Shown here piece by piece: positions 1 through 64,000 of a stretch of 64,000 nucleotides of DNA. The translations under genes and the position numbers were made by a program. Location of the stretch: the NCBI RefSeq assembly GCF_001684965.1, contig NZ_MAYG01000001.1, forward strand, positions 2,356,001-2,420,000. The letters are read 5' to 3'. This DNA is from Chryseobacterium arthrosphaerae (lineage in GTDB: Bacteria > Bacteroidota > Bacteroidia > Flavobacteriales > Weeksellaceae). The notes beneath the pieces were generated by a model. The model had not been told where the DNA came from and did no database searches. It saw only the letters and a program-made list of their open reading frames with translations. How positions within the stretch are numbered: the stretch's first letter is position 1; the number at the start of each line of letters is the position of its first letter.

Positions 1-55
1 CAGTATAACTTTCATCAACTTCTTTCAGGATCAGCCGTTCTGTTTCAAGTTTCAT
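1..55 (-). CDS. GNAT N-acetyltransferase, N-terminal fragment cut by the window edge
   Basis: Only the first 18 codons lie in the window. They read MKLETERLILKEVDESYT, the typical opening of RimJ/RimL-like GNAT acetyltransferases, where the xLETERLxLR segment forms the first beta strand. The start is the ATG whose complement lies at 53-55. Nothing can be said about substrate or catalytic residues because the rest is outside the window. It is transcribed in the same direction as the small secreted protein gene upstream of it and could be co-transcribed with it. Confidence 0.7.
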   Translation of the reverse strand, partial: MKLETERLILKEVDESYT

Positions 56-91
56 GTAAAGGATTTATTATTCGGAATCATGAATTTCATC

Positions 92-403
92 TTATACAAA
101 AAGGTACAATCTGGTTCTTGAAGACCGGGTTTCTTCATAGTCAAAGTATTCATATCCACCACTGCTGTTTTTCCTTACAATCTCTTTTTTAGGAGTAGTG
201 TCATTTTGCTGGCTGAGATTAATGATTCTTTTTACCTCATCATCCCGAAAGTTTCTCAGTCCATAATTTTTGGTCTGAGTTTTTTTCGTCTTTTTAAAAC
301 CTGTTTTCTTTTGAACTTTATTCACTCTTCCATGCTCATCTTTTTTGATCTGAGCCTGGGCTCCTGCTGAAAGAAAAAGCAGGGTAAACAGTAATAGTCT
401 CAT
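92..403 (-). CDS. Small secreted basic protein, unknown function
   Basis: A 103-residue protein that I do not recognise. It begins with a clear signal peptide (MRLLLFTLLFLSAGAQAQ, likely cleaved after the second Ala-Gln). The mature part is strongly basic and low in complexity near residues 25-50 (KKTGFKKTKKTQTKN) and has a YEYFDYEETR segment near the C terminus. No TM segment follows the signal, so a periplasmic or surface location is likely. It lies between a GNAT gene and the divergent mutS2, and about 165 bases of leader separate it from mutS2. Confidence 0.6.
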   Translation of the reverse strand: MRLLLFTLLFLSAGAQAQIKKDEHGRVNKVQKKTGFKKTKKTQTKNYGLRNFRDDEVKRIINLSQQNDTTPKKEIVRKNSSGGYEYFDYEETRSSRTRLYLFV

Positions 404-556
404 GGATCTTTTTTAGTTATTGCAATATAAGGCTTATTTTGCTATGATAGTGCCGGGTGTAGAGTTTGACTGTAAAAAATAACAGAATAGAGACATAATT
501 CTTCATTAATCTATTTTGTAAATCGCTCAAATATACGTAATCATCAAAATTCTCAC

Positions 557-564
557 TAAATTTG
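557..564 (+). promoter_or_regulatory. Bacteroidetes -7 promoter box (TAAATTTG) directly before mutS2
   Basis: TAAATTTG matches the Bacteroidetes -7 consensus TAnnTTTG exactly and ends four bases before the GTG start of mutS2. Transcription would then start at or next to the start codon, predicting a leaderless mRNA. I found no good TTG/TTTG -33 element at the usual 17-23 base spacing. Confidence 0.5.
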
Positions 565-568
565 CACT

Positions 569-2716
569 GTGTATATAGATAAAGAAGATTTAGACGAATT
601 AGAGTTTCCGCAATTGCTCGCGGAAATCTCCCCATTTGCGTATTCTCCGAAAACAAGAGAAAAAATTCTTCAACTTCGTCCGATGGAAATTGACGAGGCG
701 GAACTTTCACTGAAAAAAACCTCAGAATATCTGTCGAGTTTTGAAAGTTCAAATGCGATTCCGTTTGATGAATATGAAGATATTGAAAGTGAGCTGAAAC
801 TGATGCTGATTGAAAATTACCGTCTTGAAAACAGTGCTTTCATCAAAATCAAAACCATCACGGAACAGATCGGAAAACTGCAGAAGTTCTTTCCTACCAT
901 GCCGGAAACTTTTCCTACTCTTATGGAAGAAGCTTCAGTATTGGAATTCAGAAAAGAGATTATTGAGAAGGTAGATAAGGTTTTCAACCGCTTTGGTGAA
1001 GTAAAAAGTGAGGCTTCCCCAACTTTAAAAGGCATCAGAACTGAAATCCAGCATGCTAAAAAAGCAATTCAGGAAAATTTCAACAGGGCCCTTACCACGT
1101 ATGGGCAGAGCGACTTTCTGGATGATATACGGGAAACGATTATTGATGACCAAAGGGTGTTGGCGGTAAAATCAGGATTCAAGAAAAGAGTTCCCGGAAG
1201 AACGCTTGGAATTTCCAAAACCGGTTCTATCACCTATATTCAACCGGACAGTGTGGTAAAACATTACTTTAAGCTCCGGGAGAATGAAGAGGAAGAGAAA
1301 AAGGAAATCGATAAAGTTCTGAGAAAACTTACTGCTGAACTGGCAGAGTTCCAGCCTCAGCTCTGGAGATATCAGGTGTATATTTTTGATCTTGATCTGG
1401 TAAGGGCTAAAGCTAAGTTTGCCGATCTGATCAATGGAGTTCTTCCAAAGATCAACCGCCATAAAACATTAAGATTAAAGGATGCCTTCCATCCGCTGTT
1501 ATGGCTGAGAAACAAAGTGGAGAATAAAACAATCCACCCACAAACACTTACTTTAACGGAGCATAACAGGATTATCTGTATTTCCGGACCGAATGCGGGA
1601 GGAAAATCAATTACCCTGAAGACCGTTGGATTACTACAGCTGATGATTCAGAGTGGTATCCTGGTTCCTGTTCATCCGAAGTCCGAGATGTTCTTTTTCG
1701 AGAAGATCATGACCGATATCGGTGATAATCAATCCATCGAAAACCATTTGTCAACCTATTCATCAAGATTGAAGAAAATGTCCGGGATCATTCGTGAGGC
1801 AGATTCAGACACCCTTCTGCTGATTGATGAATTTGGAACCGGTTCCGATCCGGAATTGGGCGGGGCTTTGGCAGAAAGCTTCATGGAGTTTTTCTATGAT
1901 AAAAAGAGTTTTGCCATTATCACCACGCACTACACCAATATAAAACTGGTAATAGAACAGCTTCCCAATGCTCAGAATGCAGCAATGCTTTTCAATGAAG
2001 AGACGCTGGAGCCGATGTATAAGCTGGAAGTAGGACAGGCAGGAAGTTCATTTACTTTTGAAGTAGCTGAGAAGAACAAAATCCCGAGGTTTATCATTCA
2101 TTCTGCCAAGAAAAAGGTGGAACATGATATTGTGAACCTGGATAAAACGATTGTAAAGCTGCAGCAGGAAAAGTTCGAGGTTGAAAAACTGAAATCCGAT
2201 CTTGCTGAAAGAAAAGAGTCTGTAGAAGATAAGCGTGATAACCTTCAGAAACTGAACGACCAGCTTCAGCAGAAACTGTTTAATTTCCAGAAACTGTATG
2301 AAGAAGAACACCGTAAGCTTCAGTTCGGAAACAAAATCGAAGCTTTCATCGACAGCTATACCAAAGGAAAGTCTAGAAAAGATGTTGTGAAAGACTTCGT
2401 AAAACTGCTGGAACAGGAGAAATTCAGAAAGCTTGGGGCTGACAAAGATGAATCCAAACGCCTTCAGGTCGTAAAAAGAAAGATCACCCAACAGCTTAAA
2501 AAGGAAGAGGTCATTGAAAAAATTGCCGAAACCAATGAAAAGCTTGAAGAGAAACGTAAAAGCGACCGTGCCGTATGGATGAAAATAGGTCAGCGTGTAC
2601 GCATCACCGGAAGCACCAGTGTAGGAACTATTGAAAAGATCTCCAGAAACAAGGTGATTGTCAATTACGGAACCTTTAAGACGACGATTGATGCAGATGA
2701 ACTTGAGAGAATTTAA
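569..2716 (+). CDS. mutS2: MutS2-family DNA-binding ATPase lacking a Smr domain
   Basis: A 715-residue MutS2-type ATPase. The family binds branched DNA or acts on collided ribosomes. Residues 1-320 are the alpha-helical clamp/core region. The ABC-type ATPase follows, with Walker A GPNAGGKS near 339, Walker B TLLLIDEFGTGSDPE near 415, and the His switch ITTHYTN near 452. A long charged coiled coil covers about 515-650, and a small KOW-like beta domain ends the protein (VRITGSTSVGTIEKI). Canonical MutS2 has about 780 residues with a C-terminal Smr nuclease domain; that domain is absent and the stop follows the KOW-like part directly. The GTG start is chosen because its N terminus (YIDKEDLDELEFPQLLAEI) fits the family; the first internal ATG would remove about 38 conserved residues. 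Confidence 0.9.
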   Translation: MYIDKEDLDELEFPQLLAEISPFAYSPKTREKILQLRPMEIDEAELSLKKTSEYLSSFESSNAIPFDEYEDIESELKLMLIENYRLENSAFIKIKTITEQIGKLQKFFPTMPETFPTLMEEASVLEFRKEIIEKVDKVFNRFGEVKSEASPTLKGIRTEIQHAKKAIQENFNRALTTYGQSDFLDDIRETIIDDQRVLAVKSGFKKRVPGRTLGISKTGSITYIQPDSVVKHYFKLRENEEEEKKEIDKVLRKLTAELAEFQPQLWRYQVYIFDLDLVRAKAKFADLINGVLPKINRHKTLRLKDAFHPLLWLRNKVENKTIHPQTLTLTEHNRIICISGPNAGGKSITLKTVGLLQLMIQSGILVPVHPKSEMFFFEKIMTDIGDNQSIENHLSTYSSRLKKMSGIIREADSDTLLLIDEFGTGSDPELGGALAESFMEFFYDKKSFAIITTHYTNIKLVIEQLPNAQNAAMLFNEETLEPMYKLEVGQAGSSFTFEVAEKNKIPRFIIHSAKKKVEHDIVNLDKTIVKLQQEKFEVEKLKSDLAERKESVEDKRDNLQKLNDQLQQKLFNFQKLYEEEHRKLQFGNKIEAFIDSYTKGKSRKDVVKDFVKLLEQEKFRKLGADKDESKRLQVVKRKITQQLKKEEVIEKIAETNEKLEEKRKSDRAVWMKIGQRVRITGSTSVGTIEKISRNKVIVNYGTFKTTIDADELERI

Positions 2717-2748
2717 GTGATTTTAAAATTACATGAACGCAAATAAAC

Positions 2749-2780
2749 AAAGAGAGAGTACTGATACGTGCTCTCTTTTT
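2749..2780 (+). terminator. Rho-independent terminator after mutS2
   Basis: The inverted repeat AAAGAGAG / CTCTCTTT encloses a 14-base loop and runs straight into a T tract, about 35 bases after the mutS2 stop. Confidence 0.7.
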
Positions 2781-2825
2781 ATATTTATCTGATATTTTTC
2801 TTATTTTTAAAGAAAACTATAATTT

Positions 2826-3488
2826 ATGAAACCATTAAAAGTACTTTCAGATCTTTTGCCGATACCAAGTTATACGGTGATCATCCTGTGTTTTTTCTTT
2901 CCTTTTTTTCTGATAAAATGTGGTGATACCACTCTGATGTCTCTCAAAGGAACAGATCTGGTAACGGGAGTTTCTAAAAAAGACATGAGTAAACGGATGA
3001 AAGAAAACCTGAAAAAGAACTCCCCTTTTGGTTCTGCATTCGGGAATGATTCCGCAGATCAGTCATCAGATACAGACAGTGAATATTCCCCGCTGAATGA
3101 ATCCCGGGATAAAAAAGACAATGAAAATATTCCTCCCAGCCCTCTTATCATCATTGCATTTCTGGCTGCCATTGCAGGAATTATTGTTCAGCTGATAAAA
3201 AGTGTCAGAAAAAAATACCTGTATCATATTGTATTTTCTCTGATAGGGCTTCTTTCTTTTCTAATATTTTACTGGACCTTTCAATCCAAAATGGAGGGAC
3301 TTGGAAACAATAAAATCGGAATGGGATTAGGAGGCGGAGTGACGATCAGTTATGGTTTTGGAACTGCATTTTATTTAGGGGCCGTCCTTTTTCTGGCCAT
3401 TCTTCTTTTCTTCGGAGTATTTTCCTATTTCCTGAAAAATGATCCGGAAGCTATCTATGGGGCGCCAAAACAAAATACAGAAACCTGA
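2826..3488 (+). CDS. Four-TM membrane protein, unknown function
   Basis: A 220-residue protein that I do not recognise. Hydrophobic segments lie at about 16-33 (YTVIILCFFFPFFLIKCG), 107-126, 130-150 and 180-204. A soluble Ser/Asp-rich stretch (residues 65-100) separates the first two TM helices, and the C-terminal tail is short and polar. It has its own start just after the mutS2 terminator and no close partner, so it is probably monocistronic. The alternation of hydrophobic and charged segments and the coding-like codon use support a real gene. Confidence 0.65.
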   Translation: MKPLKVLSDLLPIPSYTVIILCFFFPFFLIKCGDTTLMSLKGTDLVTGVSKKDMSKRMKENLKKNSPFGSAFGNDSADQSSDTDSEYSPLNESRDKKDNENIPPSPLIIIAFLAAIAGIIVQLIKSVRKKYLYHIVFSLIGLLSFLIFYWTFQSKMEGLGNNKIGMGLGGGVTISYGFGTAFYLGAVLFLAILLFFGVFSYFLKNDPEAIYGAPKQNTET

Positions 3489-3582
3489 TACAGAAAGCAA
3501 ATAAAAAAGATAGCAGGAAGTACGGCAAGATCATTCTCTTCCGCATTTAATTTATATATTTGGGGATCAAAAAATTTTCACA

Positions 3583-4380
3583 ATGACTTTCATCAACAAA
3601 GCATTTTATCTGTCCGCATTCAGTTTTTTGTCCCTAGCCTTCGTTAAAGGCCAGAATAAAGTTCCTTTTGGAGTTGTAAAAGCCGAAGAAGGATATGCCA
3701 ATGTACGGGTACATAAAGATAACTACAGAAAAATTGTAGATAAAATCCGTATGCGTAAAGGAGATGTATTTGTTTATGTAAAGCCTGCTCCCGGAGAAAC
3801 GGAATGGATCTGGATCAAATATCCTGAAAAACAGGATGAAGACAAGCCGTTTGTACGCTATGAAACCCTTGACAGGGAAGGAATGGTGAATAAAGAACGT
3901 ATTGCTTATATCGATCAGCTTCCTGCCTATACTCCATCAAAATCCAAGAACGGAAGGTCACTGATCTTCACAGACAACTCGGACCCGAAAGTCCCTACAG
4001 CCCAGAGAAGCAAAGTAGTAATTGATGTTTACCCTTCCAATGCCGGTTATCGTAAGAAAGAAAAAGATGCAGACGGCAAACTTCTTACCATCGATAAAGT
4101 AAAGCCGTGGGGAATAGGGAACGATCTTCCTGAAGGAATGACAGAGATCAAATCGATCCGGGTACAACAGCCGGGAAGAGGTTCGGTTTTCGTAAGAGAA
4201 GCGATCAAGAATATGTTTCAGCCGACTATGGATTTTGAAAACGTAGGAGTAACCGCCCTAGACAATGATAATATTTTTCTTTATATGATCAATGGTACCG
4301 GGGAAAACAGATATACTACCCTGTGGACCATCAAGAAAGGAAGAGTGATCAGCCAGATTATTTACCATAATCCGGAATAA
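3583..4380 (+). CDS. Secreted protein, unknown function
   Basis: A 265-residue protein with a signal peptide (MTFINKAFYLSAFSFLSLAFVKGQ, cleavage likely near Gly-Gln). The mature part starts with VPFGVVKAEEGYANVRVHKD, which resembles an SH3-like 'YANVR' opening as in bacterial SH3 repeats. The rest is mixed alpha/beta with a basic Lys-rich patch near 165-180. A -7 box TATATTTG lies at 3555-3562, 20 bases upstream. No catalytic motif is visible. The SH3-like reading is an inference from one short motif. Confidence 0.65.
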   Translation: MTFINKAFYLSAFSFLSLAFVKGQNKVPFGVVKAEEGYANVRVHKDNYRKIVDKIRMRKGDVFVYVKPAPGETEWIWIKYPEKQDEDKPFVRYETLDREGMVNKERIAYIDQLPAYTPSKSKNGRSLIFTDNSDPKVPTAQRSKVVIDVYPSNAGYRKKEKDADGKLLTIDKVKPWGIGNDLPEGMTEIKSIRVQQPGRGSVFVREAIKNMFQPTMDFENVGVTALDNDNIFLYMINGTGENRYTTLWTIKKGRVISQIIYHNPE

Positions 4381-4386
4381 ATTCAT

Positions 4387-4394
4387 TATTTTTG
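4387..4394 (+). promoter_or_regulatory. -7 promoter box (TATTTTTG) of the riboswitch transcript
   Basis: A perfect TAnnTTTG match just after the stop of the secreted protein gene and about 35 bases before the cobalamin riboswitch. It suggests that the riboswitch and thioesterase form a separate transcription unit. Confidence 0.45.
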
Positions 4395-4428
4395 CCCCCG
4401 AAAAGTTTAACGCTTATTCATCACAGAA

Positions 4429-4577
4429 ACTGGTTCTGCCTAGCCGCAGATTAAAAGGGAACCGTGTGAAAATCACGGACTGTCGCGCAACTGTAAGTAA
4501 CTGAAATCTTTATCAAAAGATCCACTGTGCGAGGCATGGGAAGGAGATAAAAGATGTTACAAGTCAGGAGACCTGCC
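4429..4577 (+). promoter_or_regulatory. Cobalamin (adenosylcobalamin) riboswitch
   Basis: The conserved B12-box elements appear in order: an AAAAGGGAACCG stretch at 4452, a short hairpin GTG..CAC, GCGCAACTGTAAG at 4485 (CGCAACUGUAA core), CCACTG followed by GGGAAGG near 4522-4543, and the terminal AGTCAGGAGACCTGCC at 4562-4577. The match to the family consensus leaves little doubt. A weak hairpin follows at about 4592-4616 (AAACTT/AAGTTT) and could be part of the expression platform. The next gene, 134 bases downstream, is an acyl-CoA thioesterase and not a B12 transport or synthesis gene. Confidence 0.92.
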
Positions 4578-4710
4578 TTTTTCTTAAACAAGAAACTTTC
4601 GCGATCTGAAGTTTTATTGATCTGATGGATTGTTTCAGGAATTTCTAAGGTTCCTGTCATTATTCTGTTGTTTTAATATGATTTCATTTCGCTTTAATTA
4701 ATAATGAAAT

Positions 4711-5094
4711 ATGACTACAGAAGAAAGAATTGAAGCTGCCGAAACCAGAATTTTTAAAGCGGTTTTCCCAAACACTACCAACCATTATGATACTCTTTTC
4801 GGAGGTACAGCCATGCAGCTGATGGATGAAGTAGCCTTTATTGCAGCTACCCGTTTTGCAAGAAAGAGAGTAGTAACCGTAAGCAGTGACAAGATCGATT
4901 TTAAAAAACCTATTCCTGCCGGAACGATTGTAGAACTGATCGGAAGAGTTTCATACGTTGGAAAGACCAGTATGAAAGTAAGTGTAGAGATCTATACAGA
5001 GCAGATGTATTCCTATGAAAGAGAAAAGGCTATTGTAGGTGACTTTACTTTTGTTGCCATCGATGAATTCAAAAAACCAATTCAGATTTTATAA
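4711..5094 (+). CDS. Hotdog-fold acyl-CoA thioesterase (YciA/BFIT-like)
   Basis: A 127-residue single hotdog domain that hydrolyses acyl-CoA thioesters in the cytoplasm. Family signatures are NTTNHYDTLFGGTAMQLMDE (residues 21-40), with the N-x3-TLFGG pattern and the catalytic acid in MDE, then VTVSSDKIDFKKPIPAGTIVEL and VGKTSMKVSVEIYTE. Length is normal for the YciA/acyl-CoA hydrolase group. Acyl-chain preference cannot be read from sequence. It lies directly under a cobalamin riboswitch, which is unusual for this family, and ends in a strong bidirectional terminator that overlaps its stop. Confidence 0.9.
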   Translation: MTTEERIEAAETRIFKAVFPNTTNHYDTLFGGTAMQLMDEVAFIAATRFARKRVVTVSSDKIDFKKPIPAGTIVELIGRVSYVGKTSMKVSVEIYTEQMYSYEREKAIVGDFTFVAIDEFKKPIQIL

Positions 5095-5130
5095 ATAGAT
5101 TCGGGCGGCCTTTGGCCGCCCGAATCTATT
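5094..5130. terminator. Bidirectional terminator, perfect 17-bp inverted repeat
   Basis: Positions 5094-5110 and 5114-5130 are perfect reverse complements around a TTT loop (core TCGGGCGGCC/GGCCGCCCGA). It sits between the convergent thioesterase and HD-hydrolase genes and begins at the thioesterase stop codon. Confidence 0.85.
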
Positions 5131-5150
5131 ATTTCTACGATTTAAAAGTA

Positions 5151-5741
5151 TTACTTCAAAACCTTTTCAGTTTCCAGGCTTCTGTTCAGCAACAACTCAA
5201 AAGCCTCTCCCATTTCATCGGAAGCTCTGGTAATGGCATTTTCAAGCATATTTCTGATTTGTTTTTCGGTAACGCCAGCTTCTGTCCAGCTTTTTCCTGA
5301 GGTATGGGAGTTCAGGATAAACGGCATGATCCTGTCAATGGAACAGGCAAAAATAGCATCCGGTGTTTTTTCTTCTTCAAATTCAAGCCACAGATTAAAG
5401 AATTCTGTGCGTAGAGGCTCATCCAGGATTCCGAAGATCTTTTGTGCTGAGGCTTTTTCACGCTCAAACTTTCCTACCATGGCTTTTTCATCAAAAAGGA
5501 ATGTATCTCCTGCTTCAATTTCTACCAGATCATGAATAGAAAGCATTCTGATCACCCTTAAAAGATCGATATCTGCCCGGTTTTTAGCATAAGGATAAAG
5601 GATCTGTGCCAGGATAATGATCTGCCATGAGTGTTCAGCCGTATTCTCTCTTCTGGTGTCATCTGCATTATAATTTCTTCTTTGCACGTTCTTCAGGGCA
5701 TCTACGGCCAGAATAAAATCAATCTCTTTCTGTATCTTCAT
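5151..5741 (-). CDS. HD-domain phosphohydrolase (YfbR/HDDC2-like 5'-deoxynucleotidase)
   Basis: A 196-residue HD-superfamily hydrolase. The metal ligands are visible: the first His of RRENTAEHSWQ (residues 31-41), the HD pair in MLSIHDLVEIEAGD (about 68-81), and a distal Asp in ACSIDRIMPFIL (about 129-140). This arrangement and size match the YfbR/HDDC2 group, which removes phosphate from deoxynucleoside 5'-monophosphates. The substrate is inferred from family only. The upstream gene stops one base before this start, so the two form an operon. Confidence 0.85.
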   Translation of the reverse strand: MKIQKEIDFILAVDALKNVQRRNYNADDTRRENTAEHSWQIIILAQILYPYAKNRADIDLLRVIRMLSIHDLVEIEAGDTFLFDEKAMVGKFEREKASAQKIFGILDEPLRTEFFNLWLEFEEEKTPDAIFACSIDRIMPFILNSHTSGKSWTEAGVTEKQIRNMLENAITRASDEMGEAFELLLNRSLETEKVLK

Positions 5742-5742
5742 C

Positions 5743-6441
5743 TTACTTTAGTTTATTATATTCTTCTGATGAGTAAATCCTGGTTTTGGTTACCCATTTA
5801 TTCTTTATTTTTTCTTTTGTGATCACTTTTACACGGTCTTCATTGGTCATATCCACTTCTTTTTCAAAAACTTTATCCAGTCCTTTATTCGGGATTACGG
5901 CGTATTCTGTAGTAAAAAGATCACAGCAACCGGATTTTCCGAAAGTAGTCAGACGTTTGCGTTGGGAGTCAACACCAAAAAAATCAAATCCGTTTGATGC
6001 AAGTTCCGTAAGTTCTTTACTTTTTACAAAGCTCATTCTGGTACTGTTGAACACATATACATCATAAGAAGCACTGTGATAGTTCCCCATATTTCCGTTC
6101 CTTAAGGCTATATCTTCGGTACCGTCAAAATTAAAATCATCGATGATAATAGCGCTCTGGTCTTTGGCCAGCTCCATCATTTTTCCGGGTTTTGGCTTTT
6201 GATCAGGCTTTAGGTCTATTACCAGGTCATCAGATACAAAGGTCTGTACCCTGGTATTGCTGTTATTAAACAACTCTACGGTTCCTTTGCCTGTACATCT
6301 GCTATCATAACAATTTTCAGAATGAATGACAGCACTATAATTTTTCGAGATATTTTTGACTTCAAACTGGTATTGCGCAAAGCACAAAGGCCCCAGAACA
6401 ACGAAAGCCGAAAGATTCTTAAACTTATTCAATAGATTCAT
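5743..6441 (-). CDS. Secreted XAC2610-like/FG-GAP-type protein
   Basis: A 232-residue protein with a signal peptide (residues 1-22, ending FAQ). It carries a paired-Cys segment (ENCYDSRCTGKG) and a calcium-loop-like FG-GAP motif, IIIDDFNFDGTEDIALRNG, near 95-113, followed by YDVYVFN. This combination is typical of the XAC2610 family of periplasmic proteins, whose function is unclear. A second Cys pair, SGCCDLF, occurs near 170. The C terminus is basic. It is the first gene of a two-gene minus-strand operon with the HD hydrolase. Confidence 0.7.
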   Translation of the reverse strand: MNLLNKFKNLSAFVVLGPLCFAQYQFEVKNISKNYSAVIHSENCYDSRCTGKGTVELFNNSNTRVQTFVSDDLVIDLKPDQKPKPGKMMELAKDQSAIIIDDFNFDGTEDIALRNGNMGNYHSASYDVYVFNSTRMSFVKSKELTELASNGFDFFGVDSQRKRLTTFGKSGCCDLFTTEYAVIPNKGLDKVFEKEVDMTNEDRVKVITKEKIKNKWVTKTRIYSSEEYNKLK

Positions 6442-6584
6442 AGTAATAGTAAATGGATTGGAAGTGTTTTTTAAAATTCATAACAAAAATACGAATCATA
6501 ATACCGATCTCAAAATTCCGGTTTCATATTTTACTATTCATTTCCTCCAAAGAGGTCTTGGTCTACTTATCGTTTGGGTCTCTG

Positions 6585-6653
6585 AAATTCAATAGGAATA
6601 GGCTTCAGCCCATCCTCAACCGATAAAAATCTTCCATTGGCTTTAGCTAAAAC
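6585..6653 (-). repeat. REP-like dispersed intergenic repeat, copy 1
   Basis: Read on the minus strand this is an imperfect copy of the 15666-15736 element: GCTAAAGCCAATGGAAGAT, a spacer of about 25 bases, GGGCTGAAGCC, then CTATTGAATTT. Each half can fold into a small hairpin around TAAA or TGAA. The remainder of the 6442-6942 gap holds only AT-rich DNA and the padR promoter region; I see no gene in it. Confidence 0.75.
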
Positions 6654-6855
6654 CTGTTCAGACACAAATACCATTAAAAACACCACACATTTTCCTCCTT
6701 ATTCAACCCAATTCAAGTCAAATTTCAAAAAAATGCACTTGATTTTGTTTTTATTAATTTTCAATTAAAAATTTATAATACTGATTGTCAAATGATTAAT
6801 AATTTTATTTTAAAAATTTCACTACTTTGTATTGCATAATACCATTTTATTTACA

Positions 6856-6863
6856 TATCTTTG
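6856..6863 (+). promoter_or_regulatory. -7 promoter box (TATCTTTG) upstream of padR-pspC
   Basis: An exact TAnnTTTG match 79 bases upstream of the padR ATG. A TTTG at 6826-6829 is 26 bases away, longer than the usual -33 spacing, so the upstream element is uncertain. The long leader could hold a PadR operator, but no clear palindrome was found. Confidence 0.4.
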
Positions 6864-6942
6864 TAATGTAAAATTAGAATACGCTCAACTAGCTAGGGGC
6901 ATTTTTCTAACTATAAACCTTAATTAACAAAACTTATCAAAG

Positions 6943-7272
6943 ATGAATACTGAAAATACCAAAGCGCAAATGCGAAAAGGAATTCTGGAATTCTGTATTC
7001 TAAGTCTCATCAATAACCGTGAAATGTATGTTTCCGATCTGATTGATGAACTGAAAAAAGGAAAACTGGATGTAGTGGAAGGGACCCTCTACCCTCTTCT
7101 TACAAGACTTAAAAACGGAGAGTTTCTCTCCTACAGATGGGAAGAATCTACCGGAGGACCACCCAGAAAATATTATCAGATCACAGAAAAAGGAAAACTT
7201 TTCCTGGATGAACTTCTCAATACGTGGAATGAACTGACAGCCTCAGTCAACCAAATCACCCAACAAAATTAA
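6943..7272 (+). CDS. PadR-family transcriptional regulator
   Basis: A 109-residue winged-helix regulator of the short PadR-s2 type. Recognisable segments are QMRKGILEFCILSLINNREMYVSDLIDEL (helices 1-2), the recognition region VVEGTLYPLLTRLKNGEFLSYRWEES, and the wing GGPPRKYYQITEKGKLFLDEL, followed by a C-terminal dimerisation helix. It starts 11 bases before the pspC gene, so the pair is an operon. PadR-PspC pairs are common in Bacteroidetes and usually autoregulated; that is family knowledge, not visible here. Confidence 0.93.
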   Translation: MNTENTKAQMRKGILEFCILSLINNREMYVSDLIDELKKGKLDVVEGTLYPLLTRLKNGEFLSYRWEESTGGPPRKYYQITEKGKLFLDELLNTWNELTASVNQITQQN

Positions 7273-7283
7273 AAAACAAAGCT

Positions 7284-9005
7284 ATGAACAAGACACTCTC
7301 AATAGGACTCGCAGGTTTTTCTTTTACAATAGAAGAACACGCATATATAAAGCTCAGCGATTACCTGAACGCTCTTAGAAGCTCACTGGATGTTTCGGAG
7401 GCAGATGAGGTAATGCATGACATAGAAATAAGAATGGTGGAGATCTTCAAAGACTCTCTTGGAAAACGTGAAGTGATCAACGATACGGATGTAGAAAAAG
7501 TAATCGCACAGATCGGAACGCCTGAGAAAATAGAAGAACAGGAAGAAGCTTATTTTTCTGAAAAAAACACAACTAAAAATACCCATTCAGGAACCAACTA
7601 TTCAGACAAAAAACAGCTGTTCCGTGATCCTGAAAAACAAAAAATCGCAGGGGTATGTGCCGGTTTAGCGCAATACGTTGGAATGGACATTACTGCCATG
7701 AGAGCCATCTGGCTTGGAGTTTTCGTTCTGGGAATTTTCACGGCAGCCATTTCCTCTTCATTGATCGGACTTCTATATGTAATCCTTTGGATCGTACTTC
7801 CAAAAGCTGAAACCGCAGCAGATTTCCTGAAAATGCAGGGAAAGCCTATGAACTTCGACAATCTTAAGAATGAGTCTAATAAATTGGTACAGTTTGCCAA
7901 TGAATCTACTCAGAGGGTCGGAGAAATATACAACGAAAACAAACCTTACATCAATAACGCAGGAAGCGGAGTATGGAATATACTGAAATATATTGTAGGC
8001 GGAATCTTCGTATTGATGGCAGTAGGAAGTATTATAGGAGTATTTGTATTATTCGGGCTTTTCGGAATGGATACGGACTTCCCGGGAGCTAATGAGATCA
8101 GATTCTATATGGATGATCAGGGACTGGATAAAGTACTGGCAGCCATGATGGTGATCGGAAGCTTAATTCCTGCAATTCTCTTCAGCTTATTAAGCATCAA
8201 GATTTTCTCTCCAAAAACAAAGCTGAGAAACATCGGATGGGTAGTCGGAGGTCTGTTTCTTCTTCTGATCGGGCTTGGAACATACTTCGGTATCAGCATG
8301 GCCAAGAAAAACATGATCTACAGAGGAAGTAAGGAGGATACTGAAAATATAGCGATCAACACAACTTCTGATACGGTATACGTAGATATGAAACAGGTAA
8401 GCATCCCGCAGAACTACAAAGCCTATAACGATGATATTTATTCAGATAAGAGAAACGTTTATGAAGAAGACTATGTTTCTGTAGAAGTGACAAGAAAACC
8501 GGATATCAAAACGCCTTATCTGATCATCAAAAAAGAAGGCAACGGATATAACTTCCCAATTCAGCTTACCGTTCCTGTAGAAGTTGTTGACAATAAAGTG
8601 ATGCTTCCCAACTTCGTAAAGTATCCGTATGAGCACAGATTCAGAGATTACAGAGTAAACTATGAACTGGTAGTACCATTGAAAGCAAGGGTAATTTCTA
8701 TGAACAAGAACAGAATCAATATGGACGGAGACCTTGATGGTGACGGCATTAATGACGATGATCAGGACAGAGATGAAAATGAAGACAAAATCAGAATCGA
8801 AAAGAATAAGATCACTGTAAACGGTTCCAGCATTGTATATGATTCCAATGATAAAGACAGCATCATCATCAACGGTAAAAAAGTGCCTAACAACCAGGCT
8901 AAGAAAGTAATTGATTCTGTAACATCCGATATCAAAAAAATCAACAAGGATGTAGACATCAAAATCAAAGACGGAAAAAACGAAATTTCCATACAAACTA
9001 AATAA
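7284..9005 (+). CDS. PspC-domain membrane protein with acidic aspartate-rich linker
   Basis: A 573-residue inner-membrane protein. Residues 1-95 form a soluble helical prefix (LSDYLNALRSSLDVSEADEVMHDIE region) similar to the HAAS/permease-prefix type. The PspC domain lies at about 110-175 (LFRDPEKQKIAGVCAGLAQYVGMD, then two TM helices). Further TM segments lie at about 232-258, 285-305 and 313-335. The C-terminal 230 residues are extracytoplasmic and beta-rich, with a strongly acidic stretch near 477-497 (DGDLDGDGINDDDQDRDENED) that looks like tandem calcium-binding loops. The likely role is envelope-stress sensing together with the upstream PadR; this is inferred from domains only. Confidence 0.88.
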   Translation: MNKTLSIGLAGFSFTIEEHAYIKLSDYLNALRSSLDVSEADEVMHDIEIRMVEIFKDSLGKREVINDTDVEKVIAQIGTPEKIEEQEEAYFSEKNTTKNTHSGTNYSDKKQLFRDPEKQKIAGVCAGLAQYVGMDITAMRAIWLGVFVLGIFTAAISSSLIGLLYVILWIVLPKAETAADFLKMQGKPMNFDNLKNESNKLVQFANESTQRVGEIYNENKPYINNAGSGVWNILKYIVGGIFVLMAVGSIIGVFVLFGLFGMDTDFPGANEIRFYMDDQGLDKVLAAMMVIGSLIPAILFSLLSIKIFSPKTKLRNIGWVVGGLFLLLIGLGTYFGISMAKKNMIYRGSKEDTENIAINTTSDTVYVDMKQVSIPQNYKAYNDDIYSDKRNVYEEDYVSVEVTRKPDIKTPYLIIKKEGNGYNFPIQLTVPVEVVDNKVMLPNFVKYPYEHRFRDYRVNYELVVPLKARVISMNKNRINMDGDLDGDGINDDDQDRDENEDKIRIEKNKITVNGSSIVYDSNDKDSIIINGKKVPNNQAKKVIDSVTSDIKKINKDVDIKIKDGKNEISIQTK

Positions 9006-9179
9006 TTAACTTCAGAGAGTGGCAGAAGGTGTGGATGGAAGGCAACCGTTTGAAATTCACACCCTTCTTCTCTCAGAAAAGTGAAAAAAAACAATATTTA
9101 GTTCTCTATGTGAAAAAATTGTTTTAATTTCGTAAAGCTAAAAATATAATAACCAATAAACTAAAAACACAGCCTTATC

Positions 9180-9242
9180 ATGATACAATTTGCAATGGAA
9201 TTCGTAATGAAAATCGTAGATTTAATTAGCGGTTTGTTTTAA
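9180..9242 (+). CDS. 20-residue amphipathic micro-ORF
   Basis: ATG to TAA encodes MIQFAMEFVMKIVDLISGLF. The peptide is hydrophobic with acidic and basic residues spaced to form an amphipathic helix, similar in character to phenol-soluble-modulin-like or type I toxin peptides. It is preceded by an AT-rich leader containing TAATTTCG (9125-9132), close to a -7 box, and followed within 30 bases by a good terminator. A separate short transcript is therefore plausible. Without conservation data it could be chance. Confidence 0.4.
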   Translation: MIQFAMEFVMKIVDLISGLF

Positions 9243-9268
9243 GAGCGATAATATTTCAATATATTTGT

Positions 9269-9300
9269 AAAGTATAACCAAAGTTTGGTTATACTTTTTT
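9269..9300 (+). terminator. Rho-independent terminator after the micro-ORF
   Basis: Stem AAAGTATAACC / GGTTATACTTT (9269-9279 with 9287-9297) around a seven-base loop, followed by a T run. It lies upstream of the acyltransferase gene, so it most plausibly ends a transcript carrying the micro-ORF or the pspC operon. Confidence 0.75.
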
Positions 9301-9319
9301 GTTTTTAATTCAAAAATCT

Positions 9320-9922
9320 ATGAAAAAGCTGATAGGCAAACTGATGTTAAAATTATTAGGCTGGAAAGTCGTTTTACAGGGCGACGTCAACAACCTGAAC
9401 AGGTGCATCCTGGTGGTGGCACCCCATACCCATAATATGGAATACATTTTAGGAAACTTTGCCTACTGGTCTCTGAATAAACCTTTGAAAATCATCATTA
9501 AAGATGCCCATACCAAAGCATGGTACGGGAGCGTTGTAAAAGGACTGGGAGGAATCGGTATCGACAGGAGCCAGAAAAACGACCTGGTTAACTTTGTTGC
9601 CAATCAGTTTGCCAAAGAAGATTTCAGCCTTGTCATCACTCCTGAAGGAACAAGAAGCTGGGTACCGAAATGGAGAAAAGGATTTTATCATATGGCTTTA
9701 GCAGCAAAAGTCCCTATCGTTCTGGCTGCAGGTGACTTCAAAAGAAAAATTGTGTATCTGGGATATACTATTCCCTACGAAAGAATTGCCTCGGTGCCTT
9801 TTGCAGAGATCATGCAGGAAATTCAGGATTATTATGTGAAAAATGATATCGTTCCTAAGGTTCCGGCCAACTGGAATCCAGATATTATGGGAACCGGCAG
9901 TGAATCAGAAGCCAAAAGCTAG
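9320..9922 (+). CDS. PlsC-like 1-acylglycerol-phosphate acyltransferase family protein
   Basis: A 200-residue single-domain acyltransferase. The start is set at ATG 9320 (MKKLIGKLMLKLLGWKVVLQGD) rather than an upstream TTG, which overlaps the terminator tail. Motif I is PHTHNMEYILG (residues 38-48): the catalytic His is followed at the position of the usual HX4D Asp by Glu. Motif III is TPEGTRSWVPKWRKGFYHMA (about 114-133), with the family EGTR. The compact length and EGTRS motif resemble the flavobacterial glycerol-acyltransferase branch with no extra membrane domain. Activity and substrate are unproven, and the Asp-to-Glu change deserves comparison with close homologs. Confidence 0.82.
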   Translation: MKKLIGKLMLKLLGWKVVLQGDVNNLNRCILVVAPHTHNMEYILGNFAYWSLNKPLKIIIKDAHTKAWYGSVVKGLGGIGIDRSQKNDLVNFVANQFAKEDFSLVITPEGTRSWVPKWRKGFYHMALAAKVPIVLAAGDFKRKIVYLGYTIPYERIASVPFAEIMQEIQDYYVKNDIVPKVPANWNPDIMGTGSESEAKS

Positions 9923-9970
9923 AAGCCGGAAGCAAAATTACTTAGTACTCATTAATTATCTATAATCAAC

Positions 9971-10399
9971 ATGAAAGGTCAGACAAAAGAAGAAATATTA
10001 GCGTTCATCAATAACTGGGGAGACGAAACCCTGGCAAAAACCCTTGAAATAAAATTCATCGATATTGATTTTGAAAATGAAACCCTTACCGCTACGATGC
10101 CGGTACTTCCGAGAACCCATCAGCCGTTCGGGATCATGCATGGAGGAGCAAGCTGTGTTCTGGCAGAAACTTTAGGTTCAAGCCTGTCGAATATCTTTAT
10201 CGACGGTGAAAAATATTACGGGGTGGGCACCAATATCAATTCCAATCACCTGAGAAGTAAAAAGGACGGTATTGTAACCGCTACTGCCCGCTTCATCAGA
10301 AAAGGAAAAACCATGCACGTTTCGGAAATTGAGATCCGCGACGAAAAGGGAACACTGATCAACCATACAACAATGACGAATAATATTATTCATAAATAA
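9971..10399 (+). CDS. PaaI/MenI-like hotdog thioesterase
   Basis: A 142-residue PaaI-type hotdog domain. Diagnostic parts are MPVLPRTHQPFGIMHGGASCVLAETL (the HGG motif with downstream Glu, about 45-68), YGVGTNINSNHLR (about 92-104) and VSEIEIRDEKG. In Bacteroidetes such genes next to menF are often assigned as 1,4-dihydroxy-2-naphthoyl-CoA hydrolase (MenI) of menaquinone synthesis. Here menF lies about 4.3 kb downstream on the same strand with four unrelated genes between, so the MenI assignment is reasonable but not proven. Confidence 0.85.
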   Translation: MKGQTKEEILAFINNWGDETLAKTLEIKFIDIDFENETLTATMPVLPRTHQPFGIMHGGASCVLAETLGSSLSNIFIDGEKYYGVGTNINSNHLRSKKDGIVTATARFIRKGKTMHVSEIEIRDEKGTLINHTTMTNNIIHK

Positions 10400-10421
10400 G
10401 CTGAAAAAACATACAACATAG

Positions 10422-10450
10422 AAAACTCAATTTTTTTGAGTTTTTTTTAT
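10422..10450 (+). terminator. Rho-independent terminator after the thioesterase
   Basis: Stem AAAACTCAA / TTGAGTTTT around a T5 loop, followed by further T residues. It insulates the thioesterase from the ECF-type promoter that begins nine bases later. Confidence 0.8.
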
Positions 10451-10458
10451 ATCCTTAC

Positions 10459-10489
10459 TGCAACCTTTTTATTTTCCCGCATCCTATAA
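10459..10489 (+). promoter_or_regulatory. ECF-sigma-type promoter, copy 1 (TGCAACC-N14-CATCCTATAA)
   Basis: TGCAACC at 10459-10465 and CATCCTATAA at 10480-10489 are separated by 14 T-rich bases. The same two blocks with the same spacing occur upstream of the second lipoprotein gene (11665-11695). An AAC-containing -35 and a -10 with a TC core are characteristic of ECF sigma factors, and an ECF sigma gene lies in this cassette. Confidence 0.6.
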
Positions 10490-10501
10490 AAAACAATAAC
10501 C

Positions 10502-11572
10502 ATGAAAATTCAATTTTTAGCTTTTTTAGCCGTATTTATTTTCTTTGTTTCCTGTAATGAAGATTCAGATCCTGTAGAGAAAACAGCGTCTTATGATGTA
10601 TATGTGGGCGGCGTAGACAATTTCAAGGCAGCTTACTGGAAAAACGGACAGCAGACATTTGTACAGGGAGGAGACAACCTGATGGGAACTCAGATCATTG
10701 TAGACCATAATGATGTTTACCTTTTCGGAACAAATATTGAAAAGATAGATCCTACCCCGGCATGGTACTTCTGGAAAAATGGAGTAAAACACAATATTGC
10801 GCAGTATTTAAACAGTACAAACGACAGTCATTTTTCCATACTAGGGAAAATGGAAGTTCATAACGGAGATATTTACTTTTTAGGAACGGCAACCAACCCT
10901 TCTCCTGCTTCTTCACAGGATCTTTATCAATACTGCTATTGGAAAAACGGTGTAAAAACTGTTTTAGAAACATACGGACAAGGCAATTCTATCATGCCGG
11001 GTGGTGGTATAAAAGTCTATAATAACGACATATACGTTGCAGTACGCAAAAATTTCAGCTATTTTCCTGTTCCTTCATGGGATCTCGGATATTATAGGAA
11101 CGGAAACTACCATCTTCTTGCGAGTACAGGTACAATTGTCCCTCATAGTTTTATCAATGATCCTTCCAATCCCTCACAATTTTATATGCTGACAGGAAAT
11201 GCAGATACCCCTACCAATCCAAGCAATCCAAACGATATCTCTTCTGTTAAAAATATCACGTCAGGAAGTGATATCCAGGTTCCGGCCAATATTCTCCAAA
11301 GTAATATAACCGATATGCGTTTTGAAGGTTCTGACAAATATTATATCGGTAAGAAATTTTATTATAAAAACAGTAATCTGGTACAGCTAAATGATCCGGC
11401 CGGGTTCAATAGTATCGGGCACTTTGAAGTAAAGGATCAGAATATCTACATGACAAGGCTTAATCTTGACCAGAATTCTGTAAAATTTTATATTAATGAC
11501 GTAGAAACGTTAAGTCTTTCCGATATCACGAAAGGATGCTTCAACTCTATTTTTGTTGTAAAGAAAAACTAA
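10502..11572 (+). CDS. YWKNG-repeat lipoprotein, paralog 1
   Basis: A 356-residue lipoprotein. The signal peptide MKIQFLAFLAVFIFFVSCNED gives a lipobox cysteine at residue 19. The mature part is made of repeated beta units, each with an aromatic-KNG turn: AAYWKNGQQTF, WYFWKNGVKHN, YCYWKNGVKTV, LGYYRNGNYHL, KFYYKNSNLVQ. This suggests a propeller-like fold. It is clearly homologous to the next gene, including the opening SYDVYVGG and the ending FNSIFVVKKN. It has its own promoter and terminator, so it is probably monocistronic. Function is unknown; a surface sensor or ligand-binding role in the adjacent sigma-factor system is inference. Confidence 0.8.
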   Translation: MKIQFLAFLAVFIFFVSCNEDSDPVEKTASYDVYVGGVDNFKAAYWKNGQQTFVQGGDNLMGTQIIVDHNDVYLFGTNIEKIDPTPAWYFWKNGVKHNIAQYLNSTNDSHFSILGKMEVHNGDIYFLGTATNPSPASSQDLYQYCYWKNGVKTVLETYGQGNSIMPGGGIKVYNNDIYVAVRKNFSYFPVPSWDLGYYRNGNYHLLASTGTIVPHSFINDPSNPSQFYMLTGNADTPTNPSNPNDISSVKNITSGSDIQVPANILQSNITDMRFEGSDKYYIGKKFYYKNSNLVQLNDPAGFNSIGHFEVKDQNIYMTRLNLDQNSVKFYINDVETLSLSDITKGCFNSIFVVKKN

Positions 11573-11604
11573 CATATCATCCTTATACTTGTTAGCCTTA
11601 TGAG

Positions 11605-11633
11605 CAAATTCCCGTTTTGGGAATTTGTTTTTG
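11605..11633 (+). terminator. Rho-independent terminator between the two lipoprotein genes
   Basis: Perfect stem CAAATTCCC / GGGAATTTG around a GTTTT loop, followed by TTTTTG. Confidence 0.85.
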
Positions 11634-11664
11634 TTTTCAGATAAGTATTTTTTCTTATCATTGC

Positions 11665-11695
11665 TGCAACCTTTTTTTCTTTTTTCATCTTATAA
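11665..11695 (+). promoter_or_regulatory. ECF-sigma-type promoter, copy 2 (TGCAACC-N14-CATCTTATAA)
   Basis: TGCAACC at 11665-11671 and CATCTTATAA at 11686-11695 with 14 bases between, matching the promoter of paralog 1 in both blocks and spacing. It would drive the lipoprotein 2-sigma-OMP operon, making the sigma factor positively autoregulated. Confidence 0.6.
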
Positions 11696-11707
11696 TAAAA
11701 AAGAACT

Positions 11708-12682
11708 ATGAAAAAATTATTTATTCCTTTTTTATTCATCTTTATGGTGCTCATTTCCTGTAAAAGTGATGATATTGAGATTTTAGAAGAAAAAACAGTT
11801 TCTTATGACGTGTATGTTACCGGGAGCGAAAACAATACGGCCTGCTATTGGAAAAACGGACAAAAAACGAATTTACCGGGAGGAGCCGGTATAAATCCGT
11901 CAAAAATCATTGTAGAGAACAATCATATCTATGTTTTTGAAAGTTCTGCCTTCTGGAAAGATGGAATCAAGACAGACATAAGACAATACCTTGCTGTTCC
12001 TGCAGCCCTGTTATTAAATATCCGGGAATTTTATGTTGAAAATGATAATGTTTATCTCCTGGGATATGTTGAAGATCCTAATCCTGCAGCTCCTTCACAA
12101 AAATACCAGTTCTGTTACTGGAAAAACGGAATAAAAACCGTGGTTGCTACCGATCCTGGGGAAATGGTCTTTAACAATTCGGGGTATTCTATGACTGTGT
12201 TTCAGTCTACAGTATACATTTCCGGACATCAAAAGATAAATGGTACGGTGAGTTCCGGCTATTTCAAAAGCGGAGTTTTTTATCCTGTTACACAGGGATA
12301 TCAATCCAATTCAATTTCTTCTGACAATACTGCAATTTATCTGTCAGTTAACCGTTTTTACAAAAATTTAATCACCGGAATAGAAACCCAGCTCACCCCG
12401 ATTCCGACCGGATTGAATTTAATTACAAACAAAATTCTGATTGATCATACTGATATTTACCGGTCAGGTTTCAGCACTTATTATAAAAATGCAGTCGAAG
12501 TACCTGTCACAGGTCCGCCATTCAACGGCATTGCAGATATGAAAGTTCTGGATGGAAACATATATATGATAAGATGGTCTGATGGCTCTCTTCTGAATTA
12601 TAAAGTTTTCATTAATGATGTTGAAACCCAAATGACAAGCGGTAACGGCAGGTTCAATTCAATTTTTGTGGTAAAAAACTAA
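11708..12682 (+). CDS. YWKNG-repeat lipoprotein, paralog 2
   Basis: A 324-residue lipoprotein (signal MKKLFIPFLFIFMVLISCKSDD, lipobox Cys at 18). It is a paralog of the preceding lipoprotein with the same repeat pattern (ACYWKNGQKTN, SAFWKDGIKTD, FCYWKNGIKTV, SGYFKSGVFYP, STYYKNAVEVP) and the same end, FNSIFVVKN. It stops eight bases before the ATG of the ECF sigma gene, so it heads a lipoprotein-sigma-OMP operon under promoter copy 2. Pairwise the two paralogs look well diverged, so this is not a very recent duplication. Confidence 0.8.
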   Translation: MKKLFIPFLFIFMVLISCKSDDIEILEEKTVSYDVYVTGSENNTACYWKNGQKTNLPGGAGINPSKIIVENNHIYVFESSAFWKDGIKTDIRQYLAVPAALLLNIREFYVENDNVYLLGYVEDPNPAAPSQKYQFCYWKNGIKTVVATDPGEMVFNNSGYSMTVFQSTVYISGHQKINGTVSSGYFKSGVFYPVTQGYQSNSISSDNTAIYLSVNRFYKNLITGIETQLTPIPTGLNLITNKILIDHTDIYRSGFSTYYKNAVEVPVTGPPFNGIADMKVLDGNIYMIRWSDGSLLNYKVFINDVETQMTSGNGRFNSIFVVKN

Positions 12683-12690
12683 TACCATTG

Positions 12691-13776
12691 ATGACAAAGA
12701 CCCATGACTGGCAAAAAATCTACAGTGCATACTCCCCAAAACTCCTGGGGATTTGCCGCAGATATATACAGGATATACATACCGCAGAGGATGTCCTTCA
12801 GGACAGCTTCATGGCAGGAATACAAAATATTCATCAGCTTAAAGACGAACAGATGCTCTTTGCCTGGCTCAAAAAAATAGTGGTCAATAATGCATTACAA
12901 TACTTAAGAAAAAGCAGCAAAGAAACTTTTCTCACCGAAGAGCCTTCAGAAATCACTGAAATTTCATTCGCTATGGACGACAATACCGAAGAAAAAACTC
13001 ATGTTCTCGCCTATGATTTCACACAGGAAGAACTGCTGTCCTCTATTGACAGTCTTCCTCTTCACCATAAATCCGTATTTAATTTATATTTTATGGAACA
13101 TTATTCTCACGCTGAAATTGCCAGTCAGCTGGGAATAACCGTTAACACTTCAAAATCTCATCTTTTGAGGGCTAAAAAGGGAATACAGCATTTTCTGCTC
13201 AATCACTTCATTACCTCTGATACGCCTAAAAACAAAAAGAAAATCACCCAACTTCTTGTTTTTCTTGGTTTTGCCAATCTATTATGGGCGCAGACCTTCA
13301 AAACAAAATTTTCCGGTTTTTCAATTTCTCCATCCAGAGCATTGGAACTTCCCGAGCATGCTGCACTACAATGGCCATCTTTTCCAGTAAAGCATAACTT
13401 TTACAGAAAAACGGCATCGTTAACAATCATTGGAGTGACTTTTTTCATTCTCACAGTAAGTTCTGTTATTATTTTCCGCCCCAATCCTCTCAATTCTGTT
13501 AAAAGGACTTTCTTTAAAGGTTCAGAAAAAAATGTTCAGAACCGAGAAAATCAAAAGGGACCGGACAGCCAGGGCAATACAGAAAACGGAGGACAAATAC
13601 CCCCTGAAAAACAAGCTGAAAAAACTGTGCCTGCCTTTCTTATTTCAGAAGAAAAAGTAAGCAGTATCAAATCCAAAGAGCATCAGAAAAGAATACAAGA
13701 TACGGCAGAAGCTCCCCAAAAGATTATTGTTGTGAAAAAAATAATACAAAGAGACACCGTCTATATTGAAAGATAA
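12691..13776 (+). CDS. ECF sigma factor fused to a transmembrane and periplasmic tail
   Basis: A 361-residue protein. Residues 1-75 are sigma region 2 (YSAYSPKLLGICRRYIQ..AEDVLQDSFMAG) and 112-170 are sigma region 4 with the helix-turn-helix HAEIASQLGITVNTSKSHLLRAKKG. Ordinary ECF factors end near here. This one continues with a signal-peptide-like hydrophobic stretch (185-200, QLLVFLGFANLLWA then Q), a clear TM helix (242-262, ASLTIIGVTFFILTVSSVIIF) and a charged tail of about 100 residues ending IIQRDTVYIER. The next protein begins with similar DTVY motifs. ATG 12691 is preferred to the TTG one codon earlier. No separate anti-sigma gene is present, so the tail may anchor and control the sigma domain; this is inference. 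Confidence 0.88.
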   Translation: MTKTHDWQKIYSAYSPKLLGICRRYIQDIHTAEDVLQDSFMAGIQNIHQLKDEQMLFAWLKKIVVNNALQYLRKSSKETFLTEEPSEITEISFAMDDNTEEKTHVLAYDFTQEELLSSIDSLPLHHKSVFNLYFMEHYSHAEIASQLGITVNTSKSHLLRAKKGIQHFLLNHFITSDTPKNKKKITQLLVFLGFANLLWAQTFKTKFSGFSISPSRALELPEHAALQWPSFPVKHNFYRKTASLTIIGVTFFILTVSSVIIFRPNPLNSVKRTFFKGSEKNVQNRENQKGPDSQGNTENGGQIPPEKQAEKTVPAFLISEEKVSSIKSKEHQKRIQDTAEAPQKIIVVKKIIQRDTVYIER

Positions 13777-13789
13777 ATTATTAATACCC

Positions 13790-14665
13790 ATGTTTTCAAA
13801 AAAATCATTTTTCATTTTTTTCATCCTTATTCTACAGACCTTCCATGCTCAGAGGAAAAAGGCAGATACGGTATATGTTTATGAAAAGGTCATTGTTTAT
13901 GACACCGTTTATCTTGAAAAAGCTTTAAAAATACAGCCTGCCGGAATTTCCATAAAACTTCCTCCTGTATGGAATACAGAAATTACAGAGATGATTTCCT
14001 ATAAAGATGAAGTTAAAGGAGTAGAAGTTAAACTTTCCCAAAGATTTCAGTTCGGAGCGGGTATTGAAGCAGGCATCAAGAAAGGTTTCTGGTCAAAAGG
14101 CTTCTCTGAAAAAGATTCACAGTCAGGATTTGGAGCCGGTATCTGGGCTTCGAAACCCATCTATAAAAGGTTTTCTGTAATGTTGTCTGCCCACATTTAC
14201 CATTGGAACTCTACTTTTGACCTGGATGCGAATAAAGAGGATACCTGGCTGAACGGTTTCTATTTCTCTGAAGATCGGCAACCTCTTCTCTTTCAGAAAT
14301 TCAACAATAAACATTTTGAATATGATCTGCAGTTAAAGCTTCTTTATGACTGGAATAATATCCGTCCTTTCACAGGCTTTCTTGTCAACAAAAACACTTA
14401 TAAAATGCAGTTCCTGGTTCCGGAAAATAAGGTATTGAGTAAGCTTGATGATTTTAAATCAGATCAGATCAATTTCGGCTTTTCTTTGGGAATCCAGTAT
14501 TTGCTTCTGAAAAAATTCCTTGTCTCTTTAGAATATCAGGAATACAAAATGAAGAATATAAGATTAAAAAACAGTGATTTTAATTTTGACATCTTTAAGA
14601 CTAATAATACCTTTGCAGAAAGGAAAATCAACCTCGGAATTTCCTATATTATTTCCGGCCGCTGA
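13790..14665 (+). CDS. Outer-membrane beta-barrel protein, partner of the sigma factor
   Basis: A 291-residue protein. Start ATG 13790 gives a proper signal peptide (MFSKKSFFIFFILILQTFHAQ); the longer reading frame overlaps the sigma gene and is rejected. The mature N terminus carries ADTVYVYEKVIVYDTVYLEK, echoing the DTVYIER end of the upstream sigma protein. The rest alternates hydrophobic and polar residues with many aromatic and Gly positions (FQFGAGIEAGIKKGFW, INFGFSLGIQYLLLKK, KINLGISYIISGR), as in an 8-10-strand porin-like barrel. It starts 13 bases after the sigma stop, so it is co-transcribed. Its role as a signal-receiving partner is inferred from the operon and the shared motif. 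Confidence 0.75.
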   Translation: MFSKKSFFIFFILILQTFHAQRKKADTVYVYEKVIVYDTVYLEKALKIQPAGISIKLPPVWNTEITEMISYKDEVKGVEVKLSQRFQFGAGIEAGIKKGFWSKGFSEKDSQSGFGAGIWASKPIYKRFSVMLSAHIYHWNSTFDLDANKEDTWLNGFYFSEDRQPLLFQKFNNKHFEYDLQLKLLYDWNNIRPFTGFLVNKNTYKMQFLVPENKVLSKLDDFKSDQINFGFSLGIQYLLLKKFLVSLEYQEYKMKNIRLKNSDFNFDIFKTNNTFAERKINLGISYIISGR

Positions 14666-14688
14666 TTTTCAAAATCACTTCATAACTC

Positions 14689-15657
14689 ATGATTTATTTC
14701 AAACTTCCTTTCGATGAAAGACTATGGTCTGTTAATGAGCAAAACAATAAAAATGCAGTCAGTTTCTATTCTTACGACAGCCTGAATCAGATCAGCTTCA
14801 ACGGAGATATCCTCGAAATTTCTTCGACTGAATTTAATGGAATGTCCATTACCAGTGAGCAGTTGAACAATAGCCCGGCAAACGTTAACGCTGAAACCAA
14901 AGATGAATATTGCAATACGCTGGAACAGGTCATCGGAGTGATCAAGGATCATCATCTGCCTAAACTGGTGTACTCAAGAAGGAAGATTTTTACTGATTTC
15001 AACAGTATTGATTATCAGGAAAGTTTCGGAAACTTATGTAAGACCTATCCTAACGCTTTCAGGTATCTGTTCAATGATGGTGAAAACGCCTGGATGGGGG
15101 CTTTCTCTGAAGTTTTGGGAAAATTCAACAAGACAACCCATGAGTTTGAAACGATGGCCCTGGCAGGCACCCTTCCGGTTTCAGAAGAATGGTCCGGAAA
15201 GGAAATTGAGGAACAGAAACCTGTTACCACTTACATCCGGAATATCCTGGAAACCTACTCGGATCAGGTTCTGCAATCGGAAACCTATGATCATATTTCC
15301 GGAAATATCAAACATTTAAGGACAGATTTCAAAACACGGATTAAGCCTGAAGACCTTGATCAGCTTATTAAAGACCTGCACCCTACTCCGGCTGTCTGTG
15401 GTATTCCCAAAGATTTCTGTAATGAGAATATCAGAAAATATGAGAAATTTCCCCGTGAATTTTATGCAGGTTATATTAAGATCGAAACGGAAGAAACCAT
15501 CCAGTATTTTGTCAACTTACGATGTGCCAGGCTTTATAAAGATGCCGTACATGTATTTGTAGGAGGCGGGATCACTGCTCAGAGCAGCCCTGAAAAAGAA
15601 TGGATTGAAACAGAGCTGAAATCTGAGGCTATACTGAAGAATCTGGTTATCTCTTAA
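14689..15657 (+). CDS. menF: Isochorismate synthase (MenF-type chorismate-binding enzyme)
   Basis: A 322-residue chorismate-utilising enzyme that makes isochorismate for menaquinone. Signatures: LPKLVYSRRKIF (about 89-100), MALAGTLP (about 156-163, with the family Ala/Gly-Thr), LHPTPAVCGIPK (about 230-241), REFYAGYIKIETEE (the FYAG motif) and the C-terminal LYKDAVHVFVGGGITAQSSPEKEWIETELKSE split across the active site. It is shorter at the N terminus than E. coli MenF, as is usual in Bacteroidetes. It follows the OMP gene by 23 bases but functionally belongs with the hotdog thioesterase at 9971 and menC at 44166. Confidence 0.9.
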   Translation: MIYFKLPFDERLWSVNEQNNKNAVSFYSYDSLNQISFNGDILEISSTEFNGMSITSEQLNNSPANVNAETKDEYCNTLEQVIGVIKDHHLPKLVYSRRKIFTDFNSIDYQESFGNLCKTYPNAFRYLFNDGENAWMGAFSEVLGKFNKTTHEFETMALAGTLPVSEEWSGKEIEEQKPVTTYIRNILETYSDQVLQSETYDHISGNIKHLRTDFKTRIKPEDLDQLIKDLHPTPAVCGIPKDFCNENIRKYEKFPREFYAGYIKIETEETIQYFVNLRCARLYKDAVHVFVGGGITAQSSPEKEWIETELKSEAILKNLVIS

Positions 15658-15665
15658 TACAATAA

Positions 15666-15736
15666 GTTTTGGCTAAAGCCAATGGAAGATATGATTTATT
15701 TTTTAAAATGGGCTAAAGCCCATCGCTATTGAATTT
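15666..15736 (+). repeat. REP-like dispersed intergenic repeat, copy 2
   Basis: Two small hairpins, TTGGC-TAAA-GCCAA and TGGGC-TAAA-GCCCA, separated by about 27 bases and followed by GCTATTGAATTT. It begins eight bases after the menF stop. It matches copy 1 (6585-6653, opposite strand). A repeated non-coding palindromic unit of about 70 bases is typical of REP/BIME-like elements. Confidence 0.8.
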
Positions 15737-15762
15737 TAATTCCACTCCATTTCATTATTACA

Positions 15763-15792
15763 ACAAAAAACCTCCTTCGTATGAAAGAGGTT
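15763..15792 (-). terminator. Rho-independent terminator for the marC operon
   Basis: Read on the minus strand: stem AACCTCTTTC / GAAGGAGGTT around a four-base loop, with one mismatch, then a T6 run. It lies 24 bases beyond the stop of the small membrane protein gene. Confidence 0.75.
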
Positions 15793-15816
15793 GATGTATA
15801 TCTGAATAATTTCTAT

Positions 15817-16014
15817 TTATTTTTTTGCACCTATTTTGCTCCAGGTATCCATTACGAAAAGCAGGAGAAGGCCTAATGCAGCTGCTGAAGCTGAAAATAC
15901 AAATTTAAGGTTATCTTCATCACCCAAGATGTCTGTCTGCCAGTTGATAGCATAAAGGTTAATGGCAATGAATACGATAAATACTACTAGAAATACTTTA
16001 TAAAACTTCTGCAT
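15817..16014 (-). CDS. Small two-TM membrane protein, unknown function
   Basis: A 65-residue protein with two hydrophobic helices (about 6-24, YKVFLVVFIVFIAINLYAI, and 40-56, SASAAALGLLLLFVM), joined by an acidic loop (DILGDEDN), and a short basic tail. It lies five bases after the marC stop and before a strong terminator, so it is the last gene of that operon. I do not recognise a named family. Confidence 0.7.
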   Translation of the reverse strand: MQKFYKVFLVVFIVFIAINLYAINWQTDILGDEDNLKFVFSASAAALGLLLLFVMDTWSKIGAKK

Positions 16015-16019
16015 GATAC

Positions 16020-16622
16020 TTAAAAATTAATATAATTCTGCACCAATTGAGCAAAATTTGCGGTGAATAATTTAATTGAAATCGCCAGGAGGATAATTCC
16101 AAAAACTTTCTGAAGGATCATCAAGGTAGCATCCCCGATTTTCTGTTCTAACCACTTCGCTGATTTCAGCACCAAATATACGAAAATTGTATTAAGAATG
16201 ATTCCACAAATAATATTAATATCATGAAATTCAGCTCTGAGGGATAAAGCCGTTGTGAGTGTTCCGGCACCTGCAACCAGCGGAAATGCGATGGGTACAA
16301 TAGATGCGGCCTTTGCTTCGGTTGTTTTATTGATCTCAATGCCTAAAATCATTTCCAATGCTATGACAAAAATCACAAATGCCCCGGCAATGGCAAAGGA
16401 ATTCACATCTACTCCGATAAGTTTAAGAATCTTGTTTCCTACAAACAAAAAAACGATCATAATTGCACCGGCAGTAATCGCAGCTCTGCCTGCTTCAATC
16501 TTCCCGAATTTCTGCTGAAGCCCTACAATAATAGGAACAGACCCAATGATATCGATTACGGCAAAAAGTACCATAAAGCTGGTGATAATCTCTTTAAAAG
16601 AGAAACCTTCAAAAATTTCCAT
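16020..16622 (-). CDS. MarC-family integral membrane protein
   Basis: A 200-residue UPF0056/MarC protein. The pattern fits the family: about six TM helices, FAVIDIIGSVPIIVGLQ near 18-34 in helix 1, a glycine/alanine-rich helix GRAAITAGAIMIVFLFVGNKIL, and the conserved VPIAFPLVAGAGTLTTAL near 111-128. MarC proteins were once linked to multiple antibiotic resistance but their transport role is unsettled. Length is normal. It forms an operon with the 65-residue membrane protein. Confidence 0.92.
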   Translation of the reverse strand: MEIFEGFSFKEIITSFMVLFAVIDIIGSVPIIVGLQQKFGKIEAGRAAITAGAIMIVFLFVGNKILKLIGVDVNSFAIAGAFVIFVIALEMILGIEINKTTEAKAASIVPIAFPLVAGAGTLTTALSLRAEFHDINIICGIILNTIFVYLVLKSAKWLEQKIGDATLMILQKVFGIILLAISIKLFTANFAQLVQNYINF

Positions 16623-16666
16623 CTCTTTGTAATTAAAAATTTCGCAAAAATATGAAAATAAACTGA

Positions 16667-18406
16667 TTATTTGCTAATTTGTGAATATAAATTAACAATT
16701 GTTTTCAAAAGTTCTTCAAGACCTTCTCCGGATTTCACAGGAGCATATTTCTCCATCTGGATTTTCTGCTGCAGATTGCTGTATTCTTCTGCTACTGAAG
16801 AACCTTTGTGTTTTTCAAGAAAAGTCTTAAACTCTGCAACAGTGCCTTTGAAGTACTGGTTTCTCACTTCCTGATCCAGCTCTTCAAATGTTACAAAAAA
16901 CTTTTCATACTCTCCGTTGTCCTTCAGGTTTTCAAGGTAGCCAAAATAATCATTGATATCCGTTTTCAGCAATTCTCTGATTTCCTGTTCTGTTTCAGCC
17001 ACTGATCCCAAAGGTTTTGACGGTACGGTTTCCCTAACTAATGTACGTTTTTTTTGCCAAGTCTTAAATAACAGATAGATAACGAACAATCCCAGAAGAA
17101 TGGCAATATTGACCAAAAGAATATTCCAGTGGAATTTACTTTTTTCTTTTACTTTAAATGAAGTTGTTTTTAAAACCGGAGTATTCACCGTTTCAAGGAG
17201 GTTATTGGTATATTCATTAACCTTTTCTACGGTAGAACGGGACTCCAGGATCTGGTCATGAGAAAAAGCATTCAAAGCTAATGTTTTCTGTCCAAGATCT
17301 ACATATTCCCTGTTTTCAGGATCGAAGAAAGCAAACTGCTCTGTCCTGATGGCTATTGATCCTGATTTATTTGGGATTACCACATAGCTGGCCATGATCT
17401 CCCCTTTCATTCCGGTAGTTCCCGGACTCACTTTGGAGGTGATCTTAGGGGCGAAGATTTCATAGTCAGGGGATGCGGCAATTTTAGGAAGTTCCATATC
17501 CGGTAAATTACCTTCTCCTGAAACTTTTACTACCACATTCATCGGTTTTTTGGCTTCTACTTTTTCTTTGGAAGCATTATAAACACTCACATTGAAGTTT
17601 CCTACAGCATTTTTAAAACATTCGGGCGCTCCTTCCGGAAGCTTTCTTACGTTGATTTTTACTTTATTGGAGACAATCTTACTTTTACTGGAATAAGAGC
17701 TTACAGATGCTGATACGGCCGGGATTTCCACATAACCTGCTTCATTAGGAAATACCATAAACATGGCCAGCACCTGTGACGGCATGTTTCCATAACCAGA
17801 CGGGTCTATTTCAGATCTATTAAAATTGATAGGGTGTACATTGATATTATCCTGCTCAGGAAGGCGGATGTTTTTTACCTTTCTGAGGTTATCCATATTC
17901 CTGGAATATACCTTCAGTACGGCAATCGTAGGCTGATCCTGGTATACGTCACGGTCTTCAATTTCCATATTCAGATAAACCTCATTGGACGTATTGGCGG
18001 CCAGCGCTCTTTTGTCTACAATATCCCTGATGTTGACATCAAAAGGTTCGGTTTTATAGATCTTATTATTGACGGTAACCAGAACGGAACCTATTTTTAT
18101 TTTACCCTTTTTCTTAGGTTCAAGGGCTATTCTGGAAATCTTTTGAGTAATTAAAGTATTGGTGGCAGGGTCTATGACGGTATTGGTTACAGATCCGCTT
18201 CCTATGATATTAAATTTTGAAAGGTCCGGAAGCTGAAATCTGGATTGCTGTTCCAGGTCACTTCCATTAAGTTCCAGTATGATCGTAAGGTTTACAATAT
18301 CTTTGCTGCCGTATTCAGATTTGTCTGCATCAAGACTGAGATTTACCTGTCCGTAAGTAATTACGGATGCCAGAGTAAGCAATATGTAAATCAATTTATG
18401 CTGCAT
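16667..18406 (-). CDS. batD: BatD-family protein, oxygen-tolerance operon
   Basis: A 579-residue BatD protein. It has a signal peptide (MQHKLIYILLTLASVITYGQ), then several beta-sandwich domains starting with LSLDADKSEYGSKDIVNLTI, a single TM helix near 435-455 (WNILLVNIAILLGLFVIYLLF) and a cytoplasmic helical tail. ATG 18406 overlaps the TGA of the TPR gene as TGATG, indicating translational coupling; a start two codons earlier (TTG) is less likely. Bat proteins are associated with stress or aerotolerance in Bacteroides and relatives and probably form a membrane complex with the VWA proteins of the same operon. Confidence 0.9.
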   Translation of the reverse strand: MQHKLIYILLTLASVITYGQVNLSLDADKSEYGSKDIVNLTIILELNGSDLEQQSRFQLPDLSKFNIIGSGSVTNTVIDPATNTLITQKISRIALEPKKKGKIKIGSVLVTVNNKIYKTEPFDVNIRDIVDKRALAANTSNEVYLNMEIEDRDVYQDQPTIAVLKVYSRNMDNLRKVKNIRLPEQDNINVHPINFNRSEIDPSGYGNMPSQVLAMFMVFPNEAGYVEIPAVSASVSSYSSKSKIVSNKVKINVRKLPEGAPECFKNAVGNFNVSVYNASKEKVEAKKPMNVVVKVSGEGNLPDMELPKIAASPDYEIFAPKITSKVSPGTTGMKGEIMASYVVIPNKSGSIAIRTEQFAFFDPENREYVDLGQKTLALNAFSHDQILESRSTVEKVNEYTNNLLETVNTPVLKTTSFKVKEKSKFHWNILLVNIAILLGLFVIYLLFKTWQKKRTLVRETVPSKPLGSVAETEQEIRELLKTDINDYFGYLENLKDNGEYEKFFVTFEELDQEVRNQYFKGTVAEFKTFLEKHKGSSVAEEYSNLQQKIQMEKYAPVKSGEGLEELLKTIVNLYSQISK

Positions 18407-19143
18407 CACCAATCTTTCTCGTTGCTTTCAGGCATCGAATAAGAATTTTTGTTTAAAATTCTTCTGGCGGTTTCTTTTTCTTTTTCGTTTATTTTATCTA
18501 AGATCGCATTTTCAAGATTCTTTGGCATTCTGCCCTCATTGTTCGGATTTTGCTGAGGGTTATTTCCCTGGTCGCTTTTTCCTTCATTCTGTTCGCCACT
18601 ACCCTGGTCCTGTTTCTTGTCTTTATCACCTTTCTGATCGTCACCTTTGTTCTGATCACCACCGCCTTCTTTTCCTGAATTGTTCTGCTCGTTCTTTTGT
18701 TGCTTTTCTTTTTCTTTCAGTTTGGCAATTTCGTAATTTTTCCGGGTAGCCTCACTGTATGGGTTTTGCTTCAGCGATTTCTTATAATAATCTGCCGCTT
18801 TTTCCGGCTGGTTCATCTGCATATAGGCATTTCCTAAATTATGAAGCGCTGCTGCTTTATCAGGAAGGGTTTGCGAAAGCTTTTCTGCTTTTTCAAATTC
18901 TGCTTTGGCCTCTTCATACTTTTTACTCTTATACAGAGCATTTCCCATGTTGTAATGAGCGGTAAAATCCTTGTCGTTGGATTTCACTGCTTCCATATAT
19001 TTTGATGATGCTCCTTCATAATCTTTACCGTCAAATTTCTGGTTACCTTCATGAACTAAAGTCCTGTAGTTTTCCTGCCCAAACAAAAAGCCTGAGAATG
19101 AGAAAGTAAGAATAAACGATAAAAATATAATTTTAGTATTCAT
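18406..19143 (-). CDS. TPR protein of the Bat operon (BatC-like)
   Basis: A 245-residue protein with a signal peptide (MNTKIIFLSFILTFSFSGFLFGQ) and at least three TPR repeats from about 35 to 140 (FTAHYNMGNALYKSKKYEEA, ALHNLGNAYMQMNQPEKAAD). A highly charged Lys/Gln/Asp/Gly-rich linker (about 150-200) and the C-terminal NLENAILDKINEKEKETARR follow. The ATG at 19143 is chosen because it gives the clean signal peptide. It is coupled to batD by a one-base overlap. The TPRs probably scaffold Bat complex assembly in the periplasm. Confidence 0.88.
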   Translation of the reverse strand: MNTKIIFLSFILTFSFSGFLFGQENYRTLVHEGNQKFDGKDYEGASSKYMEAVKSNDKDFTAHYNMGNALYKSKKYEEAKAEFEKAEKLSQTLPDKAAALHNLGNAYMQMNQPEKAADYYKKSLKQNPYSEATRKNYEIAKLKEKEKQQKNEQNNSGKEGGGDQNKGDDQKGDKDKKQDQGSGEQNEGKSDQGNNPQQNPNNEGRMPKNLENAILDKINEKEKETARRILNKNSYSMPESNEKDW

Positions 19144-19243
19144 CACTTGCAAAATTATTCCTTTATATGTTAAGAAACAGAGTTTTATTTGTTAAAATTC
19201 GGTTAAAGTACTTGTAGAATTTCTTCTATAAAACAGGGAAAAA

Positions 19244-20251
19244 CTACACATTAAAATCTTTTTTGGGATTAAAAATATAAATTAAAAAGAAGAACAGGAT
19301 AGATACTGCCAGAAAATATTGATAATAATGGTTGGCATTCTGTGATTTCACCAGTGTTTCAGCACCTGAAGACTTCTTATTAACAGCATCTATGATCCTG
19401 TCAGGAGCTTCATTGATGTTATTTCCGTCAATATAGCTGCTGCCGGTAGATTCTGCCATTTTCTTCAGCGCATCGGTTTGTCTTTTCGAGATTACCGTTC
19501 CGCCATTGATGTCTGTTTTATATCCCATTAACTGTCCAAAGGAATATTCAGGAACCGGAGCTCCTTCATCCGTACCTATTCCTACGGAAGTGATGCTTAT
19601 TCCTTCTTTATTGGCAAGTCTTATCGCTGCATTGTCATTTCCTTCATTATCCTCACCATCACTCAGCAATACTACTTTTCTGGAGCCTTTGCTTACATTT
19701 TTAAATTTTTCTACAGCCGCCTGCATTCCTTTCAGAAAGTCGGTCCCCTGTACCTGCATGGAATTGGTTTCAATACCGCTGATATAAGTTTCTGCCGAAT
19801 TGTAATCGGTAGTCAATGGCATGATAGACATCGCCTGGCCTGCAAAGATCACAATTCCCACTTTATCATTCTTCATTTTCTGCATTGTTCCCAGCATCAG
19901 ATTCTTTGCCTCCGCAAGGCGACTTGGATCAATATCTTCCGCATTCATCGAGTTGGAAACATCCAGCATAAAAATCACATTATTCAGTCTCTGGGTACTC
20001 TTCACTTCCTCCGAACCGTTCAGAAGATCTATAATTGAAAATATGAGAAACAGGGTACCCAACAGATATAATGCAGGGAAAAACTTTGTAAATCCTGATT
20101 TTTTTTCAAATAAGTTATCATGAAACTGGCTGCTCGCAAAAATTTCCCTTTTCCGGTTTCTCCATTTCAGGAAACGGATCATAAAGGATGCTAACAGCGG
20201 CAGAAGCAACAGTAAAAATAAATACCAATAATTTCCTAAAGACCAACTCAT
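19244..20251 (-). CDS. batB: VWA-domain membrane protein BatB
   Basis: A 335-residue protein. An N-terminal TM hairpin (WYLFLLLLLPLLASFMIRFL and FFPALYLLGTLFLIFSIID) precedes a von Willebrand factor A domain with an intact MIDAS DxSxS (FMLDVSNSMNAED, about 93-105), the Thr site TTDYNSAET and the Asp of LLSDGEDNEGN. A C-terminal TM helix follows (YYQYFLAVSILFFFLIYIF). Its start overlaps the batA stop as TGATG. Family knowledge places it in the Bat oxidative-stress complex at the inner membrane. Confidence 0.92.
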   Translation of the reverse strand: MSWSLGNYWYLFLLLLLPLLASFMIRFLKWRNRKREIFASSQFHDNLFEKKSGFTKFFPALYLLGTLFLIFSIIDLLNGSEEVKSTQRLNNVIFMLDVSNSMNAEDIDPSRLAEAKNLMLGTMQKMKNDKVGIVIFAGQAMSIMPLTTDYNSAETYISGIETNSMQVQGTDFLKGMQAAVEKFKNVSKGSRKVVLLSDGEDNEGNDNAAIRLANKEGISITSVGIGTDEGAPVPEYSFGQLMGYKTDINGGTVISKRQTDALKKMAESTGSSYIDGNNINEAPDRIIDAVNKKSSGAETLVKSQNANHYYQYFLAVSILFFFLIYIFNPKKDFNV

Positions 20252-21243
20252 CAGCTTAAAATTTTATAAAACACCCATCTCAGCAATGCATCCAATACCA
20301 GCATTCCTAAAGCAATCCACAGGAATATCTTGAAATATTCGTCATAATTGTAAAGCTTGGAAACTTTCACATCCGTTTTTTCCAATTGATTGATCTCGTC
20401 GTATATTTCTTCAAGACTGCTGTTTGAAGTTGCCCGGAAATATTTCCCTCCCGTCGTCTGAGCAATTTCTCTCAATGTATTTTCATCAATGGCCACTTCA
20501 GTTTCTGTAAAGATCAGATCTCCGAAAATATCCTGTGAAGTGGGCATCAGGGCATATCCATTGGTCCCGATTCCTATGGAATACACCTTAATATTATTAT
20601 TCTTGGCCAGTTCGGCAGCTACCTGAGGCGGAATAGCATTCTGAATATTGCTTACCCCATCAGTCATCAGGATGATCACTTTGCTTTTGGCCTTGCTTTT
20701 AATTAAGTGATTTACCGCAACAGAAAGTCCTTCACCAATCGCTGTTCCGGGCTCAAGGCCTGCAGAGTTCAGGTTTTTGATTTCGTCGATAACTACCTGA
20801 TGATCTGAAGTGACGGGAACCTTTGTAAACGCTTCTGCAGCATACGCTACCACTCCTATTCTGTCATTCGGACGCTTCTGCACGAATTTCACAGCAATAT
20901 CTTTCAGGGCAGTGATCCGGTCAGGATTCAGGTCTTTGGCCAGCATACTCAGTGAAACATCTATTGACAGCATGATATCAACTCCTTTTGTATCGTCTCT
21001 GTCCTGAGAAATGGTGAACGTTCTCGGTCTGGCCATAGCAATGATCAGAGCGGAAAGAATGATATACTTTGATATTTTCAGTAAAAAAAGCACCCCCCGG
21101 ATCCCGCTGCTGTCATTCATATCCTTTATGGTAGGGACTTTTATTCCTTTTCTTTTCCGTTTACCGGCATCTTTAATCAAAAGAGGGATAAACAGCAGAA
21201 AAAGAAGCAAAAACCACGGGCTGTAAAACTCAAAATTAAACAT
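20251..21243 (-). CDS. batA: VWA-domain membrane protein BatA
   Basis: A 330-residue paralog of BatB. N-terminal TM segments (FYSPWFLLLFLLFIPLLI and ISKYIILSALIIAMA) precede a VWA domain with MIDAS LSIDVSLSMLAKD (about 91-103), VTSDHQVVIDEI and LMTDGVSNIQN, and a C-terminal TM helix ends the protein. It overlaps the upstream membrane protein gene by eight bases and batB by one, so translation of the three is coupled. Metal-dependent protein binding is expected from the complete MIDAS. Confidence 0.92.
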   Translation of the reverse strand: MFNFEFYSPWFLLLFLLFIPLLIKDAGKRKRKGIKVPTIKDMNDSSGIRGVLFLLKISKYIILSALIIAMARPRTFTISQDRDDTKGVDIMLSIDVSLSMLAKDLNPDRITALKDIAVKFVQKRPNDRIGVVAYAAEAFTKVPVTSDHQVVIDEIKNLNSAGLEPGTAIGEGLSVAVNHLIKSKAKSKVIILMTDGVSNIQNAIPPQVAAELAKNNNIKVYSIGIGTNGYALMPTSQDIFGDLIFTETEVAIDENTLREIAQTTGGKYFRATSNSSLEEIYDEINQLEKTDVKVSKLYNYDEYFKIFLWIALGMLVLDALLRWVFYKILS

Positions 21244-22132
21244 CCTTTCTTAAGTTTTCAAATTCTAGATCTTTGGATGATCTTTTTACAAAATCTCTGA
21301 TACTGGCAAAGTCTTTTTCCATAGTTTCCTGATCCGGGAATGTTTTGGCAAACTTGACGAGGTCTCCTCTCAAGAAGACATCTTCCACTATTTTTTCATT
21401 GTCCTGGGAGATGGTATTGTTCTTTTTCATTACCTCGATAAGGTCATCGGTAAGAAGCACATCTGCGGGAAGATGGTATTGTTTTGTAATAAAGTTTCTG
21501 GAAATATCGATCAGCTCAACATAGAACGAACGGAAGTTACCTCCTTCAATATATTTTTTCTTTTTCAGGGAATCAAGTTCTTTCAATGTCTGATTGGTAG
21601 CCACTACCGGAGCGCTTTTTGATTTTCTTCCCCATTTTACAATCATAATGACAGCAATAATCAGAGCAATCACTGCCAACGCTGCCAGAATATAGAATTT
21701 ATACAGCTCCCAATAATCTTTGGCAATAAGTTTTACCTCCTTATTCTTCATGATATCATTGATCTGATCGGCTTTCTGAGCCGTATTAATGACATCTATT
21801 TCATAGGGAATGGTTTTAAGTAGTTTATCTCCGACTTTAAATTCCAGTTCGGGAATGGTGAATTTTCCTTCTTCAAAAACAGCAAATTCTATTTTTCTTT
21901 CATAAGAATTCCCGTTCTGCCCGATACTGTCTTTGGTTTCTTCAAAATGAAAAGGAAGCAGCTCATTCTTTGGTGCAGAAGTCACCTGCTGCTGGTTAAG
22001 ATTGTCAATTTTTACGACGAGACTGTTAACCTCACCTAAAGCAATTGTTTTCTTTTCTACATTGGAGGACAATATCTGTGAAAAAGCATTTGCACAGACC
22101 AGAAAAGATAATATTAAAAGTATTTTTCTCAA
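21236..22132 (-). CDS. Signal-peptide and single-TM protein of the Bat operon
   Basis: A 298-residue protein. It has a signal peptide (MRKILLILSFLVCANAFSQ), an extracytoplasmic beta domain resembling a BatD repeat (LSSNVEKKTIALGEVNSLVVKI), a TM helix near 151-170 (FYILAALAVIALIIAVIMIV), then a cytoplasmic helical domain (LKELDSLKKKKYIEGGNFRSFYVELIDISRNFITKQY) like the DUF4381 type. It overlaps the start of batA by eight bases. The position between DUF58 and batA is standard for flavobacterial Bat operons, where it likely acts as an accessory subunit. Confidence 0.82.
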   Translation of the reverse strand: MRKILLILSFLVCANAFSQILSSNVEKKTIALGEVNSLVVKIDNLNQQQVTSAPKNELLPFHFEETKDSIGQNGNSYERKIEFAVFEEGKFTIPELEFKVGDKLLKTIPYEIDVINTAQKADQINDIMKNKEVKLIAKDYWELYKFYILAALAVIALIIAVIMIVKWGRKSKSAPVVATNQTLKELDSLKKKKYIEGGNFRSFYVELIDISRNFITKQYHLPADVLLTDDLIEVMKKNNTISQDNEKIVEDVFLRGDLVKFAKTFPDQETMEKDFASIRDFVKRSSKDLEFENLRKDV

Positions 22133-22191
22133 TGTTACAATATAAAGGCTGATACCTTATGTTTTTTTATATCCGGGTAGTCCCGTGTTAT

Positions 22192-23055
22192 TTATTTTTT
22201 CTGAAAATAATTATACAACAATTTTGAATAATCTGAGCCGGTACTGATATTCATGAAGCTTGCCGAGCTATTGGCAAAATCTTCTTCCAAAGCTCTTAAC
22301 TTTTGTTTTTTGGCTTCTGCAAAGGTATATCTCCATCTTGCACCAGACGTATTGGCCCAAACTTCTTTCCCCGTTTCCGAATCATATAAGAGCGCATAGC
22401 CTACATCAGGAATTTCGTTATCTTTTTCATCATAAATCCTCATTCCCAGCAGCTGATGTTTCTTCGATGCCACCCTCAGCATTTTGGAATCATATTCATC
22501 CTCAAAGTCTGAAAGCAGAAAAACGAGCGATTTTCTTTTAAAAATCCCCATCATATATTCCAGAGCCTTATCCAGTTTGGATTCTGCAGGAACATAATCT
22601 GCCGTAAGAATAGTACTGATGATGGAAAGGATATGCTTTCTCCCTTTCTGTGGAGGAATAACCTTATACACTTTATCCGCAAACAGGATCAGTCCTACTT
22701 TGTCATTATTGCCTGCAGCAGAAAATCCTAAGCTGGCAACAATCTCAGCTACATATTCTCTTTTCAGCTGCACTTTGGTACCGTAATCCATGGAGGCAGA
22801 AATATCTACAAGAAGCATCATTGTCAGTTCCCTTTCTTCTTCCATCACCTTCACAAAAGGTTCACGGAAACGGGCTGTTTTATTCCAGTCGATCCTTCTG
22901 ATTTCATCTCCAAACTGATATGGTCTTACCTCAGAAAAGGTCATCCCCTGCCCTTTGAAGGCACTGTGATATTGTCCCATCAAAGCAGCCTCCGTCTTTT
23001 TTCTGATACGGATTTCTATCTGCTTTACTTTTTTTACAATATCTTTTATCTGCAT
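22192..23055 (-). CDS. DUF58/VWA-like protein of the MoxR-Bat operon
   Basis: A 287-residue cytoplasmic DUF58 protein. The family signature FSEVRPYQFGDEIRRIDWNKTARFREPFVK (about 38-67) is present, followed by a VWA-like core with MIDAS MLLVDISASMDYG (about 79-91) and LLSDFEDEYDSKML. DUF58 proteins usually act with MoxR AAA ATPases to mature metal- or VWA-containing client complexes. It is 58 bases downstream of the GNAT gene and 59 bases upstream of the next Bat gene. Confidence 0.9.
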   Translation of the reverse strand: MQIKDIVKKVKQIEIRIRKKTEAALMGQYHSAFKGQGMTFSEVRPYQFGDEIRRIDWNKTARFREPFVKVMEEERELTMMLLVDISASMDYGTKVQLKREYVAEIVASLGFSAAGNNDKVGLILFADKVYKVIPPQKGRKHILSIISTILTADYVPAESKLDKALEYMMGIFKRKSLVFLLSDFEDEYDSKMLRVASKKHQLLGMRIYDEKDNEIPDVGYALLYDSETGKEVWANTSGARWRYTFAEAKKQKLRALEEDFANSSASFMNISTGSDYSKLLYNYFQKK

Positions 23056-23113
23056 ATTCTGCTCTTAAATTTTATTTTGGTTACGGGATGCGGGATTCGG
23101 TCCGTTCCGACTT

Positions 23114-23572
23114 TTAGTCTTTAAATTCAATAGAGACGTTCAACCATTCGTCGTCAAATTTCGGGCTGTATTTTTTATAAAAATTAATAGCAGGCTCGTT
23201 CCAGTTCAATACCTGAAACACCATTCCGCTGTAATTATTGATCTTTCCGTGTTCCAGTGTTGCATCAAACAGTTTTTTCCCGATCTGCATTCCTCTCATT
23301 CTTTCTGTCACTACCAGATCTTCAAGATAGAGTCTTCTTCCCTTCCAGGTTGAATACCTGTCATAATATAATGATATTCCTACAATCCTGCCATCAACTT
23401 CTGCTACAAAAGCGCCCCAAACTGGAGATTTCCCGAATCCATCCTCAGTAAACCGGTCTAAGGTAACCGTCACTTCATGCAGGGCTTTTTCATATTCCGC
23501 CAACTCCTTAATTAATTCCAACATGGAAGCACAGTCCTCCTGAACTGCTTTTCTGATCAATACTTCACTCAT
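23114..23572 (-). CDS. GNAT acetyltransferase (diamine N-acetyltransferase-like) inside the Bat operon
   Basis: A 152-residue GNAT protein. Motif A is visible as LYLEDLVVTERMRGMQIGKKLFD (the Q/R-x-x-G-x-G/A acetyl-CoA loop, about 92-114). The N-terminal MLELIKELAEYEKALHEV and the C-terminal NWNEPAINFYKKY are typical of spermidine/spermine N1-acetyltransferase-type enzymes. Its ATG overlaps the stop of moxR as TAATG, so it is translationally coupled and not a stray insertion. The substrate is unknown. GNAT genes are not a standard Bat component. Confidence 0.88.
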   Translation of the reverse strand: MSEVLIRKAVQEDCASMLELIKELAEYEKALHEVTVTLDRFTEDGFGKSPVWGAFVAEVDGRIVGISLYYDRYSTWKGRRLYLEDLVVTERMRGMQIGKKLFDATLEHGKINNYSGMVFQVLNWNEPAINFYKKYSPKFDDEWLNVSIEFKD

Positions 23573-24576
23573 TACGGTGCCTGGATTTTTGCTAAAATTC
23601 TGTTGATGATTTCTTCACTTGAAATTTCTTCGGCCTCTGCCTCAAAAGTCAGTCCCATTCTGTGCCTCAGCACATCTTTCGCCAGTGCTTTTACGTCTTC
23701 AGGGATTACAAAAGCTCTTCCTTTCAGGAATGCATAAGCTCTTGAAGCAATTGCAAGATTGATTGATGCCCTTGGAGAAGCTCCGAAGCTGATGTAATTT
23801 TTCAGTTCAGAAAGTCCGTAATTTTCAGGATAACGGGTTGCAAACACCATATCCAGGATGTATTTTTCAATTTTTTCATCCAGATAGATCTGATTGATCA
23901 GTTCTTTGGCATCTACAATATCCTGAAGCGAAATTACAGGCTTTACAGAGGGTTGATGCGATGTGGAAACCATTCTCATCACCTGTCTTTCATCTTCAAA
24001 AGCAGGATAATCTATGGTACACTTCAGCATAAAACGGTCACTCTGAGCTTCCGGCAGCAGGTAAGTTCCTTCCTGATCAATCGGGTTCTGAGTAGCGAGT
24101 ACCAGGAACGGCTTTGGCAGCTTCATGGTTTCATCGCCAATGGTCACCTGCTTTTCCTGCATCACCTCAAGAAGTGCAGACTGTACTTTTGCCGGTGCAC
24201 GGTTGATCTCATCCGCCAACACGAAATTGGCAAATACAGGTCCTTTTTTTATAGAGAAATCATTGTCTTTGATATTATAAATCATTGTTCCCACTACATC
24301 TGCGGGAAGCAGATCCGGTGTAAACTGAATTCTGGAGAATTCACCATGAACGGCATCAGCCAGGGTTTTAATCGCCAAAGTTTTAGCCAGTCCCGGTACT
24401 CCTTCCAAAAGAACGTGTCCATTCCCTAAAAGGCCTACCAGAAGGCGGTCTATCATATATTCCTGTCCAATAATAACTTTGTTGATTTCCTGTCTCAGAA
24501 GAGAAAACAAGTAGTTTTTTTCTTTTACTTTTTCCGTTAACTGGCGAATATCTTCGGCTTGATATGTATCTGACAT
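23572..24576 (-). CDS. moxR: MoxR-family AAA+ ATPase
   Basis: A 334-residue MoxR ATPase. The start is ATG 24576 (MSDTYQAEDIRQLTEKVKEK); the longer open frame to 24621 adds an unlikely hydrophobic leader. Walker A reads HVLLEGVPGLAKTLAIKTLA (about 54-73), Walker B NFVLADEINRAPAKVQSALLE (about 114-134), sensor 1 LATQNPIDQEGTY, and the arginine-finger region EAQSDRF. It heads the operon that continues with GNAT, DUF58, BatA, BatB, TPR and BatD. It probably remodels or activates VWA partners at the membrane. Confidence 0.93.
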   Translation of the reverse strand: MSDTYQAEDIRQLTEKVKEKNYLFSLLRQEINKVIIGQEYMIDRLLVGLLGNGHVLLEGVPGLAKTLAIKTLADAVHGEFSRIQFTPDLLPADVVGTMIYNIKDNDFSIKKGPVFANFVLADEINRAPAKVQSALLEVMQEKQVTIGDETMKLPKPFLVLATQNPIDQEGTYLLPEAQSDRFMLKCTIDYPAFEDERQVMRMVSTSHQPSVKPVISLQDIVDAKELINQIYLDEKIEKYILDMVFATRYPENYGLSELKNYISFGASPRASINLAIASRAYAFLKGRAFVIPEDVKALAKDVLRHRMGLTFEAEAEEISSEEIINRILAKIQAP

Positions 24577-24836
24577 AGCTTGATTTAAAATAAGTGGTAA
24601 ATTTCTGATAAATACTTGCATTAATCAACACAATGAATGCCATTTTTGAGTTAAAGTTTGTTAAATATCCGGGATTGACAATCTATTTTAAAGAATAAAT
24701 AACTGTTTTCCTATCCATAAAAACAGATTTACAGTGTATTAAGAACCTCTCAAAACTTTTATTTTTTTAAAAAAAATTTGACCACTTCATTGTTAAAAAA
24801 AATTCAATCATAAAAGAATTCCGATACATCAAACAC
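24577..24836. other. Intergenic region with no gene seen
   Basis: AT-rich DNA between the moxR start and the terminator of the next minus-strand gene. It presumably holds the moxR operon promoter; no convincing TAnnTTTG on the minus strand and no ORF of note was found. Confidence 0.5.
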
Positions 24837-24871
24837 AAAAAATGTTGTCATCTTACCGATCACAACATTTT
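24837..24871 (-). terminator. Rho-independent terminator of the secreted protein gene
   Basis: Stem AAAATGTTGT / ACAACATTTT around a loop of about 13 bases, with a T run on the minus-strand transcript, 31 bases beyond the stop at 24902. Confidence 0.7.
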
Positions 24872-24901
24872 AAGTATTAGATATATAAACGGATTAAAGT
24901 T

Positions 24902-26209
24902 TTAAATCTTTGTTATCGTTATGGTAAATGTATCCTCAGGGGCATCCGTCGTATCATGGTAAGCTCCTACGTTAATAAAATATTCAGTTCCTGCGGTTGT
25001 TGTAATGGTTATTGTTTCCGCACCACCATCACCCGCCGCATCTACGGTCCCTACGCATGCAAAGTTCCCGCAACTGCCGCTATATACCCCGATCTGAGGA
25101 TCAAAAGTACTTCCGGAAGGCATTGTTGTTTTAATGGTATACTGACTGCCGTCTCCTGTAAGTTTAAACCATGTACCATCATTCATCCCGGTATCTCCGC
25201 TACTTGTACAGACACTTATATTTCCCGCATTATTAGTAGCGGATATCGCATCGTCCTGGGTATAGGTATAAGGAAAAACCGAAGCTACCAGCGCCCCTGA
25301 ACATCCGTCATTTGCCGGTATCGGAGGAATTGTTTTAAATAAAGCATCTGCACAGCCAGCAGATTCAACACCTCCTGCTACGGCTGTAACCTTTAAGTAA
25401 TAATTGGTATTGCGGATTAATGGAACTGACGGAGTAAGACTGAGCCCCGTTACCACCTGCTGATTGATCACGTCTGTACCTCCCGGGCTGGTTCCTAATG
25501 AAACTTTATAAGAATCTGCACCTGAGACAGCCAGCCATTTGAATTCAGGCGTTAAAGAAACCTTCTGAGGATTATTGACCGGATAAAGAATAAAAGGGCA
25601 GGCAGGATTTGCTGCCGGCACAAGACCGGAAATCGTAATTGCTGATTTATATCCCGCTCTTATCCCTCCCGGTGGGGCTGCAATATCTACAACACTCCGG
25701 TCTCCTTTATAGTAAAGGGTTGAATTGGGTAAATACTGATATACACGAAAGACTTCATCAAAATTATTAATATCGATACTTGGCGAATTTTCTTTTGCCG
25801 CAATCACCAGGTTATCTGTATTGTTGTAAGGAAACGGCGTAGTAAAAGTAACTGTGACTTTATTATTCGTCTTTACCACAGTGCCGCTATATACTTGCGT
25901 AAGTGCTGACGAAGGGATCCAATCTGTACCGGATGCAAAAGCTGTTTTTGAGCTATGCCCCAGATAAACCGTCCAGTCTGATGAATCTGTAATGGTAACT
26001 GACGGATCCACATAAAAGGTAAGTCCCGTAATATTACCTGCCGCACTGGCATTGAGCTCCTGCTTAGGATAAATCTGCTGTACATAGGAATAGGAAAAAA
26101 AGGTGCTCACAGGAGCCGTCCCTACGGTTGTACTTCCGGTATTGAGATTGATCTGGGCTTTCATACCCAGGACTACAAACAACAAGGATAAAAGTAAAAT
26201 TCTTTTCAT
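24902..26209 (-). CDS. Secreted multi-domain adhesin-like protein (FnIII-like plus CUB-like domain)
   Basis: A 435-residue secreted protein. Start ATG 26209 gives the signal peptide MKRILLLSLLFVVLGMKAQ. Residues 20-200 form a beta-rich domain (INLNTGSTTVGTAPVSTFFSYSYVQQIY). Residues 210-295 look like a fibronectin-III-type unit (KVSLTPEFKWLAVSGADSYKV). The C-terminal part starting NDGCSGALVAS.YTYTQDD has paired cysteines and a YFINVGAY ending, as in the CUB-like/PPC extracellular modules common in Bacteroidetes. No T9SS C-terminal sorting domain is visible, so secretion beyond the periplasm is uncertain. It is probably monocistronic. Confidence 0.75.
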   Translation of the reverse strand: MKRILLLSLLFVVLGMKAQINLNTGSTTVGTAPVSTFFSYSYVQQIYPKQELNASAAGNITGLTFYVDPSVTITDSSDWTVYLGHSSKTAFASGTDWIPSSALTQVYSGTVVKTNNKVTVTFTTPFPYNNTDNLVIAAKENSPSIDINNFDEVFRVYQYLPNSTLYYKGDRSVVDIAAPPGGIRAGYKSAITISGLVPAANPACPFILYPVNNPQKVSLTPEFKWLAVSGADSYKVSLGTSPGGTDVINQQVVTGLSLTPSVPLIRNTNYYLKVTAVAGGVESAGCADALFKTIPPIPANDGCSGALVASVFPYTYTQDDAISATNNAGNISVCTSSGDTGMNDGTWFKLTGDGSQYTIKTTMPSGSTFDPQIGVYSGSCGNFACVGTVDAAGDGGAETITITTTAGTEYFINVGAYHDTTDAPEDTFTITITKI

Positions 26210-26447
26210 TATTAATAATATTACCAACGAATATGATGCTAATTTAATAATAATATTGCTGATTTATACAATAAAAAAAATATTCAATCACATAAATAGA
26301 AACTCATGAACAAATTAAGCATAGAATTCACTTTTAGATTAAAATATTTAAACATTTCACAATAAAAACATCATACACTTAAAAACAATTTCAATTAAAA
26401 GCAATTTTAAGCACATATTTAATATATTTACACTAAATATCAATGGT

Positions 26448-27782
26448 ATGTATAAAAGGCTATTTTTTTTAAGTCTGCTCTCTGCAGGTCTCTTTCAATC
26501 ACAAACAACTATGATGAATGTGATATCTGATGCCGTTTATTATGACGGCTATGCAGCTACCGTATCCAATCCCACGCCGCCTGGCCTTACAAGACTCAAT
26601 AACGCCAGATATACAAGAAAGCTTACGGATGCTGAACTCGATTCTTTCAAAGCAAAAATCGCTATGAGGGTAACTATAGGTGCGCTATGTGATAATTATG
26701 ACCGCCTCGGAGAAGTCTATCTGGCAATGGTCCCTAAAAACCAGGCTACCTACACAATAGACGATGCGAATGTAAAAAGAATTGAAGTAGCCAGATACAT
26801 CACACCGTTTATGAACAAAAACCGCTCTCCTTTAGAAGTTCCTTATACTTATGATATCAGTAATCTATACAATGTATTTCATGATTCGGCATTGCGGAAT
26901 ATGTATGATATGTATATGGAGCTTGATGTTTTCGGGGTTCCTTATGCCGCCCAGGGCCAGGTTGCGGGATGTTCCGGCAGGAATGATGTTTTTTCAGGAA
27001 CTCTTACTTTTTTCTCAACAGACAACGGAGCAACGCCCAGCAGCTATAACAGCCTGGTTCCTCTGCTGAGCTATAATAGACTCAACAATTATAATAGCAC
27101 TGACGTTACCGGCGAAACCGTAAGGATTGTAAGCTTCAACCTTCCGGATCCTGTTACTGATGCCCGCTTCTTTGTAATATCTACACCGCATGGTGCAGAC
27201 GTAGGGGGTGAAGAATATATCAGAAGACAAAACTATACCTATATAGATGATGTGCAGATGCTGACCTATACGCCCGGTGGAATCTCCTGCGAACCCTTCA
27301 GGGTTTATAATACTCAGGGTAACGGAATCTACGGATCCAGTCCTAAGACTTTTGATGAATGGACCTCATGGAACAACTGGTGCCCGGGGAATTCAGTTCC
27401 TATAAGAGGTTTTACCATAGTCAATATGGCAGCAGGTAATCACACCCTTAAACATACCATTCCAACTGCTGTTTTCTATCAGCAGAAAGGTGATGTATAT
27501 CTGTCAGCCTATATGCAGGGCAAAAGCAATACTACCTTAAATGTAAAGGATATCAGAACCATAGATCTCAATATTTACCCTAATCCCACTGCAGATTTCG
27601 TCAATATAAAATCAAAAGAAGCTGTTGCTTCCATCAGCCTTTTCAGTGTAGACGGAAGAAAATTAGCAGAAAACTACGGAGAAAACAGAATAGACCTTTC
27701 TTCATACACTCCCGGAGTTTATTTCCTGAATATTGTTTTGAAAGGGGGAATCACTTTTAAACATAAAATTATTAAAAAATAA
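26448..27782 (+). CDS. PNGase F-like deglycosidase with T9SS sorting domain
   Basis: A 444-residue protein. It has a signal peptide (1-19, MYKRLFFLSLLSAGLFQSQ). The body resembles peptide-N-glycosidase F of Elizabethkingia. CDNYDRLGEVYL at 81-92 corresponds to CDEWDRY (catalytic Asp60, here Asp85). VARYITPF lies at 114-121. MYMELDVFG at 156-163 carries an acid in the Glu118 region. GEEYIRRQNYTYI at 254-266 matches the Glu206 region. NWCPGNSVPIRG at 310-321 matches the family GWCPGMAVPTR. Residues 372-444 are a type A T9SS sorting domain (LNIYPNPTADFVNI ... YTPGVYFLNI). The family removes N-glycans from glycoproteins; the substrate here is unknown, and the family fit rests on these motifs. Confidence 0.72.
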   Translation: MYKRLFFLSLLSAGLFQSQTTMMNVISDAVYYDGYAATVSNPTPPGLTRLNNARYTRKLTDAELDSFKAKIAMRVTIGALCDNYDRLGEVYLAMVPKNQATYTIDDANVKRIEVARYITPFMNKNRSPLEVPYTYDISNLYNVFHDSALRNMYDMYMELDVFGVPYAAQGQVAGCSGRNDVFSGTLTFFSTDNGATPSSYNSLVPLLSYNRLNNYNSTDVTGETVRIVSFNLPDPVTDARFFVISTPHGADVGGEEYIRRQNYTYIDDVQMLTYTPGGISCEPFRVYNTQGNGIYGSSPKTFDEWTSWNNWCPGNSVPIRGFTIVNMAAGNHTLKHTIPTAVFYQQKGDVYLSAYMQGKSNTTLNVKDIRTIDLNIYPNPTADFVNIKSKEAVASISLFSVDGRKLAENYGENRIDLSSYTPGVYFLNIVLKGGITFKHKIIKK

Positions 27783-27803
27783 AACGAAAATATATTAAAC
27801 TAA

Positions 27804-27855
27804 GACAGCCTCAAAAGTCACCAACAGTAAGACTTCTGAGGCTGTCACTTTTTAT
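27804..27855 (+). terminator. Rho-independent terminator after the PNGase F-like gene
   Basis: A 16-bp stem with one mismatch (27804-27819 with 27831-27846; core GACAGCCTCA/TGAGGCTGTC) followed by ACTTTTTA. Confidence 0.85.
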
Positions 27856-28002
27856 ATTTCCTTTATTTAAAACCATTTCTGAATAATTTCCATTTATATG
27901 CCTGAATTCTGAAAACCGTTCAAAAAATAGAAAAAAACCAGTCTTTTAGTAAGGTATTTTTTCTGCGTTTAAAACGTTTACTTTAATCCTTTGCCCAAAA
28001 AA

Positions 28003-28033
28003 TTGTCATTTCCAGTTTATTAAACTATTTTTG
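28003..28033 (+). promoter_or_regulatory. Promoter TTG-N20-TATTTTTG before the DinB gene
   Basis: TTG at 28003-28005 and the perfect -7 box TATTTTTG at 28026-28033 have canonical Bacteroidetes spacing. The ATG is at 28054, giving a short leader of roughly 15 bases. Confidence 0.55.
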
Positions 28034-28053
28034 GAGATTAAAAATTCTGCAAA

Positions 28054-28524
28054 ATGAATTATCATTTTCAAGCACACAGACAGGTAAGAAAAAACCTTTT
28101 AGACATCCTTCAGAACACTTCTCATGAAGATCTGCTGCTGATCCCTGACGGTTTCAATAACAATATTTACTGGAATATTGCACATACTGTTGCTACCCAG
28201 CAGCTTCTGCATTATTATCTGAGCGGAAATCCTTTCCGTATTGATAAGTATTGGATTGAAACTTATAAAAAAGGAACTTTACCCAACCTGAATGTTCAGA
28301 AATCTGAAGTGGAAGACCTTGAGTTTTTGCTTACGGAAACTTCGAAGATTTTAATGAAAGATTATGACAGCGACTTCTTTTCAGACTACACTCCTTACAC
28401 TACAAGTTTCGGAATGGACCTGAAAAGCATCCAGGATGCCATCATCTTCAACAATATGCATGAAAGCCTTCATTATGGCTATATAATGGCACAGAAAAGG
28501 GCAATTTTAGGAGAGAAATATTAG
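28054..28524 (+). CDS. DinB-family four-helix metalloprotein
   Basis: A 156-residue DinB/YfiT-type protein. The fold carries three metal-binding His positions: one in YWNIAHTVATQQLLHYYL (about 45-62) and two in NNMHESLHYGYIMAQKR (about 131-147). The fit to helices 2 and 4 of the DinB superfamily is good. Members act as thiol-dependent S-transferases, in bacillithiol organisms often as bacillithiol transferases. That is relevant because a YpdA-type bacillithiol reductase lies 7 kb away, but no direct link is visible. Confidence 0.85.
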   Translation: MNYHFQAHRQVRKNLLDILQNTSHEDLLLIPDGFNNNIYWNIAHTVATQQLLHYYLSGNPFRIDKYWIETYKKGTLPNLNVQKSEVEDLEFLLTETSKILMKDYDSDFFSDYTPYTTSFGMDLKSIQDAIIFNNMHESLHYGYIMAQKRAILGEKY

Positions 28525-28747
28525 TTCAAAGTTTATTTGTTTAAGGGTTTTTTGACAGAAATATTATTTCACAGAAAAAATTTGAACATTAATTGAAAAA
28601 CCAGAAATATTAAGTAAAAAGATCAGCTCTTTTATAAAATATTTAAATACAACAGACTTAAAGGGAACAAAGTATAAACCTTCAATTCAGAACACTGAAC
28701 TTTACACAATAAACTTTGAACCCTCATATAAAACATTAAACAACTCA

Positions 28748-29497
28748 ATGAAAGACGATTTTATTTTCGGGCTGCGTCCCGTGATTGAAGCAATTGAAGC
28801 GGGAAAAACGATTGACAAGGTCTTTGTGCAAAACGCACTTCAAGGGCCTATTTATGCTGAACTGAAAGCGATTTTAGCAAAAAATAAAATCCGTCCCAAT
28901 TATGTTCCGGTTGAAAAGCTGAACCGTTTTACCAGAAAAAACCACCAGGGTGTGGTTGCTTTTATTTCGGATGTCCCGTTTCATAAAGTAGAAGATATTG
29001 TTCCTCAATTATTTGAGCAGGGAAAAACACCTTTCCTGTTGATTCTTGACAGACTTACTGATGTAAGAAACTTTGGGGCGATCTGCAGAACTGCGGAATG
29101 TGTTGGGGTAGATGCGGTCATCATTCCTGAAAAAGGAGCTGCACCTATCAATTCTGACGCCATAAAAACGTCTGCAGGAGCACTTTATAATGTAAAAATA
29201 TGTAAAGAGAACAATCTTGCCCACACTGTAGATTTCCTTCAGCAAAGCGGAATTTCAGTATATGCAGCGAGCGAGAAAGCCGAGAAATTAATATACGACG
29301 TCAACTTCACAGAACCATGCGCTATCGTAATGGGAAATGAAGAAACAGGTATTTCCAAAGAAGTATTACATCATTCTGATGAAAAAATAAAACTTCCTAT
29401 TGAAGGAAAGACCCAGTCTCTGAATGTTTCTGTAGCCTGCGGAGCGATTTTATACGAAGCGGTGAGACAGAAAATGACAGCAGCACCCAATCCTTAA
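28748..29497 (+). CDS. rlmB: 23S rRNA (guanosine-2'-O-)-methyltransferase RlmB
   Basis: A 249-residue SPOUT (TrmH-family) methyltransferase. The N-terminal L7Ae/L30e-like substrate-binding domain spans about 1-80 (FIFGLRPVIEAIEAGKTIDKVF). The three SPOUT motifs follow: LDRLTDVRNFGAICRTAE (about 98-115), CAIVMGNEETGIS (about 193-205) and LPIEGKTQSLNVSVACGAILYE (about 217-238), which form the knotted SAM site. It is expected to methylate G2251 (E. coli numbering) of 23S rRNA. The 223 bases upstream hold no gene or clear signal. Confidence 0.93.
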   Translation: MKDDFIFGLRPVIEAIEAGKTIDKVFVQNALQGPIYAELKAILAKNKIRPNYVPVEKLNRFTRKNHQGVVAFISDVPFHKVEDIVPQLFEQGKTPFLLILDRLTDVRNFGAICRTAECVGVDAVIIPEKGAAPINSDAIKTSAGALYNVKICKENNLAHTVDFLQQSGISVYAASEKAEKLIYDVNFTEPCAIVMGNEETGISKEVLHHSDEKIKLPIEGKTQSLNVSVACGAILYEAVRQKMTAAPNP

Positions 29498-29667
29498 AAA
29501 ACTACTCTCAAAAATGGATCCGGACCGTTAAAAATGAATCTGCTCATGAATTGGTATGAATTCTGCACCATCTGACAGATCTTCTCAGAAAAAACAACCG
29601 GAAACAGCAGAAGATAGTAATCAAAAAGAGTAAGTAGTAGAATTTTAAAATTAAAAAACAGTAGAAA

Positions 29668-30717
29668 ATGAAAAACATAGCAGCATTAGCGCTAATCTCA
29701 TCTATAGCCCTTGTATCCTGTAAAAAAGAAACAGCAAAAATCACCAAAGTAGATCCTAAAACAGGGAAGACTGTAACGGTGGAAGTTCCGGCTGATTCTG
29801 TAGCTAAAGTTGCAGAAAATCCGGCCATCAGAGATTCTGCGGGGATCGTTACCCAATCTTTTAAACTTGAAAAAGGAAAAACGTATCCTCTTACCACGTA
29901 CCAGAGAGATGTGAAAACCATGACTGATCCTCAGGGAAAATCAATCACTGCGACCAGCGAATCTACGGATGAAATGAATTTCACAGTTAATGATATCAAA
30001 GGAAATGTATATGACATGACCCTTAATCTTGTGGCTAAAAGAAGTTCACAGTCTGCACAGGGAAAAACAATTGTGGTAGATACCAAACTTCCTATCCCTA
30101 AAGAGGATGAGCTTAAAATGATCTGGAATATCAACAGAGCCCTTACCGGAAACAAGCTTGAAATGCAGATGGATAATAAAGGAAACGTACTTTCCATTAA
30201 AGGTTTTGATGCGGTTTATACAAAAGTTTCCAATGCTGTAGGAACGCTTATCAAGGATGCTAATGAAAAGGCAAGTGTGGTAGCAAGTCTTAAAGAGTCT
30301 TTCAATGAAAAAGTTCTGAAAGACCAGTTCCATAAAAACCTGACAATGATTCCTAAAAAAGGGGTAAAAGTAGGTGAAAAATGGTCGACTTCTGAAAGTG
30401 CAGACCCAAGCGGAAGTGTGAAAGTAACCTCCAATTATGTGTTAAAAAGCTTAGGAAACGGAACGGCTGAAATTGCAGTAACCGGAGGAATTCCTAAGAA
30501 AACTGAAAAGAAAAACCAGGGACCGATCACACACAGCTTAAGCAGCGAACTTGTTCAGAACGGAACCATCAAATTTGATGAAAATACAGGTTGGATCACT
30601 AATCAGAATATCAACGTAAAAACAACACAGGTTGAAACCATTTCAGACGGAAAACAGTCTCAGTCTATGAAAAGCGTTTCCAATTCTTCTGTAATGGTAA
30701 ATCCTTCCGCTAAATAA
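29668..30717 (+). CDS. DUF6263-family lipoprotein
   Basis: A 349-residue lipoprotein (MKNIAALALISSIALVSCKKE, lipobox Cys at 18). The mature N terminus is a Lys/Thr/Val-rich linker, followed by the DUF6263-like body starting FKLEKGKTYPLTTYQRDVKTM near 75 with internal beta-strand repeats (FTVNDIKGNVYDMTLNL; LKSLGNGTAEIAV). The function of the family is unknown. It ends near an imperfect hairpin and may be loosely linked to the DUF4834 and YfhO genes that follow. Confidence 0.8.
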   Translation: MKNIAALALISSIALVSCKKETAKITKVDPKTGKTVTVEVPADSVAKVAENPAIRDSAGIVTQSFKLEKGKTYPLTTYQRDVKTMTDPQGKSITATSESTDEMNFTVNDIKGNVYDMTLNLVAKRSSQSAQGKTIVVDTKLPIPKEDELKMIWNINRALTGNKLEMQMDNKGNVLSIKGFDAVYTKVSNAVGTLIKDANEKASVVASLKESFNEKVLKDQFHKNLTMIPKKGVKVGEKWSTSESADPSGSVKVTSNYVLKSLGNGTAEIAVTGGIPKKTEKKNQGPITHSLSSELVQNGTIKFDENTGWITNQNINVKTTQVETISDGKQSQSMKSVSNSSVMVNPSAK

Positions 30718-30730
30718 TTGAAGTAAAAAC

Positions 30731-30759
30731 GTTCAGGGTTTACCTGTTAAATCCTGAAC
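30731..30759 (+). terminator. Possible attenuating hairpin after the DUF6263 gene
   Basis: A 12-bp stem (30731-30742 with 30748-30759) containing one G-T pair. The T tract after it is weak, so it may only attenuate transcription into DUF4834 and yfhO. Confidence 0.45.
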
Positions 30760-30776
30760 TTTAAATTTTAAAAGTT

Positions 30777-31010
30777 ATGAAGTACATTCTTGAGTTAGTA
30801 CTCACTGCCATTATTGTATTCTTTGTCTGGAATATTCTGAAAAGAATCTTTTTTAAGACATTTTACAGCTACCGTTTCAATAACAGCGGGAATCAGAATA
30901 ACGGACAACAGGATATACACAACTCGAATAAGAATAACAAAAAGAACCTTAAATGGGATGCGGAAACCGTAGACTATGAAGAGGTGAAAGAGACTAATGA
31001 CAAAAGGTAA
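30777..31010 (+). CDS. DUF4834-family small membrane protein
   Basis: A 77-residue protein with one N-terminal TM helix (YILELVLTAIIVFFVWNIL, residues 3-21), a basic-aromatic patch (KRIFFKTFYSYRFNN), an Asn-rich linker, and the C-terminal KWDAETVDYEEVKE. This TM plus 'AETVDYEEV' layout is typical of DUF4834 in flavobacteria, where it commonly lies beside YfhO-family genes as here. Function is unknown. Confidence 0.82.
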   Translation: MKYILELVLTAIIVFFVWNILKRIFFKTFYSYRFNNSGNQNNGQQDIHNSNKNNKKNLKWDAETVDYEEVKETNDKR

Positions 31011-31041
31011 AAATTCAAAGAAATAAAAGATAATAACCAGC

Positions 31042-33582
31042 ATGGCAAAAAATAAAAACTTAATTTATATTGCAGCTTCACTAGTAATATTTATAGTTTT
31101 AGCATTTTTATATTCCACTCCTGTCCTTACAGGGAAACAGCTTTTCCAGCATGATATTGTGCAGTACAGAGGAGGAGCAAAAGAACTGCTCGACTACAGA
31201 GCCAACACCGGAAACGAGACTTACTGGAGTGATTCTATGTTCGGAGGAATGCCCACCTATCAGATGGGAAGCCAGTTCAAAGGCGATATCATCAAGAAAA
31301 TAGACAGCAATCTGAACTTCCTGCCAAGACCGGTCAATTATCTCTTCCTGCTTTTTGCAGGTTTTTTCCTTTTGGGAATGGTAGCAGTCCGAAACTGGAA
31401 ATACGCTTTATTAGGAGCCACTTTCTTCGGACTTTCCACCTATTTTTATATCATTATTGCAGCCGGACACAACGGTAAAGTAAATACTATTGAGTATTTC
31501 GCACCGCTTTTGGCCGGAATTTTATTGGTTTACATCAGGAAACAATATATCTGGGGATTCATTGTCACTACCCTGTTCATGGGGCTTCAGATCGCAGCGA
31601 ACCACCCGCAGATGACCTATTACCTGTTTCTGGCTTTAGGATTCTTATTCCTGTCTGAGCTGATCAGAGCGATTCAGAAAAAGGTACCGATGAAACATTT
31701 CCTTATCTCTTCAGGAATTATTGCAGCATCCTGTATGATTGGAGTTGGAATGAATTCCCAAAGAATTATGGCCAATTCTGAATACGTAAAAGAAACGGTA
31801 AGAGGAAAACAGATTTTAACGAATGACAGCCATACTTCAGGAAAATCCGGAATGGATAAGGAGAGTATGCTGCTTTGGAGCTATGGCCAGCTTGAAACCT
31901 TAAACCTTTTCATTCCAAGATTAATGGGAGGCGGAAGCCAGGAACCTGAAGGAAAAGCGATGATGGGCAGAGTTCAGGAGCTTGTTCAGGAGAACGTAGG
32001 TTCACAGGCGGAAATGGACAGAATATCAAAAGGATTCAGCGGAATGACCTACTGGGGAGACCAGCCGGGAACTTCAGGACCTGCTTATCAGGGCGCTATC
32101 GTATGTTTCCTTGCAGTACTGGGATTCTTCTTCGCATGGAAAAAATACCGTTACTGGATTCTCGGAGGCTCTATCCTTACTATTTTACTGGCATGGGGAA
32201 GCAACTTTATGCCGTTATCCGATTTCTTTATTGAATATGTTCCGTTTTACAATAAATTCAGGGCTCCTTCTTCGATCCTTGTTGTAGTGGAATTGCTGTT
32301 CCCGTTAATTGCTATTATTGGCCTTTACAGATTCTTTACAGATGAAAAGCTGACTGAGGAATACAAACAGAAAATACTTACCTATGTAAGTGCCGGAACT
32401 TTAGGATTATTATTGATTCTTCTGGTTTTCGGAAAATCATTATTAGGATTTGCCACGGAAAATGAAAAGACCTACTTCCCGCCTTTCCTTCTTGATTATC
32501 TTGTGGACGAAAGATATAAACTGTTCAGAACAGATGCGATAAAAGCTTTCATCTATGTAGCAATTGCCGCCGTTGCTTTATTCTTAAGTTTAAAAAAGAA
32601 ACTCAACCAGAATATTGCTTTGGTGATCATCGGTACAGTAAGTTTATTTGACCTTTGGACAGTAAACAAGCGTTATCTGAATGATGAAAACTATGTAGAC
32701 AAGATCTTTGCTGAAAATCCGTTCCAGACAGAAAGTTCAGATCTTCTGGCTGAAAAAGTGCAGGGAAATCCGAATTTGGAATCGATCTTATCCAATGTCA
32801 ATATCAACAAGACACTGGAAACCGTTGCTGAAAAAGATAAAGCACACTATAGAATCTACAACCAGACCCTAGGAGTAACCAGCGAAACAAATACCTCGTA
32901 TTTTAAAGCGTCCATTGGCGGGTATCATGCTGTAAAGCTAAGAAGATATGATGATGTACTTAATGAATACATCAATACTATCGACAGCGTAAAAACACCT
33001 AATGTACTGAACTTACTGAATGCTAAATATATGATCTTCGGAGGCCCGGACCAGCCTCAGGTAGTTCCGAACCCGAAAGCTAATGGAAATGCATGGTTTG
33101 TAAGTGATTTAAAGTTTGTGGAAACCCCTAATGAAGAAATCAAATCTATAGGATCCATCGACAATAAAAAGACAGCGGTGATTGCCTCATCTGACAAGTC
33201 TTATTTTGATAATAAACCTGTTCAGGCAGATTCTACGGCATTCATCAATCTTACAAAATACCAGCCTAATGAGCTTGAGTTTAAATCTCAGTCGAAGACT
33301 CCTCAGCTTGCCGTATTCTCTGAGATCTACTATCCTCACGGATGGAAAGTAATGGTTGACGAAAAAGAAGTTCCTTACATCAAAGCAGATTATTTACTCC
33401 GTGCCGTACACGTTCCGGCGGGAAGCCATCATATCAGAATGGTTTTTGAGCCAGAAGTGATTGAAAAAGGGAAATGGATTTCGCTTCTTTCTTTCGGATT
33501 GTTTATTGCATTGGCAGCATTTGGAATTTTCTGGATGAATAAAAACAGGAAAAAACAGATTTTAACAGAACAGAAAGCCTGA
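31042..33582 (+). CDS. YfhO-family polytopic membrane protein
   Basis: An 846-residue integral membrane protein with roughly 12-13 TM helices in the first 530 residues and one at the C terminus (WISLLSFGLFIALAAFGIFWM). The extracytoplasmic signature MFGGMPTYQMG (about 68-78) and the PFYNKFRAPSSIL segment (about 401-413) are characteristic of the YfhO/GT-C-like fold. A soluble beta domain occupies about 560-810. YfhO proteins are linked to glycosylation of cell-envelope polymers in Firmicutes. In Bacteroidetes the gene usually precedes glycosyltransferases, as it does here (33626). Confidence 0.88.
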   Translation: MAKNKNLIYIAASLVIFIVLAFLYSTPVLTGKQLFQHDIVQYRGGAKELLDYRANTGNETYWSDSMFGGMPTYQMGSQFKGDIIKKIDSNLNFLPRPVNYLFLLFAGFFLLGMVAVRNWKYALLGATFFGLSTYFYIIIAAGHNGKVNTIEYFAPLLAGILLVYIRKQYIWGFIVTTLFMGLQIAANHPQMTYYLFLALGFLFLSELIRAIQKKVPMKHFLISSGIIAASCMIGVGMNSQRIMANSEYVKETVRGKQILTNDSHTSGKSGMDKESMLLWSYGQLETLNLFIPRLMGGGSQEPEGKAMMGRVQELVQENVGSQAEMDRISKGFSGMTYWGDQPGTSGPAYQGAIVCFLAVLGFFFAWKKYRYWILGGSILTILLAWGSNFMPLSDFFIEYVPFYNKFRAPSSILVVVELLFPLIAIIGLYRFFTDEKLTEEYKQKILTYVSAGTLGLLLILLVFGKSLLGFATENEKTYFPPFLLDYLVDERYKLFRTDAIKAFIYVAIAAVALFLSLKKKLNQNIALVIIGTVSLFDLWTVNKRYLNDENYVDKIFAENPFQTESSDLLAEKVQGNPNLESILSNVNINKTLETVAEKDKAHYRIYNQTLGVTSETNTSYFKASIGGYHAVKLRRYDDVLNEYINTIDSVKTPNVLNLLNAKYMIFGGPDQPQVVPNPKANGNAWFVSDLKFVETPNEEIKSIGSIDNKKTAVIASSDKSYFDNKPVQADSTAFINLTKYQPNELEFKSQSKTPQLAVFSEIYYPHGWKVMVDEKEVPYIKADYLLRAVHVPAGSHHIRMVFEPEVIEKGKWISLLSFGLFIALAAFGIFWMNKNRKKQILTEQKA

Positions 33583-33625
33583 TTCTATATTGTCATAGGT
33601 CATTCACAGTGACAAACCAACCAAC

Positions 33626-34918
33626 ATGGAAGAGAAGAAAATACTGATCATCACCTATTACTGGCCTCCTGCGGGAGGTCCTGGTGTTCAAAGATGGCTG
33701 AAGTTTGCTAAATACCTGCCTGAATTCGGATGGAAACCCATCATCTACACGCCGGAAAATCCAAGTTATCCTTTGCTGGATGAAACCCTGATGAAAGATG
33801 TTCCCGAAAATATTGAAATCGTAAGAACGAAGATCTGGGAACCATACCAGCTGGCGGAAAAGCTGAATAAAAGCAATAAAAAGTTTAAAGCCGGACAATT
33901 CGATGTAGGAAATAATCAAAGCTGGAAATCCAGACTTTCCATTTGGGTCAGAGGAAATTTTTTCATTCCTGATGCCCGGGTATTCTGGGTAAAACCTTCC
34001 ATTCAGTTTTTAGAAAAATACCTGAAAGAAAATAAAATAGATACCATTGTCACTTCAGGCCCGCCCCACTCGATGCATCTGATTGGTTTAGGCCTTAAGG
34101 ATAAGCTTCCGGGGTTGAAATGGATTGCCGATTTCCGTGATCCGTGGACGGAGATTTCTTATTACAGGCACTTAAAACTCACCAAAAGATCTGACAAAAA
34201 ACACAGACAACTTGAAAGTGCGGTTTTTAACAATGCAGACATTACATTAGCCACAAGCTATACCGATGCCGAAAACTTCAGGAAAGCAGGAGCTCGTGCA
34301 ATCTGTATTACGAATGGATTTGATGAAAGTGATGCCGGCAGGAAAGGGAGTAAACAACCCGATCAAAGTTCAGTATTTACTTTAAGTTATATCGGGGTAC
34401 TGGAACAGCTCAGAAATCCTGAGAACCTGTGGAAAGCCCTGGATGAACTGGTGCAAGAGAACGATGCATTTGCAAAGTATTTCAGCTTAAAGTTTGTGGG
34501 AAGAATTGATGATAAAATACTGAGCAGTATTCAGAATACAAGCCTTAAGAATCACATCTTAAATTTGGGATATCTTTCCCATGGCAAAGCTGTTGAAGAG
34601 ATGCAGAATTCTGAAATGCTTCTGATCACCAATTTCCCGAATGAATCTTCAAAAGGTATCATCCCCGGAAAGATATTTGAATACCTGGCATCAGGAAAAC
34701 AGATTTTATCATTCGGGCCGGACAAAGCTGATGTAGCAAAGATCTTAGAAGAAACCCAGGCAGGAAAACATTTTGGCTACAGTGATACTGAAACCGTAAA
34801 AAGATTTATCCTGGAAAAATTTGACCTCTGGAAAAGTGGAAATCTGTCTGAAAACACACAGCATATTGAACAGTTTTCAAGAAAAAACCTTACTCAACAG
34901 CTGAGTAAAATTCTATAA
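33626..34918 (+). CDS. GT-B glycosyltransferase (GT4-like)
   Basis: A 430-residue cytoplasmic glycosyltransferase. The N-terminal glycine-rich loop ITYYWPPAGGPGVQRWLKFAKYL (about 10-32) is the signature of this flavobacterial group. WIADFRDPWTE (about 170-180) follows. The C-terminal nucleotide-sugar domain has LSYIGVLEQLRNPENLW and the E-x7-E-like segment GIIPGKIFEYLASGKQILSF (about 353-372). It follows yfhO by 43 bases, so a shared role in envelope polysaccharide or lipid glycosylation is likely. The donor and acceptor are unknown. Confidence 0.87.
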   Translation: MEEKKILIITYYWPPAGGPGVQRWLKFAKYLPEFGWKPIIYTPENPSYPLLDETLMKDVPENIEIVRTKIWEPYQLAEKLNKSNKKFKAGQFDVGNNQSWKSRLSIWVRGNFFIPDARVFWVKPSIQFLEKYLKENKIDTIVTSGPPHSMHLIGLGLKDKLPGLKWIADFRDPWTEISYYRHLKLTKRSDKKHRQLESAVFNNADITLATSYTDAENFRKAGARAICITNGFDESDAGRKGSKQPDQSSVFTLSYIGVLEQLRNPENLWKALDELVQENDAFAKYFSLKFVGRIDDKILSSIQNTSLKNHILNLGYLSHGKAVEEMQNSEMLLITNFPNESSKGIIPGKIFEYLASGKQILSFGPDKADVAKILEETQAGKHFGYSDTETVKRFILEKFDLWKSGNLSENTQHIEQFSRKNLTQQLSKIL

Positions 34919-34944
34919 AGAAGCCTGAATTTTTAAATATATTT

Positions 34945-34995
34945 CAAACCACAAAAGAGCTGACAGAAATTATCAGTGATACCTTTTGTGGTTTG
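34945..34995. terminator. Hairpin between convergent genes
   Basis: A perfect 13-bp inverted repeat (CAAACCACAAAAG at 34945, CTTTTGTGGTTTG at 34983) with a 25-base loop. U tracts are poor on both strands, so termination strength is uncertain. Confidence 0.6.
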
Positions 34996-35011
34996 AAAAA
35001 AGTTATGTTGA

Positions 35012-35656
35012 TTAAATGGTCCACTGATCGTTTACCACTGCTACCAGGTAATATTTCCCCTGGAATTCCTCAAATACAAAACGAACGGTTTTCCAGTCCA
35101 TTTCCCCATATTTCTGTGTTCCTTTGATGTAGTTTTCCGTGAAATCATCTTTAGGATAGATCTCTTTTAAATTGTTCAGGGAATTTCCTCCACCAATAAA
35201 TTTATTGAGGGAATATTGCGATGCCGTAAAATCTTTAGAGAAAACCCATTTACCAAGATAATCGTTGATGGTAGCCTTATAAGGATCTCCTGAACCGTCA
35301 TGAGCTCCCCAGGTGAACAGGGTTTTGGTAGGCTGGTATTTTTCAAAATCGGCTTTGGAAAAATGTTTATCTTCTTTGGTATTTACAAAAGCATACATAG
35401 AAAAACGGATTCCTTTTTCAGGATGGATCCATGAAGCAAAAGCTTTATAATCTTTATTTTTCAAGGTCATCAGCACCTCATCATTGCTTTGCTTTAAAGT
35501 GGCTTCTCTGGCTGCAGTATTTTTAACGGTAGTAGCCGCACTGTCTGATTTTGCCTGTGCCATTGAGTCGATCACATTCGGAACTGGCTTTTGTACTTCT
35601 TTTTTACAGGCCACAACCACACCCAAAGCAACCAGGGGGATCATCTGTTTTTTCAT
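35012..35656 (-). CDS. Lipoprotein, unknown function
   Basis: A 214-residue lipoprotein. Start ATG 35656 gives MKKQMIPLVALGVVVACKKE with the lipobox Cys at 17; the longer open frame has no sensible leader. A low-complexity Ala/Thr/Lys linker leads to a globular part with DEVLMTLKNKDYKAFASWIHPEKGIRFS, which resembles NTF2-like or DUF4440-type folds in bacterial lipoproteins, and the end FEEFQGKYYLVAVVNDQWT. I do not recognise a named family; the NTF2-like suggestion is weak. Confidence 0.65.
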   Translation of the reverse strand: MKKQMIPLVALGVVVACKKEVQKPVPNVIDSMAQAKSDSAATTVKNTAAREATLKQSNDEVLMTLKNKDYKAFASWIHPEKGIRFSMYAFVNTKEDKHFSKADFEKYQPTKTLFTWGAHDGSGDPYKATINDYLGKWVFSKDFTASQYSLNKFIGGGNSLNNLKEIYPKDDFTENYIKGTQKYGEMDWKTVRFVFEEFQGKYYLVAVVNDQWTI

Positions 35657-35868
35657 ATTTTCAATTTTGTAATCCGTAAAAAACACCAAAAGTGATGCCA
35701 AGCGGAAGGAATATGTTTGAAAGTTTGAAAAGTTTTATGAATAAGAAGGATTCAGGCTGTGAGTTCAGGAATGCGACCTTCATCAATATGAGCAACAGAT
35801 GAAAAAGAAGGGTGAAAATTGAGGATGAGAAGTTTACTTTGGAAATCCATAATTGAAAATTTACATCG

Positions 35869-35876
35869 TACCTTTG
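35869..35876 (+). promoter_or_regulatory. -7 promoter box (TACCTTTG) directly before ypdA
   Basis: A perfect TAnnTTTG match ending four bases before the ypdA ATG, the same geometry as at mutS2. It predicts a leaderless or nearly leaderless transcript. Confidence 0.55.
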
Positions 35877-35880
35877 TTCT

Positions 35881-36843
35881 ATGGAAATTTTGGATATTCT
35901 TATCATCGGAGCGGGCCCTATTGGATTGAACTGTGCACTTGAAGCCCAGAACAACAATCTGAAATATTTAATTGTAGAAAAAGGGACCATTGTCAATTCA
36001 CTGTATCATTATCCTTTGTATATGCGTTTTTTTTCAACGGCTGAAAAGCTGGAGATTGACAGCATTCCGTTTATTACAACTTCTCCTAAACCGGGAAGAC
36101 AGGATGCGCTGGAATATTACCAGGGGATTGCCAGGCAAAAAGAACTGAATATTCATCTCTATGAAAAGGTACTGAACGTTTCAAAAAATAAAGGAATATT
36201 TGATATTGAAACCACTAAAGCAAACTACCAGGCCAGAAATGTAGTCATTGCAACAGGATTTTATGATATTCCCAACCTCATGAATGTTCCGGGAGAAAAT
36301 CTTCCGAAAGTAAAGCATTATTATACCGAACCTTATCCGTATGCAAGACAAAAGATTGTAGTTGTAGGATCAAGTAATTCTGCTGTAGATGCAGCACTTG
36401 AAACGTACAGAAAGGGAGCGGAAGTGACCATGATCATCCGTCACTCCGAAATTTCAAAAAGTGTAAAATACTGGGTAAAACCGGACATTGAAAACAGGAT
36501 TGCAGAAGGCGCTATAAAAGCCCATTTCAATGCTGAACTCATTGAAATCAAGGAAAGGTCCTTAGTTTTTAAAACTGAAGATCATCAGATCCGGGAAATT
36601 GAGAACGATTTTGTACTGGCCATGACAGGTTATCTTCCTGATTTTGATTTCCTGAAAAACTCAGGGATCGAACTCAAAGGTGACTGTATGAATCCGTCCT
36701 ATACCCATGAAACCATGGAAACCAATATTCCCAACCTTTATCTTGCCGGAGTGGTGTGTGGAGGAAAAGATACCCATCTCTGGTTTATTGAGAATTCAAG
36801 GATTCATGCGAATATGATTATTAACCATATCCTTTCAAAATAA
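35881..36843 (+). CDS. ypdA: YpdA-family FAD/NAD(P)-dependent bacillithiol disulfide reductase
   Basis: A 320-residue two-Rossmann flavoprotein. The FAD motif is LIIGAGPIGLNCALEAQ (about 7-23). The NAD(P) motif is IVVVGSSNSAVDAALETYRKGAEVT (about 158-182). The substrate-facing residues RFFSTAEKLEI (about 49-59) and the terminal NLYLAGVVCGGKDTHLWFIENSR are diagnostic of YpdA/Bdr. No active-site CxxC is present, as in the family. It reduces bacillithiol disulfide using NADPH, suggesting that the organism uses bacillithiol as its low-molecular-weight thiol. Confidence 0.9.
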   Translation: MEILDILIIGAGPIGLNCALEAQNNNLKYLIVEKGTIVNSLYHYPLYMRFFSTAEKLEIDSIPFITTSPKPGRQDALEYYQGIARQKELNIHLYEKVLNVSKNKGIFDIETTKANYQARNVVIATGFYDIPNLMNVPGENLPKVKHYYTEPYPYARQKIVVVGSSNSAVDAALETYRKGAEVTMIIRHSEISKSVKYWVKPDIENRIAEGAIKAHFNAELIEIKERSLVFKTEDHQIREIENDFVLAMTGYLPDFDFLKNSGIELKGDCMNPSYTHETMETNIPNLYLAGVVCGGKDTHLWFIENSRIHANMIINHILSK

Positions 36844-36947
36844 CTTTTAAAAATTTCCGGTTATTTTTTTTGCTGATGAAGCAAATACTTTTATTTTTGA
36901 TCTGTAAATAACTGATCATAGAATATTAATTTAAAAAACGACCAGCC

Positions 36948-37352
36948 ATGGCAGAAAGAAATTCAAGAGGAATTTTAAAATTCAACAACGGTGAAGGCCA
37001 GAAGTTATTGAAACTTAATTATAGTGTATCAAGATCTATAGACGTATCAGGACGTGTAGCATCCGATCCTTCCAATGCATTAATCAAAATCACGGTAGAA
37101 GCTACAGACAAATCGGATATTCTTGAAACCCTTCTGAACGGAAAATACAAGCCGACTGTAGGTGAGATCACCTTCAATAAATCTCATGAAGAAGGTACCC
37201 TGACGACCATCAAATGGAAAAACGGATATGTCATCCAGCATGAAGTGGATTTTGACGCTATAGACACCAACAGTATGCTGATCAGTTTCGTAGTAAGTGC
37301 CGAAGAGATCGATATGGGTAATTCTTCTTACTTCGGAGGATGGCCTTCTTAA
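36948..37352 (+). CDS. tssD: Type VI secretion system tube protein TssD (Hcp), orphan
   Basis: A 134-residue protein of the Bacteroidetes (T6SSiii) Hcp type. Characteristic features are the opening RGILKFNNGEGQKLLKLNYSVSRSIDVSGRVASDP (about 6-40), GKYKPTVGEITFNKSHEEGTLTTIKWKNGYV (about 63-93) and the EEIDMGNSSYFGGWPS C terminus. No signal peptide is present, as expected for a cytoplasmic tube subunit. No tssB, tssC, vgrG or other T6SS gene lies in the window, so this is a detached copy that could serve as an effector carrier or a spare tube subunit. Confidence 0.88.
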   Translation: MAERNSRGILKFNNGEGQKLLKLNYSVSRSIDVSGRVASDPSNALIKITVEATDKSDILETLLNGKYKPTVGEITFNKSHEEGTLTTIKWKNGYVIQHEVDFDAIDTNSMLISFVVSAEEIDMGNSSYFGGWPS

Positions 37353-37385
37353 TCGTAAGCAGTTCATTAATCCATTCAATATAAA

Positions 37386-37415
37386 ACCCGGCTGATCTCA
37401 GCCGGGTCGTTTTTT
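37386..37415 (+). terminator. Strong Rho-independent terminator after tssD
   Basis: Perfect stem ACCCGGCTGA / TCAGCCGGGT with a minimal loop, followed by CG and T8. Single-gene transcription of tssD is therefore likely. Confidence 0.92.
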
Positions 37416-37439
37416 TTATGTTTAACTACAATATTTTAC

Positions 37440-38678
37440 TTAAACGAGATCTTCTTCCACCTTATTTTTATCTTTAAGCATCCATGGAATGACAAAGTAA
37501 AAGCCAACAGCAATTACAGTCGCCAATACTCCCGTTCCGATCCACAGAACATTAAATCCCAGTTTATCGGCAATCAGTGTTCCTATATAAGGGGTAATGA
37601 TAAATGCAATGGATATTGACATCCCGTTCATTCCCATATAAGCCCCTTTATTATTTTTCCCTGAACGAAGGGCAGTAATGGTAGACATAAAAGGCAGCAC
37701 CCAGATCTCCCCTATACAAAGCAGTGTCATAGAAACCATCAGCGTAATCATGCTGTAATCAAAAGCCAGCATCGCATACGAAACACCGCACAGGAATGTT
37801 CCAAAAAGCATGGTAAACGCCAGGGTGAAATACTTTTCAGCCAATTGTACAAAGCCCATTTCAAGCAATACAATAAGGAAACCGCTATATCCCAGAACAT
37901 ATCCGATATTCTGCTGACTGAGGTGCGCCGTATCCTTATAAAAGATCGTAAGGGTACTGAACAGCTGGAAAAAGCATATGGCAAACAGCATACAAAATAT
38001 ACTGTAGATTATAAATTTACTATCCCTGTAAGGTGAAGCCTCTTTCTTTATAACGATCGCCTCTTTTACTTTTTTGGCTTCCTGTTTTGCCCGTTTTGTG
38101 CGGCCTTTGAAAAACCAGATGTACATTAAACCAGCCAATAGAGCCGCTAAAGCATTGGTGAAAAACAAGAATTCATAAGAAATAGCAGATAAGATCCCTC
38201 CCAGTGCAGGCCCGATAGAAAATCCGAGGTTGACAGCCATTCGGTTCAGGGAAAAAGCCCGTGTAATGTTTTCCGGCTTTGCATATTTTGTAATGGCTAC
38301 TGAGTTGGCCGGACGGAATGTTTCGCTTACAATACTCTGGGCCAGAATGATCCCTGCCAGACCAGCTTCTGTAGTAAAGAGCGGAATCAGGCAGAATAAA
38401 GGTACACTGAGCAGCAGGCTTAAACTCTGTACCCTGTACTCTCCTATCTTATCTGTGATCATCCCTCCCAGCCATGAGCCGATAACCGAGCCAATTCCGA
38501 AGAAGCTCAGTACTATTCCTGAATTTTCAATACTGAAATGTAAATGATTGGTCATATAAACTCCCAAAAAAGGAAGTACCATAGAACCTGCCCTGTTGAT
38601 GAGCATTACCAACGCCAGCATCCAACTCTCCTGCGAGAGTCCTTTGAAAGAACTCGTATATAAGTTAATTAATTTCAC
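37440..38678 (-). CDS. MFS transporter
   Basis: A 412-residue major facilitator with 12 predicted TM helices. Motif A lies in the loop between helices 2 and 3 (GSWLGGMITDKIGEYRVQ, about 67-84), and a charged central loop (FKGRTKRAKQEAKKVKEAIVIKKE) separates the two halves. It resembles the DHA1/YceI-type drug efflux group found widely in Bacteroidetes. The substrate is unknown. It lies downstream of the ars operon on the same strand, but 304 bases separate them, so it should not be assumed to export arsenite. Confidence 0.87.
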   Translation of the reverse strand: MKLINLYTSSFKGLSQESWMLALVMLINRAGSMVLPFLGVYMTNHLHFSIENSGIVLSFFGIGSVIGSWLGGMITDKIGEYRVQSLSLLLSVPLFCLIPLFTTEAGLAGIILAQSIVSETFRPANSVAITKYAKPENITRAFSLNRMAVNLGFSIGPALGGILSAISYEFLFFTNALAALLAGLMYIWFFKGRTKRAKQEAKKVKEAIVIKKEASPYRDSKFIIYSIFCMLFAICFFQLFSTLTIFYKDTAHLSQQNIGYVLGYSGFLIVLLEMGFVQLAEKYFTLAFTMLFGTFLCGVSYAMLAFDYSMITLMVSMTLLCIGEIWVLPFMSTITALRSGKNNKGAYMGMNGMSISIAFIITPYIGTLIADKLGFNVLWIGTGVLATVIAVGFYFVIPWMLKDKNKVEEDLV

Positions 38679-38982
38679 AATAATATTTTGGGGGAATCTG
38701 AAAATGCAAAGGTAGCTAAAAATAGCTCAAAGCCCTTTATTTATGGTATTTTTTATAAATAGCTCTGATAAGGAAAGACTATTATCTCTATCCGGGGAAA
38801 ATTTTGGATTCGCATCAAAGAAGTGAAGACCAAAGTGCATAATTCATATTATTGGAAAGTAAAGATTTTTACATGGCAGCTCATTGTAAGGCGCAAAAGG
38901 CTATTTTACTATATCTATGGTTGTATTTTCTTAGCCAAACAAGCACACAGGCTTTATCAATTTTTTATTTGTGTATGAGTTA
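38679..38982. other. Intergenic region with no gene seen
   Basis: A 304-base stretch between the MFS start and the arsC stop. A weak hairpin (AGCC...GGCT near 38935-38957) could end the ars transcript. No remnant of an arsenite exporter (acr3/arsB) was recognised here. Confidence 0.5.
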
Positions 38983-39600
38983 TCAAAGATTGGCTGTGAT
39001 ACGTGAAAAAACGTAAAACATTTCTGTCGCTATCTGTAGGCTTCTGTCACTGTAAATCTGCGTCTGCTCCGGAGTATTATCCGAAACTTTAGGATCATCA
39101 TATTGTATTGAGAATCTGGCTTCTGCCCCTAAAACTGAAGGGCAGCCTTCGTCTGCATTGCTGCAGGTCATTATAGCAGCAAATTCATTTTCAGGATTAA
39201 ATCCGTTATCATATTCTTTAGAAAAACAGATCACAGCGGATTCATTTTGTGCATATTTAACAGCGTAGACAGGATTTGCAGTTTCATTAAGCTTTTGGAT
39301 CTGAAAACCTTGATTATTCAATATTTCTGCCACCTTAGGAAACATGGCCGTTGCTTCCGTGCCTCCTGAATAGCAATGTACATTCCGGATGTTAAAATGA
39401 CAGGCCATTGTCTGGGCCCAGACCTGGGACAGGTGGCTTCTGCGGCTATTATGGGTACAAATGAAATTCAACCGGATCTTCTGATCAGCTTCTACTTTGC
39501 TTTGTATGTAATTAACGAACGAATCTAAAATGGCTATTCTTTCTTCTGAAATTGTATCTGCCGAAAGTACCTTGATATATTCTGAAATTTTGGGGTTCAT
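38983..39600 (-). CDS. Arsenate reductase/protein-tyrosine-phosphatase family protein
   Basis: A 205-residue protein of the low-molecular-weight phosphatase/ArsC fold. The P-loop is FICTHNSRRSHLSQ (CX5R, about 47-60), and DEGCPSVLGAEAR with its Cys pair and an Asp-rich FSIQYDDPKVSDN (catalytic DP, about 164-176) follow. The N-terminal extension (1-40) and the internal Cys residues fit the flavobacterial arsenate-reductase-like branch. It is the last gene of the arsR-DUF6428 operon. Arsenate reduction is probable from context, but phosphatase activity cannot be excluded. Confidence 0.85.
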   Translation of the reverse strand: MNPKISEYIKVLSADTISEERIAILDSFVNYIQSKVEADQKIRLNFICTHNSRRSHLSQVWAQTMACHFNIRNVHCYSGGTEATAMFPKVAEILNNQGFQIQKLNETANPVYAVKYAQNESAVICFSKEYDNGFNPENEFAAIMTCSNADEGCPSVLGAEARFSIQYDDPKVSDNTPEQTQIYSDRSLQIATEMFYVFSRITANL

Positions 39601-39618
39601 ATTATTAATTTTATCTGC

Positions 39619-40092
39619 TTAGCAGCATCCGCCTCCCGGAGTGCAGGAATTGCTTTGATTTACCGTAAGTTCTGAAAGATTTTTCTTTTGCTTTCCGGAA
39701 GGGATTCCACAGGCTTCACTTGCCAGGCATGCTGTAGTCTTACTTTTCAGAACAAAGGTTTTTCCGTTGAACTCAAGATCATATTTGCCGATTGTATCAC
39801 TTTGATATTCCACCTCAATCTCAGAGTCCTCAATGTCTAATTTTTGTTCGGAAAGCCTGATAATATTCAATAGTTTCCCGGGTTTCAGACGGTGTTCATA
39901 ATCGTCGGCATTCCACAGCTGAAAATTTACAGTTTTTTCAGTACGGATCACCCCACCACAGTCAATGAACTTTTTATGGATCTGCCCTACTTCAGTAACA
40001 TGAAAGTGTTCCGGTACAAATGTTCCGTTTTCTAATTGGAATTCAACATTTTCTAATGTTGGAAGAATTTCCTTGATTTCAGATAATTTCAT
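39619..40092 (-). CDS. DUF6428-family protein
   Basis: A 157-residue cytoplasmic protein. The family opening LPTLENVEFQLENGTFVPEHFHVTEVG (about 10-36) with paired His residues, and KKFIDCGGVIR (about 40-50), are clear. The C terminus is Cys-rich: CLASEACG near 122-129 and a final SCTPGGGCC, suggesting binding of As(III) or another thiophilic metalloid. Family members nearly always lie between arsR and arsC, as here. An ArsR-type operator lies in the gap upstream, so it may have its own repressed promoter. Confidence 0.85.
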   Translation of the reverse strand: MKLSEIKEILPTLENVEFQLENGTFVPEHFHVTEVGQIHKKFIDCGGVIRTEKTVNFQLWNADDYEHRLKPGKLLNIIRLSEQKLDIEDSEIEVEYQSDTIGKYDLEFNGKTFVLKSKTTACLASEACGIPSGKQKKNLSELTVNQSNSCTPGGGCC

Positions 40093-40126
40093 AAAAATTG
40101 TTTTAAAAATATTTAATAATTGATAT

Positions 40127-40142
40127 ATTGCAATATTACGAT
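40127..40142. promoter_or_regulatory. ArsR-type operator, second copy (ATTGCAATATTACGAT)
   Basis: It matches the operator upstream of arsR at 15 of 16 positions and is a near-palindrome (consensus ATCGyAATATTrCGAT). It lies between the arsR stop and the DUF6428 start, so the regulator probably controls an internal promoter as well. Confidence 0.65.
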
Positions 40143-40160
40143 ATTAAAAAATAAAAAAAG

Positions 40161-40493
40161 CTATGAACAGCAATTGTTCACTTTGACTTCCTGGTTGAAG
40201 AATGCATTAAACTCGTTTTGAATCTCCTTCCATGCAGTGGCATCTATACAGTAACAAACAGATTTTCCTTCTACAGTACCCTGTATTACGCCCAGATTTT
40301 TCAGTTCTTTTAAATGCTGCGAAATCGTCGCTTGTGCTAATCCCAATTCATCTACCAAATCATTGCAAATACAAGCTTTCTGATTGATAATATGCTGCAG
40401 GATGGCAACTCTGGCGGGATGGCCCAAAACTTTGAACGCAGAAGCCAGTTTATTCTGCTCGTCTGTAAATATTTCTGACTTGGTAAGCCCCAT
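40161..40493 (-). CDS. ArsR-family metalloregulator
   Basis: A 110-residue winged-helix repressor. The family helix AFKVLGHPARVAILQHIINQKACICNDLVDELGLAQATISQHLKELKNLGVIQ (about 19-70) contains the HTH (LAQATISQHLKEL). The metal-site cysteines are CIC in helix 3 (41-43), CYC near 89-91 and the CCS end. Arsenite or antimonite binding by these Cys residues would release DNA. It heads the arsR-DUF6428-arsC operon and has a palindromic operator just upstream. Confidence 0.92.
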   Translation of the reverse strand: MGLTKSEIFTDEQNKLASAFKVLGHPARVAILQHIINQKACICNDLVDELGLAQATISQHLKELKNLGVIQGTVEGKSVCYCIDATAWKEIQNEFNAFFNQEVKVNNCCS

Positions 40494-40508
40494 ATTCTGT
40501 ATTTTATT

Positions 40509-40524
40509 ATCGCAATATTACGAT
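40509..40524. promoter_or_regulatory. ArsR-type operator upstream of arsR (ATCGCAATATTACGAT)
   Basis: A 16-base near-perfect palindrome 15 bases before the arsR start. A minus-strand -7 box TAATTTTG lies just upstream at 40540-40547, so a bound repressor would cover the start of the transcript. Confidence 0.7.
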
Positions 40525-40585
40525 TATAATTTTGAAAGACAAAATTACTGATGAAATTTTTCCATTTTACCTGTTGTGTGTACAA

Positions 40586-40618
40586 CAAAAAAGCAGGACT
40601 TATTTCTAAGTCCTGCTT
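40586..40618 (-). terminator. Rho-independent terminator of glnS
   Basis: A perfect 12-bp stem AAGCAGGACTTA / TAAGTCCTGCTT around TTTC, with a T run on the minus-strand transcript, 23 bases beyond the glnS stop. Confidence 0.9.
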
Positions 40619-40641
40619 CTATTGTATCTGTAGTCCTGAAA

Positions 40642-42315
40642 CTATTCAGGCTTATAAGAATCTTTTAAAGTTACGGTACGGTTGAATACCAATGTAGAAT
40701 CCGTAGAATCCTGGTCTTTGGTGAAGTACCCGATTCTCTGGAACTGTAATGGTTCTCCTATCGCTACATCTTTCAGGCTTGGTTCAGCAAAACCTTTCAC
40801 AGTAGTTACCGACTCAGGATTGATGAAGTTTAAGAAGTCTACGTCTTTTTCAGCATCCGGCTGCTCTACAGTAAACAACTGGTTGTAAATTCTTACTTCT
40901 ACAGGAATCGCATGTTTGGCAGATACCCAGTGAAGTGTTCCTTTTACTTTTCTTAAACTTTCTTCTGTTCCGCTTCCGGATTTACTCTTCTCATCATAAG
41001 TAGCATAGATGGTAGTGATCTCACCGTTTTCATCCTTTTCCACTCTTTCAGCTTTGATGATATAAGCAGATTTTAAACGAACTTCACCGCCCAGCTTCAG
41101 TCTGAAGAATTTATTGTTAGCTTCTTCTTTGAAGTCTTCACGTTCAATATACAGTTCTCTTGAGAAAGGAATTTCTCTTGTCCCTGCATTTTCCTGTTCC
41201 GGATTGTTTTCAGTTTCTAACCATTCTTCTTTATCTTCAGGATAGTTTTCGATCACCAGTTTTACAGGATCTACCACAGCCATCACACGCTTAGCCACTT
41301 TGTTCAGGTCCTCACGTACGCAGAAGTCCAGCAACTGGATTTCAATCAGGTTTTCTCTCTTCGCCACTCCCACTTTATCAATAAAGTTTCTGATGGAAGC
41401 CGGAGTGAATCCTTTTCTTCTCATTCCTGAAATGGTAGGCATTCTGGGATCATCCCATCCTGTCACCACGCCTTCGGCCACCAATCTCTGGAGCTTTCTT
41501 TTGGATGTGATCATATAGGAAACGTTCATCCTTGCAAATTCTCTCTGCTTGTTTTTAACCCTTCCTTCTTCGTAAACCTGGTCTAAATACCAATTGTAAA
41601 GCGGTCTGTGATTTTCAAACTCTAAGGAACAAAGTGAATGCGAAATTTGCTCAATATAATCGGATTCCCCATGAGCCCAGTCGTACATCGGATAAATTTT
41701 CCATGCTGTACCTGTTCTGTGGTGAGGTTTATTCAGGATTCTGTACATCACAGGGTCACGCATGTTCATATTCGGTGACACCATATCAATTTTTGCACGA
41801 AGTGACATTGAACCGCTTTCAAACTCTCCATTTTTCATTCTTTCAAACAGATCAAGAGATTCTTCTACCGGACGGTTTCTGTACGGAGATTCCACTCCCG
41901 GCTCAGCAGGATTTTTTCTCTGTTCTGTAATCACTTCAGACGGCTGCTCATCTACGTAAGCCTTGCCTTCCTTAATCAATTGTACTGCCCAATCATAAAG
42001 CTGCTGGAAGTAGTCTGATGCATACAATTCTTTATCCCATTTGAAACCCAGCCATTCAACGTCTTTTTTGATAGAATCTACGAATTCCTGTTCTTCTTTT
42101 TCAGGGTTCGTATCGTCGAAACGAAGGTTTACGGGAGCGTTGTATCTTTCACCCAGGCCAAAGTTGATGCAGATGGCTTTTGTATGCCCTACATGCAGGT
42201 ACCCGTTCGGCTCAGGGGGAAAACGGAAACGGATCTGATCTCTTTTCAGACCGTTCGCCAAATCATCTTCAATAATTTGCTCAATAAAATTGAGGGATTT
42301 TTTTTCTTCTTCCAT
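40642..42315 (-). CDS. glnS: Glutaminyl-tRNA synthetase
   Basis: A 557-residue class I synthetase that charges tRNA-Gln. The HIGH-type motif is PPEPNGYLHVGHTKAI (about 28-43). GlnRS-specific elements follow: DDTNPEKEEQEFVDSI, GWDDPRMPTISGMRRKGFTP (about 280-299), and the KMSKS equivalent MITSKRKLQRLV (about 266-277). The C-terminal beta-barrel anticodon-binding region ends NRTVTLKDSYKPE. The length and the GMRRRG-type motif distinguish it from GluRS. A direct glutamine-charging route is implied. It is monocistronic with its own terminator. Confidence 0.96.
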   Translation of the reverse strand: MEEEKKSLNFIEQIIEDDLANGLKRDQIRFRFPPEPNGYLHVGHTKAICINFGLGERYNAPVNLRFDDTNPEKEEQEFVDSIKKDVEWLGFKWDKELYASDYFQQLYDWAVQLIKEGKAYVDEQPSEVITEQRKNPAEPGVESPYRNRPVEESLDLFERMKNGEFESGSMSLRAKIDMVSPNMNMRDPVMYRILNKPHHRTGTAWKIYPMYDWAHGESDYIEQISHSLCSLEFENHRPLYNWYLDQVYEEGRVKNKQREFARMNVSYMITSKRKLQRLVAEGVVTGWDDPRMPTISGMRRKGFTPASIRNFIDKVGVAKRENLIEIQLLDFCVREDLNKVAKRVMAVVDPVKLVIENYPEDKEEWLETENNPEQENAGTREIPFSRELYIEREDFKEEANNKFFRLKLGGEVRLKSAYIIKAERVEKDENGEITTIYATYDEKSKSGSGTEESLRKVKGTLHWVSAKHAIPVEVRIYNQLFTVEQPDAEKDVDFLNFINPESVTTVKGFAEPSLKDVAIGEPLQFQRIGYFTKDQDSTDSTLVFNRTVTLKDSYKPE

Positions 42316-42470
42316 TAAGATTAGCTTTTATTTTTTAGCAAAAAAAGTTGTACAAAGTTACGGAAAAATTAGTGTTTTTGAAAGTGATTATTTAAAAGCC
42401 TTATTGTTTGTAATTCAGTATTTTTCATTAATTTAGAAAAAGCTAAAAACCATAACTCAAGTTACTAATC

Positions 42471-42773
42471 ATGGCCGTTTATATTTTGAATAACCGGAAA
42501 ATAGTCCGTCATAAAGGGGAAAGACTGGATTTTTTTTCCAATGAATACTCAATTCCCATCAGGATTGCCCAATCTAATTCTGACAATAATAAAGAACGTA
42601 CGGTCTCTTTATTGAATTCTGATATGACCTATAAAGTGTCTGAAGACTCTGAAAATTCTTTTAATAAGCTTTCTTTACTTGACAACCGGATTTCCATTAC
42701 GGAAATTTTCCAGCTTACACAAAAGTACTTACTCCGGGATCAGGTAAAACGGACCAACCCATTAACAGGTTGA
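42471..42773 (+). CDS. Hypothetical protein near the peptide cluster
   Basis: A 100-residue soluble protein that I do not recognise. It opens MAVYILNNRKIVRHKGERLDFFS and continues with mixed polar residues, lacking a signal peptide, TM helix or Cys. It is transcribed toward the GG-leader peptide genes about 640 bases downstream, but a hairpin near 43214 lies between, so a shared transcript is unlikely. Coding quality is reasonable (balanced composition, ATG start, divergent from glnS). Confidence 0.5.
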   Translation: MAVYILNNRKIVRHKGERLDFFSNEYSIPIRIAQSNSDNNKERTVSLLNSDMTYKVSEDSENSFNKLSLLDNRISITEIFQLTQKYLLRDQVKRTNPLTG

Positions 42774-43052
42774 AAAACATTCTTTTTAAACAGTTTGAAA
42801 TATGAGACCGGAACTCATGGAAATGATCTTCATTTTCACAGAGACAGAATGATATTTTTCAAAAATCATATGGAATAGATAGAAATATTATCATCAACAT
42901 ATTAAAAAATAACGAAAATATTTTCACAATTATTTCTTAATGATTAATTAAAAAAAACTTATAAAATTAAGCTTATGTTAAACTTACAGAAAGCCTTAAA
43001 AATGGCATAGAGATTGCCAATTCAATCTATAGAGAATTACAATTTTTTTATC

Positions 43053-43130
43053 ATGAGGAAGATTAAAAAAAAGTTTTCTTATATCTTAATGTATATAAAG
43101 AAAGCCATCTTTGTAAAAGATGTAATTTAA
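43053..43130 (+). CDS. 25-residue basic micro-ORF
   Basis: ATG to TAA encodes a 25-residue peptide starting MRKIKKKFSYILMYIKKAIF. It has seven Lys/Arg and a hydrophobic core, so it could be a membrane-active or regulatory peptide. It lies in the otherwise empty 42774-43415 gap, upstream of a hairpin terminator, which suggests a short transcript. It could also be chance in AT-rich DNA. Confidence 0.25.
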   Translation: MRKIKKKFSYILMYIKKAIFVKDVI

Positions 43131-43213
43131 AACCGAGTACCTAACCTTTAAAAAATCGAAGATTATCCGATCCAACAATTACTTTACCCTTTAATAAAGC
43201 CGAAAGAGAATCA

Positions 43214-43247
43214 AAATTCCTACAATTGAATTGCAGGAATTTATTTC
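43214..43247 (+). terminator. Hairpin terminator upstream of the peptide cluster
   Basis: Stem AAATTCCT-A-CAA / TTG-C-AGGAATTT with one internal mismatch, followed by TATTTCC. It separates the 42471 gene and the micro-ORF from the peptide genes. Confidence 0.5.
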
Positions 43248-43415
43248 CATGCGTTTGGTTACCTTATATGAATGCAGGTTTCTTTCCTTATTGTTTTTTT
43301 GCATTAGCATAAAAATCAGGCATTTTGTTAAATAATATTAAAATAATTCCCCAGTCATTGTATTATCAAAAAAGTTTCGGATATTTACTTATCAACCAAA
43401 CTAAAAACTTTTAAC

Positions 43416-43574
43416 GTGAAAAATCTAAAGAAATTAAGAACGGGAGAATTAAAGACCATCAAAGGCGGCATTATTCCCCGTGACTGTATGAGCTGGGATA
43501 CCCGATTAAGATGCTGCCGGCAATGGCTTCCTGAATCTTCAGACAGACCTGTCTGCCCGGATAATCCTTTTTAA
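43416..43574 (+). CDS. Double-glycine leader peptide, bacteriocin/RiPP-like, copy 1
   Basis: A 52-residue peptide starting at GTG. The leader VKNLKKLRTGELKTIKGG (Leu/Lys-rich amphipathic helix ending Gly-Gly at 17-18) matches the bacteriocin-type leader of Bacteroidetes, normally cleaved by a C39-peptidase ABC exporter. The predicted core begins IIPRDCMSWDTRLRCCRQW and ends in DRPVCPDNPF. It shares C-x2-W-x5-CC-R-x-W with the two following peptides. No modification enzyme or exporter lies nearby. The GTG start is supported by alignment with the ATG of copy 2. Confidence 0.75.
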   Translation: MKNLKKLRTGELKTIKGGIIPRDCMSWDTRLRCCRQWLPESSDRPVCPDNPF

Positions 43575-43635
43575 TTTTCAGAATTAAAATATTTATATTC
43601 AAAACTGAATCAACCAACTTTTTAAAATATTTATT

Positions 43636-43800
43636 ATGAAAAATCTAAAAAAAATCAATCGAGAAGAATTAAAGAGTATTAAAGGAGGAAGACCGCCTCT
43701 TGGATGTAATAACTGGAACCCAACAGCTGCATGCTGCAGAGCGTGGGCAGAGGGATACTGTGGGCCTACCTGCCCGGATTCACCTCCTCCCTATTGCTAG
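43636..43800 (+). CDS. Double-glycine leader peptide, bacteriocin/RiPP-like, copy 2
   Basis: A 54-residue peptide. The leader MKNLKKINREELKSIKGG is almost identical to copy 1. The core starts RPPLGCNNWNPTAACCRAW and continues with YCGPTCPDSPPPYC, giving six core cysteines, more than its neighbours. The shared C-x2-W-x5-CC-R-x-W pattern and leader show it is a paralog. The bases before the start resemble those before copy 1 (ATATTTA...TCAACCAA.CT), indicating tandem duplication with its upstream region. Disulfides or a post-translational modification are likely but not shown. Confidence 0.8.
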   Translation: MKNLKKINREELKSIKGGRPPLGCNNWNPTAACCRAWAEGYCGPTCPDSPPPYC

Positions 43801-43881
43801 TTAATTTACAAAACAGTATTTTGAGCCCAATCGGTGTCTCATTCTGATTAATAAACGGTTCAAAAGACTCCTTATAAATGT

Positions 43882-43915
43882 CCAATGCCTACAACTTGCG
43901 GCATTGGGCTTTTTA
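43882..43915 (+). terminator. Rho-independent terminator between peptide genes 2 and 3
   Basis: A perfect 8-bp stem CCAATGCC / GGCATTGG followed by GCTTTTTAG. A second inverted repeat (ATGGCAAT...ATTGCCAT) and a direct repeat TTAACCGGT lie just downstream at about 43917-43952, before gene 3, and may be an operator. Confidence 0.75.
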
Positions 43916-43988
43916 GTTAACCGGTGATGGCAATGTTAACCGGTATTGCCATTCAGCATTCACATTTAATCAAAAACAGAATAGTATC

Positions 43989-44156
43989 ATGAAAAAAACA
44001 GACAACAACTTCAAAAAACTGAACAAAAGAGAATTGAAAACCATCCAGGGAGGAAATATTCCTGTAGTTCCTATTGGCTGCAACAGCTGGGATTTCAAAG
44101 CCAGATGCTGCAGGGAATGGGATTGGGAACATTCGGAAAACCCAACTTGTCTTTAG
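43989..44156 (+). CDS. Double-glycine leader peptide, bacteriocin/RiPP-like, copy 3
   Basis: A 55-residue peptide. The leader MKKTDNNFKKLNKRELKTIQGG is longer by four residues but keeps the LNKRELKTIxGG core. The mature part, starting NIPVVPIGCNSWDFKARCC and followed by REW, shares C-x2-W-x5-CC-R-x-W with copies 1 and 2 and ends ENPTCL. Together the three define a small family with strict Cys and Trp spacing. It converges on menC with nine bases between the stops. Confidence 0.8.
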   Translation: MKKTDNNFKKLNKRELKTIQGGNIPVVPIGCNSWDFKARCCREWDWEHSENPTCL

Positions 44157-44165
44157 TCTATTTCT

Positions 44166-45170
44166 TTATACTTTGAACCACAGCAGCTCATTTCTGAGAT
44201 CTAGGCTGGATTCAAAATTATTGACAAATAAAGCTCCGGTGCCTAATCCTTGCGGCATCGGATTTTTTTTGGTGAATGTATATTGTGCAATGGCATTCAG
44301 TCCTATATTACTCTCCAGTGCTGAAGTGATCCACCAGCCAATATTTTGTTCCTCAGCCATGGAGATCCATTCGTCAGAACCGGCAAAGCCTCCTACTAAA
44401 GCAGGTTTCAGAATAATATACTGAGGTTGTATTGTTTCGAGCAGTTTTTTCTTTTCTGCAGGATCTGTAATTCCTATCAGTTCTTCATCCAAAGCAATCG
44501 GCGTGGGTGTCTGAGCGCATAATTCTGCCATATCGTTCCAGTTTCCGGCTCTGACCGGCTGTTCAATAGAATGAATATTCAGATCCGCCAGCTGCTGCAT
44601 AACAACCACCGCTTCCTCTTTACTGAATCCTCCATTGGCATCTACACGAAGTTCCAGCTGATCTTTGGAGAATTTCTCTCTCAGCTTCTGAAGAATCACA
44701 TGCTCAGATTTCCAGTCGACCCCGATTTTCAGTTTAATACAGTGAAATCCTTTTTCCAGTTTATCCTGAATCTGTTCTTCCATATAGCCGACGTCTCCCA
44801 TCCAGATCAGTCCGTTGATCATAATGGCCGATTTACCTTCCGTAAATTCACTGGGGAAATATAAATTCCCACCATATTTCAGATTCAGAACGGCCTGTTC
44901 GTAACCAAACCACAAAGACGGGAATTCTTTTAACTCCTCTTTTAAATAGGAAGGATCTTTTTCAATATTTTCACAAAGCCATTTCAGCTTTTCTTCATAA
45001 TCCGGCCTGTCATCATAGCTTAAGCCTCTGAAGATCGCACATTCCCCTACTCCTTTTTTGCCGTTTTCAGCAATCTCCAGAATAAAGGTTTCCTTATCAA
45101 GCAAAACGCCTCGAGATGTTCCACTCGGGCGTTTGAATTCTAACAGATATTTTAAATAATTTGCTTCCAT
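44166..45170 (-). CDS. menC: o-Succinylbenzoate synthase (enolase superfamily)
   Basis: A 334-residue enolase-superfamily enzyme of menaquinone synthesis. The catalytic set is complete: KxK in CIKLKIGVDW (about 144-153), metal ligands in RVDANGGF (about 174-181), SIEQP (about 199-203) and ALDEELIG (about 225-232), and the second Lys in YIILKPALVGG (about 250-260). It dehydrates SHCHC to o-succinylbenzoate. Its ATG abuts the fbp stop, so the two are co-transcribed. It complements menF and the MenI-like gene elsewhere in the window. Confidence 0.92.
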   Translation of the reverse strand: MEANYLKYLLEFKRPSGTSRGVLLDKETFILEIAENGKKGVGECAIFRGLSYDDRPDYEEKLKWLCENIEKDPSYLKEELKEFPSLWFGYEQAVLNLKYGGNLYFPSEFTEGKSAIMINGLIWMGDVGYMEEQIQDKLEKGFHCIKLKIGVDWKSEHVILQKLREKFSKDQLELRVDANGGFSKEEAVVVMQQLADLNIHSIEQPVRAGNWNDMAELCAQTPTPIALDEELIGITDPAEKKKLLETIQPQYIILKPALVGGFAGSDEWISMAEEQNIGWWITSALESNIGLNAIAQYTFTKKNPMPQGLGTGALFVNNFESSLDLRNELLWFKV

Positions 45171-46187
45171 TTATTTTACACTGTCGATACGCATAAATTC
45201 TTCTGCCTTTTCTACCATATCAACACTTCCGCAGAAGAACGGAATTCTCTGATGAAGTTCTGTAGGCTCTACTTCCAGGATTCTTCTGAAACCGTCTGTG
45301 GCCTTTCCTCCGGCCTGTTCTGCAAGGAATGCCATTGGATTACATTCGTATAACAATCTTAATTTACCGTTCGGAGCCTGGGAATATGAAGGATAGATAT
45401 AGATTCCTCCCTTCAGCATATTCCTGTGAAAATCGGCAACCAGAGAACCGATGTATCTTGAAGTATAAGGACGATCCCCTTCTTCCATCTGGCAATACTT
45501 AAGGTAATTTTTTACTCCCTGAGGAAATTTGATATAATTTCCTTCGTTGATGGAATAAATCTTACCTGTTTTTGGGAAGGTCATATTCGGGTGTGAAAGG
45601 TAATAAGTACCAAGAGAAGGATCCAGTGTAAATCCGTTTACTCCGTTTCCTGTAGTATATACGATCATTGTGGAAGATCCGTAAATAACATATCCTGCTG
45701 CAATCTGGTTGATCCCTTTTTGTAGGAAGTCTTCCAGTTTAACAGGAGTTCCCGGTTCAGTTACTCTTCTGTAAATAGAGAAAATAGTTCCTACGGAAAC
45801 ATTCACGTCGATATTGGAAGATCCGTCCAAAGGATCAATCAATACCACATATTTACTTAAATGACCATTTTCACCGCATTTGATATCGATAAAATCATCA
45901 TTTTCTTCAGATGCAATACCACAAACAACCTCTCTTTGAGACAAAGCCGTAATAAAAATTTCATTAGCGATCACATCCAGTTTCTGCTGTTCCTCACCCT
46001 GAATATTCTGGTTTCCCGCAGCGCCTGTTATATCTACAATTCCTGCTTTATTTACTTCTCTGTTTACCACTTTAGAAGCCAGTCTTATTGCACTGAGAAG
46101 ACGGGAAAATTCACCTGTGGAATACTGAAAATCGTCCTGCTTATCAATAAGAAACTCTCCTAAAGTCTGTAATGGCTGATTTGACAT
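45171..46187 (-). CDS. fbp: Class I fructose-1,6-bisphosphatase
   Basis: A 338-residue FBPase of gluconeogenesis. Key sites are [11 protein letters not shown] (metal-binding acids, about 95-105), the signature [26 protein letters not shown] (about 115-140) with DPx[27 protein letters not shown] (about 240-262) and [24 protein letters not shown]. Length and motifs match class I. It heads an operon with menC, an unusual metabolic pairing. Allosteric control by AMP is known for the family but cannot be judged here. Confidence 0.95.
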
Positions 46188-46511
46188 ATTTTTCTTTTTA
46201 CTTTTCCCCCAAATTTCGGAAAATTTATTGCATTAAGAAAATTTAATTACAAAACAGGTTACTCACTGTATTTCAGCGAAGTATCATTCAAACACAACAT
46301 AATATTAAGCAGTTACATGCAATTCAACGTCCAGATTTGCTATTCCGGAGGCGCAAAAAAACCGGATTATTTCATGAATTGTTGATTTTAAGGAAATCTT
46401 AATTCTATCGGGCTGCCAGGCTATTTCATATCTCGTTGTAAATTTATAATTTTGACGTCCGTAAAAAACTCATGTAATTTTTTATCTAACAATTTTATTT
46501 TTAACAATTTA
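46188..46511. other. Divergent intergenic region between fbp and aspartate kinase
   Basis: A 324-base divergent promoter region. A plus-strand -7 box TAATTTTG lies at 46447-46454, about 58 bases before the aspartate kinase ATG. No terminator, repeat or ORF of note was seen. Confidence 0.5.
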
Positions 46512-47750
46512 ATGAAAATTTTCAAGTTTGGTGGAGCGTCTGTAAAAGACGCCGAGAGTGTGAAAAATGTGTCCATGGTTCTAAAAAGCCAGGGATTTGC
46601 CAAATGTTTGCTGGTGATTTCAGCAATGGGCAAGACGACAAATGAGTTGGAAAAAGTTGTAGAACTTTATTTCAAAAAAGATAACTATCAAGCTGAGATT
46701 GAAAAGATAAAACGAAAACACATTGAGATTGCGGAAGGTCTTTTTCCTGAGAATCATGCGGTTTTTGCTGAAATCAATCTCTTCTTTGATGATATCGATT
46801 CTTTTTTAAGAAGAAATAAATCTCCTAATTACGACTTCGTGTATGATCAGGTGGTGAGCTGCGGAGAAATGATTTCCACAAAAATTGTAAGCGAGTACCT
46901 GAATGAAATTCAGTTTACCAACCAGTGGCTGGATGCCAGGGATTATATCAAAACAGATAACTCATACAGGGAAGGTACGGTAGACTGGACGAGAACTGAA
47001 GAATTCATCAAAAATCTTAATCCGGAAATCTGCTATGTTACCCAGGGCTTCATTGGTTCTGATGACAATAATTTTACGGTAACATTAGGACGAGAGGGAT
47101 CTGATTATTCTGCAGCTATTTTCGCGTATTGCCTGAATGCTGAAGCGATGACAATCTGGAAAGATGTACCCGGGGTGATGACAGGAGATCCGAGAAAATT
47201 TGAGGATGTATCCCTTCTTTCAAATATTTCTTATGAAGAGGCGATCGAAATGGCTTATTACGGAGCAAGTGTAATTCACCCGAAAACATTACAGCCTTTA
47301 CAGCAAAAAAACATTCCTTTTTATGTAAAATCTTTCGTAGATCCTACCAAAGAAGGAACAAAAGTAGGTGCTTCAGACAAGAACCAACATGAGGAGTCTT
47401 ATATTTTAAAAGAAAACCAGGCTTTACTGAAAATTTCCACAAGGGATTTCTCTTTCATTGCGGAAGATCATATGAGCTTGATTTTCGGGTATCTGTCTAA
47501 ATATAAGATCAAGGTTTCCCTGATGCAGAACTCTGCTATATCACTGGCATTGTGCCTGGAAGATAAATTTAATCAACTTGAAGAACTTAATGAAGAGCTT
47601 CAAAAAATTTTTAAAACCGAAGCAATTAAAAATGTATCTTTATTCACAGTAAGAAATGCGAAGATGGATCACATTGACAGATTTTACCAGGAAAAAAATG
47701 TATTATTGGAACAAATTTCCAAGAATACACTTCAAATGGTAACACAATAA
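46512..47750 (+). CDS. Aspartate kinase (monofunctional)
   Basis: A 412-residue kinase that starts the lysine/threonine/methionine pathway. Start ATG 46512 gives MKIFKFGGASVKDAES, the family KFGGxSV motif with Ala at the usual Thr. The kinase domain continues with DFVYDQVVSCGEMIST, FIGSDDNNFTVTLGREGSDYSA (about 197-218) and AMTIWKDVPGVMTGDPRK (about 227-244). The last 130 residues form ACT regulatory domains. The longer open frame to 46452 is rejected because it adds an unrelated leader. No homoserine dehydrogenase is fused to it. Confidence 0.92.
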   Translation: MKIFKFGGASVKDAESVKNVSMVLKSQGFAKCLLVISAMGKTTNELEKVVELYFKKDNYQAEIEKIKRKHIEIAEGLFPENHAVFAEINLFFDDIDSFLRRNKSPNYDFVYDQVVSCGEMISTKIVSEYLNEIQFTNQWLDARDYIKTDNSYREGTVDWTRTEEFIKNLNPEICYVTQGFIGSDDNNFTVTLGREGSDYSAAIFAYCLNAEAMTIWKDVPGVMTGDPRKFEDVSLLSNISYEEAIEMAYYGASVIHPKTLQPLQQKNIPFYVKSFVDPTKEGTKVGASDKNQHEESYILKENQALLKISTRDFSFIAEDHMSLIFGYLSKYKIKVSLMQNSAISLALCLEDKFNQLEELNEELQKIFKTEAIKNVSLFTVRNAKMDHIDRFYQEKNVLLEQISKNTLQMVTQ

Positions 47751-47772
47751 TATTAATTGCGACTAAACACAC

Positions 47773-49614
47773 ATGAGTTTAATTTCGAAAAACGATCTGA
47801 TCAAAGCTTCCGGCTTAAGTAAAATCGGGTTCCTCAAGAACCCGGTAGCATCTGCTGTGATGAGCATTGCTAAAATAAATGAAGTAAATAAATTATACGA
47901 TAAATTAAAAGACAAGGAAGGCAAAGACTTTTTCGACTCATTTGTAAGAGAAAGAAACCTAAGCTATGTAGCTTTTGAAGAGGATCTGGCAAAAATTCCG
48001 AAAACAGGACCTTTTATTCTGGTTTCGAATCACCCGCTGGGTGCTATAGACGGAATTCTGATGTGCAAGATCTTGTCAGAGGTACGTCCGGATTTCAAGG
48101 TAATGGGAAATTTCCTTCTGGAAAAGATCAAACCTATGGAACCGTATGTAATCTCTGTAAACCCTTTTGAAAACAGAAAAGAAGCTTACAGCAGTTCTGC
48201 GGGAATGCGTGAAACCCTCAAGCATTTACAAAACGGAGGCTGTGTAGGTATATTTCCGGCGGGAGAAGTTTCCAACAAAAATAATCCTTACGGAGAAATC
48301 TTAGATAAAGAATGGGAAAAAACGGCACTTAAGCTGATCAGAATGGCTAAAGTGCCGGTAGTTCCCATGTATTTCCATGCCAAGAACAGCCGTCTATTTT
48401 ACCAGGTTGCCAAGCTGCACCCGAACTTACAAACGCTGATGCTGCCTGCTGAAATGATGAATGACAGGGAAAAGCCAATCAGAATCAGAATCGGAAGACC
48501 TATCACGGTGAAAGCAATGGATGACATGGAAACGATTGAAGAACTGGGAGAGTTTCTGAAACGTAAGGTTTACATGATGAAATCTTATTATGAAAAAAGA
48601 AAATCCCTGGCCCAAAGCATCAATCTTCAGAATCTTTCTGTAAAATTTCCTTTGCTGAAAGAGGAAAATATCGTTCAGAACATTATTGATGAAACTCCGA
48701 TTGAGGACATTATCAAAGATGTTGACAAACTTAGAGGTACTGACAAAATGCTGTTCAGTAACGGAAATTACGAAATCTACTTTACCACATACGAAGAAAT
48801 TCCTTCTATCATGCGGGAAATCGGACGCCAGCGGGAACTGACCTTCCGTGCAGTGGGTGAAGGAAGTAATCTGCCGTTTGACCTGGATGAATATGATAAG
48901 CATTATCACCATCTTTTCCTTTGGGACAATGGTGAGAAGAAACTGGCCGGAGCCTACAGAATGGCACTGGGCAGAGAAGTCATGAAAAAATATGGCATCA
49001 AAGGCTTCTATACAAGTTCTTTATTTGAATTTGAGCAGGACATTCACCCTTTCTTCAAAAAAGTGATCGAAATGGGCCGTGCCTATATCTGTCAGGAGTA
49101 TCAGCAGAAACCTCTTCCCCTTTTCCTTTTATGGAGAGGAATTGTGCATGTATGCCTGAGAAATCCTGATCATAAATTCCTGATGGGCGGTGTAAGTATC
49201 TCTAATAAGTTCTCTGAATTCTCAAAATCTCTGATGATCGAGTTTATGCGTTCGAATTATTTTGATTCTGCCGTTGCACAATATATTACGCCTAGAAATG
49301 AATACAAAGTAAAGCTTCGTGACCGGGATAAGAATATTTTCTTTGAAGAAATGGAATCTGACCTGAATAAGCTTGACAAAATCATCGATGACCTGGAACC
49401 TGAACTGAGACTTCCTGTTCTGATCAAAAAATACATCAAACAGAATGCGAAAGTAATCGCTTTCAACGTTGATCCTAACTTCAATGATGCGATTGACGGA
49501 TTGATGTATATCCGTATCAGTGATCTTCCGGAAAACACGATCAAACCGGTATTGGAAGAAATGAGTGACCAGATCAGAAAGGAACAGGAAAATAATCCGT
49601 CTGATAATCAATAG
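47773..49614 (+). CDS. Bifunctional acyltransferase: PlsC-like plus N-acyltransferase (OlsF/GlsA-GlsB-like)
   Basis: A 613-residue two-domain protein. Residues about 65-280 form a lysophospholipid-acyltransferase domain: LVSNHPLGAIDGILM (catalytic His and Asp, about 87-101) and GIFPAGEVS (about 160-168, the motif III position). Residues about 330-560 form an OlsB/GlsB-type N-acyltransferase: RQRELTFRAVGEG, LFLWDNGEKKLAGAYRM, FYTSSLFEFE and PLFLLWRGIVHVC. OlsF proteins with this order make ornithine lipids by adding both acyl chains. In Bacteroidetes the same fold makes glycine lipids, so the amino acid used is not certain. It follows aspartate kinase by 22 bases. Confidence 0.87.
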   Translation: MSLISKNDLIKASGLSKIGFLKNPVASAVMSIAKINEVNKLYDKLKDKEGKDFFDSFVRERNLSYVAFEEDLAKIPKTGPFILVSNHPLGAIDGILMCKILSEVRPDFKVMGNFLLEKIKPMEPYVISVNPFENRKEAYSSSAGMRETLKHLQNGGCVGIFPAGEVSNKNNPYGEILDKEWEKTALKLIRMAKVPVVPMYFHAKNSRLFYQVAKLHPNLQTLMLPAEMMNDREKPIRIRIGRPITVKAMDDMETIEELGEFLKRKVYMMKSYYEKRKSLAQSINLQNLSVKFPLLKEENIVQNIIDETPIEDIIKDVDKLRGTDKMLFSNGNYEIYFTTYEEIPSIMREIGRQRELTFRAVGEGSNLPFDLDEYDKHYHHLFLWDNGEKKLAGAYRMALGREVMKKYGIKGFYTSSLFEFEQDIHPFFKKVIEMGRAYICQEYQQKPLPLFLLWRGIVHVCLRNPDHKFLMGGVSISNKFSEFSKSLMIEFMRSNYFDSAVAQYITPRNEYKVKLRDRDKNIFFEEMESDLNKLDKIIDDLEPELRLPVLIKKYIKQNAKVIAFNVDPNFNDAIDGLMYIRISDLPENTIKPVLEEMSDQIRKEQENNPSDNQ

Positions 49615-49723
49615 TTTTTTTGGTTTCAATAAAAAAAGCATGATGAATACTTGCTTTGTATACTAAAACTTACTACTTTTGCAACACTTTAAAACAACGA
49701 AGTAAGTCAAACAACAATATAAT

Positions 49724-49796
49724 GGTTTCTTAGCTCAGTTGGTAGAGCAATGGATTGAAAATCCATGTGTCCCTGGTTCGATTCCTGGAGAAACCA
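49724..49796 (+). tRNA. tRNA-Phe (GAA), copy 1
   Basis: A complete cloverleaf: acceptor GGTTTCT/AGAAACC, D arm AGCTCAGTTGGTAGAGCA, anticodon loop with GAA (ATGGATTGAAAATCCAT), T arm CCTGGTTCGATTCCTGG, discriminator A. CCA is not encoded. A promoter TTG-N20-TACTTTTG lies at 49651-49681. A terminator hairpin follows at 49804-49829 (ACCTCTGA/TCAGAGGT, then T7). Confidence 0.97.
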
Positions 49797-49797
49797 C

Positions 49798-49950
49798 TTG
49801 AAGACCTCTGATTTTTCAGAGGTTTTTTTGTTTTTAACATCGGCTTCTCTTTCTAACTGATGCGATCTTTTTCTAACGCAGGACTTTTTATTCTTTATGT
49901 TATATTTTTAAGGGGCAAAGAATGCGGCTTTGTCGCTGAAGAAGCTTTAT
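49798..49950 (+). repeat. Direct repeat downstream of tRNA-Phe copy 1
   Basis: It matches 50542-50697 over about 150 bases with small differences. Shared blocks include ATTCTTTATGTTATATTTTT and GCGGCTTTGTCGCTGAAGAA. The two repeats diverge sharply after the GAAGAAGCTTT end, showing a duplication breakpoint. The segment between 49950 and copy 2 holds no recognised gene. Confidence 0.8.
49804..49829 (+). terminator. Terminator of tRNA-Phe copy 1
   Basis: Stem ACCTCTGA / TCAGAGGT with a TTTT loop, followed by a T run and G. Confidence 0.9.
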
Positions 49951-50167
49951 GGGATGAAGCAAAAAAAGTTGAGGACCGGCATAAAAACAGATGAAATAAA
50001 TGCCTGACTTCAGAAAAGCGATCAGTATATCAAAATTTTTAGCCCTGTTAATCTTACATTTAGGAATAAAAGCAGATCTAAAGTAAAAAACATGTTTAAG
50101 AATCGAAAAAAATGTATTACTTTTGCATCACTTTAAAACAACGAAGTAAGTCAAACAATAACATAAT

Positions 50168-50240
50168 GGTTTCTTAGCTCAGTTGGTAGAGCAATGGATT
50201 GAAAATCCATGTGTCCCTGGTTCGATTCCTGGAGAAACCA
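50168..50240 (+). tRNA. tRNA-Phe (GAA), copy 2
   Basis: Identical in sequence to copy 1. A -7 box TACTTTTG at 50118-50125 and the conserved leader CACTTTAAAACAACGAAGTAAGTCAAACAA-like block precede it. A terminator with an 11-bp stem follows at 50245-50276 (AAAGCCTCTGA/TCAGAGGCTTT). Confidence 0.97.
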
Positions 50241-50244
50241 CTTG

Positions 50245-50276
50245 AAAGCCTCTGATTTTTCAGAGGCTTTTCTTTT
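50245..50276 (+). terminator. Terminator of tRNA-Phe copy 2
   Basis: An 11-bp stem AAAGCCTCTGA / TCAGAGGCTTT followed by TCTTTTAG. Confidence 0.85.
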
Positions 50277-50467
50277 AGTATTATCTTATCGATATCGGGT
50301 GGGCTTATTTTCACCAAAAACAACTTATTGATAAACAATCAATTGAAATAAAGAATAAAAAAACCTAATTATTTTTAAAAAAACACCCGTAAAAACTTGT
50401 GTGATATTACAAAATGTTATACTTTTGCAACACTTTAAAACAACGAAGTAATAAACAACAACATAAT

Positions 50468-50540
50468 GGTTTCTTAGCTCAGTTGGTAGAGCAATGGATT
50501 GAAAATCCATGTGTCCCTGGTTCGATTCCTGGAGAAACCA
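50468..50540 (+). tRNA. tRNA-Phe (GAA), copy 3
   Basis: Identical to copies 1 and 2. A promoter TTG-N20-TACTTTTG lies at 50397-50427. A terminator (CCTCTGA/TCAGAGG then T7) follows at 50549-50573. It is the tRNA copy that directly borders the immunity-gene island. Confidence 0.97.
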
Positions 50541-50541
50541 C

Positions 50542-50697
50542 TTGAAAGCCTCTGATTTTTCAGAGGTTTTTTTGTTTTTAACCATAAGCTTCTCTTTTTT
50601 AACTGATGTGATATCTTCTGACGCAAAGATTTTTTATTCTTTATGTTATATTTTTAAGGGAGCAAAGAGTGCGGCTTTGTCGCTGAAGAAGCTTTTT
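50542..50697 (+). repeat. Direct repeat downstream of tRNA-Phe copy 3
   Basis: Partner of 49798-49950. It ends where the immunity-gene island starts. The presence of this element after copies 1 and 3 but not copy 2 suggests either two duplication events or insertion and deletion inside the tRNA array. Confidence 0.8.
50549..50573 (+). terminator. Terminator of tRNA-Phe copy 3
   Basis: Stem CCTCTGA / TCAGAGG followed by seven T residues. Confidence 0.88.
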
Positions 50698-50770
50698 TAG
50701 CTATAAATCAAAATGAAGCTGATTGGTCATACTCTGTTGCTGGAGAAATTGAAATTTCTTTAGATCTGGT

Positions 50771-51178
50771 TTATTGATTTAATATTGTTTTCCATTGTTG
50801 CAGAACATCTATAAACTCATGTACCGGCATATTAATAACAGGTTCATTCGGGAGCAAAGAATTTTCCAGATAAAAAGTTCTGGTATCAACATGAATATAA
50901 CCACCGAGATCTTCAAATTTGAAAAATGTAAACCAGTTACCTGTCACATTAAATTCGCTAAGCGATTGCCAGTCCCAATAACCGCCTTCTTTTTCTATAA
51001 ATGCCTCTCTAATCTCTATATTTTCCCAATTATTATTGAGGTAAACGAGTTCTACTAAGAATGGGGTTATTGCCGCCGGAGTTTTAAAATCGTTATTCAA
51101 TAGGTTTTCCAAATTGGCGTAGTATGGATTATTGAAACTTATTTTATGATTGATCATGGAAAAATCAGTTAATTTCAT
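50771..51178 (-). CDS. Putative immunity-island protein, singleton (family E)
   Basis: A 135-residue soluble acidic protein that I do not recognise. It contains PFLVELVYLNNNWENIEIREAFIEKEGGYWDWQSLSEFNVTG-type segments, rich in Trp, Asn and Glu, and ends HEFIDVLQQWKTILNQ. No signal peptide or TM helix is present. Size, acidity, strand and position at the 3' end of the minus-strand array suggest an immunity-type protein, but that rests on context only. No toxin lies beside it. Confidence 0.6.
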   Translation of the reverse strand: MKLTDFSMINHKISFNNPYYANLENLLNNDFKTPAAITPFLVELVYLNNNWENIEIREAFIEKEGGYWDWQSLSEFNVTGNWFTFFKFEDLGGYIHVDTRTFYLENSLLPNEPVINMPVHEFIDVLQQWKTILNQ

Positions 51179-51256
51179 ATTGTTTGATCATTTTCTATTT
51201 ATATTCATTTCGTGATGAGTAGAAGACCGGATTTTAGCACATTCTGACAGAAAAAA

Positions 51257-51385
51257 CTAATATTTAATGATCTTTCTTAATGTCTGAATTTCTTCCATAG
51301 CCAGACGACTCTCATCATAATCGTAATCACCCCAGCAGATTCCTTTTAATTCCATTCCGGGTTTGTGAAATTCTTTTAAGTTTAT
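51257..51385 (-). pseudogene. Truncated copy of the D-family gene
   Basis: Reads INLKEFHKPGMELKGICWGD then YDYDESRLAMEEIQTLRKIIKY and stops. The first 30 residues match the start of the intact D genes (MNLKEFHKPRIELKDVCWGD), but the ATG has become ATA and the middle and C-terminal parts are missing. It is a remnant left by deletion after tandem duplication. Confidence 0.75.
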
Positions 51386-51403
51386 CTTTATCTTCTCAAT
51401 AAT

Positions 51404-51715
51404 TTACAATGTGTAATAGTCAAGCAGATTTCCTTCATCATCATATTTGTAGACTTCCTGAGTGGTGGGTCCCACCGAATAGCATGAATAAATAAGAATT
51501 CCGGCTTCATTATACTCATTTTCCCAACCAATATGGCTTCCTGAATTATATTCTACTTCTGCTTTAACCACTCCGTCCGGATATTTTGTAAATATAACAT
51601 AGCCGGTGTAAAGCTCGCCATTATGCATCGCCAGACAGCTCCCATCATAATCGTAATCACCCCAGCAGACATCTTTCAGTTCAATTCTGGGTTTGTGAAA
51701 TTCTTTTAAGTTCAT
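51404..51715 (-). CDS. D-family protein, copy 2 (MORN/YwqK-like)
   Basis: A 103-residue soluble acidic protein. It opens MNLKEFHKPRIELKDVCWGD and then has YDGSCLAMHNGELYTGYVIF, VKAEVEYNSGSHIGWENEYN and VYKYDDEGNLLDYYTL. The repeated G-x-L/Y-x-G-Y and Y-x-x-G patterns resemble MORN/YwqK-type repeats, which occur in some antitoxin and immunity proteins. The C-terminal half is nearly identical to copy 1. It lies 18 bases downstream of copy 1 and is co-oriented, so it is a recent tandem duplicate. Confidence 0.7.
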   Translation of the reverse strand: MNLKEFHKPRIELKDVCWGDYDYDGSCLAMHNGELYTGYVIFTKYPDGVVKAEVEYNSGSHIGWENEYNEAGILIYSCYSVGPTTQEVYKYDDEGNLLDYYTL

Positions 51716-51733
51716 CTTTATCTCATCAGTAAT

Positions 51734-52045
51734 TTACAGTGTGTAATAGTCAAGCAGATTTCCCTCATCATCGTAATTATAGACTTCCTGAGTGGTTGGT
51801 CCCACCGAATAGCATGAATAAATAAGAATTCCGGCTTCATTATACTCATTTTTCCATCCGATATGACTTCCGGAATTGTATTCCATTTCTGCATCAATGT
51901 TTCCATTCGGGAATTTATCCAATATCACATATCCTGTATACAAACGTCCGTTATACAAAACAAGACTGCTGCCGTCATGGTCATAATCGCCCCATTCAAT
52001 ATCTTCGAAATCTACTCTTTTTTTCTCCGGTTCTTTTAGGTTCAT
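51734..52045 (-). CDS. D-family protein, copy 1 (MORN/YwqK-like)
   Basis: A 103-residue paralog of copy 2. The N-terminal part differs (MNLKEPEKKRVDFEDIEWGD then YDHDGSSLVLYNGRLYTGY), while the last 50 residues are almost unchanged (YNSGSHIGWKNEYNEAGILI, then YSCYSVGPTTQEVYNYDD). This gradient of divergence is consistent with gene conversion of the C-terminal half, or with selection for variation in the N-terminal half. No signal or TM segment is present. Cytoplasmic immunity is an inference from context. Confidence 0.7.
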   Translation of the reverse strand: MNLKEPEKKRVDFEDIEWGDYDHDGSSLVLYNGRLYTGYVILDKFPNGNIDAEMEYNSGSHIGWKNEYNEAGILIYSCYSVGPTTQEVYNYDDEGNLLDYYTL

Positions 52046-52072
52046 AGTATTTAAAATTGTGCTGAAAGTTTA

Positions 52073-52558
52073 TTAAAACGGATTATAGCCCTGTTTCCGG
52101 AGATTAATCCTATGGTTTATAAATTCTGATAATGTATGACCTGACAGGTTCGAAATAAAAGGTATATTATAATCTTCACAAAACAGGTACGCTTGGCGCA
52201 CTATAGGATCATCAGTCTCATCAAGATAAACAAATAAAAAAGACTCTTCATATGCCCAGCACTCAATTACATAGAAGGGACGATTAATCGCTTTATTGTT
52301 CTCCTGCATCCATTCTCTCGGATTCTCCTGAAGTTCATTAATATCAAGAATATTATGGCTCAGCACATGACATCTTTTTCCCGCCAGAAATAATAGCTCC
52401 CTTACTGCTTCAGGAAATGGCTTGCCATTATTATAGATCTCTTCATGGTTTTGAACTTCGGAAAAAGACATAGGTTCTATTCTTCCTTCGTATTCTTTAT
52501 TTCCCGGATTTATTGCCGGATTATCCTTCAAATAGGTTAATATCTTAATTTCCATCAT
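52073..52558 (-). CDS. SMI1/KNR4 (SUKH)-like immunity protein
   Basis: A 161-residue soluble protein whose layout fits SUKH domains: an N-terminal helical start (SFSEVQNHEEIY), FPEAVRELLFLAGKRCHVLSH (about 48-68) before the characteristic leucine-rich turn NILDINELQENPREW, a beta core FYVIECWAYEESFLFVYLDETDDPIV (about 94-119), and a C-terminal SGHTLSEFINHRI helix. SUKH proteins are the commonest immunity proteins against polymorphic toxins. The ATG pair at 52558 and 52555 leaves the exact start open. The SUKH match is by pattern and is moderately sure. Confidence 0.6.
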   Translation of the reverse strand: MMEIKILTYLKDNPAINPGNKEYEGRIEPMSFSEVQNHEEIYNNGKPFPEAVRELLFLAGKRCHVLSHNILDINELQENPREWMQENNKAINRPFYVIECWAYEESFLFVYLDETDDPIVRQAYLFCEDYNIPFISNLSGHTLSEFINHRINLRKQGYNPF

Positions 52559-52629
52559 TTCTTTTTCTTACATGCTGATGAGTTATTTTTCAAATTCTCA
52601 TGTTCCGTTTTCTTTCTTTAATCGTAGTC

Positions 52630-52864
52630 CTACAATTCCGAATCTTGCCTGTTCTTTGGGGAGATCAACCTGAAGGTAGGCCCTTTTTTACTTTTATCAA
52701 ACAAAACTCTATGAAATGTATACTGTCCTGCGTAATTCTCATCACGGACCGCTTTCTTCACTCTTTTTAGATTCCGGGGATATTCTACCCTGCTGGTTTT
52801 TTTTTGTAACGGTAAAAGTTTTATAAATATATTGAATTCTGAAAGCAGACCTATAAACTCAATT
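52630..52864 (-). pseudogene. Possible remnant of a protein C terminus
   Basis: An open frame in the gap between the A1 and SUKH genes reads TSRVEYPRNLKRVKKAVRDE, then NYAGQYTFHRVLFDKSKKG and a stop 13 codons later. It has no credible start because upstream it overlaps the end of A1 in another frame. The composition (basic, Tyr and Phe rich) differs from the acidic immunity genes, so it could be the tail of a lost toxin or of another island gene. This is weakly supported. Confidence 0.3.
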
Positions 52865-53329
52865 TCAAAGAGGAGAATAATAGTAATTGATATGCATATC
52901 ATAGGCTTCATGCTCCCAGTTTCCCTGAAGCATCTGGATTAAAGCATCTAAGATCCGAATTAAGTCCGCTGTTGGAAAAGGTTTGTTATAAAATATTTTA
53001 AAATCATTATCCATGGTTGGGATAGCCTGTAATTCTTCTAAAGAGATATAAGATTCTTTATGACATATGCTGTCTTTTACCTTTTGAAGAATCTGAACCA
53101 TAGTCTGCTCTTCTGAAGAATCTGATATATATTCGTCCCAGAGAAATGCAAACCAACCTCCCATCTGGCCATTGATTACCATCAGATGATAGTCTGTAAG
53201 AATTTCTTTCTGAATGAAAATATACTGGTCTTTTTTAAACTCCTCATGAATATAATAAAGGGCTAATTCCATAAAAATATCTGATGTTATAAACCCTTTA
53301 CCTTTATAGTCCATATTTTCTGTTGCCAT
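52865..53329 (-). CDS. A-family island protein, copy 1
   Basis: A 154-residue soluble acidic protein. It shares with two other island genes: an N-terminal MATENMDYKGKGFITSDIFM, LALYYIHEEFKK near 22-33, WDEYISDSSEEQTMVQILQK (about 64-83), an ISLEELQAIPTMDNDF block (about 95-110), and the most conserved C-terminal FPTADLIRILDALIQMLQG (about 117-135). No named family is recognised. It is all helical and lacks signal peptides, so it is likely cytoplasmic. It is paralogous to 53360 and 54852. Confidence 0.7.
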   Translation of the reverse strand: MATENMDYKGKGFITSDIFMELALYYIHEEFKKDQYIFIQKEILTDYHLMVINGQMGGWFAFLWDEYISDSSEEQTMVQILQKVKDSICHKESYISLEELQAIPTMDNDFKIFYNKPFPTADLIRILDALIQMLQGNWEHEAYDMHINYYYSPL

Positions 53330-53359
53330 CTTTGATCTGTTTGATTGTATTGATTGATG

Positions 53360-53821
53360 TTATAGTCTGTAATTAATATCCAGGTAAAGATTGGTGGAAG
53401 TCCAGCTTCCATTGAGCATTTGTATAAGTGCATCCATAATCTTAATGAGTTCAGATGTTGGAAACGGGTTTCTGCTATATAATCTTTCAAAATCAGGATC
53501 ATCAGTAGGAATAGCCTTTAACTCTGTTAAGCTGATCATATCCCCTTTATTCATAAGTGAAGCTTTTACGTTTTGCAGTAACAGAATCATTGTCTGTTCA
53601 TCAACGGTTCCCTCCAGTTCTTCATCCCATAACAATACCAAAAATCCTTTGTCATACCCCTTAATACTAGAATCCAAAGTATCAAGCAGCTCTGTTTTGT
53701 TGACAAACGTATACTGTGATTTCTTTAATTCTTCAGAAATATAATAAATTGCCAACTGCATAAATGATTCACTGATATAGAATCCTTTTTTATCCTTATA
53801 ATCTATAAATGTTGTTGCCAT
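53360..53821 (-). CDS. A-family island protein, copy 2
   Basis: A 153-residue paralog. Start ATG 53821 (MATTFIDYKDKKGFYISESF) lines up with the other A genes; the open frame to 53911 runs into the end of the upstream B gene and is rejected. The conserved blocks are LAIYYISEELKK, EEQTM-equivalent VDEQTMILLLQNVKASL, ISLTELKAIPTDDPDF and FPTSELIKIMDALIQMLNG. It lies 30 bases before A1 and 41 bases after the B2 stop, so the array reads as one transcript. Confidence 0.72.
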   Translation of the reverse strand: MATTFIDYKDKKGFYISESFMQLAIYYISEELKKSQYTFVNKTELLDTLDSSIKGYDKGFLVLLWDEELEGTVDEQTMILLLQNVKASLMNKGDMISLTELKAIPTDDPDFERLYSRNPFPTSELIKIMDALIQMLNGSWTSTNLYLDINYRL

Positions 53822-53862
53822 ATTTTTATTTGATTTATTAGCAGGCTCTTCCCGGGCAATGT

Positions 53863-54237
53863 TTACTTTAATGATCTTTTTCCATGACAGACGAAATCTC
53901 TCCATGCCCATGTGATCTCTTTGAAATCATTTGTTGGCAAAACAAAATCAGGTATTGAATTCTGATCATGATAAGCATCCTTATCAGTATAGATTTTTGT
54001 AACTGATGGAAATATTTCCACGAACTGCAGCCCATCTGTAGTAAACCTTATACTTCCATCTTGTGGATGCTCCTGGGCATACGTGATGGCTTCTACAAGC
54101 TCATCACTTTTTCTCATGGTACTGTATTCACTCATTAAATTACTCAGAATAAACTCATTAGATTTCATGAATTTATAATCTCTACCATGTATTTCCTGCA
54201 CTCCAAAACTTATTTCATACTCTGCTATACTACTCAT
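53863..54237 (-). CDS. B-family island protein, copy 2
   Basis: A 124-residue soluble protein: MSSIAEYEISFGVQEIHGRD, then FTTDGLQFVEIFPSVTKIYT near 73-92, and FVLPTNDFKEITWAWRDFV near 100-118. It is paralogous to the gene at 54276 (shared EYxISFGV.xIHxRDxKF, TTxGLQ, LPTxDFKEIxxAWRxFV). I do not recognise a named family. The strong conservation of the C-terminal FKEI-AW-R-F segment suggests a binding surface. Context suggests immunity function only indirectly. Confidence 0.7.
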   Translation of the reverse strand: MSSIAEYEISFGVQEIHGRDYKFMKSNEFILSNLMSEYSTMRKSDELVEAITYAQEHPQDGSIRFTTDGLQFVEIFPSVTKIYTDKDAYHDQNSIPDFVLPTNDFKEITWAWRDFVCHGKRSLK

Positions 54238-54275
54238 CCTATTAATTTTTTATCGTCATAATGTGTTTTAAAATA

Positions 54276-54671
54276 TCAATCCCTGTAGAAGCTGGTTCTG
54301 CCCTCTTCACCTTCACCATTAACTACAAAATTTCTCCAAGCTATCACAATTTCTTTGAAATCTGCTGTAGGTAAAGTGTAATCTGCAATACCCGGATTTG
54401 AATCATATTTAGCAGAATCACGATAAATTTCAGTAGTAGAGTGTGTGATTTTAATAAGCTGCAACCCTTGTGTGGTATACAGTATTTCTCCTGGTGAGGG
54501 TGATTCCATTATACTATTAATCGCTCCTAATAAGTTATCGCAATTAACAATATTTCTAAAATCAGTAATAACTGAATCTAAAGAATAATTTATGGAACGT
54601 ATGAATTTAAAATCCCGATCATGAATTTTTTTAACACCAAAACTTATTTTATAATCTGTTATAATACTCAT
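54276..54671 (-). CDS. B-family island protein, copy 1
   Basis: A 131-residue paralog of the gene at 53863. Start ATG 54671 gives MSIITDYKISFGVKKIHDRD, aligned with copy 2; the longer open frame is not used because it overlaps the B remnant. Conserved elements are YTTQGLQLIKITHSTTEIY and YTLPTADFKEIVIAWRNFVV. It is longer at the C terminus (GEGEEGRTSFYRD). It is separated by 38 bases from copy 2 and follows a truncated third copy. Confidence 0.7.
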   Translation of the reverse strand: MSIITDYKISFGVKKIHDRDFKFIRSINYSLDSVITDFRNIVNCDNLLGAINSIMESPSPGEILYTTQGLQLIKITHSTTEIYRDSAKYDSNPGIADYTLPTADFKEIVIAWRNFVVNGEGEEGRTSFYRD

Positions 54672-54681
54672 CCTTTTATTT

Positions 54682-54777
54682 TTAATGCCATAATTTATTA
54701 ACATTATATTTCTGATCAGAATTAAATACTATAACTTTATTTATAAAGCTAATATTATAATCATCCAGTATACTCAT
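54682..54777 (-). pseudogene. Truncated third copy of the B family
   Basis: ATG at 54777 opens MSILDDYNISFINKVIVFNS and the frame stops after 31 residues. The first 11 residues match the openings of the two intact B genes (MSIITDYKISF, MSSIAEYEISF). The rest is degenerate. It is a footprint of a deleted B gene. Confidence 0.7.
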
Positions 54778-54851
54778 TTGTTCATTTAGGTCTGAAATTG
54801 AAATAATATTTTTCAGATAGCTATGTATCTTCTGTTTCCCGTTCCGGCAAG

Positions 54852-55319
54852 CTAATCAAAATAAGTCCAGTCAAGCTCCATCTGGTAGTCTTTGTGATCC
54901 CAGGTTTTTTCCAGCATCTGAATAAGAGCATCCATTACACGGATCAGTTCTGCTGTGGGAAATGTCTTCTTATCAAGAATATATTTTAAAGCAAGATCTT
55001 CAGTCGGAATCTTCATTAATTCTTCTACAGAAATAAGGCTTCCTTTTTTCTGCAATCCTGTTTTCACAGCATTCAGCAGCTGTATCATTAGCTGTTCATC
55101 AGCCGGCGATGCGATAGTATCAAATAATCCTACAGACATATAGCTCCGGCTGTATCCGTTGATGTGAAACTTCAAATCCACTACCAGATCTTCTTTACCA
55201 GGGAGAAGATATTCCGGTTTCTCAACCTCTTCCAAAATATAAAATAATACCAGCTGCATCATCGATTCGGATATCCAGAATCCTTTATCTTTTTCGTATT
55301 CTATTAATGTTTTCCCCAT
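54852..55319 (-). CDS. A-family island protein, copy 3
   Basis: A 155-residue paralog: MGKTLIEYEKDKGFWISESM, LVLFYILEEVEK, ADEQLMIQLLNAVKTGL, ISVEELMKIPTEDLAL and FPTAELIRVMDALIQMLEK (about 118-136). It is the most distant of the three A genes, and its N-terminal middle (residues 40-70) differs most, consistent with variation where a toxin would be bound. It is followed by the B remnant and B genes, so A and B genes alternate in the array. Confidence 0.72.
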   Translation of the reverse strand: MGKTLIEYEKDKGFWISESMMQLVLFYILEEVEKPEYLLPGKEDLVVDLKFHINGYSRSYMSVGLFDTIASPADEQLMIQLLNAVKTGLQKKGSLISVEELMKIPTEDLALKYILDKKTFPTAELIRVMDALIQMLEKTWDHKDYQMELDWTYFD

Positions 55320-55343
55320 GGTCTATAGAGATGTTATTTTGAT

Positions 55344-55937
55344 TTACAATGATTTAAGGCCAGTATTATCCTTATTTTCTGTTTCGGGAAATAACGGTAA
55401 AGCCTCACTATAGTAACTTTCAGGAAATTCTCCGGAAAATAGTCCTCCATTACCTTCTTCCATAACGTATACCTTACCGGATACATCATAATAATATGTA
55501 TATGCAGCATCCCCGTAAGCATCATATTTTGTTTTAACAACACTGTCATTCTTCACCTCTCCGGTTTCCAAATCATAAGATCCAAAACAAATAGATTGCT
55601 CTGTAGACTGATGTACAATATTAAATGCAAATGATCGAAATTGAATCTCACGATCTTTATTATAACTGAGCATCTCTTCTTTAAGGTAATTCCCACGAGT
55701 TTCCTTTCTATGAATAATATTGACCAGGATTGGTAGTGGATATTGAGCAAAAATCTCTGCAGTGGGTTCATTTTCCTGATAATAAGTGACCTCAACAACT
55801 ACTCCCCCAATATACTCTTCTCTGATCTTTGTTCGGCCATTGATCTTAATAATTTTCACAAATTCATTCGAAGCCAATGCTTCTTCTTTAGTGACAGGAT
55901 CAAAATATTCGTTTTCGTAACTTATTACTGTGCTCAT
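55344..55937 (-). CDS. C-family island protein, copy 2
   Basis: A 197-residue soluble acidic protein. The start is ATG 55937 (MSTVISYENEYFDPVTKEEA); a GTG two codons upstream is possible. It is paralogous to the 56046 gene: shared ENEFxxxxTxxEA opening, REEYIGGVVVEVTYYQENEP versus KEEYKDNSLINVIHYLKADD, YDAYGDAAYTYYYDVSGKVY versus FEFIYNPDGHLSS, and a C-terminal run of aromatic and acidic residues (FPESYYSEALPLFPET). The YD-repeat-like YxYDxSGxV block recalls RHS-type repeats, but the protein is too small for an RHS toxin. Confidence 0.65.
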   Translation of the reverse strand: MSTVISYENEYFDPVTKEEALASNEFVKIIKINGRTKIREEYIGGVVVEVTYYQENEPTAEIFAQYPLPILVNIIHRKETRGNYLKEEMLSYNKDREIQFRSFAFNIVHQSTEQSICFGSYDLETGEVKNDSVVKTKYDAYGDAAYTYYYDVSGKVYVMEEGNGGLFSGEFPESYYSEALPLFPETENKDNTGLKSL

Positions 55938-56045
55938 TTTCACGGGTTATTATTCTATTCATTTAATTTCTGATTACTCTATTTTCTGAATAAAGTCCTT
56001 TGATTTTTATTTCCGCTTACTTAATTACTTCATACAGTCAAATAA

Positions 56046-56660
56046 TTAGTCTGTTGGTAGCAAATCAGCATTTTGATAATAAGGATTCTCTGATAAAAAG
56101 CCGGGAAAGAAAAACTCAATTTCACTATCTGTTATTAAATAGTCATTTTCTGCAACAAACGGCGACTCTGATCCCCGCATTGATGATAAATGGCCATCCG
56201 GATTATATATGAATTCAAATTTCTCCTGTTTTGATGCCGGATCATAATAGTATTTCCTGATCTCAAGGTGAGCTACCTCATCTACAATTTCATCTCTCCT
56301 TTCAAAGATAAGTAATCCGCCTCCGTTCAGTAACAAAGTGATCTGAAAATCTTCATATGCACCCGTTGTCAATAAAAACCTTTGAATTTCCTTTCTGTAA
56401 GCGCCAATCTGCTCTATGGTTCGTATTTCAAACCAATCCAGAACCGGATAGTGGTTCACAAGTTCAGAAAGGATCAGCTTCTCATCATCATCAGCCTTCA
56501 GATAATGAATAACATTGATCAGACTATTATCTTTATATTCTTCTTTCCTGAAAGTTCCGGCATTACCTGTAAAAACTTTATGAAAATGCAGACTTCTTTC
56601 TGCTTCATCAGAAGTAATGGCTTTTTCAAATTCATTCTCAAATGTTATATCTGCTGTCAT
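56046..56660 (-). CDS. C-family island protein, copy 1 (first gene of the array)
   Basis: A 204-residue soluble protein, the promoter-proximal gene of the minus-strand array. It opens MTADITFENEFEKAITSDEA, has KEEYKDNSLINVIHYLKADD near 39-58, a hydrophobic core ITLLLNGGGLLIFERRD (about 107-123), and ends EFFFPGFLSENPYYQNADLL. It is paralogous to 55344. There is no signal peptide. It is 129 bases from the LytTR regulator gene stop, marking the far boundary of the island. Confidence 0.65.
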   Translation of the reverse strand: MTADITFENEFEKAITSDEAERSLHFHKVFTGNAGTFRKEEYKDNSLINVIHYLKADDDEKLILSELVNHYPVLDWFEIRTIEQIGAYRKEIQRFLLTTGAYEDFQITLLLNGGGLLIFERRDEIVDEVAHLEIRKYYYDPASKQEKFEFIYNPDGHLSSMRGSESPFVAENDYLITDSEIEFFFPGFLSENPYYQNADLLPTD

Positions 56661-56789
56661 TGTATATCATCGATTACAAAGGAAATGCCTGAAATAGCAA
56701 GTGTGATGGTTTCAATCTGATCAGATCACAATGGCCTTCCTCTCTTTTCCGTCCAAAATAGAGATTATAATTCTTCCGGCAAAATACAA

Positions 56790-57551
56790 TCAGCTGTTCA
56801 GCCAGCTCAGGCATTCTGCGATCTGAACTTTACTGATAAAAACCTCAGCATTCACCTCCGGTTCCGGGGAAAGCTTCAACTCTACTTTCTGGCTTGTGTG
56901 CCTGATAATGTCCGTAACAGCTTCTTTATTGATGATAAACTTACGGTTTATCTTAAAGAAAACCTGTGGGTTTAATTTTTGAATAATATCTTTGATGGTA
57001 TCATCGTAAATATAGGTCTGATGATCTTTCGTCGTTAAGAAAAGATATTTTCCGGATGCAAAAAAATAAGCGACATGATGTTCGTCTATTGATTTCAGCT
57101 TATTTCCTTCCCTTACCATAAAGCGTTTCATCATATCAGTATCTCCGGTTTGTAAACTGGAAATAGACTTCAGCGTCGGTTCCGGATCAAAATTATTCCT
57201 GATGGAGATAAATTTCTGCAAGGCCTTATGGAGATCTTCTTCTTCGAAAGGCTTCAGAAGATAGTCTATGGTAAAATGCCTGAAAACCCTCATCGCATAT
57301 TCATCAAATGCAGTAATGAAAATAACAGGGGTAAAAAGTTCCACATGCTCAAAAATCTCAAGGCTCATCCCGTCTCCGAGATGGATATCCATAAAAATGA
57401 GATCTGCAGAATGGGTCTGAAAGAAATCAATTGCCTGTTTTTTTGAACGAAGAACGACTGTTTCAGTAACAGGAATGATGGTCTGCTTATCCAAAAGACC
57501 TTTCAGATAATTAACAGCCAGCAATTCATCTTCTATAATGGCAATTTTCAT
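56790..57551 (-). CDS. LytTR-family response regulator (orphan)
   Basis: A 253-residue two-component regulator. The receiver domain (1-120) has the acidic pocket IIEDE (4-8), phospho-acceptor Asp55 in LIFMDIHLGDG, Thr/Ser switch FITAF (about 77-81) and the Lys of DYLLKPFEEED. A LytTR DNA-binding domain follows from about 150 (FMVREGNKLKSIDEHHVAYF, FKINRKFIINKEAV near 205-218). No histidine kinase lies nearby, so it is an orphan in this window. Flavobacterial LytTR regulators usually respond to a cognate kinase elsewhere. It is downstream of the SusCD operon, separated by a terminator. Confidence 0.9.
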   Translation of the reverse strand: MKIAIIEDELLAVNYLKGLLDKQTIIPVTETVVLRSKKQAIDFFQTHSADLIFMDIHLGDGMSLEIFEHVELFTPVIFITAFDEYAMRVFRHFTIDYLLKPFEEEDLHKALQKFISIRNNFDPEPTLKSISSLQTGDTDMMKRFMVREGNKLKSIDEHHVAYFFASGKYLFLTTKDHQTYIYDDTIKDIIQKLNPQVFFKINRKFIINKEAVTDIIRHTSQKVELKLSPEPEVNAEVFISKVQIAECLSWLNS

Positions 57552-57565
57552 AACGGTTACAAAAG

Positions 57566-57604
57566 TACAAAAAAACCGCTAGAACGGTTAAGCTCCAGCG
57601 GTTT
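57566..57604 (-). terminator. Rho-independent terminator of the susD gene
   Basis: Stem AAACCGCT / AGCGGTTT around a 16-base loop, with a T run on the minus-strand transcript, just beyond the susD stop and before the LytTR start. Confidence 0.75.
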
Positions 57605-57625
57605 CAGGGGTGTTAATATGAAATA

Positions 57626-58945
57626 TTATAAATTAGGATTGTTCTTCTTTGCACTCATAGGATATTCTATGGTATATCTCGGGTCATTCTGCTGAAGAAT
57701 ATAGTCCTGACCATTTACTGTGTGGGTAATCTTTTTCTGATCTGCTCTTCTCAGGTCAAACCAACGCTGTCCTTCCAGGGCAAACTCTCTGAATCTTTCG
57801 TCTAAAATAAAACTCATGAATTCTGCTGCATTCATTGGATTGACCTGATTCTGAACTGCAGTGTAGCCATCCGGAGTATATCTGTTTTTCAGAACGGTAA
57901 GGAGAGTCTGCTTGGCTTCGTCTAGCTTATTCTGTTTCAATAGAGCCTCAGACTTTATAAAATACATTTCTGATGTTCTGAAGGACACTCTGAAATCAGA
58001 ACTTCCCCCTTTGATCACTTTGTATCTGCTGCCGTTCTTTTCGAAATAAAGCTTAAATCTTTTATCTGTAGCACTGTTATATTTTGAAAGCAGCTCTGCA
58101 GAAGCAAAGGATAAATTCTGTACAGAACTGTTAAAGGCATTATCCAAAGCCAGGATAGATTCCGGGGAAGTAAAATGATTCGGTGCCGTATTTACCGTAT
58201 TCAGATTGCTGATTTCTCCTTTGATAGCTAATGCCTGCTGTGAATACCCCAAAGCCTGGTTCCAGTCTCCCTGATAAAGAGCCGTTCTTGCCTGAAGAGC
58301 CAGTAATGCTGCTTTTGAGAATCTGTAGTTAACTCCGGCAGTCTGTTTCTGTTCTACCATAAGCCCTTCTGCTTTTGACATATCAGCATGAATCTGATCA
58401 TAAACAGCCTGTACTGTAGAAGGCTTCAGCACCTGCTCAAGATCAATATCCAGAGTGACAGGAACCCCTCTGTCTGTAGAAGCTGTAGCACTGTTGTAAG
58501 GTTTTGCGTACAGGTTCACCATATCAAAATAGGTATACGCACGCAATGCATAAGCTTCTGCCAGGATCTGCCTTTTTTCAGGAGATTCTGCCATGGTTTT
58601 ACTTCCTTCATTGATGATCTGGTTCAGATAAAAAACCACAGAATAGAAACTTACCCATGGAAACTCGTTAGTTGCCTGGTCAGTATTCGAGTCTTTCCAC
58701 ATGGCAATCTCACGGTAAGAGATGAAATCACTGGTATTCTCATCAATATTCACCTCATCGGTACGAAGAGCAGAAAGGGATCTGTGAGAAGGATATTTTG
58801 AATAGGCTGAAGTCAGTACTTTTCTGTAATCCTCAACGGTCGTAGGAATTACTTTGCCTTCGGGCTGTATATCTAAAAATCTATCGCACGATACGCTTGT
58901 AAAACTGATTACTGCCAGTGCTATAAATGTTGTTATTTTTCTCAT
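57626..58945 (-). CDS. SusD/RagB-family outer-membrane lipoprotein
   Basis: A 439-residue lipoprotein (MRKITTFIALAVISFTSVSCDRFLDIQPEGKV; Cys at 20). It has the SusD fold: TPR-like helices (AEAYALRAYTYFDMVNLYAKPYNS near 128-151, ALLALQARTALYQGDWNQAL) and the conserved C-terminal SusD signature FILDERFREFALEGQRWFDLRRA (about 381-403). It forms the lid of the SusC channel at the cell surface and binds substrate. It lies 13 bases after the susC stop. Confidence 0.93.
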   Translation of the reverse strand: MRKITTFIALAVISFTSVSCDRFLDIQPEGKVIPTTVEDYRKVLTSAYSKYPSHRSLSALRTDEVNIDENTSDFISYREIAMWKDSNTDQATNEFPWVSFYSVVFYLNQIINEGSKTMAESPEKRQILAEAYALRAYTYFDMVNLYAKPYNSATASTDRGVPVTLDIDLEQVLKPSTVQAVYDQIHADMSKAEGLMVEQKQTAGVNYRFSKAALLALQARTALYQGDWNQALGYSQQALAIKGEISNLNTVNTAPNHFTSPESILALDNAFNSSVQNLSFASAELLSKYNSATDKRFKLYFEKNGSRYKVIKGGSSDFRVSFRTSEMYFIKSEALLKQNKLDEAKQTLLTVLKNRYTPDGYTAVQNQVNPMNAAEFMSFILDERFREFALEGQRWFDLRRADQKKITHTVNGQDYILQQNDPRYTIEYPMSAKKNNPNL

Positions 58946-58958
58946 TTTTCAAGTTTTT

Positions 58959-61900
58959 TTAAAAAGAAACATTAAATCCTACGGTAATAGATTTGGTAAT
59001 AGGCTGCGCATAAATGTTACCATAGGTTTCGGGATCAAAATATCCTTTATACCCGTTACTGAATACAAATAAGTTACGCCCCTCTACGCTCAGTCTCAGC
59101 GCACTGATTCCCATAGGAGCGGTGAACTCCTTAGGAAGGGTATATCCTAAACGGATACTGCTGATTCTGATATAACTGACCTCTTTAGCCCAAACATCCA
59201 GTAAGCTGTAGGCATTGGAACGGTTACCCGTAAACCATTTATTGGCCATCCATCCGTCTGGGTTAGCATCCATATCAGGACTCGTAATCCCCGGAAGTGA
59301 AGAACCTGCTTCATAAACATCTCTGGTATAATTTCTTCCTCTGTCGAATTCAGATCCACGGTAAGAAGGCGTTCTCATTACTGTCTGCTTCAGGTTGAAG
59401 GTAGCAGAAACCGTAAAATCGAAGTTATGGATCTTAAAGGTGTTGATGATCCCTCCTGTAAATTTAGGATCCCTGTCACCGATATAGGTAAACATACTTC
59501 TCAGCTCTGCATTTGATAATTTAGTATCAACCAGCTGTCCCGGTAAGAAATCTGCATAGACATCATAAAGTTTAAAGAAATCTGCTGCAGATATTTTTTC
59601 GTCTCCTTTCCAGAACAAAGGGTTTCCGTGCTCATCCATTCCTGCAGTTTTCAATGCAAAAACAGCATTTACGGGAAGACCTTCTCTGGAAGGAAGCAAT
59701 GCATTGTCACGAGGCTGCTCGCTTAATACCCTGCTCTTATTGTGAGCGAAGTTGATTGTCGTCGTCCATTTGAAATTATCCCTGTTGATATTTCTGGTGG
59801 ACAATGCCAGTTCAAAACCTTTGTTCGTTAAACTTCCCCAGTTCATCATTGTATATTCGAAACCGGTTTCCAGCGGTGTTTCTTTCATACTGATCATATC
59901 CGTTCCTTTTCTGCTGTAAATATCAGCGGTAAGGTTGATACGGTTCTGGAATAATCCCAAATCAATCCCGAAGTTGACGTTGGTTGTTTTTTCCCAACGA
60001 AGTTTATCATTCGGGGGGCTGATCACGTTGATGATTCCTTCTTTGGTCCCCGGAAGAATCGTAGCATCATTGTATTCCCCGATAAAGAAAGGTGAAGTAT
60101 TACGGTCGATATTCCCCTGAAGACCATATGAAGCTCTCAGTCTAAGGTTAGAAACCGGTGTGATATTCTTCATAAAATTCTCCTTTGTTACCAGCCATGA
60201 ACCTGAAACCGCCCAGATCGGAAGGTATTTATACTTTTTATTAACCCCGAACAGGTTGGTTCCGTCATATCTTACACTTCCGAAGAAGGTATACTTCTGA
60301 TCATAAGTATAGGAAGCCGTCGCAAACATGGAAGCATAAGCATTCTCTACAGGCGGCATTTCACGGTATGTTTCATACTGTTTCATTGCTGCAAAACTTG
60401 AGGTCGGGAAAACAATTGCCGTAGCTCTTCTCGTCACCGGATCATAACCGAATGCTCTTGTAATTGTCGTATTATCGTTTGTTTTACGGAGCTCTGTTCC
60501 GGCCATCACATCAATTTCGTGTACTGAATTGATTTTTGTGCTGTATGTACCCTGTAACTTCCAGTTGTATTGGAAAAAGTCATTATCCCAATTCTGCTTT
60601 ACCGCTCCGTCAGGTAAGAAATAACGGTATGCCCCATCTTTATAATAACGGGTACCTTCTCTCATCTTTCTGTTGAAATAGGTATTCTGAGCTGCGAATT
60701 TCTCCGTTTTGTTGGTATCATACTGAACTCCCAGCTGTGAAGTAAATCTCAGGCTTTTAGACACCTTATATTCAAGATCCAATATCGCTTTTAATGAATT
60801 GTTCTTCAGCGTATAGTTGGTATTTTCTCTTTCTTCAAGGAAATTGAAAGGAATATACCGGTCTTCAAAACCGTCAATATCTCTGTCATACCTGTAGCTG
60901 CCGTCCGGATTGTACGGCGACAGGTAAGGGTTGGCGTTTCTTGAATAGTTGACAGGACTGATATTGGCATCAGCATCCGTGATGAATGATTCACGTTCAC
61001 TGTGGGTACCGAAAACAGAGATTCCTGCATTTAATTTATCGCTTAATTTGTAATTGTTTTTTAAGGTAAAGTTATAACGTTTAAAACCTGTTCCTATCGT
61101 TGTTCCTTCTTCATCATAATATCCCAGTGAGAAATAGTAATCTGAACGGTCGCTACCTCCTGAGATACTCAATCCGTACTGCTTATTGATCGCATTTCTG
61201 TACAATAGTTTACCCCAATCGGTATTGTTGTTTCTAAGACTGTTGATCTGTTGCAATGTCAAAGGATTCACTGCATCTAACCCTCCGGTTCTGAAAGCAT
61301 CAAGCTGATTATTCTGAGTCAGAATCCTCATCACTTCACCTCTGTCATCACGGTAAGTAAGATCGGTTCGCCTGGCAAGCATTAATTCCAGATCTACCTT
61401 TTCAGAAGCATTCAACAGATTCAGTCTGCTGAAATCAGGACGGGCAGTTACAAAGGTATCCGCTGAAAAGTTCAGTTTCAGGCTTCCTTTTTTACCTTTC
61501 TTCGTCGTGATGGAAATGACCCCGTTGGCAGCTCTTGCTCCATAGATTGCTGTTGCAGCTGCATCTTTCAGAATGGTAATATCTTCAATATCATTAGGGT
61601 TCAGACCTGCGATAGAGAAGTTCTGAAGCTGGTCGATATTATCTTTATCCGTAAAATTAGGGACATCATTCCCTTCCAACGGAAGACCGTCGATCACCCA
61701 TAGCGGATCCTGAGGACCGGAAAGAGAAGCCGTACCTCTGATTCTGATCTTCGCAGGACTTCCCGGAGCCCCTGTTTCCGGAGTAACTGCTACCCCGGCA
61801 ATTTGTCCGGATAACATCTGATCAATACTTGCTACCCCGGCCTGGTTGATGCTTTCCATCTTAATCGTGGAAACCGCTGAGGTCTGCTTACGTTTTTCAA

Positions 61901-62291
61901 TCTTCTGGTATCCTGTAATGATCACCTCCTGGATCTTATTTTTATCTGAAACCTCGGGAATCAGTCTCACCGTATAATTGGTACGGTCTTCATTGATCTG
62001 AATGATTCTGGATTCATATCCCGGGTAGCTCACCAGTATCGTTTTGATATCTGCCGGAATTTCCAGGATGAATTTTCCGTCTTTATCGGTTACCGTACCT
62101 ACGGATACACTTTCAATAATTCCGGTAAGGTCGGTTTTGGTAGAAACAGACTGTGTTTCTATTTTTATAGATGCACCGGCAATGACACTGGAAGTATTTC
62201 CGTCTTCTATTTTCCCGGTGATGGTTTTCTTTTGCTGGGCTAGCGCAATATTAGCAGCCAAAAGAGGTAAAAGGATTAGAGTTTTTTTCAT
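58959..62291 (-). CDS. SusC/RagA-family TonB-dependent transporter
   Basis: An 1110-residue TonB-linked outer-membrane protein. It has a signal peptide (MKKTLILLPLLAANIALAQ), an N-terminal carboxypeptidase-regulatory-like domain (TGKIEDGNTSSVIAGASIKI to about 130), the plug domain with VIITGYQKIEKRKQTSAVS and DPLWVIDGLPLEGN (about 195-208) plus DAAATAIYGARAANGVISITTK, and a 22-strand barrel ending in ITKSITVGFNVSF. The terminal Phe is the usual barrel signal. The N-terminal domain carries an unusual internal stretch TKTDLTGIIESVSVGTVTDKDG, with a VTDKDG repeat, suggesting a duplicated beta unit. It is paired with SusD and the metalloprotease. Confidence 0.95.
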   Translation of the reverse strand: MKKTLILLPLLAANIALAQQKKTITGKIEDGNTSSVIAGASIKIETQSVSTKTDLTGIIESVSVGTVTDKDGKFILEIPADIKTILVSYPGYESRIIQINEDRTNYTVRLIPEVSDKNKIQEVIITGYQKIEKRKQTSAVSTIKMESINQAGVASIDQMLSGQIAGVAVTPETGAPGSPAKIRIRGTASLSGPQDPLWVIDGLPLEGNDVPNFTDKDNIDQLQNFSIAGLNPNDIEDITILKDAAATAIYGARAANGVISITTKKGKKGSLKLNFSADTFVTARPDFSRLNLLNASEKVDLELMLARRTDLTYRDDRGEVMRILTQNNQLDAFRTGGLDAVNPLTLQQINSLRNNNTDWGKLLYRNAINKQYGLSISGGSDRSDYYFSLGYYDEEGTTIGTGFKRYNFTLKNNYKLSDKLNAGISVFGTHSERESFITDADANISPVNYSRNANPYLSPYNPDGSYRYDRDIDGFEDRYIPFNFLEERENTNYTLKNNSLKAILDLEYKVSKSLRFTSQLGVQYDTNKTEKFAAQNTYFNRKMREGTRYYKDGAYRYFLPDGAVKQNWDNDFFQYNWKLQGTYSTKINSVHEIDVMAGTELRKTNDNTTITRAFGYDPVTRRATAIVFPTSSFAAMKQYETYREMPPVENAYASMFATASYTYDQKYTFFGSVRYDGTNLFGVNKKYKYLPIWAVSGSWLVTKENFMKNITPVSNLRLRASYGLQGNIDRNTSPFFIGEYNDATILPGTKEGIINVISPPNDKLRWEKTTNVNFGIDLGLFQNRINLTADIYSRKGTDMISMKETPLETGFEYTMMNWGSLTNKGFELALSTRNINRDNFKWTTTINFAHNKSRVLSEQPRDNALLPSREGLPVNAVFALKTAGMDEHGNPLFWKGDEKISAADFFKLYDVYADFLPGQLVDTKLSNAELRSMFTYIGDRDPKFTGGIINTFKIHNFDFTVSATFNLKQTVMRTPSYRGSEFDRGRNYTRDVYEAGSSLPGITSPDMDANPDGWMANKWFTGNRSNAYSLLDVWAKEVSYIRISSIRLGYTLPKEFTAPMGISALRLSVEGRNLFVFSNGYKGYFDPETYGNIYAQPITKSITVGFNVSF

Positions 62292-62297
62292 AGCTGT

Positions 62298-64000
62298 TTA
62301 TTTGTTTAAAGCCTCTTCAATACGAATAATTAAATCTGTGTAATGTGCTCTTGAAGCATCATCTCCCTTGTATCGGGTTCTGTTCAGCAGGTCAAGTACT
62401 TTCTGAAGTTCTGCTCTCTTGTAGGTAGTTACTTCAGATACTCTTTTCATCGATGAATAATTAATATTCCTGATGTTTCTGTCTTCACCATGGAAATTGC
62501 AGATCATCGGTATATTCAATGTATTGTCTACTTTCAATCCTTTCACTGCTGTTTTTTCAAATAATTTATTGACAGAAACAATCAGGGCATCCACATAATT
62601 CTTCTGGGTCATCCTTTCAAGAATCGTCAACGTGCCTTTTTTACTGAAAATTGAATTTCTCAGCTGGTCAAATAAATTTTCTACTGTATAGATTTCTTCT
62701 TTTGATCCTGAAATTTCGTGTTTCAATTCATTCTCAAGCAATCTGAGAAGCCTGTCATCCATCAATAAAGCGTAGATATTCGCATACTGCATTCCTCTGG
62801 CTAAAGTATAGGGAGTCTGCTCGAACGGTCCCATCGGTGAGTTCTTAACAGCATACGTCTTTTCCGCAATGGGATTAAAGAATAGCCATTCCGGAAGGTT
62901 GATTGCATTTTTCACAAGGTAGTCAACAGCCCTTCTCTGGGTTTCGGCCGGTACTGCTTCATAGGCTTTTTTCTTACTTCCAAAATTGGTATTGTTCAGA
63001 TAAATTCCACCCACATTGGCCATCACATGGCCTGTATACAAATCCCACTGTCCGATGACACCAAAATACAGTTTACCTGCATCCGTATAGCTTTTACCGT
63101 CTTCATAAGTCCATTGTAAAAGATTATTGACAACGACTTTCAGGTTTTTCAATCCGTATTCGCTGGCTTTCATGGCATCATCACCCAGGTCTTCAGATTG
63201 TGAACGGGGATCAATGGTTTCCAGATAGCTTTGCTGCTCACCGTAGAAATACAAAGGATCATCCTGATGCTTCTCAATTAAGTTTCTAAGGGCTTTTTTC
63301 TCAGAAAACTCATCCGGATACCAACGGTAACCCCACTCTATCGCATATTTATCATAAATTCCTATTTTGGGAGTGATGGCAGTAACCCCATCTTCCGGCT
63401 GAGCCACGTAATTGTAACGGGCATAATCCATGATGGAAGGAGCGGTCCCCCCCATCTTATCGGTAAACTCTTTTGAACGGAGTGATTCTACAGGAAATGC
63501 AAAGGAAGAGCCCATATTGTGCTTCAGTCCGAAGGTATGCCCTACCTCATGAGAGGAAACGAACCTGATCGCCTCTCCCATATATTCATCACTGAACTTA
63601 TTTCCTCTCGCTTTAGGATCTATAGGACCGATCTGAATTCTCATCCATTCCTGAAGAGAAGTCATTACATTATGCCACCAGATAATATCCGCCTCAATGA
63701 TCTCACCACTTCTCGGGTCTACCACAGAAGGCCCCATTGCATTTGACTTTGGGGAAGCTGCATAGGTGATCACCGAATATCTTACATCATCAATATCGAA
63801 GTCTTCATCTTTTTCATCAGGCATTTTAGCAATAACGGCATTTTTAAAACCTGCCTGTTCAAATGCTGCCTGCCAGTCATAAACGCCTGCTATGATTTTT
63901 TCACGCCATTGTTTTGGGGTTGCAGGATCAATATAATAAACGATCGGCTTTTTCGGTTCTACCAGCTCACCTCTCAGGTATTTTTCTTTGTCTTCCTCTT
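62298..64000 (-). CDS. Zinc-dependent metalloprotease of the DUF4953/DUF5117 type, incomplete at 5' end
   Basis: The frame continues beyond the window; at least 567 residues are present. Near the edge it reads VEPKKPIVYYIDPATPKQWR and AGVYDWQAAFEQAGFKNAVI, the family signature upstream of the catalytic site. The zinc motif is SSHEVGHTFGLKHNMGS (HExxHxxGxxHN), followed by SIMDYARYNYVAQPED, a Met-turn-like element. The metzincin-type fold is secreted in family members. It is co-transcribed with susC and susD (6-base and 13-base gaps), suggesting processing and import of peptide rather than glycan. Its N terminus is outside the window. Confidence 0.9.
   Translation of the reverse strand, partial: EEDKEKYLRGELVEPKKPIVYYIDPATPKQWREKIIAGVYDWQAAFEQAGFKNAVIAKMPDEKDEDFDIDDVRYSVITYAASPKSNAMGPSVVDPRSGEIIEADIIWWHNVMTSLQEWMRIQIGPIDPKARGNKFSDEYMGEAIRFVSSHEVGHTFGLKHNMGSSFAFPVESLRSKEFTDKMGGTAPSIMDYARYNYVAQPEDGVTAITPKIGIYDKYAIEWGYRWYPDEFSEKKALRNLIEKHQDDPLYFYGEQQSYLETIDPRSQSEDLGDDAMKASEYGLKNLKVVVNNLLQWTYEDGKSYTDAGKLYFGVIGQWDLYTGHVMANVGGIYLNNTNFGSKKKAYEAVPAETQRRAVDYLVKNAINLPEWLFFNPIAEKTYAVKNSPMGPFEQTPYTLARGMQYANIYALLMDDRLLRLLENELKHEISGSKEEIYTVENLFDQLRNSIFSKKGTLTILERMTQKNYVDALIVSVNKLFEKTAVKGLKVDNTLNIPMICNFHGEDRNIRNINYSSMKRVSEVTTYKRAELQKVLDLLNRTRYKGDDASRAHYTDLIIRIEEALNK

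Follow-up and report, generated by a model that had tools for sequence, protein, structure and literature searches.

A 64,000-nucleotide stretch of the Chryseobacterium arthrosphaerae genome (hereafter the window; contig NZ_MAYG01000001.1) carries genes for an ECF sigma factor with a membrane-anchored C-terminal tail and an outer-membrane beta-barrel protein (OMP), and we consider it probable that they form a self-contained cell-envelope switch in which an autoregulated, inner-membrane-tethered sigma factor reports through the OMP. In this model, the C-terminal extension of the protein would keep the sigma domain on the cytoplasmic side of the inner membrane. The extension would consist of an anti-sigma-like stretch (residues about 181-220), a single span, and a flexible tail in the periplasm, and the conserved end of this tail may meet the N-terminal strand motif of the neighboring barrel. 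Sigma would stay inactive while barrel and tail are paired. A change in the barrel, or in its ligand, would lead to cutting or release of the tail, probably by a site-1 protease followed by a site-2 protease of the RseP type. Once free, the sigma domain would transcribe from TGCAACC-N14-CATCYTATAA promoters, that is, its own operon and genes for beta-propeller lipoproteins presumed to lie at the cell surface. The first-pass annotation had already proposed a membrane-tethered, autoregulated sigma factor; the conserved tail and transmembrane (TM) helix, the linkage to the OMP, and the co-occurrence of promoter and sigma agree with that proposal, whereas sensing by the OMP and inhibition by the tail are steps that we infer.

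Plus-strand open reading frames of at least 80 aa between 9971 and 14689 encode a thioesterase, two lipoproteins, the sigma factor, and the OMP (Table 1). A Pfam check of these frames found no separate anti-sigma gene among them, in line with the first reading of the locus. Lipoprotein 1 is set apart from the second unit by a terminator-like hairpin (11602-11630); the hairpin behind the thioesterase gene is missing from a terminator scan that requires three G-C pairs. For the sigma gene, the ATG is a more likely start than the TTG, and the start of the OMP gene was corrected to the more likely ATG.

Table 1. Features of the locus, in positions of the window.
Feature	Position	Strand	Evidence
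Terminator-like hairpin and T run, 3′ of upstream thioesterase gene	10421..10449	+	-9.4 kcal/mol, z -4.6
Promoter P1, TGCAACC-N14-CATCCTATAA, before lipoprotein 1	10459..10489	+	Exact pattern match; same place in relatives
Lipoprotein 1, 356 aa, YWKN family, Cys18	10502..11572	+	ORF
Terminator-like hairpin closing lipoprotein 1 unit	11602..11637	+	12-13 pair stem, T run, -15.1 kcal/mol, z -4.9
Promoter P2, TGCAACC-N14-CATCTTATAA, before lipoprotein 2-sigma-OMP	11665..11695	+	Exact pattern match
Lipoprotein 2, 324 aa, predicted beta-propeller	11708..12682	+	ORF; structure model
ECF sigma factor with membrane-anchored C-terminal tail	12691..13776	+	ATG 12691; TTG 12688 also possible
Sigma region 2, residues 11-78 counted from 12688	12718..12921	+	PF04542, E 5.8e-12
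Sigma region 4, residues 114-164	13027..13179	+	PF08281, E 7.4e-13
Conserved helix 181-208 (contains LLWAQ) and KFxxFxIxPS stretch	13228..13335	+	Possible resemblance to N-terminus of separate anti-sigma factors; weak profile match
Transmembrane helix, residues 244-262	13417..13473	+	Hydropathy threshold passed in 112/112 homologues
Predicted periplasmic tail: variable middle, conserved C-terminal VVKKIIQRDTVYIER	13474..13773	+	Alignment
Outer-membrane beta-barrel protein (OMP), ATG 13790	13790..14665	+	PF13505, E 1.9e-6, 28.6 bits (cut-off 28.7)
OMP N-terminal motif DTVYVYEKVIVYDTVYLEK, signature common to sigma tail	13865..13921	+	Alignment, genome pattern search

Comparison with homologues found the tailed sigma factor followed directly by the OMP, in a single slot, in each of the 18 loci compared, whereas some loci (G008 and G026) lack the lipoprotein. 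The sigma tail ends in RDTVYIER, and the OMP, described at first pass as starting with VYDTVYLEK-type motifs, carries ADTVYVYEKVIVYDTVYLEK downstream of a signal-peptide-like start when read by eye; tail end and OMP N-terminus share the signature DT[VI][YF]xE[KR]. A slightly wider pattern for DNA coding this signature matched the genome three times, in the sigma tail, in the OMP N-terminus, and just once elsewhere, in an unrelated lipoprotein, with no control matches. Residues D34, T35, Y39, D46, and T47 are invariant across 22 OMPs down to 27% identity, and the motif thus persists despite divergence of the barrel. Gene adjacency, the rarity of the signature, and the persistence of the motif all speak against an alternative in which the sigma factor is tethered and autoregulated but the OMP is merely one of its target genes, the signal acting instead on the tail or on the propeller lipoproteins. 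We judge this alternative unlikely, with three points in its favor. Gene order by itself is no proof of contact; the tail ends in [RK]VKVYVEK in G070, G081, and G104, three of the four genomes from other genera, and lacks the DT that the OMP keeps, so that not every tail carries the shared signature; and tail and OMP motif residues show no clean covariation across 53 loci. Although 19 sequences had seemed by eye to split cleanly, the split was gone in those 53 loci, and covariation is therefore not used as support for a tail-OMP pairing.

The promoter pattern TGCAACC-N14-CATCYTATAA has two exact matches in the 5.05-Mb genome, the identically spaced P1 and P2 blocks before the YWKNG lipoprotein genes. 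This extends to the whole genome what the first-pass annotation had reported for the window, and such blocks did not prove common elsewhere. Allowing up to three mismatches adds a single match in the window (61947), where the mean chance expectation is 0.45. At up to two mismatches the whole genome gives two more matches, and only the exact matches stand out, because a reversed control pattern also gives four at this tolerance. With a refined pattern, which was built on the cis promoters of relatives and is hence partly circular, this genome has two matches at up to one mismatch and no control matches. Each block ends 12 bases 5′ of its lipoprotein ATG. An origin of the promoter as a mere by-product of gene duplication is not favored: the 31-base blocks agree at 24 positions and the 60 bases upstream at only 19, and in relatives the motif also precedes another lipoprotein family, as well as sigma-OMP where there is no lipoprotein. 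The 14 bases 3′ of the blocks are A-rich and identical at 10 positions, an agreement that counts against this rejection.

Across 173 genomes of the genus, taken singly with kinship ignored, sigma and motif (up to one mismatch) occur together in 79, sigma only in seven, motif only in four, and neither in 83. Among the 79 is one genome whose match is not near sigma and whose sigma-proximal copy is weaker; in this genome and in the seven with sigma only, the motif stands upstream of sigma at two mismatches (seven genomes) or three (G237). All 86 sigma-bearing genomes accordingly have the promoter near sigma, 78 of them at up to one mismatch. Of 115 motif matches in the genus, 102 are found no more than 8 kb from sigma, a high count that is partly by construction since the genus-wide pattern was refined on the cis promoters seen first; this refinement affects neither the reversed control nor the counts for genomes without sigma. 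Among the 13 distant matches, two precede an intact YWKN lipoprotein gene on another contig in two other genomes, two lie in a YWKN-lipoprotein neighborhood where the gene is lost, and two are promoter relics at a deleted lipoprotein-sigma-OMP operon. Comparison of genomes thus supports the view that the promoter accompanies the sigma gene, before the operon and the lipoprotein genes, and strongly suggests that this sigma factor reads it. That another sigma factor or regulator serves these promoters, with the tethered sigma controlling other genes, seems to us improbable. The source genome does hold 20 sigma matches at E ≤ 0.001 (query included), and an exact motif copy adjoins a different ECF operon in G014, with a one-mismatch copy at the corresponding operon of G180, but a motif present at up to one mismatch in 79 of 86 sigma-bearing genomes and missing from 83 of 87 sigma-less ones is hard to square with this explanation, the more so as the four sigma-less exceptions are the two relics of a deleted operon and two matches inside other reading frames.

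The sigma protein has 362 residues and is of the ECF type, with regions 2 and 4, one predicted TM helix, and the tail. Both regions, recognized at first pass, scored above the Pfam cut-offs, and no region 1 or 3 was listed. The protein scores 77.4 bits against TIGR02937 (cut-off 42.9); TIGR02985 (Bacteroidetes sigma-70 family 1) is the best of 93 families at 103.1 bits, below its curated cut-off of 126.4, and all 16 PDB matches are sigma factors. The TM helix, first placed at residues 242-262, needed only a small shift in its start. Hydropathy and charge are consistent with a single span and the tail outside, the charge difference across the TM being modest. A second stretch, earlier called signal-like and put at 185-200, is real and conserved at 187-203 (WAQ in 105 of 112 homologues), but it reaches TM hydropathy in only seven of the 112; it is therefore probably not a second span, and a topology with two spans is not favored. 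Helix 187-203 is borderline and, as a second span, would place the tail in the cytoplasm. It seems to us improbable that this stretch is a true span with a cytoplasmic tail, or a signal cleaved between LLWA and Q, and that inhibition works otherwise: the conserved LLWAQ, the lysines before it, and a resemblance to Flavobacteriia signal peptides, judged by eye rather than by a tool, point that way, whereas the low hydropathy does not, the segment between the hydrophobic stretches is positive on average, which fits the cytoplasm, and the signature common to tail and OMP would serve nothing if the tail were cytoplasmic.

Full-length tailed orthologues were found in 86 of the 173 genus genomes and, among 296 family genomes searched, in four genomes from three further genera, a comparison that supports the tail as a conserved part of the sigma protein. 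The idea that it arose by frameshift or fusion can be set aside with near certainty, as the tail is open and conserved in all these genomes rather than absent from close homologues, and truncated or stop-bearing copies are limited to extra sigma copies in G253. Among the genome contigs, a search for related loci returned L030, a true locus, and L031, a distant ECF.

Comparison of the anti-sigma-like stretch with separate anti-sigma factors (12 used of 14 anti-sigma-like proteins collected) gave a weak similarity. Using hhalign, we obtained alignments over 18 columns with probabilities of 5 and 15% (E 0.007 and 0.002, single comparisons), and 1.5 and 0.1% for reversed controls; with a third cut of the tail, only the TM aligned, at 3%. 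The AlphaFold model of the whole sigma protein (pLDDT 59.8, pTM 0.28) is too poor to place the extension relative to sigma.

The first-pass suggestion of a new ECF regulatory type was overstated, given the precedents described in the sources cited here. IutY of Pseudomonas putida (ECF243) is a sigma/anti-sigma hybrid in iron uptake that takes part in cell-surface signaling with the receptor IutA (PMC5411451, PMC8999054). As described there, its single polypeptide unites a sigma in the cytosol, one TM, and a regulatory part in the periplasm, as the Chryseobacterium sigma is predicted to do from hydropathy and charge. The partner of IutY is an outer-membrane receptor with a periplasmic signaling part; the Chryseobacterium partner is also an outer-membrane protein, but a small barrel. 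The IutY type has a FecR-like domain and a TonB-dependent receptor, whereas neither a FecR nor a TonB-receptor domain was matched in the Chryseobacterium sigma or OMP (Pfam, E ≤ 1), and unlike the IutY system, the promoter here stands before propeller lipoproteins. IutY-type activation proceeds by proteolysis (Prc, RseP), of which the release proposed here would be the counterpart. Actinobacterial ECF48, ECF52, and ECF53 (e.g., SCO4117) likewise have a C-terminal membrane fusion, with TM helices, and their release is expected to depend on proteolysis (PMC8999054). They carry a zinc-finger anti-sigma domain, for which the Chryseobacterium sigma has no Pfam match, and the account in PMC8999054 names no outer-membrane barrel partner for them, whereas a barrel gene adjoins the Chryseobacterium sigma. 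In Table 2 of the same review, an ECF240 member from Chryseobacterium scophthalmum (model SIO28919.1) figures among the ECFs that lack an anti-sigma factor and have a regulatory extension. It shares the genus and, by this description, both features with the present sigma, and may belong to the same family.

Dma1 and Dma2 of Bacteroides, like protein M0N98_03760 of Phocaeicola vulgatus, are described as trans-envelope anti-sigma factors (PMC13088901, PMC9308784). In Dma, as in the proposed Chryseobacterium pair, an inner-membrane anti-sigma part is linked to an outer-membrane barrel across the periplasm. The fusions differ, however: Dma joins the barrel to the anti-sigma and leaves the sigma as a protein of its own, whereas in Chryseobacterium it is the sigma that is joined to the inner-membrane part, with the barrel encoded by its own gene; the one-protein Dma layout (anti-sigma domain, TM, tether, C-terminal barrel) is not found at the Chryseobacterium locus. 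More tentatively, the pair could form a two-protein trans-envelope relay, in which a sigma fused to its own anti-sigma part docks on a dedicated barrel via the DT[VI]Y-E[RK] strand signature; as part of the same tentative claim, it would be a split, inverted counterpart of Dma whose private regulon, made up of propeller lipoproteins, is very small. The other-genus tails without DT weaken this reading, for which the literature searched offered no counterpart. We found no paper on the present operon in the one library searched, so such a paper may exist.

If the proposed switch is right, the IutY principle, with no free anti-sigma and a sigma that is membrane-bound until release, extends to Bacteroidota with other parts, and a second route besides Dma leads from an outer-membrane barrel to RNA polymerase. 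With a regulon that looks very small, a rare promoter as its mark, and two genomes in which sigma was naturally deleted but the promoter retained, promoter use, topology, and partner contact are directly testable within one genus.

Lipoprotein 1 has no Pfam family, and a search of solved structures with the lipoprotein profile gave no match. The model of lipoprotein 2 compares with BtuG-type surface propeller lipoproteins of Bacteroides at 9-16% identity, tied with many unrelated propellers, and the structure comparison gives no indication of a common ligand. Foldseek and VIA returned a propeller fold for lipoprotein 2 and indicated no function. The model is a beta-propeller (pLDDT 88.2, pTM 0.84), probably of seven blades, judging from seven YWKN-type motifs.

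The first-pass annotation had noted TGCAACC-N14-CATCYTATAA only before two lipoprotein genes, and a search of the whole genome (G000; 5,051,444 bases in 35 contigs, the window being 2356001-2420000 of contig C1) bore this out: there are two exact matches, both at this locus. At up to two mismatches the genome holds two further matches and a reversed control pattern gives four, so only the exact matches stand out; the refined pattern, hereafter the motif, has no further copy in this genome at up to one mismatch. The window's proteins have their nearest relatives in Chryseobacterium; for the ECF sigma factor (sigma) the best match, at 94%, is a protein assigned to C. arthrosphaerae. The gene order is thioesterase gene, terminator-like hairpin, promoter block P1, lipoprotein 1, terminator-like hairpin, block P2, lipoprotein 2, sigma, outer-membrane beta-barrel protein (OMP) and chorismate-binding enzyme gene. 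Because of the hairpins, lipoprotein 1 and lipoprotein 2-sigma-OMP are likely to be two transcription units. A gene for a PspC-domain membrane protein lies upstream in 18/18 loci compared, with no motif copy seen before it in that comparison; PspC-type proteins are often linked to envelope stress.

Features of the locus, a second ECF operon and the 13 motif copies away from sigma
Feature	Location	Mismatches	Setting
PspC-domain membrane protein gene	window 7284-9005		
P1	window 10459..10489	0	before lipoprotein 1
Lipoprotein 1	window 10502..11572		
P2	window 11665..11695	0	before lipoprotein 2-sigma-OMP
Lipoprotein 2	window 11708..12682		
Sigma	window 12691..13776 (+)		
OMP	window 13790..14665 (+)		
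Another ECF operon	G000:C12, L123:5153-6586		476-residue anti-sigma-like protein
Motif copies	G001, G318, other contig		before intact YWKN-family lipoprotein; flanking genes presumably sufD-like and DUF3078-like
Motif copy	G341 contig 3		same flanking genes; lipoprotein lost
Motif copy	G015 contig 54		one of these flanking genes; lipoprotein lost
Motif copies	G019:C4:74806 (L117), G267:C6:1202034 (L187)		home-slot relics; promoter and OMP 3' end remain
Motif copy	G014:C7:9407 (L120)	0	downstream of different ECF/anti-sigma operon
Motif copy	G180:C26:25854 (L180)	1	downstream of different ECF/anti-sigma operon
Motif copy	G341 contig 1, second copy		~108 bases upstream of 503-residue secreted protein
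Motif copy	G288:C46:562798 (L178)	1	19 bases upstream of an ATG; genome carries sigma
Motif copies	G339, G016, G218		within reading frames

Our first promoter comparison covered 18 relatives' loci (17 genomes plus L030), in which the block lies 3' of the thioesterase gene; the first search pattern found it in 17/18, and a second pattern found it in L047. A regular expression collected 39 distinct copies, which builds conservation of its fixed bases into the set; bases just outside it are conserved as well (C before TGCAAC, 92%; C before ATC, 95%; A after TAT, 92%). Otherwise the flanks are unconserved, save that they include a T-rich upstream run and are rich in A downstream. In loci where the next gene is a propeller lipoprotein, its ATG is mostly 13-17 bases past the block (counted from its TAT), and 24-26 in some. 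In several genomes (loci L038, L039, L040, L108, L174 and L185) this promoter precedes lipoproteins of a second family, which are 151-155 residues long (INFQLIGKGN... and relatives). The block's AAC (-35 part) and TC (-10 part) agree with what is usual for ECF promoters. The flavobacterial housekeeping promoter box is given as TAnnTTTG, and an F. psychrophilum ECF motif as having CGT in its -10, in PMC9723704.

Motif and sigma occur together across the genus. Among 173 genus genomes, sigma (called at E<=1e-40) is present in 86 and the motif (at up to one mismatch) in 83; 79 have both, seven sigma only, four the motif only and 83 neither (Fisher p 2e-35, uncorrected for shared ancestry), and the reversed pattern matches twice across all 173. 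The motif lies within 8 kb of sigma at this threshold in 78 of the 86 sigma-bearing genomes. It stands upstream of sigma at two mismatches in G128, G180, G200, G238, G249, G284 and G287 and at three in G237, and up to three mismatches a copy is near sigma in 86/86.

For the 13 motif matches not near sigma, neighbouring genes carry provisional names read from the sequence. In G019 and G267 natural deletions took out the lipoprotein together with sigma and the greater part of the OMP. The G014 and G180 copies precede another lipoprotein-like and another secreted-looking protein, and possibly reflect cross-talk between ECFs. The gene behind the G288 copy is one we take to be smpB-like; that copy is either chance or a further target, a promoter role being possible. 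Those within reading frames look like chance.

Regions 2 and 4 of sigma are clear in a domain search. In an alignment of 112 sequences (111 of the 120 matches listed plus the window's), helix 244-262 passes the transmembrane threshold in every one and stretch 187-203 in seven. Mean net charge over 12 residues is +2.4 before the helix and +1.4 after it, and the segments between stretch 187-203 and the helix are positive on average (+1.1, +0.4). These hydropathy counts and charge means modestly favour a single span with the tail outside. The middle of the tail is variable and its end fits KK[IV][IV]xR[DE]T... in 107/112. The tail, whose absence from close homologues would have pointed to a frameshift fusion, proved to be kept in homologues, also beyond the genus: among 296 genomes of 33 genera sampled, four from three other genera (G070; G081 and G104; G156) have full-length orthologues, and the remaining matches in other genera cover the sigma domain only. 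All four retain WAQ and, judged by eye, a hydrophobic helix; their C-termini are related, with [RK]VKVYVEK in three genomes and RETIFIKK in the fourth. Three have the promoter at up to one mismatch, and the G070 copy, at three mismatches, is immediately upstream of sigma. Contig C2 of G253 (27.8 kb; L106, L107) holds several promoter-lipoprotein-sigma copies in both orientations with sigma truncated or broken, alongside one such locus on contig C1; the multiple copies are amplification or an assembly effect.

The sigma-TM-OMP order proposed in the first-pass annotation held in the homologues, sigma adjoining the OMP in 18/18 loci compared. Among the matches listed, 108/120 OMP homologues carry DT[VIL][YV][VI]YE[KN]...[YH]DT[VI]Y at the N-terminus. 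The genome holds three sites whose DNA could code DT[VI][YF]xE[KR], one in the sigma tail, one in the OMP and one in an unrelated lipoprotein, against 0 for the reversed control; the count gauges rarity and not interaction, the pattern having been chosen after both motifs were seen. Tail/OMP residue covariation over 53 loci is not clean, and in G070, G081 and G104 the tails are without DT while the OMPs retain it.

By analogy, the nearest mechanistic precedent for a tethered sigma is IutY, described in PMC8999054 and PMC5411451 as a sigma/anti-sigma hybrid cleaved by Prc and RseP. In a related Pseudomonas system, a receptor signalling domain shields the anti-sigma from proteolysis (PMC11637429); the OMP would likewise shield the sigma tail. 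In Dma and similar proteins, by contrast, anti-sigma and barrel are joined (PMC13088901, PMC9308784). The tethered-sigma protein type may already be catalogued, since Table 2 of PMC8999054 includes an ECF240 member from Chryseobacterium that has a regulatory extension. Our literature search in one library turned up neither the operon nor its promoter nor the OMP signature, which does not establish absence. The parts of the system are ordinary and their combination unusual; conservation is good, and the system is testable.

In the window's genome and neighbouring ones, related ECF genes precede genes for separate anti-sigma-like proteins with a membrane anchor, at whose start lie a short stretch of helix-like character, a P..(W) motif and a hydrophobic segment. 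The tail stretch QTFKxKFxxFxIxPS resembles that start. It was aligned by hhalign in two of three comparisons (probability 5 and 15%, over 18 columns only) and the third aligned the TM alone (3%), with reversed controls at 1.5 and 0.1%; that the extension is an anti-sigma is a lead rather than proof. Three of the separate anti-sigma-like proteins have barrel-like C-termini, the barrel match being above its cut-off in L123 (PF13568) and below in L112 and L115. The L123 protein, from another ECF operon of the window's genome and with a C-terminal PF13568 barrel, is by its predicted domains a Dma-like protein in Chryseobacterium.
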